From an uncultured Arenicellaceae bacterium (GTDB lineage: Bacteria; Pseudomonadota; Gammaproteobacteria; Arenicellales; Arenicellaceae): 52,222 nucleotides of DNA. The stretch is from positions 1 through 52,222 of the forward strand of contig CALKZN010000012.1 in NCBI GenBank assembly GCA_938002995.1. Direction: 5' to 3'. A program made the translations under genes and the position numbers. The notes beneath the pieces were generated by a model. It saw nothing but the letters and a program-made list of their open reading frames with translations. It ran no database searches and was not told where the DNA came from. Shown here piece after piece: positions 1 through 52,222 of this stretch (position 1 is its first letter; every line of letters begins with the position of its first letter).

Positions 1-30
1 TTATCACCTACTCATAATTAGCATTTAAAA

Positions 31-642
31 ATGGCCAATCTACCCGCTTTATTACAAAACCCTGAATTTTTAGATGCTGCTGCAAAACCAAGTCAATGGC
101 CTGAAGGTGGTGTTGAAGTTGCTTTTGCTGGTCGTTCAAACGTCGGCAAATCTAGCGCTATCAATACTATTATGCAGCGTAAGAAATTAGCCCGAACCAG
201 TAAAACTCCTGGACGAACTCAACAAATCGTTTTTTTCTCACTAAGCGAAAAGCAACGTGTTGTAGATTTACCAGGCTATGGTTTTGCAAAAGTGCCTATT
301 GCCGTTCGAAAGGACTGGGAAAAATACATTGGCTTTTATATTAGCTCACGGCAAAATCTAAAAGGTTTGGTTCAACTCATGGATGTTCGCCATCCTTTAA
401 CAGACCTGGATAAACAAATGCTGATGTGGTGCACAGATATCGGCTTACCAGTTCATATTATGCTCACTAAAGCGGACAAACTAAAGTTCGGTGCTGCAAA
501 AAACACCTTATTAAAAGTCGCTAAACAAATCGAAGAGTTAGGTGCCGATTGCACATTACAACTTTTTTCTTCACATAAAAACATGGGTGTTGATGATTGC
601 CGCCAACAATTACTTACATGGCTATCTAACCCTGACGAGTAA
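31..642 (+). CDS. engB: Ribosome biogenesis GTP-binding protein EngB/YsxC/YihA
   Basis: 203 aa ORF with GRSNVGKSS (G1), TPGRTQ (G2), DLPGYGFA (G3), TKADK (G4). Confidence 0.95.
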   Translation: MANLPALLQNPEFLDAAAKPSQWPEGGVEVAFAGRSNVGKSSAINTIMQRKKLARTSKTPGRTQQIVFFSLSEKQRVVDLPGYGFAKVPIAVRKDWEKYIGFYISSRQNLKGLVQLMDVRHPLTDLDKQMLMWCTDIGLPVHIMLTKADKLKFGAAKNTLLKVAKQIEELGADCTLQLFSSHKNMGVDDCRQQLLTWLSNPDE

Positions 643-713
643 TTTCAAAATGAAGTGTTAACTTGTGTTACAGGTGGTTTTAGATTGCTCCTTATCTACA
701 TACAATGACATCG

Positions 714-789
714 CTGGGTTAGAAACGACCAACCTATGCCATCCCCATTGGGTATCTTGCTTTTTAAGATACGTGAGTTTCTAACCCAG
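714..789. repeat. 76-nt inverted-repeat element (possible structured RNA or REP/REPIN-like element)
   Basis: Perfect 13-bp arms CTGGGTTAGAAAC (714-726) / GTTTCTAACCCAG (777-789) enclosing an inner GTATCTT/AAGATAC hairpin. Confidence 0.6.
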
Positions 790-919
790 TTTATTATTTC
801 CTCTTAGCCTTCCACTTCGATTTCGAGTTAATACTGTCAACAATGATCAACAAATCAATTGCTGACTTGTTAAATCAGGCCTTTTAGATATGCTCACAGC
901 CTGATAGCATTCAGATATT

Positions 920-2332
920 ATGAAATTTTTCGATAAAAAAATCCTGCCCGCTATTGGGTTGTTGTTACTGGCTGCCTGTACCGATCCGGATGCAGAAATT
1001 AAAGAGTTAAATACCAATGAACTAAATGATGTCATTGATACTTTATATATTGAAAGCAAACAAGGAGAATCCAGCGATACAGACACGCCACAAATTGCAT
1101 CACAAGAAAGCCTTGAACCGTCATCTACACAAACTGTTGTAGAAGCTGCTACGGAAACTACAACTAGCCTTATCGAAAACCAAACCATCGCTAATGATTC
1201 AGCTACAAACAATACTCCGCCTACTGAGCAAGAAAGCACTTCATCAAGACCTAAAGAATCTGAGTCAGTAGCAGAAAATACCGACACTATAGAATCTGCT
1301 GCTAGTTCAAGTGAGTCAGAACAAGAAGCCGCATCGATAAATGATTCTAACTCCAATTCTGATGAATTGACTGATACAACTACTGTTGCGAAAAGCTCAT
1401 TAACCGAGACAACAGATACTGATGCGGAAAAAATAGCGAGTACTAGCTTTTCCAAACCAACCACAACAAGCGAAACGCTATCTGACATTGTATTAAAAGA
1501 ATTATTAGCAAAATATCCAACTATTGATTACAGCAACTCATTCACTAACTCTGAAGAAACTCAAACCATTGATACTTATTGCACAGCAATCTCTGAACGT
1601 TTAAGCAGTGTTTCAAAAAAGGGTTGCTTGGCCTCAAACCATCGTTTATCTCCTTTCAAAACAGTTAAAGGAAATCCAATTGTTGTGACGGAATTTGCAC
1701 CTATAGAAGGGCGTAAACCATTAGGCAAAATTTTAGTCATTGGTGGCACTCATGGTGACGAACTCACCTCAGTCAGTACCGCTTATAAATGGATCTCTAA
1801 TTTGAATAGATTCCATAGTGGTTTGTTTCATTGGCATTTAGCTCCTGCATTAAATGCGGATGCCATATTAAAGCGACCAGCGACTAGACCGAATACAAAC
1901 GGGGTTGATATTAACCGAAATCTACCTACTCCAGATTGGGGTAAGCAGTCAGCGCTTCGCTGGGAAAAACTTAGCAAAAACTCACGTAAAAATCCGGGAA
2001 AATCCGCAGCTAGCGAACCTGAAACACAATGGATCATGCATGAAATTGCTACCTTCAAGCCTGATGCTATTGTTAGTATTCATGCCCCTTATGGCATCTT
2101 AGATTTTGATTCACCGCAATTAAATAATGCGCCAAAAAACTTTGGTCGCTTACAACTTAATCTACTGGGCACTTACCCAGGATCTCTAGGCAACTACGCC
2201 GGCATCCAACGCAAGATTCCTGTATTAACACTAGAATTACCTAATGCTACTGCTATGCCTTCTCAGAAAGAACTAGCAGCAATATGGGCCGATATGATCA
2301 AATGGCTTAGAGTTCAATTGAGCGCATCTTAA
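920..2332 (+). CDS. Lipoprotein with Ser/Thr/Glu-rich linker and C-terminal M14-type zinc carboxypeptidase (MpaA-like)
   Basis: N-terminal lipobox LLLAAC; C-terminal GGTHGDE, RPNTNGVDINRN, SIHAP, LELPNA motifs typical of M14 amidases. Confidence 0.75.
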   Translation: MKFFDKKILPAIGLLLLAACTDPDAEIKELNTNELNDVIDTLYIESKQGESSDTDTPQIASQESLEPSSTQTVVEAATETTTSLIENQTIANDSATNNTPPTEQESTSSRPKESESVAENTDTIESAASSSESEQEAASINDSNSNSDELTDTTTVAKSSLTETTDTDAEKIASTSFSKPTTTSETLSDIVLKELLAKYPTIDYSNSFTNSEETQTIDTYCTAISERLSSVSKKGCLASNHRLSPFKTVKGNPIVVTEFAPIEGRKPLGKILVIGGTHGDELTSVSTAYKWISNLNRFHSGLFHWHLAPALNADAILKRPATRPNTNGVDINRNLPTPDWGKQSALRWEKLSKNSRKNPGKSAASEPETQWIMHEIATFKPDAIVSIHAPYGILDFDSPQLNNAPKNFGRLQLNLLGTYPGSLGNYAGIQRKIPVLTLELPNATAMPSQKELAAIWADMIKWLRVQLSAS

Positions 2333-2354
2333 AGATTTAAAATCCGCCACCTTT

Positions 2355-2395
2355 AAAAAAAGCCGCTATTGATATTATTCAATAGCGGCTTTTTT
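2355..2395. terminator. Bidirectional intrinsic terminator
   Basis: AAAAAAAGCCGCTATTG-atattatt-CAATAGCGGCTTTTTT between convergent genes. Confidence 0.85.
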
Positions 2396-2415
2396 GTTTT
2401 TATAGGGATCGTTTT

Positions 2416-3636
2416 TTAAGCTCTGTCACCTTCATAAATAATTTTCCATTGTCCTTCAGACGACTTCTTCCAATAAATAGTTTTATCGGAAATTCCTTTA
2501 TAATTATCACTTAAATAGTTTTGTTTGAAGTCAACAGCAAACATATCCTTCTCACCAGGATAGATATACATAGATTGTAGACCCAATGATAATTGAATGA
2601 ATTTCTTACGCTGGTTAATAGCCTTTTTACGTTTTGACCATGGGGTGAAATCAAGTTTGCCAAAATTTAAATTATCTCGATCATAAAAAGACAGGTATCG
2701 ATCAATATCTAAACTCTCCCAGCCAGCAACCCATTCTTGCATCACCTTCAAGTACTCTTGACGTTGTTTTTTATGCTCTTCTTGAGAGAACCATTTAACT
2801 TTTTCTAACAATAACACTCGAGGCTTCTCTACTTGACGTAAAAACGTCGCCACTTCATCGTAATCATCATTGCTTAATACAAAACAACCTTGGCTTGCTA
2901 GTGGAGCACGACTATAAGTATCTGATGGCGTTCCATGTAGCCAAATGCCATAGCCCGTCCGTTTACGCCATCTGTCTACTTTGTTTGGATAATCAACCGG
3001 AAAAGCGCCACTACCATACAAATCAGGCAAGGTCTTACCATCAATTTCTCGAGTTACTGAGTACAAACCAATAGGTGTTTTATTATCTCCTTCAACCTGT
3101 TTCCCAAAACCCGCCGTGCCAATAGTCATATAGTAATCTTTAACTAAATAAGGCACGCCATTATTATTCCCAAAAATGAAAAATCGTCCTGTTGATGCTT
3201 CACCAACAAACACATATTTATCTTGGCCCATATCTAAGATACTAGCCGGAATCATTTCATCTTTTCTAGGCAGATTGGATTCATTACGCCATGTTGCACG
3301 TAAATTTAATTCATGACTAAAGTTTGTACGTATTAATTTGTCTTGTATGCCATCACCAAAATTAGTCAAATCTCCCGCCATTGCTGACAATATATCCGCT
3401 TTGATCAAAGCACCAATTCGACTTTTCGGGTATTCATTCAATAAAGCATCAACCATTGGTAATGCTTGATCCAAATTACCTTGCTCAACAGTCTCCACTA
3501 CACGCATCAATTTTGATTCGTATACTTCACCAATAGACTCTTTAGCAAAACTGGACCCGCTCAATATCATCGATATTGATATCAATATTGAGGCTAATGT
3601 GAATGTAGCTTTAAATTTTTTATTAAATATAATCAT
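2416..3636 (-). CDS. L,D-transpeptidase (YkuD/ErfK family) with C-terminal NTF2-like domain
   Basis: Signal peptide; HGTPSDTYSRAPLASQGCFVLSNDD catalytic motif (HG...S.GC); C-terminal 'W..GWESLDIDRYLSFY...FKQNY...' domain. Confidence 0.85.
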   Translation of the reverse strand: MIIFNKKFKATFTLASILISISMILSGSSFAKESIGEVYESKLMRVVETVEQGNLDQALPMVDALLNEYPKSRIGALIKADILSAMAGDLTNFGDGIQDKLIRTNFSHELNLRATWRNESNLPRKDEMIPASILDMGQDKYVFVGEASTGRFFIFGNNNGVPYLVKDYYMTIGTAGFGKQVEGDNKTPIGLYSVTREIDGKTLPDLYGSGAFPVDYPNKVDRWRKRTGYGIWLHGTPSDTYSRAPLASQGCFVLSNDDYDEVATFLRQVEKPRVLLLEKVKWFSQEEHKKQRQEYLKVMQEWVAGWESLDIDRYLSFYDRDNLNFGKLDFTPWSKRKKAINQRKKFIQLSLGLQSMYIYPGEKDMFAVDFKQNYLSDNYKGISDKTIYWKKSSEGQWKIIYEGDRA

Positions 3637-3678
3637 AGCTTTATAAGACCCTGTTAAGGTTTAACATCTTACACTTTA

Positions 3679-4737
3679 CTAACGAATGATTCTTTCAGCA
3701 ACAATTTTCCAATTTTTGCCGATTTTCTTAAACGTCAAACGTTTAGTAGAAACACCGGAAACAATATTTGATTGATAGTTTTGTTTAAACGTTACATTCA
3801 CCAAATCATTACTTAACGATTGTTTGAAATCATCTACGGAAACTGTAATGAAGCTCTTATTAGTCAACTTCAACTTACGATCTTGCAGCCATTGGTTCCT
3901 CGTTTTACCTTTCGCAGAATAATCTGGCGCATAAAAGCTAACAAATCGTCCCACGCTTTGATCAGACCATGCAGATGCCCACGATTTAACGATAGGGACC
4001 AAATCTTGATCAGCTTTTTTATCAGTGGGTTTCTGTGGGTCGGAAACAGTTGGTACCCGTGTAGTAAAAATTTTCTTTTCAGTCTGAGTAGCAATAGGTT
4101 TATTAGTATTACTAGCCAAAGCATCAACTGGCACAGGAACCTCTTTAATGACCTCCTTGACGACTTCAACCTCTTTGATTACTTCAACTTCCTTGATTAC
4201 CTCGACCTCTTTAATAACCTCAACTTCTTTTATTTGTACTGCTTGAGGAGCTAAGCTTGAAGCTGTCGCTAATGTCGGGGCAACGGTTTTATTATCTTTG
4301 CTCAAGGCTCGTTGATATGCTGCTACCGCGAGATGCCCATTGAGCTTCTTTAAGCTTTGATAAATTTGAGCATACTCAGGTTTGGATGTCAGACCTTGCT
4401 CAAGTAGTTGACGAGCTTTATTAAAATTCCCTTTTTTAGAATAAATATTCGCTAGGTTCAAGTACGCCTCTGGTCTGGCAGGAAAACGTTTGATGAACAC
4501 TTCATATTGACGTTTTGCTACTTCTGTTTGCCCTAAATTTTCATGCGCTCTTGCTTGTAAAAAAAGTGCATTTTCATCATTCGCATCTTCTGCTAAGGCT
4601 GTCTTGAGCTGCGTCAATGCTTGACTAGGTTTCTGTTCGACTAAATCCTCTAAAGGAGCAGCAACAGCGGATCCCACTACAAAAGCCAGCGCTAAGGTGA
4701 TAATACCTACCTTTAAATTGTAAAAAAATTTATCCAT
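3679..4737 (-). CDS. Secreted TPR-repeat protein with KEVEVI repeat linker and C-terminal NTF2-like domain
   Basis: N-terminal signal sequence, TPR-like helices (ALFLQARAHENLGQTEVAKRQYEVFIKRFPARPEAYLNLANIYSKKGNFNKARQLLEQGL), low-complexity linker, C-terminal domain resembling that of the upstream-encoded... adjacent L,D-transpeptidase. Confidence 0.75.
   Translation of the reverse strand: MDKFFYNLKVGIITLALAFVVGSAVAAPLEDLVEQKPSQALTQLKTALAEDANDENALFLQARAHENLGQTEVAKRQYEVFIKRFPARPEAYLNLANIYSKKGNFNKARQLLEQGLTSKPEYAQIYQSLKKLNGHLAVAAYQRALSKDNKTVAPTLATASSLAPQAVQIKEVEVIKEVEVIKEVEVIKEVEVVKEVIKEVPVPVDALASNTNKPIATQTEKKIFTTRVPTVSDPQKPTDKKADQDLVPIVKSWASAWSDQSVGRFVSFYAPDYSAKGKTRNQWLQDRKLKLTNKSFITVSVDDFKQSLSNDLVNVTFKQNYQSNIVSGVSTKRLTFKKIGKNWKIVAERIIR
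4163..4234 (-). repeat. Four tandem 18-bp units encoding IKEVEV-type hexapeptides
   Basis: acttcaacctctttgatt / acttcaacttccttgatt / acctcgacctctttaata / acctcaacttcttttatt. Confidence 0.85.
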
Positions 4738-4781
4738 ATAATTCTATGATGCCTTGACCTAACAAACGGCATTTAACGATT

Positions 4782-7505
4782 TTAGTGTGCTTCTCCCCAA
4801 TTATTACCCAAGCCAATATCTACCAATAGAGGGACACTTAATTGGGCAGAAGATTCCATTTTCTCACGAATTAAGGGTTCAATGATATTAACTTCTGCAT
4901 TTGGTACTTCAAAAACCAATTCATCATGCACTTGCATGATCATTTTAGTTTGTAAATTATCTTTTTCTAAGGTCGCTTGAATATCAATCATTGCCGTTTT
5001 GATGATATCAGCCGCAGTTCCTTGCATAGGGGCATTAATCGCTGTGCGTTCTGCATATTTACGTAACTGCCCATTTTTGGCGTTAATATCTGGCAGATAT
5101 AAGCGTCGTCCAAAAACTGTTTCGACATAGCCTTGTTCCGCTGCTGAGGAGCGAATGTCATCCATATAGCGTTTTACACCCGGATAACGATCAAAATAGA
5201 TATCAATATAATCTTGTGCCTCGTATCGACCAATGCCAAGTTGTTTAGCCAAACCAAATGCTGACATGCCATAAATCAAACCAAAATTAATAGCTTTAGC
5301 CCGACGACGTTGCTCAGAGTCCACTTGGTCTTGGTCTATATTTAAAATTTCAGCAGCCGTCGTTGTATGAATATCAGCACCTTCTCGAAACGCTTTCAAT
5401 AAGGTTTCATCTTGTGAAAGATGGGCCATGATTCGTAATTCAACTTGAGAATAATCGGCTGCCACCATTTTATAACCCTCAGGAACAATAAACGCATTTC
5501 TTATGCGCCGACCTTCGACACTTCGAATAGGAATATTTTGCAAGTTTGGATCACTAGATGATAAACGACCAGTCACAGCTACAGCTTGGTGATACGAAGT
5601 ATGCACTCGTCCGGTTTTCGGATTGATCATAATGGGCAGTTTATCGGTATAGGTCGACTTCAACTTACCCATACTACGATGCTCTAAAATGAGTTTTGGC
5701 AATTCATACTCAATTGCCAATTCTTGCAATACATCTTCCGCAGTTGATGGCTGACCTTTAGGTGTTTTACGAATGACTGGCAGAGCCATTTTTTCAAATA
5801 AAATTTCTTGAATTTGTTTTGGCGAAGCTAAATTAAAAGGTTGCTCTGCGAGCTCATACGCTTGCTGCTCAATAGCATCCATTTTTCCTGCCAACTCCTG
5901 GCTTTGCATCAACAAACTAGTGTCGTCAATCATCACTCCATTGCGCTGCACAGTATTGAGAACATCTAACATTGGCATCTCAATATTTTGAAAAATTGTT
6001 TTTAATTCATCGTCTTTATCCAGCTTTGGCCAAAGCTTATCGTGCAAGGCGAGCGTGATAAGCGCATCTTCAGCAGCATATTTTGCAGCAGATTCAATCG
6101 ACACTTGATCAAAGCTTATTTGATTTTTCCCTTTTCCAGCAAGTTCTTCATAAGAGATCGTTTTGTGGCCTAAATGTTTCATCGCCAAGGTATTCATATC
6201 ATGGCGATTACTCACACTATCCAACACATAAGATTCCAGCATAGTATCAAATGCGATGCCTTGTAAATCAACATCATGATTTGCTAAGACAGTGGCATCA
6301 TATTTCAAGTTTTGGCCAACCTTGAGGAGATTAGAATCTTCTAACAATGGCTTCACTTTGGCTAAGCTTTCTTCAAAAGGTATTTGTTCGCCCATACTAT
6401 GAGTCATAGGCAAATATGCACATTTAAGCACTTTTTCCTTAGTACCATAGTAGATTGCAAAAGACATGCCTACCAAACGAGCTTGCATCGCATCCAACGA
6501 TGTTGTCTCAGTATCAAAAGCAATTAGTGTCGCTTTTTTTAAGTCTGCTAACCACTGATCTAACTGTTCGCTTGTGGTGATTGTGTCGTAGTCAAAATCA
6601 GCAAAGTCATTGCTCACCGCCTCAGCATCGTCGCTAGATGCTCCTGCCTCTTCTAACCAGCTATTAAAACCAAGTTCACGATACATACTCAGCAAATTGT
6701 CATGATCTTCATCACTCATGACAAATGATTCAATATTTTGTTCAATATCCAGATCAAGACGAATAGTCACCAAGTCTTTGGACAACGCAAGTTGCTCTAT
6801 ACTTTCTCTTAAGTTCTCACCGACTTTACCGCCAATTTTATCTTGATTAGCAACGATCCCATCTAAAGAGTCATAGCTTTGTAGCCACTTAACCGCTGTT
6901 TTTGGACCTACCTTAGGGACACCTGGGATATTGTCAGAGGTATCGCCGACTAACGTTAGATAATCGATAATTTGTTCTGGTGTAACGCCAAACCGTTCAA
7001 TGATTCCTTCTCGATCATAAATAACATCTTTCATGGTATCGACAATTCGAACCTTTGGCGCTACTAATTGCGCCAAATCTTTATCGCCTGTAGAAATAGT
7101 GACTGAATAACCTTGATCCGCAGCTTGAGTAGCTAAGGTGCCAATCACATCATCCGCTTCTACTCCTTCAATTGATAAGGTTGGAAAACCTTGAGCCTTG
7201 ATAATCCTATGAACATAATCAACTTGGCTGCGCAAATCATCTGGCATTGATGGCCGATTAGCTTTGTACTGGTCATATAAGTCATGTCGAAAGGTTTTAC
7301 CCTTAGCATCGAACACAATCAAAAAATACTCTGAAGGAAAATCTTTACGCAATTTTTTGATCATATTCATGATCGCAAAAATAGCGCCTGTCGGTTGTCC
7401 ACTTGGGCTCGATAAACCTGATCTGGCAGTGGCAAAATAGGCTCGATATAAATATGATGAGCCATCCAAAAGAACTAGGTTTTTTTTATTGTTATGTTCA
7501 TCCAT
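4782..7505 (-). CDS. polA: DNA polymerase I
   Basis: 907 aa with 5' nuclease (LLDGSSYLYRAYFA), 3'-5' exonuclease (AFDTETTSLD) and Pol A motifs (DYSQVELRIMAHLS, RRRAKAINFGLIYGMSAFGL, MQVHDELVFEV). Confidence 0.97.
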   Translation of the reverse strand: MDEHNNKKNLVLLDGSSYLYRAYFATARSGLSSPSGQPTGAIFAIMNMIKKLRKDFPSEYFLIVFDAKGKTFRHDLYDQYKANRPSMPDDLRSQVDYVHRIIKAQGFPTLSIEGVEADDVIGTLATQAADQGYSVTISTGDKDLAQLVAPKVRIVDTMKDVIYDREGIIERFGVTPEQIIDYLTLVGDTSDNIPGVPKVGPKTAVKWLQSYDSLDGIVANQDKIGGKVGENLRESIEQLALSKDLVTIRLDLDIEQNIESFVMSDEDHDNLLSMYRELGFNSWLEEAGASSDDAEAVSNDFADFDYDTITTSEQLDQWLADLKKATLIAFDTETTSLDAMQARLVGMSFAIYYGTKEKVLKCAYLPMTHSMGEQIPFEESLAKVKPLLEDSNLLKVGQNLKYDATVLANHDVDLQGIAFDTMLESYVLDSVSNRHDMNTLAMKHLGHKTISYEELAGKGKNQISFDQVSIESAAKYAAEDALITLALHDKLWPKLDKDDELKTIFQNIEMPMLDVLNTVQRNGVMIDDTSLLMQSQELAGKMDAIEQQAYELAEQPFNLASPKQIQEILFEKMALPVIRKTPKGQPSTAEDVLQELAIEYELPKLILEHRSMGKLKSTYTDKLPIMINPKTGRVHTSYHQAVAVTGRLSSSDPNLQNIPIRSVEGRRIRNAFIVPEGYKMVAADYSQVELRIMAHLSQDETLLKAFREGADIHTTTAAEILNIDQDQVDSEQRRRAKAINFGLIYGMSAFGLAKQLGIGRYEAQDYIDIYFDRYPGVKRYMDDIRSSAAEQGYVETVFGRRLYLPDINAKNGQLRKYAERTAINAPMQGTAADIIKTAMIDIQATLEKDNLQTKMIMQVHDELVFEVPNAEVNIIEPLIREKMESSAQLSVPLLVDIGLGNNWGEAH

Positions 7506-7557
7506 AATAATTTGTTAATTGGTTTAAGCGATATTAATCGCATGTTATTCTAGCATT

Positions 7558-7965
7558 ATGAAACTTTCCTACCTGACAATTTCTTGCTTAAGCTACAGCT
7601 TAATTTTAGGGATTTTACCCTCTAACTTTGCTCAAGCTAACGATGATGAGTACAAAATAATTCGTTTTTATAAGTTAAATAGCAAGGGTCAACCAAATCG
7701 TTTATTAATGCGTGAATCGCGTTTAAAAAAACCAGGCTGCCACAACTTCGCAACTTCACCAAAAATTTTTCGATTAACGCAGATTGGCTATGAATATTGC
7801 ATCGTATATGCCAAAAAAAAATGCTCTGAAGGATCAGAAATTACCGGTAGCTGGAAAGGCGGGAAACTAGACACTAAATTTAGCCAAGGCGGCGAATGGT
7901 TATTTACACACCATAATGAAAAAGGTGTAAAAGCAAAATCTTGGTCATGCCAATTAAAAACTTAA
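7558..7965 (+). CDS. Small secreted hypothetical protein with four cysteines in the mature part
   Basis: 135 aa ORF with a hydrophobic signal-like N-terminus; product not recognised. Confidence 0.5.
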   Translation: MKLSYLTISCLSYSLILGILPSNFAQANDDEYKIIRFYKLNSKGQPNRLLMRESRLKKPGCHNFATSPKIFRLTQIGYEYCIVYAKKKCSEGSEITGSWKGGKLDTKFSQGGEWLFTHHNEKGVKAKSWSCQLKT

Positions 7966-7974
7966 ATTAAGCTT

Positions 7975-8784
7975 TTAATATTCTTCGCGCTCATTAACTA
8001 AGGCTTTAGCTTGTTCTACCCATTTTTCACGCTCAATTCGACCTCGAAATACTAAGCGTTTATCACGCTTTTTAACGTCTTCTTTAGACCAATTGGCAAT
8101 TTGTTCAAAGGTATTAATTCCTTCATTATTCAACAAAATTTGAAATTTTGGGCCTACCCCTTTGATCAAGCTGAGATCATCAAAATCATCATACTCAGAA
8201 AAAAGTGTGATGGTATTGGGTTCTGAAGTAATGCTTGGCTCAACAGTGGTCGTGACTGATTCAATTTGCTCGTTAAAACGCTGACGTTTGACTTTTTGCT
8301 TATCCGTTAACTTGGCAAATTCACGGGTGACTTTCTCACTCGCTTTATGATTAGACGTTAATTTCACCGCGGCTTGGATGCTGACATACTCCTCGTACAT
8401 GCCCACTTCTTCTAGAAAATCCTTTTTTCTATCTTCAGCATTATCTAAAGCATTGTCTAAATCTTGTTTAAACTTCTTTGCTGCTTCCCTGTATGCAACT
8501 AATTTTCTTTTATGTACCGTTAACTGATTTTGCATACCCGTTAATTGATGGCTTAATTCCTCAATCAACTCGTTACTGTTATTAATGTTGTTATCTTTAT
8601 GTTTGGATAACCTTTCTAGCTTTCGTTGATTAGCCGTCAGAATCGATTGAATGTTTTTAACTTCATCCGCATTCTTTAAATCATCAATCAACTTTTGCGA
8701 TTGTAATTTCAATAATCGATCTTTGTAATCTTGATCTCTTGCAAAAAGTTTTAGATATCTTTTGCGATCTTTCTCTGATGTCAT
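7975..8784 (-). CDS. Coiled-coil protein with C-terminal helix-hairpin-helix-like domain
   Basis: Long charged helical region; C-terminal LSLIKGVGPKFQILLNNEGINTFEQIANWSKEDVKKRDKRLVFRGRIEREKWVEQAKAL. Confidence 0.65.
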   Translation of the reverse strand: MTSEKDRKRYLKLFARDQDYKDRLLKLQSQKLIDDLKNADEVKNIQSILTANQRKLERLSKHKDNNINNSNELIEELSHQLTGMQNQLTVHKRKLVAYREAAKKFKQDLDNALDNAEDRKKDFLEEVGMYEEYVSIQAAVKLTSNHKASEKVTREFAKLTDKQKVKRQRFNEQIESVTTTVEPSITSEPNTITLFSEYDDFDDLSLIKGVGPKFQILLNNEGINTFEQIANWSKEDVKKRDKRLVFRGRIEREKWVEQAKALVNEREEY

Positions 8785-8831
8785 AAACTACTACCCACTA
8801 ACCCCAACAAACTGCATTTGAATGAAAATCC

Positions 8832-9449
8832 CTATTTTTTCATTAATGCTTTCGCTTGTTTCACCCACTCATCACGCTTAATACGACCTTTGAAGGACAA
8901 TTTATCATCAAATTCACGAATATCTGCAGCTTTCCACACTGCAATTTGTGCAAATTGAGTAATACCTTCGTTATAGAGTTTTTCTTTTAATTTTGGTCCA
9001 ACGCCACTGATTAAAGTTAAATCATCTTTAGCAGAAGCTGTTGCTTTTTTAGCTGGCGCTTTTACTGATTCTTTTGGCAAATTTTGCGACTTACCATCTA
9101 ATAGTTCCTTTAATGCTTTATTTTTCGCATCTTTTTCTTTTATATCCTCTTCTAAGCCAAGATAGGCACTACGACAACTTTTGAGTTTTGAATTTGCTGT
9201 TTCTAATTCCATTTTTAAGGAATTAAGTTCTGCAGAAAGTTTGAGTGCGTCATTGTTCCCAGACGTATTTGCTGGCTTGCTATTTAATAACTCTGTTAAC
9301 CGAGCAATTTCTGCATCATCTTCAGCTTTGGTTGCTCTCATTTTTTGAAACAACTGCTGTAGTTTTACTTTTAAATCGCTTTCGCTTTTCAATAGTGACA
9401 TGTATTTTTCAACATTAACTTTGCCACCGACTAAACTTTCTTCGCTCAT
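8832..9449 (-). CDS. Coiled-coil protein with C-terminal helix-hairpin-helix-like domain (paralog of neighbour)
   Basis: C-terminal LTLISGVGPKLKEKLYNEGITQFAQIAVWKAADIREFDDKLSFKGRIKRDEWVKQAKAL, aligned with the 7975-8784 product. Confidence 0.7.
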   Translation of the reverse strand: MSEESLVGGKVNVEKYMSLLKSESDLKVKLQQLFQKMRATKAEDDAEIARLTELLNSKPANTSGNNDALKLSAELNSLKMELETANSKLKSCRSAYLGLEEDIKEKDAKNKALKELLDGKSQNLPKESVKAPAKKATASAKDDLTLISGVGPKLKEKLYNEGITQFAQIAVWKAADIREFDDKLSFKGRIKRDEWVKQAKALMKK

Positions 9450-9590
9450 GAAATTTCTCCAAATTTTGACAACTTTTTTCTTATTTTAGAACAAACTTAA
9501 TACTTAAAAAGTGCATATATTTTATTTTAACAGACAATAGTGTTAATGAGTTAAAGCAAAGTGTCAACTTTATACGTAATTCGTATAAAT

Positions 9591-10730
9591 CTAAGTAATA
9601 TGGCCTTTAGCTAAATATTCAGTTGATTGCATTTCGCTTAGACGACTGACTGTCCGATCAAACTCAAATTTCACCTGTGGATTACGACCTACATACATCC
9701 CATCTGGTGATGATTCTGCAGAGATAATCAATTTGACATTGTGCTCATAAAAAACATCAATGAGGTTAATCAAGCGCCGAGCACTGTCTTCTTTATATTG
9801 ATCAAATACAGGGACATTTTCTAATAACAATGTATGAAATCGTTTAGCTAGTTCAATATAATCATTTTGTGATCGCGCTGTTTCACACAATTCAGAGAAT
9901 TCAAACCACACCACACCATCTGCCCAACGCTTTGTCTGCAGCTGTCGTCCTAAGACTTCAATTAGGTGATTTGGCTTGCCATCTTCTGGCGCCAATGCAG
10001 CAAAATTATAAGCTAAGCCTTGTTCAGCCTCTTTATTAATTGGCGTAAAATAAATATTGGCTTTTTCTAAAAACACCAAACGATAGTCAGTACCACCATC
10101 AATATTCACAACTTCAGTACGCTGATATAAAAGATCAATGGCGGGTAAAAACAAATCTCGCTGCAATCCGTGTTTATATAAATCCTTTGGTTCCGCATTG
10201 GAGGTCGCCACTAAAATAACGCCCATCGACATCAAATAGGTCATCAGCTTGCCAAGGATCACCGCATCTGCGACATCTGCCACAACAAATTCATCAAAGC
10301 ATAATACTCTTAGACGATCTGTTTCTGCCGGTCTGATCATTTTTGTCGCAATCAGCTTTAAAGGATCTTTCTTTTCGCGCAACTGTTTTAACTCATTATG
10401 AACTTCCTGCATAAATACATGAAAGTGAATCCGTTTTTTTTCAGCATTCGCGCTTAATGGTAAGCAATGATAAAAAGTGTCTACTAAATAAGTCTTGCCT
10501 CGGCCAACACCACCCCAAAAGTATAAACCCTTAATAGGTTTAGGAAGCTCTTGTCGCTCAAACAACTTAGTAAAAAAACCTTGCTTTTTAGACTGACGTT
10601 GAATTAAATCGTCGTATAGTCGTTGTAAATGTTCCACTGCTATACGTTGCGAATCATCTTCACGAAAATTTGGTTTTTTGAGATCCGCTTCGTAACAAGA
10701 AAGAGGAGTTGAATTTAGAGAAATTGTCAT
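9591..10730 (-). CDS. zapE: Cell division protein ZapE / AFG1-like ATPase
   Basis: GLYFWGGVGRGKTYLVDTFY Walker A, LCFDEFVVADVADAVILGKL, SARRLINLIDVFYEHNVKLIISAE. Confidence 0.93.
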   Translation of the reverse strand: MTISLNSTPLSCYEADLKKPNFREDDSQRIAVEHLQRLYDDLIQRQSKKQGFFTKLFERQELPKPIKGLYFWGGVGRGKTYLVDTFYHCLPLSANAEKKRIHFHVFMQEVHNELKQLREKKDPLKLIATKMIRPAETDRLRVLCFDEFVVADVADAVILGKLMTYLMSMGVILVATSNAEPKDLYKHGLQRDLFLPAIDLLYQRTEVVNIDGGTDYRLVFLEKANIYFTPINKEAEQGLAYNFAALAPEDGKPNHLIEVLGRQLQTKRWADGVVWFEFSELCETARSQNDYIELAKRFHTLLLENVPVFDQYKEDSARRLINLIDVFYEHNVKLIISAESSPDGMYVGRNPQVKFEFDRTVSRLSEMQSTEYLAKGHIT

Positions 10731-10827
10731 ACGACCAAAGGCAAAGTAAACTTTTTCTAATTTTACTCTGAATTTTGCATGTGCGCATTATTCTTCAATT
10801 AATTATAAAAACATTAAATATCCCCAT

Positions 10828-11355
10828 ATGAGCAATATATATCCTTATAAAGGCGTCCTACCCATAATTGACCCTTCAACATTCACGGCGCCTAGTGCAG
10901 ATATTATCGGTGATGTAGTGATTGGCAAAGAATGCAGTATTTGGTTCAACACCACTATTCGGGGCGATGTCAACGAGATCCGTATTGGCAATCAAACCAG
11001 TATTCAAGACAATACAGTAATACATGTTGCCAGAAATGGGCAAGGCACTTATGTGGGTGATCGCGTAACGGTTGGACATGCAGTCATCCTTCATGCCTGC
11101 ACGATTGAAGACGATGTAGTCGTTGGCAACGGTTCTTGTGTCATGGACGATTGCCATGTTGAAAAAGGCGCTATTGTTGCCGCAAATGCCTTAATTCCAC
11201 CAGGCAAACGCGTAGGTGCGGGTGAGGTGTGGGCGGGCAATCCTGCAAAAAAATTACGTGATGTGCGTGAAGCTGAAGTTGATTTTTTTCATGATAATAT
11301 GTTGGACTACTGCACACTGGCAAAAGAATACAACGAGGAATTCAAAAGCAAATAA
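10828..11355 (+). CDS. Gamma-carbonic anhydrase family protein (left-handed beta-helix)
   Basis: Hexapeptide repeats; ADIIGDVVIGKECSIWFNTTIRGDVNEIRIG...NTVIHV...VTVGHAVILHACTI. Confidence 0.9.
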   Translation: MSNIYPYKGVLPIIDPSTFTAPSADIIGDVVIGKECSIWFNTTIRGDVNEIRIGNQTSIQDNTVIHVARNGQGTYVGDRVTVGHAVILHACTIEDDVVVGNGSCVMDDCHVEKGAIVAANALIPPGKRVGAGEVWAGNPAKKLRDVREAEVDFFHDNMLDYCTLAKEYNEEFKSK

Positions 11356-12236
11356 TGGACATATTAAGCACACTAACTCAACCTATCAATATTTTTTGGG
11401 TAGGTTTAGGATCTCTCGAAAAAAGCATTGCGATTATTGTTCTTTGTATCGCAACATTTTATTTTTTACGTTATTTCGTCATTCGCCGCTTAGAACGATT
11501 AACAGCTCATACCGAAAATGATCTCGATGATCGATTAATCCATTTTATTAAACAATTTTTATGGGTCGCCTTTTTTGTTGGTACTTTAGTTTGGGTGTTA
11601 AAAACTAACGGCATTGCAGTTTCACCCATTTTGGCTGGTGCAGGAATTTTTGGTGTCGCGGTAGGTTTTGCGGCAAAAGAAACCATTGCCGATATTTTAT
11701 CGGGGATTTTCTTAATTGTTGATCGACCCATTCGTATTGGCGACCGAGTTACTATTGATAAGATTGGTAAACACTGGGGAGGTTGGGGTGACGTTATCGA
11801 TATTGGTTTGCGTCGAACAATCATTCGCAATACCGATGGCGTTATTGTTAACTATCCAAACTCCTTGCTTTCCAGCGGAATCATTAAAAATTTCTCCATC
11901 GACCCAAAACCTGTCCGAGCACGAGTAAGGTTTCAAGTAGATTATTCCGCTGACCCAAATAGTGTTCGAAAAACTGTTCTTTCAGCTATCAATAAAGTTG
12001 AAGGGATTGTTCCAGAGACAACCACGATTGTTATTCGTTCCATGTGGGATGACGATCTAGGCCATCAATTATCTGGGGTACTTTATGAAGCTCGATATAT
12101 TTTAGAAGATGTCACACAACGAACAAACATTCGCTCTAAGGTATTAGAGAACATTATTTTAGGCTTTCAAGAACAAAAAATTCCAATGGCTTCTCATCCT
12201 GTTAATATTGTTAAGCAAAACATCATAAATCAATAA
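11355..12236 (+). CDS. Small-conductance mechanosensitive ion channel family protein (MscS)
   Basis: TM helices and AGAGIFGVAVGFAAKETIADILSGIFLIVDRPIRIGDRV. Confidence 0.9.
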   Translation: MDILSTLTQPINIFWVGLGSLEKSIAIIVLCIATFYFLRYFVIRRLERLTAHTENDLDDRLIHFIKQFLWVAFFVGTLVWVLKTNGIAVSPILAGAGIFGVAVGFAAKETIADILSGIFLIVDRPIRIGDRVTIDKIGKHWGGWGDVIDIGLRRTIIRNTDGVIVNYPNSLLSSGIIKNFSIDPKPVRARVRFQVDYSADPNSVRKTVLSAINKVEGIVPETTTIVIRSMWDDDLGHQLSGVLYEARYILEDVTQRTNIRSKVLENIILGFQEQKIPMASHPVNIVKQNIINQ

Positions 12237-12321
12237 GATCATTGAAAAGATGAAAAAATAGTTCACAGTTTTATCCCTTAGTTTCAATACAGATAGTTCT
12301 ATCCACAAACAATAGGCATCA

Positions 12322-13524
12322 ATGACATCAAAATCTAAAACATCCGCAGAGTTTTTCTCTGACTTTTTATGCCTAGAGTCGGCTAGTGGTCTCATATTGA
12401 TGTTCGCAGCGTTACTAGCCATCGTTTGTGCCAATTCGGCTCTAGAACCATTCTATGTATTATTGCTAGATACTCCAGCAGTAATCAAAATTGGCGCATT
12501 GGAAATTGCCAAGCCATTATTGCTATGGATCAATGATGGTTTGATGGCAGTATTCTTTTTTTTGGTTGGGTTAGAATTAAAACGCGAACTCATTGAAGGA
12601 CAATTATCTGATAAACGCAACATCATCCTACCTGGCATTGGTGCTATCGGCGGGATGTTATTTCCTGCCTTATTCTATCTGTACTTTAATGCTGATGATC
12701 CGGTCGCCGTCAAAGGCTGGGCAATTCCCGCCGCAACTGATATCGCCTTCGCCTTAGGCGTATTAGCATTGCTTGGCTCCCGCGTACCCATATCAATTAA
12801 AATTTTTATTACATCACTCGCAATTTTCGATGATATTGGCGCAATTGTTATTATCGCCGCGTTTTACACCTCAAAGATATCACTCATGGCATTAGTCGTC
12901 GTCGCACTATGCATTCCTGTTTTGTATGCCATGAACAAGAAAAATATCATCCGCAAAAGCCCGTATATTCTAATCGGCATAATTATGTGGATAGCCACAT
13001 TAAAATCAGGCGTTCACGCCACCTTAGCAGGTGTGGTCCTAGCTATGTTTATTCCAATGCGAGATAAAAATGATGAAACAATCTCACCATTAAAAAGCCT
13101 AGAACACGACTTACACGGCATCGTCGCTTTTTTCATATTACCTGTTTTTGCTTTTGCCAATGCTGGTCTAAACCTCAAAGGCGTCGGCATGGATCAAATC
13201 ACTCACCCAGTCCCGATTGGTATTGCACTAGGACTTTTCTTTGGCAAACAAATTGGTATTTTTGGTTTATGCTGGCTGGCTATTAAGCTAAAACTTGCAC
13301 CTCTTCCAAATCAGATGAATTGGGGAGCGTTATATGGAGCATCTGCTCTATGCGGAATTGGCTTTACAATGAGCTTATTTATTGGTTCACTCGCCTTTGA
13401 AGAAACCGGCGTCAACTTACTTTTTGATGAACGTTTAGGCATTATTATTGGTTCACTCCTATCTGGGGTTGTAGGATTTATTGTGCTAAGAATTTGCTTG
13501 AAAGAACCTTCTAAAGAAAGCTAA
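12322..13524 (+). CDS. nhaA: Na+/H+ antiporter NhaA
   Basis: 400 aa, NDGLMAVFFFLVGLELKRELIEGQL, AIPAATDIAFALGVLALLGSRVP, AIFDDIGAIVIIAAFYT. Confidence 0.95.
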   Translation: MTSKSKTSAEFFSDFLCLESASGLILMFAALLAIVCANSALEPFYVLLLDTPAVIKIGALEIAKPLLLWINDGLMAVFFFLVGLELKRELIEGQLSDKRNIILPGIGAIGGMLFPALFYLYFNADDPVAVKGWAIPAATDIAFALGVLALLGSRVPISIKIFITSLAIFDDIGAIVIIAAFYTSKISLMALVVVALCIPVLYAMNKKNIIRKSPYILIGIIMWIATLKSGVHATLAGVVLAMFIPMRDKNDETISPLKSLEHDLHGIVAFFILPVFAFANAGLNLKGVGMDQITHPVPIGIALGLFFGKQIGIFGLCWLAIKLKLAPLPNQMNWGALYGASALCGIGFTMSLFIGSLAFEETGVNLLFDERLGIIIGSLLSGVVGFIVLRICLKEPSKES

Positions 13525-13647
13525 ACAATCTAATTATAAAAATTTCGAAATCGATAGAGTTCGAACTTCATCGCAATGGAAAATAAGGTCAAATACAGGA
13601 ATCCGATAACGATTGAAATAACCATGCAGGACCATATTTCAAAACAC

Positions 13648-14301
13648 TCATATTAAGTTCGCCATCGGCATATCTAAAAATTCTTCAGTGTCTTTTTCAG
13701 GTTTTTGTGAATCGGGGTGACTGATAGCACGAAGATGTTTGATACCAAAATCTTGCGCTGTACGCAAAATAGGGACACTGTCATCGACAAACAAACTTCG
13801 CTCAGGGTCAAATGGGAATGCATCCTTAAGAGCCTGCCAAAAATGTGTTTGCTCTTTTGAAAAACCAAAATCATGCGAGCTAATTAGATGTTCAAAATGA
13901 GGTTCCAGTACTAAACGGTCACACTTGATCGTCAACACATCTCTATGGGCATTAGTCACCATCCAAACCTGCTTTCCCGATTTGTTTAAAAATTCGAGAA
14001 ACTTTTCTGCATGAGGACGAAAAGAGATTTTTTGGGCAACATCATAGGCCGCTTTTGTTGTCGCAATGTCGATATCAAATTCATTGCTCCAGTAATCAGT
14101 AGAATACCATTCAAGTTGACCATATTTTGCTGCCAAAATAGGTGTAATAGTACGCTTCGCCTGATCAATGCTTAAATCATGTTTGTCGGCATATAACTTT
14201 GGTAAATGTTCGACCCAATAGTAATTATCATAATGAAGGTCCAATAAGGTGCCATCCATGTCTAATAGGACCGTGTCAATTTGTTGCCAATCGATTATCA
14301 T
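13648..14301 (-). CDS. HAD-superfamily hydrolase, GMP/IMP nucleotidase YrfG-like
   Basis: DMDGTLLDLHYDNYYWVEHLPKLYA, MVTNAHRD, LFVDDS motifs. Confidence 0.85.
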   Translation of the reverse strand: MIIDWQQIDTVLLDMDGTLLDLHYDNYYWVEHLPKLYADKHDLSIDQAKRTITPILAAKYGQLEWYSTDYWSNEFDIDIATTKAAYDVAQKISFRPHAEKFLEFLNKSGKQVWMVTNAHRDVLTIKCDRLVLEPHFEHLISSHDFGFSKEQTHFWQALKDAFPFDPERSLFVDDSVPILRTAQDFGIKHLRAISHPDSQKPEKDTEEFLDMPMANLI

Positions 14302-14366
14302 CTAACTCTGATTACTCTATTTATTATTTTTTGTTACTTTAACAATATTTCTAGACTGAATACACC

Positions 14367-15197
14367 ATGAACATTGCTGATCTTGAAGCCTACTTAGAAA
14401 CCATCATTGATATTGCCCATGATGCAGGCGAACTGATTCTCGACGTATATAGCGATGACTTTGATGTAGAAACGAAAGGTGATGGAACGCCTTTAACTAT
14501 TGCCGACCAACGCTCACATAATTTGATTTGTAGTCGCCTTTTAGAGTTGACTCCTAATATCCCCATTCTCTCTGAAGAGTCAGAAAAAATAAGCTATGAA
14601 GAACGCAGCCGCTGGCGGACATATTGGCTAGTTGACCCACTTGATGGCACCAAAGAATTTGTCAAAAAATCGGGCGAATTCACCGTTAACATTGCATTAA
14701 TGCATGAAAACCAACCAGTGCTAGGTGTCGTACATACTCCGGTAAAACAATGGACTCACTGGGGAGTCCATGCTCGCGGCGCTTGGAAACAAGTTGGCTA
14801 TGGCGCCAAAGAACAAATTTTTGCCAAGCCCTATGCAGGCGGGGAAGCAATAGTCGTTGCTAGTAAATCTCATGGCCAAGCAAAATTAGAGCAATTTTTA
14901 GACAATGTTGAAAAGTCAGAAGGTAGCTACCAAGTCACCAACATGGGAAGCGCTTTAAAAATTTGCTTAGTCGCAGAAGGCATAGGTGATATTTATCCAC
15001 GCTTAGGTTTGACCAGTGAGTGGGACACTGCTTCAGCAGATATTATTATTCGTGAAGCAGGTGGCAAGATCATTCAAGCAAATGGCAAAGTTGTCGTCTA
15101 TAACAAACCGAATATACTTAACCCCTATTTCTTGGCAGTAGGCGCGGGAGATTATGATTGGTTACCATTATTAGACGGCATCGATACAAACCCGTAG
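14367..15197 (+). CDS. cysQ: 3'(2'),5'-bisphosphate nucleotidase CysQ
   Basis: IMPase-family motifs ILSEESE, WLVDPLDGTKEFVKKSGEFTVNIAL, EWDTASADIIIREAGG. Confidence 0.93.
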   Translation: MNIADLEAYLETIIDIAHDAGELILDVYSDDFDVETKGDGTPLTIADQRSHNLICSRLLELTPNIPILSEESEKISYEERSRWRTYWLVDPLDGTKEFVKKSGEFTVNIALMHENQPVLGVVHTPVKQWTHWGVHARGAWKQVGYGAKEQIFAKPYAGGEAIVVASKSHGQAKLEQFLDNVEKSEGSYQVTNMGSALKICLVAEGIGDIYPRLGLTSEWDTASADIIIREAGGKIIQANGKVVVYNKPNILNPYFLAVGAGDYDWLPLLDGIDTNP

Positions 15198-15200
15198 AAT

Positions 15201-16076
15201 TTGATTATGATGAAACTTTCTTTCACAAAAATGCAAGGCTTAGGCAATGACTTTGTCGTGCTAGATTTTGTCAATAATCCTGTCTCTTTGACTAATGCGC
15301 AATTTGCACACATTGCAGATCGACGATTTGGAGTGGGTTGTGATCAAATTCTTATTGTTGAGAAAACAGATGAAGCCGACATTGATTTTCAATATCGAAT
15401 TATCAATGCTGATGGCAGTGAAGTTGGTCAGTGTGGCAACGGTGCTCGTTGTTTAGTTAAGTTTGTTCGCGAACAAGGGCTCACTGATAAGTCTTCAGTT
15501 CGGGTTGCTACTTCTACTAGCGTGATGGAACTTAAGGCCAATGAAAACGGCAGTGTCACTGTTGATATGGGCAAAGTCAGCTTTGCGCCTGACAGTATTC
15601 CATTTATTGTCGATGTTTCTAATAACAGCAATACAAATACTGAGCATGTTGTTAAACAACAAGACCTCTATAAAATTGATTTAGAAGGTGAGTCAGTTGA
15701 AGTCGCTGTGGCGAATATTGGCAATCCACATTGCCTATTGCTAGTCGATGATATTGATACTGCACCAGTAGAACGTATTGGCCCACAACTAGAATCACAT
15801 CATCGTTTCCCTGAAAAAGTAAATGTCAGTTTTATGCAAATGATCAGCCCAAGCGAAGTTAAATTACGCGTTTATGAGCGTGGCGCTGGCGAAACCATGG
15901 CTTGCGGCAGTGGTGCATGTGCTGCAGTAGCCATAGGCCAACAACTCGGCTTATTATGTGAAGAAGTTTTCGTACATTTACTTGGTGGCGATCTGCAAAT
16001 CTATCGAGAAGAACAAAGTAATGTGATGATGACTGGCGCTGCCGAATTTAGTTTCACTGGTGAAATAACACTATAA
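15201..16076 (+). CDS. dapF: Diaminopimelate epimerase
   Basis: MQGLGNDFVVLD, QCGNGARC, GNPHCLLLVDD, RVYERGAGETMACGSGACAA. Confidence 0.97.
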   Translation: MIMMKLSFTKMQGLGNDFVVLDFVNNPVSLTNAQFAHIADRRFGVGCDQILIVEKTDEADIDFQYRIINADGSEVGQCGNGARCLVKFVREQGLTDKSSVRVATSTSVMELKANENGSVTVDMGKVSFAPDSIPFIVDVSNNSNTNTEHVVKQQDLYKIDLEGESVEVAVANIGNPHCLLLVDDIDTAPVERIGPQLESHHRFPEKVNVSFMQMISPSEVKLRVYERGAGETMACGSGACAAVAIGQQLGLLCEEVFVHLLGGDLQIYREEQSNVMMTGAAEFSFTGEITL

Positions 16077-16082
16077 AATTTT

Positions 16083-16832
16083 ATGACTAAGACAAAAACG
16101 ACTAAAGTAAAAATTTCTGAAATGTCTCAAAGCGATCAAACACGCGCCTTAGCAGCCTTATTGAAAGCCCAGCCTGACATTTTACAACGTGAACCAAAAC
16201 TACTAGAAATTTTAGACTTGGATGACCCACAAGAAGGTAATGTGACATCACTGGCGAGCCGTCAATCGGAACGCCTTAAGGATGAATTGACTAAAAACAA
16301 GCGTCGCACTCAAGACTTGTTAGACAACGCTAAACACTACGATCAACTCACTAATAAAATTTATGATTTGATTTATGACCTAATGGCTTGCTCTAAAAGC
16401 GAAGAGGTTATTGATGTTATTGCGGCAAGATCCCCGCATTTATTTAACATTGAATTTGTTGAAATACGAGGAACATTAGGACTTGATGATACAGATAACC
16501 TCTCTGATTTCTTTAATAACGATATCGCTAAGGACAATGCCTATAAGCATGTCATTGAACGCTTAGCGCAAGGAAAATGTTTATGCAGTGATCGTTTTCC
16601 AGATTCTGTATTGAAATACTTTTTTACTGATCATAGTACTGAAATTAAATCCGTCGCCTTCATACCGCTGATAGGTAGAGACAATAATCCAAAGAATGCC
16701 TTTGGTATTTTGACTTATGGATCTAAAGAGAAAAGTAAATTCTCATCTGGGCTTCGTGGCACGGTTCATTTAGAACGTATTGGCAAAATTACCGCCTTGA
16801 CTCTTGAACGCATTTCCAAACAAGCCCAATAA
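16083..16832 (+). CDS. DUF484 family protein (GAF-like)
   Basis: Position between dapF and xerC; LKAQPDILQREPKLLEILDLDDPQEGNVTSLASRQSERLKDE. Confidence 0.88.
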   Translation: MTKTKTTKVKISEMSQSDQTRALAALLKAQPDILQREPKLLEILDLDDPQEGNVTSLASRQSERLKDELTKNKRRTQDLLDNAKHYDQLTNKIYDLIYDLMACSKSEEVIDVIAARSPHLFNIEFVEIRGTLGLDDTDNLSDFFNNDIAKDNAYKHVIERLAQGKCLCSDRFPDSVLKYFFTDHSTEIKSVAFIPLIGRDNNPKNAFGILTYGSKEKSKFSSGLRGTVHLERIGKITALTLERISKQAQ

Positions 16833-16848
16833 TTGTGATTAAATAACC

Positions 16849-17736
16849 ATGCGAGACGATGTTGAACAGTATCTACAAATTCTTACTGTTGAACGACGAC
16901 TTTCTGAACATACCATCAGCAATTACCGTCGCGACATTCAAAAACTCATCAACTATGCAGAGCAATACTCGCTTATTTTATGGCATGGATTAAATACCAA
17001 AGAAGCGCGACGTTTTGCCGCAAAATTACATGCCACAGGCCTCCATCCTAAAAGTATTCAACGCATACTGTCAGCTTGTCGTAGCTTATGCCATTTTTTA
17101 GTAGAACATCGCCACCTTAGCTTAAACCCCTTTGTGGACGTCCGCGCTCCAAAAGCGCCGAAAACACTGCCGAAAACACTAACCGCAGAACAATTATCTC
17201 AACTGATTGAAATCCAAGCAGATGACCCACTAAGCTTTCGGGATCAGGCATTTATGGAGTTATTTTATTCTTCAGGCTTACGGTTATCAGAATTGTGTGA
17301 TCTGAATTTAACCGATTTGATGTTTGATCAAGCATTGGTAAGGGTCACTGGCAAAGGCAATAAAACTCGTGACGTGCCAGTAGGTAGCATGGCAATCAAG
17401 GCATTAAAACAGTGGTTATTACAACGCAATAATTTACCTCTCAAAGACTATGACGCCGTTTTTGTCAGTAAATGGGGAAGGCGAGTCTCGCCTAGGAATA
17501 TTCAACAACGTTTGAAACATTGGGCAAAAAAACAAGGTTTGGATATTAATATCACCCCTCATATGCTCCGTCATAGTTTTGCTAGTCACATGTTGGAATC
17601 TAGCGGCGAACTTCGATCAGTTCAAGAACTGCTAGGACATGCCAATATCAGCACAACGCAAATTTATACACACCTTGACTTTCAACACCTAGCAAAAGTC
17701 TATGATCAAGCTCATCCTCGAGCTAAGAAAAAATAA
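16849..17736 (+). CDS. xerC: Tyrosine recombinase XerC
   Basis: LTVERRLSEHTISNYRRDI, RLSELCDL, HMLRHSFASHMLESSGELRSVQELLGHANISTTQIYTHLDFQHL. Confidence 0.95.
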   Translation: MRDDVEQYLQILTVERRLSEHTISNYRRDIQKLINYAEQYSLILWHGLNTKEARRFAAKLHATGLHPKSIQRILSACRSLCHFLVEHRHLSLNPFVDVRAPKAPKTLPKTLTAEQLSQLIEIQADDPLSFRDQAFMELFYSSGLRLSELCDLNLTDLMFDQALVRVTGKGNKTRDVPVGSMAIKALKQWLLQRNNLPLKDYDAVFVSKWGRRVSPRNIQQRLKHWAKKQGLDINITPHMLRHSFASHMLESSGELRSVQELLGHANISTTQIYTHLDFQHLAKVYDQAHPRAKKK

Positions 17737-17743
17737 GCGTAAA

Positions 17744-17774
17744 AAAGGCACTTCTATACTATAGAAGCGCCTTT
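17744..17774. terminator. Bidirectional intrinsic terminator
   Basis: AAAGGC-a-CTTCTAT act ATAGAAG-c-GCCTTT between convergent xerC and ppa. Confidence 0.75.
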
Positions 17775-17792
17775 AAAAATTCTGACACGTTA

Positions 17793-18326
17793 TTAATTTT
17801 CTTTGTTGTACGCTTCAACAGAAGAAAGAATTTCTTGTCTAGCAACTTCTTTACCAGCCCAACCTTTAATTTTGACCCACTTATTTTTTTCTAAGTCTTT
17901 ATAGTGCTCAAAGAAGTGTGCAATTTTATCGAGTTGCTCAACAGGGATATCACGAAAATTATCAACGTTCGTATACCACTTAGTCAATTTATCAACAGGA
18001 ACTGCCAGAATTTTTGCATCCATTCCCGCTTCGTCTTCCATTTCTAAAACACCAATTGGACGACAACGAACAACTGAACCTAAAGCTAGTGGGAAAGGAG
18101 CTAGAACCAATACGTCTACAGGGTCACCATCGTCAGAAAGTGTTTGCGGAACATAGCCATAGTTACATGGATATTGCATTGCCGTTGACATAAAGCGGTC
18201 AACAAATAAAGCACCCGTCTCTTTATCAACTTCATATTTAATTGGGTCAGCGTGACGCGGAATTTCAACAATAACGTTGATATCATCAGGCAAAGAAATA
18301 CCTGGAGAAACCTTATCTAATCTCAT
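17793..18326 (-). CDS. ppa: Inorganic pyrophosphatase (soluble, family I)
   Basis: [49 protein letters not shown]. Confidence 0.96.
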
Positions 18327-18628
18327 TTCTGATCTCTATTTCTGTACAGTTTAAAAATTTGCGGTATTATTACATACAGCCGGCGTTTAAACATGCTGAT
18401 TACCACACTTTAGCCCGTTTATTTGCTGCGAATAATAATAGAAAACTAGCTTGCGCTATGCTTTGTATTATTAAATAAGAATTTCAAGCATTGAGACAGG
18501 GTATAACAATAATAAATTAGTCCATTATTTAAAACGTTAAACGTGTTTAGATTTTTATCTAAAGCCTGAGCGCATAACCGTCTGTACTCAATTTTTGACA
18601 TTCTTCAATATCTATTGGAGGAGGAGTT

Positions 18629-20641
18629 ATGAGTACGGCATTTCTGCCTATAATTTTAGGCGTGGTTGGTTTAGTCGCCGCCGCTTTCGTTTATTCACTT
18701 GTCAAAAAAACACCTGTAGCATCTGGAAAAGTATCTAGTATTGGAGATCAAATCCATACTGGTGCAATGGTATTCATACGCCGTGAATATAGCATTTTAG
18801 CTATTTTTATAGTGGTCGTAGGGATTCTCGTCGCTGTTTCTGATCTAGGTGTAAACACACTATATGCATTCATTCTTGGTGCGCTGTGTTCAGGAAGCGC
18901 CGGTTATATCGGCATGTATACTGCAACAAAAGCAAACGTACGTACTACTACTGCTGCCCATGAGCAAGGTTCTGCAAAAGCACTCGAAGTGGCATTCTAT
19001 GGCGGTTCAATTATGGGGCTATGTGTCGCGTCAATGGGTTTACTTGGCCTGGGCATTCTTTATTATTATTTCGGAAGTGACCCGCATACAGCTCACACTA
19101 TCCATGGTTTTGGCATGGGCGCTTCATGTGTCGCATTATTCTCTCGTGTGGGAGGAGGCATTTTTACCAAAAGTGCTGACGTTGGCGCAGATTTAGTCGG
19201 AAAAGTTGAAGCGGGCATTCCCGAAGATGACCCACGTAATCCAGCAGTTATTGCGGATAATGTGGGTGATAACGTCGGTGATGTTGCCGGCATGGGTTCG
19301 GACATTTTTGAATCTTATTGCGGAGCAATCATTGCCACTATCGCGATTGCAGCAACACTCAATACCACCATGATTGACAAACTTGGCGCTCAAAACCTAT
19401 TGATGTTCTTACCACTTGCATTAGCATCGCTGGGTTTAGTTTGTTCAATAATTGGAATTCTTTTAGTGAAAATGTTTAGTAGTAGTTCGCCTGAGAATGC
19501 TTTACGGACTGGCACTATAGGAGCATCAGTAGTATTCATCGCAGCATCCTACTTTCTGGTTCAATACTATGGTATTTCTACCAACGTTTGGTGGTCCGTC
19601 ATTGTAGGTACAGTTGGCGGAGCCATTATTGGTTTCATCACTGAATACTACACCGCTGGAAAACCCGTCCGAGATATTGCCGCAAGTGGTGAAACAGGTC
19701 CTGCTACCGTGATCATCACTGGACTTGCAATCGGTATGCAATCAGTCGTTGTTCCGGTGTTAACGCTATGTTTAGTCATTTATTTTTCAACTGAATTTTC
19801 AGGACTCTATGGGGTTGGCATAGCCGCTGTAGGCATGCTTGCCACAGTAGGTATTACTATGGCTATCGATGCTTACGGTCCTGTCGCAGACAATGCTGGT
19901 GGCATTGCAGAAATGGCAGGCCTAGGTGAAGATACACGGAAAATAACCGACTCTCTTGATGAGCTTGGCAATACAACCGCCGCCATTGGTAAAGGTTTTG
20001 CCATTGGTGCAGCTGCACTTGCTGCTTTGGCGATTATCTCCGCATTTATTGAAACTGTTTCATTACGAATACCAGATTTTTCACTACAAATTAATGATCC
20101 TGAAGTATTAATCGGCATGTTCATTGGTGGAATGTTTCCGTTCTTAGTTGCCAGCTTAACCATGACGGCTGTTGGAGACGCCGCTTTCGATATGATTAAA
20201 GAAGTTCGTCGGCAATTCAAAGAAATTCCTGGCTTACTCGAAGGCAAAGAAGGTGTAGAACCAGATACTGCTCGATGTGTTGAAATTGCAACAAATGCTG
20301 CTTTGAAAAAAATGATTCTTCCAGGCGTATTAGCTATTTTCTCGCCTGTGGTAGTCGGTTTTGGTATTGGAGCAGAAGCCTTAGGTGGCATGCTGGGTGG
20401 TGCTTTATTAGGCTGTGTTCTCCTTGCTATTAGCATGGCTAATTCGGGTGGCGCTTGGGACAACGCTAAGAAATATGTAGAACGAGGAAACCATGGAGGC
20501 AAAGGCTCTGAAGCACACACAGCTTGTGTCGTTGGAGATACCGTTGGCGACCCATTCAAAGACACTTCAGGTCCATCTATGAATATTCTGATTAATGTGA
20601 TGGCAATTGTGAGTTTAGTGATTGCTCCTCTCTTAAATTAG
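18629..20641 (+). CDS. hppA: Membrane-bound ion-translocating pyrophosphatase, K+-dependent type by motif
   Basis: 670 aa, [64 protein letters not shown] (Ala at the K+-dependence position), [15 protein letters not shown]; good SD GGAGGAGG upstream. Confidence 0.95.
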
Positions 20642-20710
20642 TACTCAGTTAAATTTGAACAAACCTGAAGTTAAATAGGTAAAACAGGTTAAAAGTTAGG
20701 TTTTGTCCTG

Positions 20711-20736
20711 AAAAACCCCGTTTTGACGGGGTTTTT
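20711..20736 (+). terminator. Intrinsic terminator after hppA
   Basis: AAAAACCCCG-ttttga-CGGGGTTTTT. Confidence 0.88.
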
Positions 20737-20955
20737 CTTTGTCCGTAGCATTAATGCCTGTATACTCCGCGCTCTTTTGAATAAGCCGTAATTTATGAAT
20801 TTTTATAAAAGCATCGGCTAGTTTCAAACTTTATTTAGACTGAAAACAGTCTGTATCGATATAGCGGCGCATTAGCACATTAGAGGTTATCCGCAAATTT
20901 CGATAAAACGCTTATTACAAGCAACGAAAACGCGCGATAACGTGTAGAGAGTGCC

Positions 20956-22803
20956 ATGACAGATTCTTCCATAACTTTTGACCAGTTAGGTCTACCCGAT
21001 CTTGTTCTACAAGCAGTAAAAGAACAAGGTTATGAACAACCTTCGCCTATTCAAGCAAAGGCTATTCCGCCACTGCTTGAAGGCCGAGATATTCTTGGGC
21101 AAGCACAAACAGGAACCGGAAAAACAGCCGCCTTTGCTTTACCATTATTAACGCGTATTGATGTTAACAACCGTGCACCACAACTTTTGATTCTAGCGCC
21201 TACTCGGGAACTAGCTATTCAAGTGGCTGAAGCGTGCCAACAATATGCCAAACATATAAAAGGCCTCAACATCCTGCCAATATATGGTGGCCAATCTTAC
21301 ACAATCCAATTAAAGCAATTAAAACGCGGCGCTCAACTTGTCGTCGGCACGCCAGGCCGTGTTATGGATCACATGCGTAAGGGCACATTGGTTTTAAATG
21401 ACTTACAAGCCTTAGTACTTGATGAAGCAGATGAAATGCTACGCATGGGCTTTATTGATGACGTTAAGTGGGTATTAGAGCAATCACCACCTGATCGTCA
21501 AATTGCCTTGTTCTCAGCAACAATGCCACGTGAAGTCAAAAGGGTTGCCGACCAACATTTGGTTGATCCTGTACATATTCATATTCAAGCAAAGACTGCG
21601 ACTGCAGATAACATCCAACAACGTTACTGGGTTGTTCGTGGCACTAATAAATTAGATGCCATTACTCGTATCTTGGAGAATGAAGAAACAGAAGGCGTCA
21701 TTGTTTTCGTTCGCACCAAAAATGCGACGGTTGAACTAGCAGACAAACTCGCAGCACGTGGTTTTCGCAGTGAAGCCTTAAATGGTGACGTCCCACAAGC
21801 CAATCGTGAAAAAATTATTATTCGCTTAAAAAGTAGCAAATTAGATATTTTAGTTGCTACTGATGTTGTTGCACGTGGACTTGATGTTGAACGCATCAGT
21901 CATGTTATTAACTACGATGTGCCACATGATACAGAATCCTATATTCACCGTATTGGTCGAACTGGCCGAGCAGGGCGTACAGGGAAAGCCATCTTATTTT
22001 TGTCTCCTCGTGAAAAACGCATGTTGCATTCTATTGAACGCGCCACGAAAAAGGCGATTGAACCAATGGAATTGCCGAGCATTAAAGATATTAATACCAG
22101 CCGAGTTTCTCGCTTTAAAGAAAAAATCATTGAAACAATAGAAGCTCAAAATTTAGATTTCTTTTCGCAAATCATCACTGAAATGCAACAAGAAAAAGAA
22201 ACTAGTAGTGAGCAAATTGCGGCAGCTTTAGCGTTTATGGCGCAAGGGAATTCACCTTTAATATTAGATGAATCTAAACATAAAGAAATCTCTGATAAAC
22301 GTGGTTTCGATAAAGGCTCAGATAAAGACTTCGGCAGAGACCGTAAACGTTTCGAACGTCGCAGTGAAGGTAAGCCTGCACCAAAGCCAAACGCAACGCC
22401 TTTAAAAACTCACCCTGATGTAGAAATGCAGCGCTTTTATCTAGATGTAGGCCGACAAAATGACGTTAAGCCTGGAAACATTGTTGGCGCAATTGCCAAT
22501 GAAGCTGATTTAGAAAGTCAATATATCGGTGAAATTGAAATTCGCGAAAGCTATTCAACAGTAGATTTACCTGCAGATATGCCAGCAGGTGTCATGGCTA
22601 TTTTGAAGAAGGTTCGTGTTGCTGGCAGGCCTATGGCAATTCGTGTCTATGACGGTAATGCACCTGATGATTCAGGCGAAAAAGGTTCAGATGGTCCACG
22701 CAGAAAAAGCTACAACTCTAAAAAGCGTAGCTTTGATGATAAAGGCGGAAAAAGAAAAGCTAGTTCTGATTACGCAAAAAAACGTAAACGTTCGCGCGAT
22801 TAA
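20956..22803 (+). CDS. deaD: DEAD-box ATP-dependent RNA helicase (DeaD/CsdA)
   Basis: AQTGTGKTAAFALP, PTRELA, DEAD, SATMP, HRIGRTGRAG, plus C-terminal DbpA-type RNA-binding region and basic tail. Confidence 0.93.
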   Translation: MTDSSITFDQLGLPDLVLQAVKEQGYEQPSPIQAKAIPPLLEGRDILGQAQTGTGKTAAFALPLLTRIDVNNRAPQLLILAPTRELAIQVAEACQQYAKHIKGLNILPIYGGQSYTIQLKQLKRGAQLVVGTPGRVMDHMRKGTLVLNDLQALVLDEADEMLRMGFIDDVKWVLEQSPPDRQIALFSATMPREVKRVADQHLVDPVHIHIQAKTATADNIQQRYWVVRGTNKLDAITRILENEETEGVIVFVRTKNATVELADKLAARGFRSEALNGDVPQANREKIIIRLKSSKLDILVATDVVARGLDVERISHVINYDVPHDTESYIHRIGRTGRAGRTGKAILFLSPREKRMLHSIERATKKAIEPMELPSIKDINTSRVSRFKEKIIETIEAQNLDFFSQIITEMQQEKETSSEQIAAALAFMAQGNSPLILDESKHKEISDKRGFDKGSDKDFGRDRKRFERRSEGKPAPKPNATPLKTHPDVEMQRFYLDVGRQNDVKPGNIVGAIANEADLESQYIGEIEIRESYSTVDLPADMPAGVMAILKKVRVAGRPMAIRVYDGNAPDDSGEKGSDGPRRKSYNSKKRSFDDKGGKRKASSDYAKKRKRSRD

Positions 22804-22832
22804 TCAGCTTTGATAATCAAAAATAAGTAAAC

Positions 22833-22875
22833 GACAAGAAAAATCCGAAGTAAAAACTTCGGCTTTTTCTTGTCT
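22833..22875. terminator. Bidirectional intrinsic terminator
   Basis: GACAAGAAAAATCCGAAG-taaaaa-CTTCGGcTTTTTCTTGTC between deaD (+) and ubiC (-). Confidence 0.85.
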
Positions 22876-22896
22876 TATTATTGCGTATCTACAACT

Positions 22897-23412
22897 CTAC
22901 CAAAGAGCCCTTAAAAAACACTCTGTAACTAAAATATCTTCTCGATTTAATTGATAGAGCGTTCTTCTCGAAAAATAAGTATCTCCATTAATCACTGTTT
23001 TCGCAACTTGGCGAGTTTCCAAGTTCACTTTGGCTTGTTTAAATAATAAATGCCCAAGTGGTACAGTGCCCAATTTTGTGAGTTGATGTTTTGATGCACG
23101 AATAGCTTGATCAGAAATAATACTACGTGCAAAAACCGTTGCTTGTCCTTTGCATTTCAGCATCACTTCTCTTATTTGACAAGATCGATGCAGGCGAATT
23201 CCTAATACACGAGATTCATGCATAAGTGGCTTACCACGATATTCTCTTAATAGTTCTAATTCAAACTCACCATCACTGTAAGCAATTAGTTGCTTGGTCA
23301 ATGATTGATTACCACGAAACCATAAACGTTGTGCCTCGTTCATTGGTAGACGTTTTCGGTGATGCCAAATGGTTTGATTCACCATTATTTTTAATTCTTT
23401 AGAATTAAGCAC
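22897..23412 (-). CDS. ubiC: Chorismate--pyruvate lyase
   Basis: SLTKQLI...LLREYRGKPLMHESRVLGIR...CQIREVMLKCKGQATVFARSIIS...LGTVPLGHLLF pattern. Confidence 0.88.
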   Translation of the reverse strand: MLNSKELKIMVNQTIWHHRKRLPMNEAQRLWFRGNQSLTKQLIAYSDGEFELELLREYRGKPLMHESRVLGIRLHRSCQIREVMLKCKGQATVFARSIISDQAIRASKHQLTKLGTVPLGHLLFKQAKVNLETRQVAKTVINGDTYFSRRTLYQLNREDILVTECFLRALW

Positions 23413-23473
23413 GTCGTTTAATAGGTATTGATTCTGAATTTAAGTGATTAATATTGAATATACTAAACACTAA

Positions 23474-25429
23474 TTACGCCAGTACAGGCAGTGGAATATG
23501 CAAGCTTGCACAAATCGCTCGTAATAGTTCATGTTCTTGAATAGCGACTTTACCATCACTCATAATAATATTGGCTAAAGCAATCACAAGTTTCTTCTTT
23601 TCGCCTGCACGAAGTTTATTCAACTCTAAAAGCGCCTTATCAAGTTGTTCAGACCAATCATTAGCAATCAACAACTCACTAGGTTTCCAGCCTAATGATT
23701 CAATTCCTTTGTTCAAGGATTTTTTAGCCTCGCTAACATTTTCACTGCCGTGGATGGCGAGAACACTCATCAAGGTTTTTGCTTCTTGCTGTTTTCTTGC
23801 TATTGACCTATTGCCATGGATTAATGCTTTATCTGGCCTTGATTGATCAATGATCTGCACTTCAAGTTGTTTGAACAATAAATATTCAAAGGTATCAATA
23901 CGGCTGTCTAAAGAAATCATTCTGCGGATTGTATCCAATAATTTTTCCAGTTCAGCGACAGGTCTATGCTTCATTTGAGGAAAAGCAATCTCTAATAAAG
24001 GTAAGCGTTGTTCAACGCCTAATGACTCTACATTGGCTAATAGATGATCCATTTTTTGGTCACTCCATTGGCCTAAATCTTTGGAGATAATTTCTAATTG
24101 CCGATCACGAATACTGGCTGTCGATGACAAAATTGCTAGCAAAACAACTTCAGGCGCCCATTCTTGGCTGTGAGCAGCTTGTTCAATTGCTGATGGTAAA
24201 GAATCACTCAGCGCACCTGCAATAAGGATTTGTTCAAGACTTGGATGACCTATATCTTGCAATATATTATTGATATCAAAGCCTTGTTTTCTGTCAGTTT
24301 TTTTATCTTGTTTTTGTTCAGCTTCTGCACGTTTGGCTTCAGTATGCTGTTCTTTTTTTTGTAATTTCCTAGCAAACTCTCGCATATGAACCTCTTTAAA
24401 TCTAGGTTCAAAACGTTGGATTCTCTCAAGTAAGGGCGGGTGAGTCGCAAACATTTTTGAAGAGAAAAAATTAGGCCTTTCTCCATCACCAAACAACATA
24501 TGGCTAACTTCTTCACTATCTGTTTTTAAAAATGATTGATTCGAATGAACGGCTATTTTTTTTAATGCAGAACTGATTCCATCTGGGTTACGAGTAAATT
24601 GAACCGCTGAAGCATCTGCTAAATATTCTCGTTGTCTGGATATTGACGCTTTCAACCATCGTGCAAAAAACAGGCCGCTATAGCCAATAATTATAAGACC
24701 AAGGCCTGCGAATATCACAACACTCATGCCTTTATTATTACTTGAGCGATAGCGAGCTCTGCGGTTACTCATTAACAATTTTCTACCAATAATGGATAAA
24801 ACTAATATGCCAAAAATAACGCCCATTAAACGAATATTGATCCGTGTATCGCCATTCAAAATATGACTAAATTCATGCGCGATAACACCTTGCAGTTCGT
24901 CTCGATCAAAGGCTTCTAAAGCCCCGCGTGTTACGGCTACTGCTGCATCGCTTTGTGTATATCCTGCTGCAAAGGCATTGATTCCGCTTTCTTCTTCTAA
25001 AACGTAGACTTCAGGAACTGGGACTCCTGATGCAACTGAAATTTCTTCAACCACATTATATAAACGTCTTCTTAATGGGTCTGGATGTCCCGCTGAGATT
25101 AAATCTCCACCTAATTGTCGAGCGACTTGCCCGCCGCCATCACGTAAAGACATGATCTTTCCGGCGCTGCTAACACCCATCAAACCTGCAGTAACTGCGC
25201 TACTGGCTAATAGTGTATTGCTATGATATTGAAGAAACGCTGGCTTAAATAAATCAAAAAAACCTTGGCTTGTACCATAGGCAATAGACGTTCCTACCTG
25301 CTGCCAACCTAAAAAAATTAGCAATAAAATATTGATCGCTAGGATAACGACAATAGCAGCAGCAAGCACGCCAAGAATAAGCCAAAATGACTTACGACGT
25401 GCTTGTTCTTGATGACCAAAAAAATCCAT
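23474..25429 (-). CDS. M48-family (HtpX-like) metallopeptidase with long C-terminal extension ending in a TerB-like region
   Basis: AFDRDELQGVIAHEFSHILNGDTRINIRLM (HExxH), multiple TM segments, C-terminal IIMSDGKVAIQEHELLRAICASLHIPLP. Confidence 0.88.
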   Translation of the reverse strand: MDFFGHQEQARRKSFWLILGVLAAAIVVILAINILLLIFLGWQQVGTSIAYGTSQGFFDLFKPAFLQYHSNTLLASSAVTAGLMGVSSAGKIMSLRDGGGQVARQLGGDLISAGHPDPLRRRLYNVVEEISVASGVPVPEVYVLEEESGINAFAAGYTQSDAAVAVTRGALEAFDRDELQGVIAHEFSHILNGDTRINIRLMGVIFGILVLSIIGRKLLMSNRRARYRSSNNKGMSVVIFAGLGLIIIGYSGLFFARWLKASISRQREYLADASAVQFTRNPDGISSALKKIAVHSNQSFLKTDSEEVSHMLFGDGERPNFFSSKMFATHPPLLERIQRFEPRFKEVHMREFARKLQKKEQHTEAKRAEAEQKQDKKTDRKQGFDINNILQDIGHPSLEQILIAGALSDSLPSAIEQAAHSQEWAPEVVLLAILSSTASIRDRQLEIISKDLGQWSDQKMDHLLANVESLGVEQRLPLLEIAFPQMKHRPVAELEKLLDTIRRMISLDSRIDTFEYLLFKQLEVQIIDQSRPDKALIHGNRSIARKQQEAKTLMSVLAIHGSENVSEAKKSLNKGIESLGWKPSELLIANDWSEQLDKALLELNKLRAGEKKKLVIALANIIMSDGKVAIQEHELLRAICASLHIPLPVLA

Positions 25430-25473
25430 AGGTCAATTCACCCGTTGATTCACATTAATAGCGAAATGCAAAA

Positions 25474-26061
25474 TTAGAATGAAACCTTAGGAACCTCTCG
25501 CTTCTCTTCTGATTCAATTTCCAACAATGCTGCTGGTTTGAATTGAAAGAAGTTAGCCACAAAATTACTTGGAAAGGATTCACGTAAAATGTTGTAACGC
25601 ATTACACCATCATTAAAGGCTTGTCTCGCAAAGGCTACTTTGTTCTCGGTGGTCGTAAGCTCTTCAGAGAGTTGCATCATATTTTCATTGGCTTTCAAAT
25701 CTGGATAGTTTTCTGATAAAGCAAAAAGTCGACCTAATGCTGAACTTAAGCTGTTTTCTGATGAACCGAGTTTTTCTAATGCTCCTGCATTGTTAGGGTC
25801 TTTTTTAGCAGTTTCTAAGTCACCGACAGCTTGATTACGAGCATTGATAACACCTTCTAGCGTTTCCTTTTCGTGTTTCATATAGCCTTTGGCTGTTTCA
25901 ATCAAATTAGGTATCAAATCGTGTCGTCTTGTCAGTTGCACATCAATTTGTGCAAACGCATTTTCAAAACCATTCCGTGATGAAATCAATTTGTTATACA
26001 TGGCAATCAGCCACACAATAATTACAGCAATCGCAATCAATACACCTGTTCCAAATGTCAT
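25474..26061 (-). CDS. LemA family protein
   Basis: YNKLISSRNGFENAFAQIDVQLTRRHDLIPNLIETAKGYMKHEKETLEGVINARNQA; adjacent to the M48 peptidase gene. Confidence 0.95.
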   Translation of the reverse strand: MTFGTGVLIAIAVIIVWLIAMYNKLISSRNGFENAFAQIDVQLTRRHDLIPNLIETAKGYMKHEKETLEGVINARNQAVGDLETAKKDPNNAGALEKLGSSENSLSSALGRLFALSENYPDLKANENMMQLSEELTTTENKVAFARQAFNDGVMRYNILRESFPSNFVANFFQFKPAALLEIESEEKREVPKVSF

Positions 26062-26184
26062 ACTTAATCCTCTTCGATTTTTTATTCTCTATAAAATACC
26101 ACAAGCATCGAATGGCATCTAATTTTCCTTTGTAATTAACACTTGCTCTTGGCTAAAAAAGTCATTTATTTCTGCTTTCTATTG

Positions 26185-27462
26185 TTATTTTTCAATTGCT
26201 CTACTTGTTAATTTGAGAGTTTCAAGAGCTGTTTGTAAACGCTTATTCGGTGCAAGCAAAAGTTTAACACTTCTTTCTGACCTGATATCAATATAAATAT
26301 CCGGCTGAAACTCGCGTAAAAAACTCTCCATACCAACTAGATCATAGGAGCGCATAAATACAACTTCTTTAAAGCTTTCAGCAAAAAATGGTTGAAGATA
26401 AGCACCAAATGAATCATTAACAACAACTGCGCGTACAGTCTTGTTCTTACAGCCTCTCTTTATTGGTAATGTTTTCTTCTTTAGCTTATAGGCTTCCGTT
26501 TCTTTGAAGCTTGTTACTATCTCAGGCTCTTCAGGTGAACACGGGTCAATTACTGTTAAACGATGATGTGTTTCAGTCTTATTAATAGAACCCATCCTTG
26601 CAAGATCACCTTTTTTATCTACTAAGATAGGATCGAGTTGATCAAATCGAATAGGTGGTTCTAGTCCAGATATGTGGGTTTTTAATTGTTGCACAATATG
26701 CTGGTAAGATAAGAATGCACCCAACGTTGTCCAATGCGAATCTCTATAAAAATACAGATTGTCGGCCCTGATATTGCTGTAGTTGGTATCAGCGTTATTT
26801 CCACTTAAACTGTTTTGTAACTTTTCTCTACTTGTGTTTTTTTGTGCTGTTAAAACAGATTTTAGGTCAACAAAATTACGATATGGCTGTCCAGATTTTA
26901 GCTTTACCAACAGCTTTTCAAGCATGGTTGAACCCGCATATTTTCGTATGCGGTATGGAAGATACTCAGGAAAGAGCGTCATTTTGTTTGGAACAGGTAC
27001 GAACAAATATTCTATACCTAGACTATTCAACCATGTTTTCTTGTTTACAAGATGTTGCTTCCAAGCGGGCAAGACGTTTTCTGTTAATTTAATCAAACCA
27101 ACATGGTCATAAAGTGATGCCTGTGCGTCAAAAAATAACCAACCTTGCTCACCACGAATAACTCGCCTAACCGATGATTTATTGAAAACTGTTGCTTGCC
27201 AAAACCTATTTAAATCAACTAATTCTGTTCTTAGCCCATAATGATCGTTAAAGTATTTATCAAAATTTTTCGGATATTCCGCCAATAAATTTTTATCAAA
27301 ACTGATTTCTGGCAAAGGGGCAAGCCGGCGCTTTTCTTGTTCAGAAATATCTTTCGTGTCACTGACTAACCAAATAAGACCAGGCAAAGAGATTCCGCAA
27401 ATGAATAATGCGCTTATCAAAAAAGAAGAGTTCAATAATGAGTGAATTTTCTTCATTGTCAA
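26185..27462 (-). CDS. AlgJ/AlgX-like SGNH-type O-acetylation protein
   Basis: ENRRLAPLP-like N-terminus (EQEKRRLAPLPEISF), FNDHYGLR, RGEQGWLFFD, DSHWTTLGAF, VVNDSFGAYLQPFFAESF. Confidence 0.85.
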   Translation of the reverse strand: MTMKKIHSLLNSSFLISALFICGISLPGLIWLVSDTKDISEQEKRRLAPLPEISFDKNLLAEYPKNFDKYFNDHYGLRTELVDLNRFWQATVFNKSSVRRVIRGEQGWLFFDAQASLYDHVGLIKLTENVLPAWKQHLVNKKTWLNSLGIEYLFVPVPNKMTLFPEYLPYRIRKYAGSTMLEKLLVKLKSGQPYRNFVDLKSVLTAQKNTSREKLQNSLSGNNADTNYSNIRADNLYFYRDSHWTTLGAFLSYQHIVQQLKTHISGLEPPIRFDQLDPILVDKKGDLARMGSINKTETHHRLTVIDPCSPEEPEIVTSFKETEAYKLKKKTLPIKRGCKNKTVRAVVVNDSFGAYLQPFFAESFKEVVFMRSYDLVGMESFLREFQPDIYIDIRSERSVKLLLAPNKRLQTALETLKLTSRAIEK

Positions 27463-28913
27463 AAACGGAAATAAATAAATGGGTTATACGATCCAGTAGC
27501 GATTTCCATCGACACTAGTGTAAAAATGGCAGCTAAAAGGGCGACTGTTCCCACAGTGCTAACAACGGGAGTTACTATCTTTATAGCCTCTTGATGAGAA
27601 ATCCGTGCTTTGATACTTGTTAATATCTGTTGATAAAGCGGCGTTGATAACAGTATGGCTACAACAAAAGTAACATAAAATTTTGTATCCAACTGAATAG
27701 CAATTTTTGTATGCAAGTCCCATGTGTCGGACAAGCTATACATAAATGATAAGTAATTTAGACTGATGTCTAATGTTTCTGCTCGAAAAAATACCCAAGC
27801 TGTGAGCACTATTAACAACACATATGCATGCTGGATAACTTTTGGCAAAGTTTGAAGCAGTACTCCCCAACGGCCCCGTTCAAGCACCAAAAAAGAACCA
27901 TGCAGTAGCCCCCAAATAACAAAGTTCCAGCTTGCGCCATGCCAAAGCCCACATATTAGGAAAACGATAAATAAGTTTCTAGCGGTCATAAACGTTCCAT
28001 TCCGATTGCCGCCAAGAGAGATGTATAAATAATCTCTAAACCAACGAGATAGTGATATATGCCATCGTTGCCAAAATTCTCGCACCGATTTTGCGATGTA
28101 AGGGAAGTTAAAATTTTCTAAAAACCGGAAACCTAGCATTCGGCCTAAGCCAATTGCCATATCTGAATAGCCTGAGAAGTCAAAATAGATTTGCAAGGCA
28201 TAACAGAGGATTCCAAGCCATGCCGTCAGCACTGTTAGTTCACTAGCGGGCAGTGAAAAAACTGAATCCGCTATATAACCCAGAGGATTCGCTATTAGCA
28301 TTTTCTTGCCTAAACCAAAGATAAAGCGTTCAACACCTGATGCGAATAATGTTAGCGTTTGAGCGCGTTTTTTAATTTGTTCAGCGACATCATGGTAGCG
28401 AACGATAGGCCCTGCAATCAGTTGTGGGAATAAAGCAATATAGAGCCCAACTGAAAAAATAGACTGCTGAGCTTTGTTTGTTTTGCGATATACATCAATC
28501 AAATAAGACATCGCTTGAAAGGTAAAGAAAGAGATACCTATTGGTAAATGGATCTCATTTGGCACACTCAACTGCTTATCGACACCTAGCATCAGGTTGA
28601 TGTTATTTAAGAGAAAAATACAATATTTAAAATAAAACAGCGGCAGCAAATTTAGCGCCAGCATAATGCCTAAAAGCAGTTTACGTCGGTGTTGCCAGAT
28701 TTCCGAATCGAGCAATCGTCCAAAGAAATAATTCCCGATAATGCTCAAAATCATCACGGCAACATATATGCCTTCGCCCCAAGCATAAAAAATTAGACTC
28801 GCAAATAACAGAAATAGATTGCGGAAACGTTGCCCAGCAAGCCAATGCCCTAAAAGTACTAAAGGCAAAAATAAGAATAAAAAAATTGCTGAAGAAAAAA
28901 CCATATTATTCAA
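27459..28913 (-). CDS. MBOAT-family membrane O-acyltransferase (AlgI-like)
   Basis: GISFFTFQAMSYLIDVYR, LFPQLIAGPIVRY, FDFSGYSDMAIGLGRMLGF, EFWQRWHISLSRWFRDYLYISLGGNR, CGLWHGASWNFVIWGLLHG; 4-bp overlap with the AlgJ-like gene. Confidence 0.93.
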   Translation of the reverse strand: MNNMVFSSAIFLFLFLPLVLLGHWLAGQRFRNLFLLFASLIFYAWGEGIYVAVMILSIIGNYFFGRLLDSEIWQHRRKLLLGIMLALNLLPLFYFKYCIFLLNNINLMLGVDKQLSVPNEIHLPIGISFFTFQAMSYLIDVYRKTNKAQQSIFSVGLYIALFPQLIAGPIVRYHDVAEQIKKRAQTLTLFASGVERFIFGLGKKMLIANPLGYIADSVFSLPASELTVLTAWLGILCYALQIYFDFSGYSDMAIGLGRMLGFRFLENFNFPYIAKSVREFWQRWHISLSRWFRDYLYISLGGNRNGTFMTARNLFIVFLICGLWHGASWNFVIWGLLHGSFLVLERGRWGVLLQTLPKVIQHAYVLLIVLTAWVFFRAETLDISLNYLSFMYSLSDTWDLHTKIAIQLDTKFYVTFVVAILLSTPLYQQILTSIKARISHQEAIKIVTPVVSTVGTVALLAAIFTLVSMEIATGSYNPFIYFRF

Positions 28914-29005
28914 TGTATTGAGGCAAGTGCTAATTCTATAGCAAATTAATCCTTTGTATTAGCCAAGTATATTCCATTATTTTATTTCTATGCCTTATTT
29001 AGTCC

Positions 29006-29039
29006 AATAAAAAACCCAGCATAAGCTGGGTTTTTTATT
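29006..29039 (-). terminator. Intrinsic terminator downstream of atpC
   Basis: AATAAAAAACCCAGC-ataa-GCTGGGTTTTTTATT. Confidence 0.88.
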
Positions 29040-29056
29040 TAAAGCTTCAGAAGAAC

Positions 29057-29473
29057 TTATCTAAGCTTCTTCAATTTTTTCAGTGCTGACAGTTGCGCTG
29101 CTGCTTGAGCTAATTCAGCTTTAGCTTTCGCGTAATTCATATCTGCAGTAGTATCTTTCAAGGCTTGTTCAGCTTTTCGTTGTGCTTCTAGAGCTGCTGC
29201 TTCGTCAATATCATCAGCACGCATTGCAGTATCAGAAAGAACTGTTACCACTTTTGGTGTGATTTCTAAAATACCGCCTGAAACATAAATAACTTCTTCT
29301 TCGCCGCCTTCAAGCATCAAACGAACATCGCCAGCTTTCAAACGCGTTAGCATCGGAGTGTGCTGTGGATAGATACCCACATCACCTGCCTCAGCAGTGG
29401 CAATCAGCATAGTCGCTTCACCAGAGAAAATTTCTCGCTCAGCACTAACAACTTCAACACGCATAGTACTCAT
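29057..29473 (-). CDS. atpC: ATP synthase F1 epsilon subunit
   Basis: 138 aa, VEVVSAEREIFSGEATMLIATAEAGDVGIYPQHTPMLTRLKAGDVR; operon position. Confidence 0.95.
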   Translation of the reverse strand: MSTMRVEVVSAEREIFSGEATMLIATAEAGDVGIYPQHTPMLTRLKAGDVRLMLEGGEEEVIYVSGGILEITPKVVTVLSDTAMRADDIDEAAALEAQRKAEQALKDTTADMNYAKAKAELAQAAAQLSALKKLKKLR

Positions 29474-29511
29474 ATTTGTACCTTCTTAAAATTACAGCTA
29501 TTAAATCTGGT

Positions 29512-30994
<1,483 letters not shown>

Positions 30995-31064
30995 TTTTGG
31001 TTTCCTCTTAAGCTTAATCTCTTAAATTACTATTCTTAAATACTTTCGTTTCTACAAATAAGGC

Positions 31065-31931
31065 TTAAACAGCCGCTGCACCTGAGACGATTTCAGAAAT
31101 TTCCTGAGTAATCGCTGCTTGACGTGCTTTGTTGTATACCAACTGCAATTCTTTAATCAAATCACCGGCATTGTCTGTCGCAGACTTCATCGCAATCATT
31201 CGAGCTGATTGTTCGCAAGCTACGTTCTCAACAACACTTTCGTAAATTTGTGACTCGACATAACGTTTCAAGACAACATCTAAAACGGGCTTAGCTTCTG
31301 GTTCATAGATGTAGTCAAAAAGAGCAGGTACTTCTTCAGCGGCAGCCGCATCAGCAGAGACGGGCAATAATTGTTGCACGGTCGGTTGCTGAGTCATTGT
31401 GTTAACAAAGTTGTTTGATACTACATAAAGGCGGTCAATTTTGCCTTCTTCATAAGCATCTAGCATCACCTTGATTGCGCCGACTAAATCCGCCATGTTT
31501 GGGGCATCACCATAGTGCGATGCTTCAGAAACAACATTTGCACCTTGACGGCGAAAATATCCCAAAGATTTTGAACCGATACATGCAACATCAATTTCAA
31601 CACCTTTACTGTCCCATTCAACTAGCTCAGTCATTACTTTACGGAAAACATTGATATTCAAACCACCGCATAAGCCGCGATCTGAACTCACCACAATATA
31701 ACCAACACGTTTTGCTTCACGTTCAATTGTAAAAGGATGCTTATATTCCAAATTTGCTTTTGAAATATGTGCGACTACAGAACGAATTTTTTCAGCATAC
31801 GGTCGAGCCTCAAGCATACGATCTTTAGCTCTACGCATTTTACTAGCGGCAACCATTTCCATTGCCTTAGTAATTTTCTGAGTGCTTTGAACGCTCTTGA
31901 TTTTATCTTTAACTTCTTTGCCGCCAGCCAT
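31065..31931 (-). CDS. atpG: ATP synthase F1 gamma subunit
   Basis: [31 protein letters not shown] and conserved C-terminus. Confidence 0.97.
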
Positions 31932-31984
31932 AAGTATTCTCTATTAATTATTAGTCAATGATCATTAATGATAATAACTAATGA

Positions 31985-33526
31985 TTACCAGCTACCATTT
32001 TTTTTGAAATCTGCTAAAGCTTCATTCAAACCAGCAGTAACTTCGTCAGTCAATTTTGGTGCTTTGTTAATTCCATCAATCAACGATTCGAAGTTTGATT
32101 TCATATGGGCTTGCATAGCCGCTTCAAAAGCGCCAATTTGCTTGGTATCAACATCATCAAAGAAACCTTCATTTACAGCAAACAATGTTACTGCCATTTC
32201 AGCTACTGACATTGGTGAGTATTGGCCTTGCTTCATCAATTCAGTTACACGTTCACCACGAGATAACTGTGCACGAGTCGCTTCATCTAAATCAGATGCG
32301 AACTGTGAGAAAGCTGCCAATTCACGATATTGCGCAAGTGCTAAACGAACACCACCACCTAATTTCTTAATGATGTTTGTTTGTGCTGCACCACCTACAC
32401 GAGATACAGAAAGACCTGGATCTACTGGAGGACGAATACCTGAGTTAAACAAATCTGATTCCATGAAAATCTGACCATCAGTAATTGAAATCACGTTTGT
32501 AGGTACGAACGCCGAAACGTCACCTGCTTGTGTTTCAATAATAGGTAGGGCAGTCAATGAACCTGTTTTACCTTTAACACCACTCAAACGCTCAACTTCT
32601 TTTTCATTGATGCGCGCAGCGCGTTCAAGAAGACGTGAGTGTAAGTAGAATACGTCACCAGGATATGCTTCACGACCTGGAGGACGACGTAACAATAACG
32701 ATACTTGACGATAAGCCCAAGCTTGTTTTGTCAAATCATCATAGACGATAAGAGCATCTTCACCTTTATCGCGAAAGTATTCGCCCATTGAACAACCTGA
32801 ATAAGGCGCAATGAATTGTAGTGCCGCTGAGTCAGACGCGTTTGCCGCAACAATAATTGTGTGTGCTAAAGCATCATGTTCTTCAAGTTTACGAACAACC
32901 GCCGCAACTGATGATGCTTTTTGACCAATAGCGACGTAAACACATTTAACACCTGTGCCTTTTTGATTGATAATCGCATCAATCGCAACAGCTGTTTTAC
33001 CTGTTTGACGGTCACCAATGATTAGTTCACGCTGGCCTCGGCCAATTGGAACCATCGCATCGATTGATTTGAAACCCGTTTGCATTGGTTGATCAACACC
33101 TTGACGTTCAATTACGCCTGGTGCGATTTTTTCAATCGGTGCAGTTTCAGCTGTTTCAATTGCGCCTTTGCCATCAATGGGTTGACCCAATGAGTTAACA
33201 ACGCGACCAAGAAGGGCTTCGCCGACTGGTACTTCAAGAATACGACCAGTACATTTAACTGTGTCGCCTTCAGAAATACCTTTGTAATCACCAAGGATTA
33301 CCGCACCAACTGAGTCTTGCTCAAGGTTTAGTGCAAGTCCAAAGATTCCACCAGGGAATTCCAACATCTCGCCTTGCATTGCTTCGGCTAGACCGTGAAC
33401 ACGGGCGATACCATCAGTCAAACTAACGACCACACCTTCGGTGCGAGCTTCAGCTGACGCTTCAAAATTTTTGATCCTATCTTTAATCAGACTACTGATT
33501 TCAGAAGGGTTTAATTGTGCTGTCAT
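31985..33526 (-). CDS. atpA: ATP synthase F1 alpha subunit
   Basis: 513 aa, [43 protein letters not shown]. Confidence 0.98.
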
Positions 33527-33565
33527 GACAATCTATACCTCAGGCTATTCTTTGTAAATAACGCT

Positions 33566-34099
33566 CTAGCTGAGAGCGATAGCTAATTTTTCTACCCGAC
33601 CTCTCGCCGAGCCATCAATTACCAAATCACCGGCTTTCACAATGGCGCCGCCGATCAAACTTTCATCTACCGTCTCTACTAGAGACACTACAACACCCAA
33701 ACGAGCTTGAAGTGCTTCTGTTAAGTTGGTTTTTTGGCCAGCACTCAATGGACGTGCTGTCAAAACTTCCGCTTCAATAGATTTACGAGATTCAGCCAGC
33801 AATAGTGCATATTGCTGTTGAACATCTGGCAGTGCTTCCAGTCGGCCATTGTGCGTTAATAACTTCACGAAGTTATTACCACCTTCAGGTAACTTGTCAC
33901 CCAGAACACCAAGAACTAATTCTTCTATCTGTTCAGGTTTCACTTGCGGTGAATTCACCGCTTTACCAAATTCTTCATCTTCTGCAATTGCTGATAATGA
34001 CTCTAGAACTAGGCTCCAATCATCTTGATTGCCTGTTTCTGTCGCGAGATCAAAAACCGCCTTTGCGTAAGGTCGTGCGATAGATGCGTTATCTGCCAT
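33566..34099 (-). CDS. atpH: ATP synthase F1 delta subunit
   Basis: ARPYAKAVFDLA...VDESLIGGAIVKAGDLVIDGSARGRVEKLA. Confidence 0.96.
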   Translation of the reverse strand: MADNASIARPYAKAVFDLATETGNQDDWSLVLESLSAIAEDEEFGKAVNSPQVKPEQIEELVLGVLGDKLPEGGNNFVKLLTHNGRLEALPDVQQQYALLLAESRKSIEAEVLTARPLSAGQKTNLTEALQARLGVVVSLVETVDESLIGGAIVKAGDLVIDGSARGRVEKLAIALS

Positions 34100-34100
34100 G

Positions 34101-34580
34101 TTATTTGGCCTTTAACTGTGTAATAAGATCTTCCAACAAACCATCGTGCGCTTTGTCGTCAATCTCTTTGTTAATAATCTTGCTTGCGCCTGCAACTGCC
34201 AATGTAGAAACTTGTTTACGTAACTCTTCACGAGCACGATTAGTTTCTTGGTCAACTTCTGCTTGAGCGGCCGTAATAATACGTTCACCTTCAGATTTTG
34301 CTTTGTCTTTCGCTTCTGCCTCAACTGAATTTCCACGCTTTTCAGCGTTTGAAACAATTTCTGCAGCTTGCGATTTTGCGGAAGAAACAAGTTTTTCAGC
34401 TTCTTTCTTCGCAATTTCTTCAGCTTGTTGACCTTTTTCTGCTGCTGCTAAGCCATCTGCGATGCGTTGTTGGCGCTCCATAATGGGCCCCATCATCATT
34501 GGCCATACAAATTTTTTGCAGAACCATACAAAGATAAAGAACGCTATCGTTTGCCCTAATAGGGTTGCATTGATATTCAT
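34101..34580 (-). CDS. atpF: ATP synthase F0 subunit b
   Basis: MNINATLLGQTIAFFIFVWFCKKFVWPMMMGPIMERQQRIADGLAAAEKG. Confidence 0.97.
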   Translation of the reverse strand: MNINATLLGQTIAFFIFVWFCKKFVWPMMMGPIMERQQRIADGLAAAEKGQQAEEIAKKEAEKLVSSAKSQAAEIVSNAEKRGNSVEAEAKDKAKSEGERIITAAQAEVDQETNRAREELRKQVSTLAVAGASKIINKEIDDKAHDGLLEDLITQLKAK

Positions 34581-34647
34581 GGTCGTTTCTCTAGCGTTAA
34601 CGTTAAAAGGTTATTAATGTGTTAATTCCGTTGCTTGATGCGAGGAA

Positions 34648-34929
<282 letters not shown>

Positions 34930-34987
34930 CTAAATAGTTTTGAGTCTAATAGTTAAGATAAAAGTAAATAATTTAATCACTAATAAT

Positions 34988-35932
<945 letters not shown>

Positions 35933-35991
35933 TTAGATTTTCGAATACTTATTTTCTTTATTTTGCTTTTTTTAGTTGTTGCTTTTCTTCG

Positions 35992-36345
35992 TTAATCTTT
36001 GAGAAAAGGCAAACACAACCAATTTAAAAACGTTGCAAATGAGTAAGCCAATATAAATGGCATGAACTCAATTTCGATCAGATTATAGACCAAAATAAAC
36101 ATAGCAAATGTGAATGCTATTTTTAACGCCTCACTCCGATAAAATTGCCGCAGTATTTGTTTCGGGTCGTCAGCATGTCTTCCAAAGAATAACTTGCCAG
36201 CAAAAAACAAATTTGCGGCGGCACAGATTAAGCCGCCAAGCAACGCTGAAAAGCCGTGCGATCCAGTCCAAATGAAAGTGACCACAACAGAGAAAATTAG
36301 CGTAAATAGGAATTGGATAAGCGACAGTTTTGTGACAACAGTCAT
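35992..36345 (-). CDS. atpI: ATP synthase protein I
   Basis: 117 aa, four TM segments, GSHGFSALLGGLICAAANLFFAGKLF, upstream of atpB. Confidence 0.85.
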   Translation of the reverse strand: MTVVTKLSLIQFLFTLIFSVVVTFIWTGSHGFSALLGGLICAAANLFFAGKLFFGRHADDPKQILRQFYRSEALKIAFTFAMFILVYNLIEIEFMPFILAYSFATFLNWLCLPFLKD

Positions 36346-36460
36346 AAGCTCTCCAACTACCTGCGCGCGGCAGTATAATCTGCGATTAACAAATAATCAA
36401 CAGGGTCAAGAAACATTATTCCTATCATTTTTAAATACGTAGTTACCCTTAGTTAAAGGA

Positions 36461-37363
36461 TTATTTAATTTTTTTCAAAATCCCATCTAAAGCTGACAAA
36501 CTTGAATAGCTGATAATCAGTTTTCCTTTGCCTTTTTTATCTTGGATTGTAACGTCAGCTTGAAGCTTATTTGATAACTCGTCTTCAAGATGTTTGATGT
36601 CAGGATCGACTTTTGCTGTTTTGTTTTTTTGTCCTTCTTGATGAGACGCTTGCTTAATCAAGGCTTCTGTTTGACGCACTGACAATTGCTTACTCACAAT
36701 CGATTCTGCGACTGCATATTGTTGTTCTTTAGGTAATGCCAATAATGCTCTTGCATGACCCATTTCAAGCTTTCTAGCAAACACAAGTTCCTTAACCCGT
36801 TCTTCAAGTGCTAATAACCTTAATAAATTTGTGACTGCAGAACGAGAACGTCCAACATGATCAGCGACTTGTTGATGCGTTAGTTCAAATTCATCCATCA
36901 ATCGATGCAGGCCAACCGCTTCTTCAATTGGGTTTAAGTTTTCGCGCTGAATATTTTCAATCAGAGCAACCGCTAAGGTCGCTTCATCGGGAATATCCCG
37001 AATGATGACTGGGACTGTATCTAGCTGCGCAATTTGCGATGCGCGCCAGCGTCGTTCACCGGCAATGATCTCGAATTGATCTTTGGCTTTTTTGCCTGGC
37101 GCCGGCCTAACTAAAATAGGCTGAAGAACTCCTTGAGCACGAATTGAATCAGCTAGCTCTTGTAAAGAGTCATCATCCATATGTGAGCGAGGTTGGTAAA
37201 CACCGCGCTGCAATTTCTCAATTGGCAACTTCGCTAAACGGTCACCTTGCCATTGGCCAGATGCAGACCCTGTTGCCTCTGATGAGTCTTTGTTAGCGGC
37301 AGGACTGATATCACCTAGCAGTGCATCTAAGCCTCGACCTAATTTTTTCTTTTTTGTTGCCAT
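36461..37363 (-). CDS. parB: Chromosome partitioning protein ParB
   Basis: KKLGRGLDALLGD, QRGVYQPRSHMDDDSLQELADSI, EIIAGERRWRASQIA, LIENIQRENLNPIEEA. Confidence 0.97.
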   Translation of the reverse strand: MATKKKKLGRGLDALLGDISPAANKDSSEATGSASGQWQGDRLAKLPIEKLQRGVYQPRSHMDDDSLQELADSIRAQGVLQPILVRPAPGKKAKDQFEIIAGERRWRASQIAQLDTVPVIIRDIPDEATLAVALIENIQRENLNPIEEAVGLHRLMDEFELTHQQVADHVGRSRSAVTNLLRLLALEERVKELVFARKLEMGHARALLALPKEQQYAVAESIVSKQLSVRQTEALIKQASHQEGQKNKTAKVDPDIKHLEDELSNKLQADVTIQDKKGKGKLIISYSSLSALDGILKKIK

Positions 37364-37418
37364 TATTTCGTAATATTGAAAACTATTTAAAGTAATAAAT
37401 TATGTTGGTTAAAAATTT

Positions 37419-38180
37419 CTATGCCACCATTTCAGCAGCAAGCGCAAGATACGCTAAAGCACCTTTGGAGCTCTTATCATAAAGCAATACCGGCTGGCCA
37501 TAACTAGGCGCCTCCGCAAGACGAATATTTCTTGGAATAACCGTCTTGTAAACCTTATTGCCAAAATGTGCTTCAAGCTGGTCTGAGACCTCACCCGCTA
37601 GACTATTACGCGTATCGAACATTGTTCGCAGCAAGCCTTCAATTTGCAAATCTGGATTTAAGGTGTCGCGGATTTTCTTAATCGTATCAACTAATGAGCT
37701 TAAACCTTCCAATGCAAAATATTCGCACTGCATAGGGATGATGACACTATTTGCAGCCACCATGGCGTTAATTGTTAGAACATTTAATGCAGGAGGACAA
37801 TCAATAAAAATATAATCGTAGTCTTCAAGGACTTTTTTCAAAGCATTTTTTAGACGTAATTCACGGCCAATTTCATTGAGCAAACCCACTTCAGCTCCAG
37901 CCAAATCACCATCTGAAGGGACTACAGCAAAGCCCGCTTCAACAGTAATAACAGCCTCTTTTATTAGCATTCCATCAACAAGCACATCATAAATTGATTG
38001 CTCATATTCTCCCTTACGCACACCGCTACCAACAGTACCATTACCCTGTGGATCTAAGTCAATCAACAACACGCGTTTGCCAACTCTCGCTAAACTAGCG
38101 GCAACATTAATACTCGTGGTTGTTTTGCCAACTCCACCTTTTTGGTTGGTGACCGCAATCACTTTTGCTGTTTTTGACAT
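37419..38180 (-). CDS. parA: Chromosome partitioning ATPase ParA
   Basis: AVTNQKGGVGKTTTSINVAASLA (deviant Walker A), FIDCPPALNVLTINAM. Confidence 0.97.
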   Translation of the reverse strand: MSKTAKVIAVTNQKGGVGKTTTSINVAASLARVGKRVLLIDLDPQGNGTVGSGVRKGEYEQSIYDVLVDGMLIKEAVITVEAGFAVVPSDGDLAGAEVGLLNEIGRELRLKNALKKVLEDYDYIFIDCPPALNVLTINAMVAANSVIIPMQCEYFALEGLSSLVDTIKKIRDTLNPDLQIEGLLRTMFDTRNSLAGEVSDQLEAHFGNKVYKTVIPRNIRLAEAPSYGQPVLLYDKSSKGALAYLALAAEMVA

Positions 38181-38318
38181 GCACGTGTTCCTTAAAATTA
38201 TTTTTATCTAAAATCACCGCGACTTTTTTATTAACTCTGTGTCGCTAAGCGCGCGGCCGCATAGGTTACCAAATTTACGTAAGTTGAACACCCAGAAACC
38301 TGTTTTAATATAGTTCGA

Positions 38319-38735
38319 TCATTCTTCGCCGCAACCGGCACCGGTTTTCTGGCCATCTGCCGAGGTAAAATCTTTCCAGTGTTTCCAGCCTTGTGGACAA
38401 TGAAACCCCCATTCACGTTCTTTTTTAAACGTGAAAAATAAAGTATATGCAAAGCGACTTTTTAAGATAATACGGTGTGCATATTCAGCATTTCTGTACT
38501 TAGGCAAAAACCACCAAAGACGATAGGTTTTATGTTTAGCCACTTCATGCAAATTGCCCCACACCAGAATACTGACACTTTTCCATGGATGATCGTGCAA
38601 GGCACGATCATCATCACTGCCTGCATAGCGATGAAGATATACGTTCCATCCACCATGTTTGCGACGCAAATGCCAGCGTTGCATATATTCATCGCCGATT
38701 ATTTCATCGGGCTTTCGGATTCTGAGGTTTAGCAT
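38319..38735 (-). CDS. Hypothetical protein with HDHPW motif (possible cupin-like metal-binding fold)
   Basis: 138 aa, RALHDHPWKSVSILVWGNLHEV...YAHRIILK...EWGFHCPQGWKHWKDF; chosen over overlapping ORFs for its coherent composition. Confidence 0.65.
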   Translation of the reverse strand: MLNLRIRKPDEIIGDEYMQRWHLRRKHGGWNVYLHRYAGSDDDRALHDHPWKSVSILVWGNLHEVAKHKTYRLWWFLPKYRNAEYAHRIILKSRFAYTLFFTFKKEREWGFHCPQGWKHWKDFTSADGQKTGAGCGEE

Positions 38736-38754
38736 AAGGCTATAAGAAGTATCT

Positions 38755-39375
38755 TTAAGGTTTGAACGTTAACAAATGACGCTCGCCAATAAAATTAGGT
38801 AATTCTAAGACTTGTGTACTTATAGGTGACATTGCTTGTGATTGTTTTAACTCTTCAAGTTCATCAAGAGGAAATTGGCCCTTCATCGCCAACCATTCAC
38901 CATCTTCAGCAACAAGATGTTTTGTCCAGTCAATAAAATTATTTAAGCTAGCAAAAGCCCGTGACACTATCTGGTCAAATGGTGTTTCTGTCTTATATTT
39001 TTCTACCCTTGAATGTATTGCATGAAAGTTATCTATGCCTAAATTTGATGCTGCTAATATTTGGAATTGTATTTTTTTGCCTCGCGTATCTATTGATGAC
39101 ACTTGAATGTCTGGACGCATAATCGCAATAACCACTCCTGGAAAACCTGCTCCACTCCCAACATCTAACAAAGTAGGGCCTTTAATAGATTTTAAAATTG
39201 ATAATGAATCCAATAAATGCAAATTAATCATCGCGTATGGATCGGTGATTGCCGTTAAATTATGCGTGTTGTTCCATTTAACCAACAAGCCTAAATAATC
39301 CAATAATTTCTGCACTTGTTGTTCAGAGGCTTCTATAGACAAACTTTCCAGCCCTGACTCTAAACTTTTACGCAT
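38755..39375 (-). CDS. rsmG: 16S rRNA (guanine(527)-N(7))-methyltransferase RsmG (GidB)
   Basis: KWNNTHNLTAITDPYAMINLHLLDSLSIL, LLDVGSGAGFPGVVIAI. Confidence 0.96.
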   Translation of the reverse strand: MRKSLESGLESLSIEASEQQVQKLLDYLGLLVKWNNTHNLTAITDPYAMINLHLLDSLSILKSIKGPTLLDVGSGAGFPGVVIAIMRPDIQVSSIDTRGKKIQFQILAASNLGIDNFHAIHSRVEKYKTETPFDQIVSRAFASLNNFIDWTKHLVAEDGEWLAMKGQFPLDELEELKQSQAMSPISTQVLELPNFIGERHLLTFKP

Positions 39376-39384
39376 AGTGAAGGT

Positions 39385-41286
39385 TTACGCGGCTGATCGA
39401 CTTTTCTTTAAATGCACAAGCAATAAAGAAATTGCTGCAGGCGTTACACCTGAAATTCGTGAAGCCTGACCAATATTCGCCGGTTTATGGTTCATGAGCT
39501 TTTGCACCACTTCGTTAGACAAGCCGTTGACTGTTTCGAAATCAAAACTGGCTGGCAGTACTGTGTCCTCATTTCGTTTAAGTTTCTCTATTTCTAACAG
39601 TTGCCGTTCAATATAGCCCTGATATTTTGCTTGAATCTCAATTTGTTCCGCGACCGCGGGGTCAGAAACCGCTTCGCCTGTATTTGGCAACGACATTAAG
39701 CTGTCATAGGTCACCTCAGGGCGACGTAATAAACCCATTAAACAGGCTTCTTTTTTCAAAGAATTGCCCAATATTTTATTTGCTGTTTCAGCATCAATAG
39801 AACCTGCCTGCAACCAGGTTGTTTTCATTCTTTGGGCTTCTTTAGCAATCGCATCCCGTTTTTGATTAAATGCTCTCCAGCGCTCTTCAGAAATCAAACC
39901 TAGCTCTTGTGCTTTTTCTGTTAAGCGTAAATCGGCATTATCTTCACGCAATTGCAGACGATATTCTGCACGTGAAGTAAACATGCGATAAGGCTCTTTC
40001 GTGCCCATGGTAATCAAATCATCAACTAATACACCTATATAAGCTTCATTGCGCTTTGGATACCAAGGTTCTTTGCCTTGAACCTGAAGCGCTGCATTGA
40101 TACCTGCCAACAATCCTTGGCCAGCGGCTTCTTCATAACCAGTGGTGCCATTTATTTGTCCAGCAAAAAATAAACCTTCTATATATGAAGTTTCTAAAGT
40201 GGGCTTTAAGTCACGAGGATCAAAAAAATCATATTCAATGGCATAGCCTGGCCTAGTGATAATGGCTTTCTCGAAACCGACAATTGAGCGAATAAATTCC
40301 CATTGCACGTCATACGGCAAAGAGGTTGAAATGCCATTTGGATAGACCTCATAAGTGCTCAAACCTTCTGGTTCAACAAAAATTTGATGTGAATTTTTAT
40401 CCGCAAAACGTACGATTTTATCTTCTATTGAAGGACAATATCGAGGACCAACTCCTTCAATAACTCCGGTGTACAAAGGAGAGCGATCTAACCCCCCACG
40501 AATTACATCATGGGTTTTTTCATTAGTATGGGTGATATAGCAAGATATTTGTTTTGGGTGTTGCTCAACATTTCCCATATAAGAAAATACTGGAATTGGT
40601 GTATCACCTGGTTGTTCCTGCATTTTCGAAAAATCAATGGTGCGCCCATCAATACGTGCAGGTGTACCTGTTTTAAGGCGGTCTACTCGAAAAGGTAATT
40701 CCCGTAAACGAGCTGAAAGCGTATTTGCGGGAGGGTCTCCCGCACGACCACCTTGATAATTTTGTTCACCTATATGGATTTTTCCAGCTAAAAAAGTTCC
40801 AGTAGTCAATATCACTGTCTTGGCATGGAACTTCAAACCCATTTGTGTAGATACACCCACAACTCGATCATTTTCAATGATCAAATCCTCAACGGCTTGT
40901 TGGAAAATGGATAAATTTTCTTGGTTTTCTACTATTTCTCTAATTGCGGCTTTATATAGCGCTCTATCAGCTTGTGCACGTGTTGCGCGAACTGCAGGCC
41001 CTTTGCGTGCATTTAACGTGCGCCATTGAATACCTGCTTTATCAGTTGCTTCAGCCATCGCACCGCCCATAGCATCAACTTCTTTGACTATATGTCCTTT
41101 GCCGATACCACCAATTGCTGGGTTGCAAGACATTTGGCCAATGGTTTCAATATTATGCGTAATCAATAATGTCTTAAGGCCCATGCGCGCTGGTGCTAAT
41201 GCGGCTTCGGTTCCGGCATGACCACCACCAATCACAATGACATCTAATTTTTCAGGGTGAAGCATAATGTGTCTCTTATTTACCAA
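39385..41286 (-). CDS. mnmG: tRNA uridine-5-carboxymethylaminomethyl modification enzyme MnmG (GidA)
   Basis: [63 protein letters not shown]. Confidence 0.97.
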
Positions 41287-41601
41287 GTCTTCTTGCTATA
41301 TATGTCTATATTATATCTCATACGACATAAATTTCAGATCATGATTATATGCCTTTTTCTCCTTATTAAACGGTTATTTAAACCGTAATCATGATAAAAC
41401 ACCTTATTTGTTGCAAAAAAACAACACTGTTGTTGCAAAAAAGCTGATTTTTTTCGCCTTTTGTTCTAGTTTTATGTATACTCACCTCATTCGAGCACTT
41501 ATGTGTGTTGAGAATAAAGTCTTTATATTTTTAATTTCTCGAAATAAGAGAATATAAAAACTTAATTAATCTAATAAAATAATTAAAGAGGTAGTTTCAT
41601 T

Positions 41602-42585
41602 ATGAAAACTAAAATTTTAGTAGCTGCTCTAGCGGCTGGTATGGTTGCTTCACCTGCAATGGCTGCAGTATCAGTTTCAGGTCAAGTTTCAAATATTGTC
41701 GGCATTGGTGGCGATTTTGACGAAAGCTTCAACATTGCTCAAAACAACTCATCTGGTTCACGTTTCCGCTTTAAAGCAGAAAAAGAGTGGGGCGGAATCA
41801 AAGTTGGTCTTCGTCACGAAATCCAAAATCGTAAAGGCCCTGCAGGCAACAACGGTGAAGGCCCAGAAGATTCAGGCGTAGCTAGTGGTCAAGACGATCT
41901 TCGTTACTCTGACATCTACTTCGCTGGTGGTTTCGGTAAACTATCTGTTGGTCAAGGCGACGGTGCTGCAAACGGTCTAGCTGAGTCTTACACAAATGTT
42001 GGTGGTAACTACTTCGGTGGTCTTGATTCATATTGGTTTGGTATCACTTCAATCCAACAAGGCGCTAACTTAGGTTTTGCTCAGTTTGATTTCTTGTCAC
42101 GTAACCAACGTATCCGTTATGACTCACCTAAATTCGGTGGTGCTCAGCTTTCAGCTTCACTTCGCAGCCAAAATGGTGGAGAGCTAGCTCTTCGTTATAA
42201 AGGTGGTGCGGGCGGCTGGAAATGGACTGGTAACGCAGGTTTCTCCACAGCTGATAACGCTGATGGCACATCAACTGAAAGAACAGTCGTTACAGCTGGT
42301 GTATTAATGCCTTTCGGTCTTAATATCGCTGGACGTATCGGTGAGCAAGATATTGAAGGTGCAACAAGAGACACTAGCTTAATTTCTGTCGGTTACCGTA
42401 TAGGTAAATTACGTGCAAACGTTGAGTTTGGTTCTTCTGACAATGCTGACGGTACTGAAACAGATGGTACTGTAGTTGGCGTAACTTACGCTGGCCCAGT
42501 TCTAATTTACGCACAAGTTGGTAAATTCGAACGTGGTGCTGAAGAGTTCTCTGCTCCAGTAGTAGGCTTTCGCATGAAGTTCTAA
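41602..42585 (+). CDS. Gram-negative outer-membrane porin
   Basis: Signal peptide MKTKILVAALAAGMVASPAMA, alternating beta-strand pattern, C-terminal Phe (GFRMKF); SD AGAGG upstream. Confidence 0.88.
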   Translation: MKTKILVAALAAGMVASPAMAAVSVSGQVSNIVGIGGDFDESFNIAQNNSSGSRFRFKAEKEWGGIKVGLRHEIQNRKGPAGNNGEGPEDSGVASGQDDLRYSDIYFAGGFGKLSVGQGDGAANGLAESYTNVGGNYFGGLDSYWFGITSIQQGANLGFAQFDFLSRNQRIRYDSPKFGGAQLSASLRSQNGGELALRYKGGAGGWKWTGNAGFSTADNADGTSTERTVVTAGVLMPFGLNIAGRIGEQDIEGATRDTSLISVGYRIGKLRANVEFGSSDNADGTETDGTVVGVTYAGPVLIYAQVGKFERGAEEFSAPVVGFRMKF

Positions 42586-42614
42586 GAATTTGATTAAATT
42601 CTTACTTAGTTAAG

Positions 42615-42654
42615 AAAAACCGGGCACTAATTTATTGGTTGCCCGGTTTTTTTT
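42615..42654 (+). terminator. Intrinsic terminator after porin
   Basis: AAAAACCGGGCA...TGCCCGGTTTTTTTT. Confidence 0.9.
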
Positions 42655-42763
42655 GCCTGAATAAACTTGATTTTCATATCACCTCTAAAAAATTCCGATA
42701 TCTATAAAGAGTTAGTTTGAAAATATCGCTTTATCGTATTTATTAAAGTATCCCAAATATACT

Positions 42764-42967
42764 ATGTGTTTGGAGTTTCGCATTCACACGTTCTCACAAG
42801 AAAACGAAGAAGCACGCAATGTTTCAGGAGTTGTTGATGGTGTAGAAACATATGTAACAACATTTAGTGTTACATATGTAGACCCTGTCTTATTACACGC
42901 TTCAATTGGTAGATTCGAGCGAGTTCCCAGCACCAATAATCGATGTACCCTTACAGTCTTAATATGA
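42764..42967 (+). pseudogene. Decayed C-terminal remnant of a porin paralog
   Basis: VDGVETYVTTFSVTYVDPVLLHASIGRFER aligns with ADGTETDGTVVGVTYAGPVLIYAQVGKFER of the intact porin; after a frameshift near 42923-42926 the alternate frame reads FPAPIIDVPLQS*, similar to FSAPVVGFRMKF*. Confidence 0.7.
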
Positions 42968-43002
42968 ACCATAAGAATTAGCTGGATTTATATCCTTCTA
43001 AT

Positions 43003-43045
43003 AAAACCGAGCTATTAATATTTATTAATAGCTCGGTTTTTTTTT
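43003..43045 (+). terminator. Intrinsic terminator (18-bp perfect stem)
   Basis: AAAACCGAGCTATTAATA-tt-TATTAATAGCTCGGTTTTTTTTT. Confidence 0.88.
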
Positions 43046-43153
43046 ATTGACTTATTTAGTATGCTTGTTACTGATAGTTACACTGTTATACTTATAATCA
43101 ACCTATAATTAAAAACAAGAATAACAGCACATCAACAATCAAAGATCCAAATC

Positions 43154-43642
43154 ATGCTAAAGAAAACAATTAAATACACCTCCCTATTTTTAATCCTAGG
43201 CATTATTAGTGCTTGTGCAAACGTAAAAAAAGAACCTGCAGATGATGGTTACGATACTAAAGTCACAAATGGAGGAGATGGTTGGGGAACAACGCCTCCA
43301 AAAGTAGAAGATCAATTTTTAAACAAACAAATTTCTAAAGCTTTAGGCGGGAAAAAGAAACCATCCAAAGAAGACGAAGAAATTAAAGCTCGCTTAGAAA
43401 GATTAGAAAATCAACAAAATGGTAATGTACAGATTCAACCTGCCGTTACAAACTCTTCTGATATCACTGCGCCGCCAATTGGTAGCACTCGTACATCACC
43501 AAGCGCAGGTGCTAGCTGGCAAAACTCAGCATCTTACCAAGAATGGAAACGTGCAAAAGAAGGCGGATCTTCAGATTACCAAGAGTTTAAAGAATATAAA
43601 GAATGGCTAGAGTTCAAAAAACTTAAAGCTCAAGATAAGTAA
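43154..43642 (+). CDS. Hypothetical lipoprotein
   Basis: 162 aa, lipobox-like LGIISAC; charged C-terminus YQEFKEYKEWLEFKKL. Confidence 0.65.
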   Translation: MLKKTIKYTSLFLILGIISACANVKKEPADDGYDTKVTNGGDGWGTTPPKVEDQFLNKQISKALGGKKKPSKEDEEIKARLERLENQQNGNVQIQPAVTNSSDITAPPIGSTRTSPSAGASWQNSASYQEWKRAKEGGSSDYQEFKEYKEWLEFKKLKAQDK

Positions 43643-43674
43643 GTTTAGAAATCTGCCGTTTTAGATAAAGAACC

Positions 43675-43707
43675 AATAAAAAGCCAATCTCTGATTGGCT
43701 TTTTATT
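43675..43707. terminator. Bidirectional intrinsic terminator
   Basis: AATAAAAAGCCAAT-ctctg-ATTGGCTTTTTATT between lipoprotein (+) and mnmE (-). Confidence 0.88.
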
Positions 43708-45085
43708 TACCTATACAAAAGCTTGAAAAAATCTCACCTAATAAGTCATCTGCATTAAACTCTCCAGTTATCGAGTTCAAAGCATTTTGTGCTGTTAATA
43801 ATTCAAATGCTAGTAGCTCTCCGGCTTGATTATCAAGTAATTGCTGCTTTCCTCTGGCAACTGCGTCTGCTGACTCTTGTATCGCTTCTAAATGCCTTGC
43901 TCTTGCAGAAAAAACATTGGTATCTTCTGAACGATAACCAGCCAATTTTTCAATTTTTTGCTTCAATTGCTCTATACCTATTCCTGCTTTTGCAGAAATT
44001 AATAAAGAACGAATACCTTCGTCATGTAAGTTTAAAAATGATTTATCAGTATCTTGCTTTGTATAGACAACCGTTAGTTTTTCATCAGGAACATTCTTAA
44101 GTTGTTCAATATTTAATAAATCTTGTAAATCATCAGATTTCTTAATATCAACTAGTAGCAGAACATGATCAGACTCTTGAATGACTTTCTTAGCACGTTC
44201 AACACCAATTTTTTCAACGGTACTATCACTTTCTCTTAATCCAGCAGTGTCAGTGATATGAACAGGAAGCCCATCAAAATCCAATGTCGTTGTAATGCTA
44301 TCTCTGGTTGTGCCTTCAATATCTGTCACAATAGCGACTTCATCACCTGACAATGCATTTAGTAGTGTTGATTTTCCAGCATTTGGTTTGCCGGCTAAGG
44401 CAATACGAAAACCATTTTGCAATAACTGGCCTGTACCCGCTGCTTTTTGAACATTAGTGATGCCATCTTGAACGTTTTCTAGTTTTTTTAAGACAACGCC
44501 ATCACCAAGAAAGTCTATTTCTTCCTCAGGAAAATCTATTGCAGATTCGACATACATGCGAATACTAATTAATTCTACTAGTAGGTGGTTAACAGCTTGT
44601 GAAAACTCTCCTTGCAAAGATCGCATGGCAGACTTTGCTGCTGCCACTGATGAACTTTCAATCAAGTCTGCGATCGCTTCAGCCTGAGCAAGGTCTAGCT
44701 TATTATTTAAAAATGCTCGCTCTGAAAACTCTCCAGGCCTAGCTTGCCTAGCACCCAAACCAATCGTTCTGGACAATAACATTTGCAATATGACAGGCCC
44801 ACCATGGCCTTGTAACTCAACAACGTCTTCACCAGTAAAGCTGTTTGGTCCTTGGAAAAATAATGTTATTCCTGAATCTATAATTTCAGAATTTTTACTC
44901 AAAAAGTGTGAGAAATGCGCGTAGCGCGACTGTATTTTGTCTTTTTTTGTTATTATTTGAGCAATCTCTAAACTAAGCGGTCCTGATATACGAACAATAC
45001 CAACACCGCCTTTTCCTGGCGGTGTTGCAATTGCAGCAATAGTATCTATCGTTTTCGGTTGTTTATCTGTAGTCCCATTGTTCAT
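43703..45085 (-). CDS. mnmE: tRNA modification GTPase MnmE (TrmE)
   Basis: TIAAIATPPGKGGVGIVRISG, GKPNAGKSTLLNALSG, DTAGLRES, C-terminal CIGK. Confidence 0.97.
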   Translation of the reverse strand: MNNGTTDKQPKTIDTIAAIATPPGKGGVGIVRISGPLSLEIAQIITKKDKIQSRYAHFSHFLSKNSEIIDSGITLFFQGPNSFTGEDVVELQGHGGPVILQMLLSRTIGLGARQARPGEFSERAFLNNKLDLAQAEAIADLIESSSVAAAKSAMRSLQGEFSQAVNHLLVELISIRMYVESAIDFPEEEIDFLGDGVVLKKLENVQDGITNVQKAAGTGQLLQNGFRIALAGKPNAGKSTLLNALSGDEVAIVTDIEGTTRDSITTTLDFDGLPVHITDTAGLRESDSTVEKIGVERAKKVIQESDHVLLLVDIKKSDDLQDLLNIEQLKNVPDEKLTVVYTKQDTDKSFLNLHDEGIRSLLISAKAGIGIEQLKQKIEKLAGYRSEDTNVFSARARHLEAIQESADAVARGKQQLLDNQAGELLAFELLTAQNALNSITGEFNADDLLGEIFSSFCIGK

Positions 45086-45139
45086 ATATGGTTCAATAGT
45101 TTTACTCTGAAGAAACTCTAATTGAGTTAATAATCCTTA

Positions 45140-46843
45140 CTAATTTTTGACTATTGCTTTATTAATCGTCCACTGCTGAGCAATTGATAAAACATTATTT
45201 ACCACCCAATAAAGCACTAAGCCTGAAGGAAAAGTGACGAATAAGAATGTCATTGCTATCGGCATGATCATCATGATTTTTTGTTGCATCGGTTCCATTG
45301 GAGTAGGGTTGAGCCTGAACTGCAACATCATTGATGCACCCATTAATATCGGCAAGATATAGTAAGGGTCTTTTGAAGATAAATCCTGCATCCATAAAGC
45401 AAACGGTGCATGACGCATTTCAACACTTTCAAGAAGAACATAATACAACGCAATAAATACGGGAACTTGTATCAATATGGGTATGCAACCTCCTGCGGGG
45501 TTGACCTTTTCCTGTTTATAAAGCTTCATCATTTCTTGTTGAAGAGCAGCTTTATCATCCGAAAATCGTTCCTTTAATGTTTCCATACGCGGCTGTAGTT
45601 TTTTCATACGTGCCATGCTTTTATAACTTGCAGCAGACAACGGGAAAAACAACAACTTAATAAGTATTGTCAAAAGGATAATTGACCAACCCCAGTTTTG
45701 TACTACTGAATGGATAGTTTTCAAAATCCAAAATAAAGGGTCTGATATCACTGTCAACCAGCCATAGTCAACGGTTAAAGCTAAACCTTCAACATTGCTT
45801 TCCTTTTGAATAATTTTAAGGCGCTTTTGTTCTTTAGGGCCAATAAAAGCGCTGGTATGAACTGAACCACTTTGTCCTGCCTGCACAGTTAGCGGGCTTA
45901 ATGATTTAAAGCCCATAATATATTCAGGTCTAGCAGGGTTATTTTTATAGGTACTATAAAAATTATATTTTGCAGGGTTTTCATTGCTACTCTGTGGCAT
46001 CCATACACCCACAAAATAGTGCTGAAGCATACCAATCCAACCGTTATCCGTATTTACGTTTAAGTTTTCTTCTGAGATATCATCAAAAGAAACTTTGTTG
46101 TATTTATCTTCCGGCGTATATTGCACACCACCCATAAAGCTTGGAAGTTGGATCAATGACCCTTTTTGAGCATCACGAGGCTGCGTACGTTTGAACTGTC
46201 CATACATAAAACCTTGCCATTGCTTAGCCGAACTATTATTGACTGCAAAATTCACATCGATAACATAACTATCACGCTTGAAAATAAACGTTTTTGTAAA
46301 AACTAAACCTTCAGGAGAAGTCCATGATAGAGGAATTTTTAGTTCGTTTTGGCCATCTTCAAGAACATAATTAGTTTTCTGATAAGAATAGGCAGATGTG
46401 TGATTAGGATAACCGCCATTATTACCAATTAGTCCTGATTGAGAAACGAATACTTCTGCAGCAGTATTTTTTAATAATGCAAAGCCTATATCTGGTGTTT
46501 CTGCTTTATCCGCTTCCTTTTTAAGCGTTAGGTTTTCAATACCTCCACCTTGAGTATTAATAACTGCAGTAGCTAGGTCTGTTTCAATAGTAATAAACTG
46601 AGCTCCAGAAGAACTATTACCATTTATTGCCGGTGACTGTTCTGGTAAAGCATTTGGCACACTATCTACAGATGGTGTTACAGGTGTACCAGGGACAGAT
46701 GCATCAATGGCTAAATTATTTTGAGAACTGTTTTGGGTGATCTCCGGGTTTAATTTTTCTTCTTGAAAATTTTGCCAGTTGTTCCACAAAATAAAACTCA
46801 TAGCCAAGATTCCTGCTATGAGTAATTGTTGTTTAATATCCAT
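45140..46843 (-). CDS. yidC: Membrane protein insertase YidC
   Basis: MDIKQQLLIAGILAMSFILWNNW, large periplasmic domain, GWSIILLTILIKLLFFPLSAASYKSMARMKKLQPRM, NPAGGCIPILIQVPVFIALYYVLLESVEMRHAPF. Confidence 0.97.
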   Translation of the reverse strand: MDIKQQLLIAGILAMSFILWNNWQNFQEEKLNPEITQNSSQNNLAIDASVPGTPVTPSVDSVPNALPEQSPAINGNSSSGAQFITIETDLATAVINTQGGGIENLTLKKEADKAETPDIGFALLKNTAAEVFVSQSGLIGNNGGYPNHTSAYSYQKTNYVLEDGQNELKIPLSWTSPEGLVFTKTFIFKRDSYVIDVNFAVNNSSAKQWQGFMYGQFKRTQPRDAQKGSLIQLPSFMGGVQYTPEDKYNKVSFDDISEENLNVNTDNGWIGMLQHYFVGVWMPQSSNENPAKYNFYSTYKNNPARPEYIMGFKSLSPLTVQAGQSGSVHTSAFIGPKEQKRLKIIQKESNVEGLALTVDYGWLTVISDPLFWILKTIHSVVQNWGWSIILLTILIKLLFFPLSAASYKSMARMKKLQPRMETLKERFSDDKAALQQEMMKLYKQEKVNPAGGCIPILIQVPVFIALYYVLLESVEMRHAPFALWMQDLSSKDPYYILPILMGASMMLQFRLNPTPMEPMQQKIMMIMPIAMTFLFVTFPSGLVLYWVVNNVLSIAQQWTINKAIVKN

Positions 46844-46887
46844 TTTGGATGACTCTTAATTATTTAATTAATGGTTTAAGAAAAAGT

Positions 46888-47145
46888 TCATTTACAAACT
46901 TTTTTCACGGCTGGAGGAACAGGGTCTTCGCCAGAACCTCCCCAAGGGTGACACTTTACAATGCGAATCATACTTAGGTAGCTGCCTTTTACAATACCGT
47001 GTTGAATAATTGCTTGCTCTGCATAATAGGAACAGCTGGGATTAAACCGACATGCGCGGCCAAGCCATGGGCTGATTAAATAGCGATACATTGAAATCAG
47101 CCATAATACTGGTTTAATCACAATTTTTTTTGGACTTTGCGCCAT
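46888..47145 (-). CDS. yidD: Membrane protein insertion efficiency factor YidD
   Basis: YRYLISPWLGRACRFNPSCSYYAEQAI...VKCHPWGGSGEDPVP. Confidence 0.96.
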   Translation of the reverse strand: MAQSPKKIVIKPVLWLISMYRYLISPWLGRACRFNPSCSYYAEQAIIQHGIVKGSYLSMIRIVKCHPWGGSGEDPVPPAVKKVCK

Positions 47146-47471
47146 ATATCTTCAAGTGATTGCTGTATTTCAATAGTTGATTTCATTTTGATGCTAGGTT
47201 TTGCTGTCAAAATCATATCAACTGCTTGTTTATTTTGTTTATTTTTTCGAAACCATTCACGAAATTGTCGTTTAATTCGGTTTCTATCAACAGCTCTTTT
47301 TGATACCTTTTTTGATACCGTGATACCAAGCCTAGAGTTGGGGTTGCTTTTAGGTATGAAATTGATCGCAATTTCCCTATTTGCTACCCACTGACCATCT
47401 TTGTAGACAACTAGAAATTCGCTTGGTTTAAGCAAACGAGAAGATTTTGAAAATGTTTGATCTTTGATCAA
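47118..47471 (-). CDS. rnpA: Ribonuclease P protein component
   Basis: NSRLGITVSKKVSKRAVDRNRIKRQFREWFR. Confidence 0.96.
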   Translation of the reverse strand: MIKDQTFSKSSRLLKPSEFLVVYKDGQWVANREIAINFIPKSNPNSRLGITVSKKVSKRAVDRNRIKRQFREWFRKNKQNKQAVDMILTAKPSIKMKSTIEIQQSLEDIWRKVQKKL

Positions 47472-47594
47472 AACGGCGGTTTATTGTTTAATTCCCATCC
47501 ATGGAGTCTACTCATATACAGTATAAGACTTATACAATATAGTTTTTACGGTGTATCACTCCCAAATATGTGTAATACACCCTATGTATTTAAA

Positions 47595-47729
47595 CTAAAC
47601 AGCTAATTTAGCGCGGCCTTTTGCACGACGTGCATTTAAGATAGCACGGCCACTTTTTGTCGCCATTCTGGCACGAAAGCCATGTGTACGATTACGTTTT
47701 AAAGTACTAGGTTGGAAAGTACGTTTCAT
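47595..47729 (-). CDS. rpmH: 50S ribosomal protein L34 (absent from the ORF track because it is short)
   Basis: 44 aa [44 protein letters not shown] read from the minus strand. Confidence 0.97.
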
Positions 47730-48002
47730 AATTTCACCAATAAATTTTTTAAGTCATTTAAGCCTTGAAAATAAAAATTTCTCTTACAATTAGGGAAGCT
47801 TTTTCAAGGGGATGCAAAGGTACGTTTTTTAATGATGTTAGTCAACGTAAAAATATAAAAAAATCGCATAAATACACTCGTTTTTCACTATTTCTAACTG
47901 TTATTGGAATGAAAACAGGGTTATATTTATCGGCCGCCTTGATTTAGGTAAAAACAAGGTAAAAAAGCTTTATTAATCTATTTTTTACTGAGTATACGTA
48001 GT

Positions 48003-49349
48003 GTGAGCAAACAAGAAGGAATTAATCAACAATTGTGGAGTAATTGCCTTGAGCGTATTCAAGCTGAAGTCACTGAAAGCGATTTTAATACATGGATTCG
48101 TCCTTTAGAAGCTGAGCTCAATGAATCAACTTTAACCATATATTCACCTAATCAATTTGTTGCTGACTGGCTTAAAGCAAACCTTGCCAAGCAATTATTA
48201 GATGCTTTGCAACACTTCTTAGGCAACAATTACGATATCAATATCGTCATCGGTGATAATGGTATAGAAGAAGAAGTAACAAAATCCTCTTTTATTAATG
48301 AAGATTATGACGCTGTAAAAATTGCTGAAAAAAACAAACTGAATTTAAATTTTACCTTCGATTCTCATATCGAAGGTAAATCAAATCAAATAGCCCGCGC
48401 CGCAACCAATCAAGTGGGAGAAAACCCAGGTAAAGCATATAATCCTTTATTTATTTATGGTGGTGTTGGCTTAGGTAAAACTCACTTAATGCATGCTGCT
48501 GGCAATTTAATTTGTTCTAATAAGCCTAGAGCAAGGGTTGCCTACATCCATTCTGAAAGGTTTGTTTCGGATATGGTGAAAGCAATTCAATCGAATAAAA
48601 TGGATGATTTTAAATCATACTATCGTTCATTAGACGCATTACTCATTGATGATATTCAATTCTTTGCAGGTAAAGATCAATCTCAAGAAGAGTTTTTTCA
48701 TACCTTTAATAATTTGCTAGAAAGTGGCAGCCAAATCATCATTACCAGCGACAAGTTTCCTAAAGAAATCAATAACTTACAAGAAAGAATTATTTCACGT
48801 TTTGAAAGTGGATTACTGGTACGAATCGATCCACCTGAACTTGAAACACGTGTAGCTATATTGCAACAAAAGGCAGCATCTAAAAATATTGAATTAGCCG
48901 ATGATGTCGCATTCTTAGTTGCCAAAAAAATTCGGGCAAATGTACGCGAATTAGAAGGAGCTCTTCATCGTTTGATCGCTTCGGCAAATTTCACCAAGCG
49001 AGAAATTGATATCGACTTAGCAAAAGAAACATTGCAAGACTTAACTCAATTTCAAAGCAGGCAAGTTACTATTGAAAATATTCAAAAAACTGTCGCTCAT
49101 TATTATCAAATGCGTGTTGTTGATTTAAACTCTAAAAAAAGGAGTAGGCAAATTGCCAGGCCTAGACAAATTGCTATGGCCTTAGCAAAAGAGCTAACTG
49201 AATTAAGTCTTCCTGATATAGGCGATGCTTTTGGCGGAAGAGACCATACAACCGTTTTATATGCTTGTCGTAAAGTAGAAGAATTAATCCAAAGTGATGA
49301 ACGTTTGAGTGAAGATTACGATAAATTACAAAAGACACTGACAGTTTGA
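48003..49349 (+). CDS. dnaA: Chromosomal replication initiator DnaA (GTG start)
   Basis: NPLFIYGGVGLGKTHLMHAAGN, LLIDDIQFFAGKDQSQEEFFHTFN, GGRDHTTVLYACRKVEEL. Confidence 0.98.
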   Translation: MSKQEGINQQLWSNCLERIQAEVTESDFNTWIRPLEAELNESTLTIYSPNQFVADWLKANLAKQLLDALQHFLGNNYDINIVIGDNGIEEEVTKSSFINEDYDAVKIAEKNKLNLNFTFDSHIEGKSNQIARAATNQVGENPGKAYNPLFIYGGVGLGKTHLMHAAGNLICSNKPRARVAYIHSERFVSDMVKAIQSNKMDDFKSYYRSLDALLIDDIQFFAGKDQSQEEFFHTFNNLLESGSQIIITSDKFPKEINNLQERIISRFESGLLVRIDPPELETRVAILQQKAASKNIELADDVAFLVAKKIRANVRELEGALHRLIASANFTKREIDIDLAKETLQDLTQFQSRQVTIENIQKTVAHYYQMRVVDLNSKKRSRQIARPRQIAMALAKELTELSLPDIGDAFGGRDHTTVLYACRKVEELIQSDERLSEDYDKLQKTLTV

Positions 49350-49543
49350 ATAAATTGTGGAAATAAACTGAACAAGTTGTGGATAACATGGTATAAAAAA
49401 TTATGCACAAGTTATTCATAACTATTCAATAATTATCCACAGTTTTTAATAGAATTAAAATCAAATAAGTAATTGATAAATATAATTATTTTAGGGTTAA
49501 TCCACTTATACACCTTGTTAATAACAACAACTAAAATAACAAA
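49350..49543. other. Putative oriC (dnaA-dnaN intergenic region) with DnaA boxes and AT-rich stretch
   Basis: TGTGGATAA (49378-49386, minus orientation), TTATGCACA (49401-49409), TTATCCACA (49433-49441), then AT-rich 49442-49495; gene orientation diverges nearby. Confidence 0.75.
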
Positions 49544-50647
49544 ATGAATATTCAAATAAGTAAAGAAGCATTATTACCCGCATTAACCCATGTATGCGGA
49601 ATCGTAGAAAAAAGACAAACGTTACCAATATTAGGTAATGTATATATCAAAACAAATAATAATCAATTAACTCTAATAGGATCTGATTTAGAAACAGAAA
49701 TCACAACAACATTAGAAAATATTATTGCAGTTGATGGAGAAACAACTGTATCAGCAAGAAAGTTATTTGATATTTGTAGATCTTTAAAAGATGAATCTAT
49801 GATTTCTATCTCTCTTGAAGCTAATAAAATGTTATTAACTTCAGGAAGAAGTCGTTTCAGTTTACAAACTCTATCTGCAAGTGAATATCCATTATTAGAT
49901 ACTTCAGAAAATGAATTTGATTTTTCTGTTACGCAAGCTGAGTTTTCTTCTTTATTAGGTTCTACAGCTTATGCTATGGCTCAACAGGATGTTCGATATT
50001 TTCTAAATGGTTTATTGCTAGAAGTCGGTAATGGTTTAATTATAGCTGTATCAACTGATGGACATCGCTTAGCAAAAAATAAAATTTCTCATCCAAGCCT
50101 TTCAGGTGAAATTAAACAATCAATAATTCCAAGAAAAGCTGTACAAGAAATATCTAAATTTTTAAATACTGATAGTGATGAAAATGTTCATATTGGTTTA
50201 AACAGTTCTCATATTTCTATTAAAGCAAATAATTATCAATTTATATCTAAGCTAATAGATGGACGATATCCAGAATATGAAAAAGTTATTCCAAAAAATT
50301 TAGATAAAAATATTGTTTTAGATAAAATAATGTTTAGTGAAATATTATCTAGGACTGCAATTCTTAGTAATGAAAAGTTTAGAGGTATTTCAATAAAGTT
50401 TGAATCAGGATCTTTAATAGTGACTTCTCGTAACCCTGATCATGAAGAAGCTAGTGATGAAATGACCATAGATTATCAAGGAGAGACTGTTGAAATTGGT
50501 TTTAATGTGAACTATCTACTGGATGCAGTTCGTGGCTGTCATTCTGAAACAGTTCAATTTGAATTTAAAGACTCTTCTTCAAGTGGAATTATAAGAGAAT
50601 CTAAAGAGAGTGATAAAATTGCATTGATTATGCCTATGCGCATTTAA
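49544..50647 (+). CDS. dnaN: DNA polymerase III beta subunit (sliding clamp)
   Basis: 367 aa; LPILGNVYIKTNNNQLTLIGSDLETEI, VSTDGHRLAK, C-terminal ALIMPMRI. Confidence 0.97.
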   Translation: MNIQISKEALLPALTHVCGIVEKRQTLPILGNVYIKTNNNQLTLIGSDLETEITTTLENIIAVDGETTVSARKLFDICRSLKDESMISISLEANKMLLTSGRSRFSLQTLSASEYPLLDTSENEFDFSVTQAEFSSLLGSTAYAMAQQDVRYFLNGLLLEVGNGLIIAVSTDGHRLAKNKISHPSLSGEIKQSIIPRKAVQEISKFLNTDSDENVHIGLNSSHISIKANNYQFISKLIDGRYPEYEKVIPKNLDKNIVLDKIMFSEILSRTAILSNEKFRGISIKFESGSLIVTSRNPDHEEASDEMTIDYQGETVEIGFNVNYLLDAVRGCHSETVQFEFKDSSSSGIIRESKESDKIALIMPMRI

Positions 50648-50648
50648 A

Positions 50649-50664
50649 TGTTTCACGTGAAACA
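50649..50664. promoter_or_regulatory. parS site 1
   Basis: TGTTTCACGTGAAACA, within the perfect 24-bp palindrome TAAATGTTTCACGTGAAACATTTA (50645-50668). Confidence 0.93.
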
Positions 50665-50690
50665 TTTACTACTTGTCTTTAAATAATTAC

Positions 50691-50726
50691 AAAGCTGTTG
50701 CCTATAAAAAAGGCAACAGCTTTTTT
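50691..50726 (+). terminator. Intrinsic terminator after dnaN
   Basis: AAAGCTGTTGCC-tataaaaaa-GGCAACAGCTTTTTT. Confidence 0.88.
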
Positions 50727-50752
50727 ATATTAAGGCTTGCTAAATTGAATAA

Positions 50753-50768
50753 TGTTTCACGTGAAACA
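50753..50768. promoter_or_regulatory. parS site 2
   Basis: TGTTTCACGTGAAACA, within the 20-bp palindrome AATGTTTCACGTGAAACATT (50751-50770). Confidence 0.93.
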
Positions 50769-50837
50769 TTGTATCTATTACATTGCAGCTATTGAAAAAA
50801 TCAATGTTCGTAAGCTATTTTTGATAGAATAGGGTAG

Positions 50838-52222
<1,385 letters not shown>

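Follow-up and report, generated by a model that had tools for sequence, protein, structure and literature searches.

The window, which is the whole 52,222-nucleotide stretch of DNA analysed here, represents one entire contig of a 2.0-Mb draft genome (93.6% complete) and ends within gyrB (positions 50868–52222, forward strand, cut by the contig end). Upstream on the same strand lies dnaN (49544–50647; TIGR00663, 324.5 bits), with no recF found between the two genes in the window. The gap between dnaA and dnaN (49350–49543, no strand assigned) is 78% A+T, contains three DnaA boxes and is likely oriC. Two identical 16-mers, TGTTTCACGTGAAACA, are located between dnaN and gyrB at 50649–50664 (site 1) and 50753–50768 (site 2), likewise without strand, and both are exact matches that fit the 16-bp consensus of chromosomal parS, TGTTtCACGTGAAACA. 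Each forms the centre of a longer perfect palindrome (strandless), of 24 bp around site 1 (50645–50668), where it takes in the TAA stop codon of dnaN, and of 20 bp around site 2 (50751–50770). No T tract follows the palindrome at either site, so neither constitutes an intrinsic terminator by itself. The window harbors no further match to TGTTTCACGTGAAACA, even at 3 mismatches, a level at which shuffled sequence gives a mean of 0.37. A genome-wide search, called for by an earlier sequence-only reading, returned only these two sites at up to 1 mismatch; the next-best parS-like matches are two, each with 2 mismatches, on other contigs.

The presumed reader of the sites, parB, is encoded on the reverse strand at 36461–37363 and clears the parB_part cut-off but not the one for Noc. 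It is accompanied by parA (37419–38180, reverse strand), and both genes follow rsmG and mnmG. Four positions are described as switching specificity between ParB and Noc (PMC7383237), and by alignment the window ParB carries R, L, A and G at these positions, the R and G being equivalents of R173 and G201, both invariant in ParB. A cognate ParA and a ParB with parS-type specificity residues are consequently present in the same genome. The sequence-only reading had described two identical copies within palindromes of 24 and 20 bp, roughly 1.2 kb from the putative oriC and 13 kb from parAB, all of which agrees with the present coordinates, site 1 being origin-proximal at about 1.1 kb and parAB lying 12.5–14 kb from the sites. 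It had also named them parS, and this identification is upheld by the consensus, the proximity to the origin, the conservation of the pair (see below), the cognate ParAB and the equivalents of R173, A184 and G201 in ParB; judged from these sequence features, the pair is almost certainly chromosomal parS.

An intrinsic-terminator-like hairpin on the forward strand (50691–50723; 13 bp stem, 7 nt loop, T tail) lies between the two sites and is predicted to end the dnaN transcript, while a predicted extended -10 element of the gyrB promoter, TGATAGAAT, is found on the same strand at 50822–50830, about 57 bp downstream of site 2. The earlier description of the pair as lying in a transcribed region accordingly applies to site 1, which falls in the dnaN 3′ UTR, but not to site 2, which sits past the terminator, ahead of the likely gyrB promoter. 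The strong RNA fold of the region (z -9.7) is owed largely to pairing between the two identical palindromes on either side of the terminator, and is no evidence of RNA function. To place this arrangement among relatives, 84 distinct dnaN-gyrB gaps, each up to 700 bp, were surveyed, in which the sites of a pair are 23–407 bp apart. The 104-bp spacing in the window had been likened to 10 helical turns, a suggestion that does not survive the comparison, as 71 spacings show no phase (Rayleigh p about 0.60). Terminator calls fell upstream of the pair in 11 gaps and downstream in 2; in 3 gaps they lay between the sites, in another 3 they overlapped one of them, and in 65 none was found; two of the three between-site calls are weak and associated with long spacings, and within the window's family the terminator is mostly upstream of both sites. 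The claim of a pair flanking a terminator is correct for the window and, at 3 of 84 gaps, fails as a general design, most gaps having no terminator call. In three gaps (L007, L011 and L025) the terminator stem is formed by parS itself and followed by a T tract. The gyrB extended -10 lies a median of 55 bp past the last site, and most relatives have a similar element 42–48 nt before the gyrB start. The pair occupies the gap between successive transcription units, the 104-bp spacing and the flanked terminator being particular to the window's genome.

The order to which the window belongs, that containing Arenicella, was sampled through 109 genomes, of which 88 have a site at up to 1 mismatch, exactly two being present in 65 of the 88. 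Nearly all of the sites read from loci fall between dnaN and gyrB, paired sites being anywhere from 23 bp to about 870 bp apart. Several genomes possess only one parS. G057 has its copy flanked by the matches to parA and gidA, and in family f11 (L203–L206, L229, L230), which also belongs to the order, the lone parS is close to gidA and the dnaN-gyrB gap contains no site. RecF (TIGR00611) scores below cut-off in the window's genome and above it in 2 of the 109, both times on small contigs, while recR is present in the window's genome and above cut-off in 103 of the 109; by these profile searches, the order has lost recF and kept recR. The two small contigs (G034:C361 and G076:C272; L120 and L121) carry an intact recF with its own parS pair in bins that are otherwise recF-less. 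The recF of G076:C272 was rejected as the order's own, since the contig clusters among other recF-bearing gammaproteobacteria and apart from the dnaN-gyrB of its own genome; it is probably a contaminant, and G034:C361 is suspected of being one.

Outside the order, a DnaN profile search yielded 80 named loci, in which two parS sites lie within recF itself in Pseudomonas, Azotobacter, Halomonas, Alteromonas, Microbulbifer and others. Among 72 full RecF genes, 57 contain two parS, 6 contain one and 9 none. The embedded pair is 606–666 bp apart (about 630 bp), in a constant frame and at homologous positions. Both sites are translated as xFHV[E/K]x, one around residue 143 (in most cases preceded by “DWG”) and the other around residue 352. 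In RecF genes lacking parS the aligned columns have drifted to other peptides (FHAD, FHSD, FRVE, FRIA), so the DNA site, not the protein, appears to be what is kept; apparently, the binding site of ParB rather than RecF itself fixes the peptide at both positions. The recF sites of P. aeruginosa are already published (PMC5521831, PMC3909081), and this was the only species for which recF-embedded parS was described in the open-access literature searched. Some recF-bearing genomes have an extra parS just 3′ of recF. In the window, a 12-codon frame, MFHVKHLLLVFK, lies directly 3′ of the dnaN stop (50648–50686) and starts with site 1; its likeness to the RecF second-site peptide is probably forced by the parS sequence.

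Across a class sample of 369 genomes recF is present in 295 and absent in 74. Of the recF-less genomes with a site (n = 34), 28 have one either between dnaN and gyrB or immediately 5′ of gyrB, and close pairs (9–39 bp between 14-mers) occur in 12/74 recF-less versus 9/295 recF-bearing genomes. A quick DnaN+GyrB tree of 97 rows, in which several basal recF-bearing branches are poorly placed, requires at least 4 changes in recF, and every recF-lacking clade in it holds gap parS, the recF-less rows having been chosen through such sites. The window pair shares with the recF pair its number and its location between dnaN and gyrB, and departs from it in that recF is gone and the spacing is 104 bp, not about 630 bp. 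The ancestral chromosome would have carried two parS within recF, as most sampled gammaproteobacteria do; recF would then have been lost in the lineage and its coding sequence completely eroded, with at least one and usually two parS retained in the shrunken dnaN-gyrB gap. We are fairly confident that the window pair is a centromere whose position and number were inherited from the recF parS pair.

The alternative is that the gap sites arose or moved there independently of those in recF, a place near oriC and between a terminator and a promoter being suited to ParB loading. No recF remnant rises above noise in 107 dnaN-gyrB gaps, which leaves no intermediate; the sites could be re-creations that followed the loss. 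The spacings point the same way, varying over 23–407 bp in the 84 gaps and up to about 870 bp elsewhere in place of about 630 bp, as do the extra sites just after recF and the recF-gyrB region of Caulobacter, a hot spot tolerating new parS (PMC5815017). Inheritance is further countered by recF-less genomes with one site, by the gidA site of f11 and by the fact that two parS per genome are common in the phylum anyway. Against an independent origin stands the recurrence of the same interval, usually with the same number of sites, in at least four separate recF losses, and we regard such an origin as rather unlikely. Position, number and the repeated independent cases favour inheritance from recF over re-creation at the same place.

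In established ParABS systems, parS loads ParB and forms the centromere. By analogy with this family, CTP-bound ParB dimers would load at both sites of the window, ParB clamps would spread over the origin region, and ParA would move the ParB-bound origins apart after replication. P. aeruginosa has four such parS sites, of which any single one is enough (PMC4368675). The pair might instead chiefly let ParB regulate gyrB, as well as read-through from dnaN, as the short distance from the last site to the conserved gyrB extended -10 and the halving of gyrB mRNA by excess ParB in P. aeruginosa (PMC5521831) would allow. However, removal of ParB or mutation of parS1–4 in that species raised only PA0010–PA0015, without raising the genes that adjoin the recF sites (PMC5521831), a parS placed close to gyrB in Caulobacter did not alter transcription of that gene (PMC5815017), and in most recF-bearing species read the sites are within recF. 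Regulation of gyrB as the main role is thereby improbable; control by ParB is possible at high ParB and, by these published data, unsupported at native levels.

The palindromes at the gap sites extend beyond what the core requires. When left and right flanks of 174 intergenic sites were re-paired at random (5000 shuffles, with kinship between genomes still in the data), arms of at least 4 bp beyond the 14-mer were present at 24 sites versus 3.0 expected, a count reached in 0 of 5000 shuffles, and arms of at least 8 bp at 7 versus 0.1 expected. The extra arms are real. The excess at 4 bp amounts to 12/34 versus 1.5 expected in the window's family and 12/140 versus 2.3 outside it, with no significant excess in families f2 and f3; it is equal for first and second sites and weaker for recF-embedded sites (8 versus 2.5 expected). 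Arm sequences are distinct between sites in 23 of 24 cases, for instance TATTTAT/ATAAATA at the first site of L016 versus TAGATT/AATCTA in its congener L031, making sequence contacts with ParB unlikely. The second site of L008 (core at 1539, dnaN direction) is a 46-bp perfect palindrome with 16-bp arms beyond the 14-mer. That all palindromes extend in this manner was rejected, 0 of 103 control palindromes having arms of at least 5 bp, in an imperfect control since chance palindromes are young; parS elsewhere in the phylum showed no arms of at least 5 bp in a small sample of 38 sites, only 9 of them intergenic.

One explanation would make the palindromes mainly RNA hairpins serving dnaN, as transcript end or in termination, with ParB binding secondary. 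It draws on the terminator stems formed by parS in L007, L011 and L025, on arms exceeding the core far above chance and on the location of site 1 and its arms within the dnaN 3′ UTR. Yet a T tract accompanies only 3 of the 24 long-armed sites, first and second sites have the same excess, and the core sequence itself is conserved although pairing does not need it; such a role is highly improbable, and termination accounts only for the three arms with T tracts. The arms could derive from template-switch copying or from selection for the palindrome. With the core held by ParB, template switching would yield arms that are concerted and lineage-specific. Combining both parts of the argument, we tentatively propose, at slightly less than even confidence, that centromere sites can survive the loss of their host gene and that the core, now free of coding constraint, seeds perfectly complementary, non-conserved arms through hairpin-templated copying at the replication fork.

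Unusual arrangements were also encountered. One genome from another gammaproteobacterial family, itself without a recF match, has 12 parS cores with a 43-bp period just upstream of gyrB (L164:1286–1759, G225:C48), an array that is unusual for a chromosomal centromere. Four cores with a 62-bp period occur at a locus without a dnaN or gyrB match (L199:1500–1699, G436:C157), and five CGTTCCACGTGRAAC-type sites, 513–642 bp apart, are found downstream of dnaN in MAG GP_4 (L092), at a locus without a recF or gyrB match.

The repeated losses of recF point to persistence of the site rather than of the gene, and to a centromere separable from the gene that hosts it. Two stretches of the RecF peptide are apparently dictated by the binding site of ParB in most of the gammaproteobacteria sampled. 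Being symmetric and specific to each lineage, the arms can serve as natural replicates for asking how bacterial palindromes grow and whether greater length alters ParB loading.

Among known systems, parS1 and parS2 of P. aeruginosa are alike in their 16-mer family, in having two sites between dnaN and gyrB near oriC and in the cognate ParAB nearby (PMC5521831, PMC3909081); they differ in lying inside recF, at the 606–666 bp seen in the RecF genes read, whereas the window pair is intergenic, 104 bp apart and without recF. Hyphomonas neptunium (2/2 TGTTTCACGTGAAACA) and chromosome I of Burkholderia cenocepacia have two sites in total with the same consensus (PMC7022226), the comparison covering number and consensus. 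The arms resemble the evolution of hairpins by template switching at quasipalindromes, in which arms become perfectly complementary in concert while their sequence is lineage-specific (PMC8794818, PMC7202029). That system is known for RNA genes and test loci, unlike the window, where a protein-binding site forms the fixed centre and the same mechanism would be at work by inference only.
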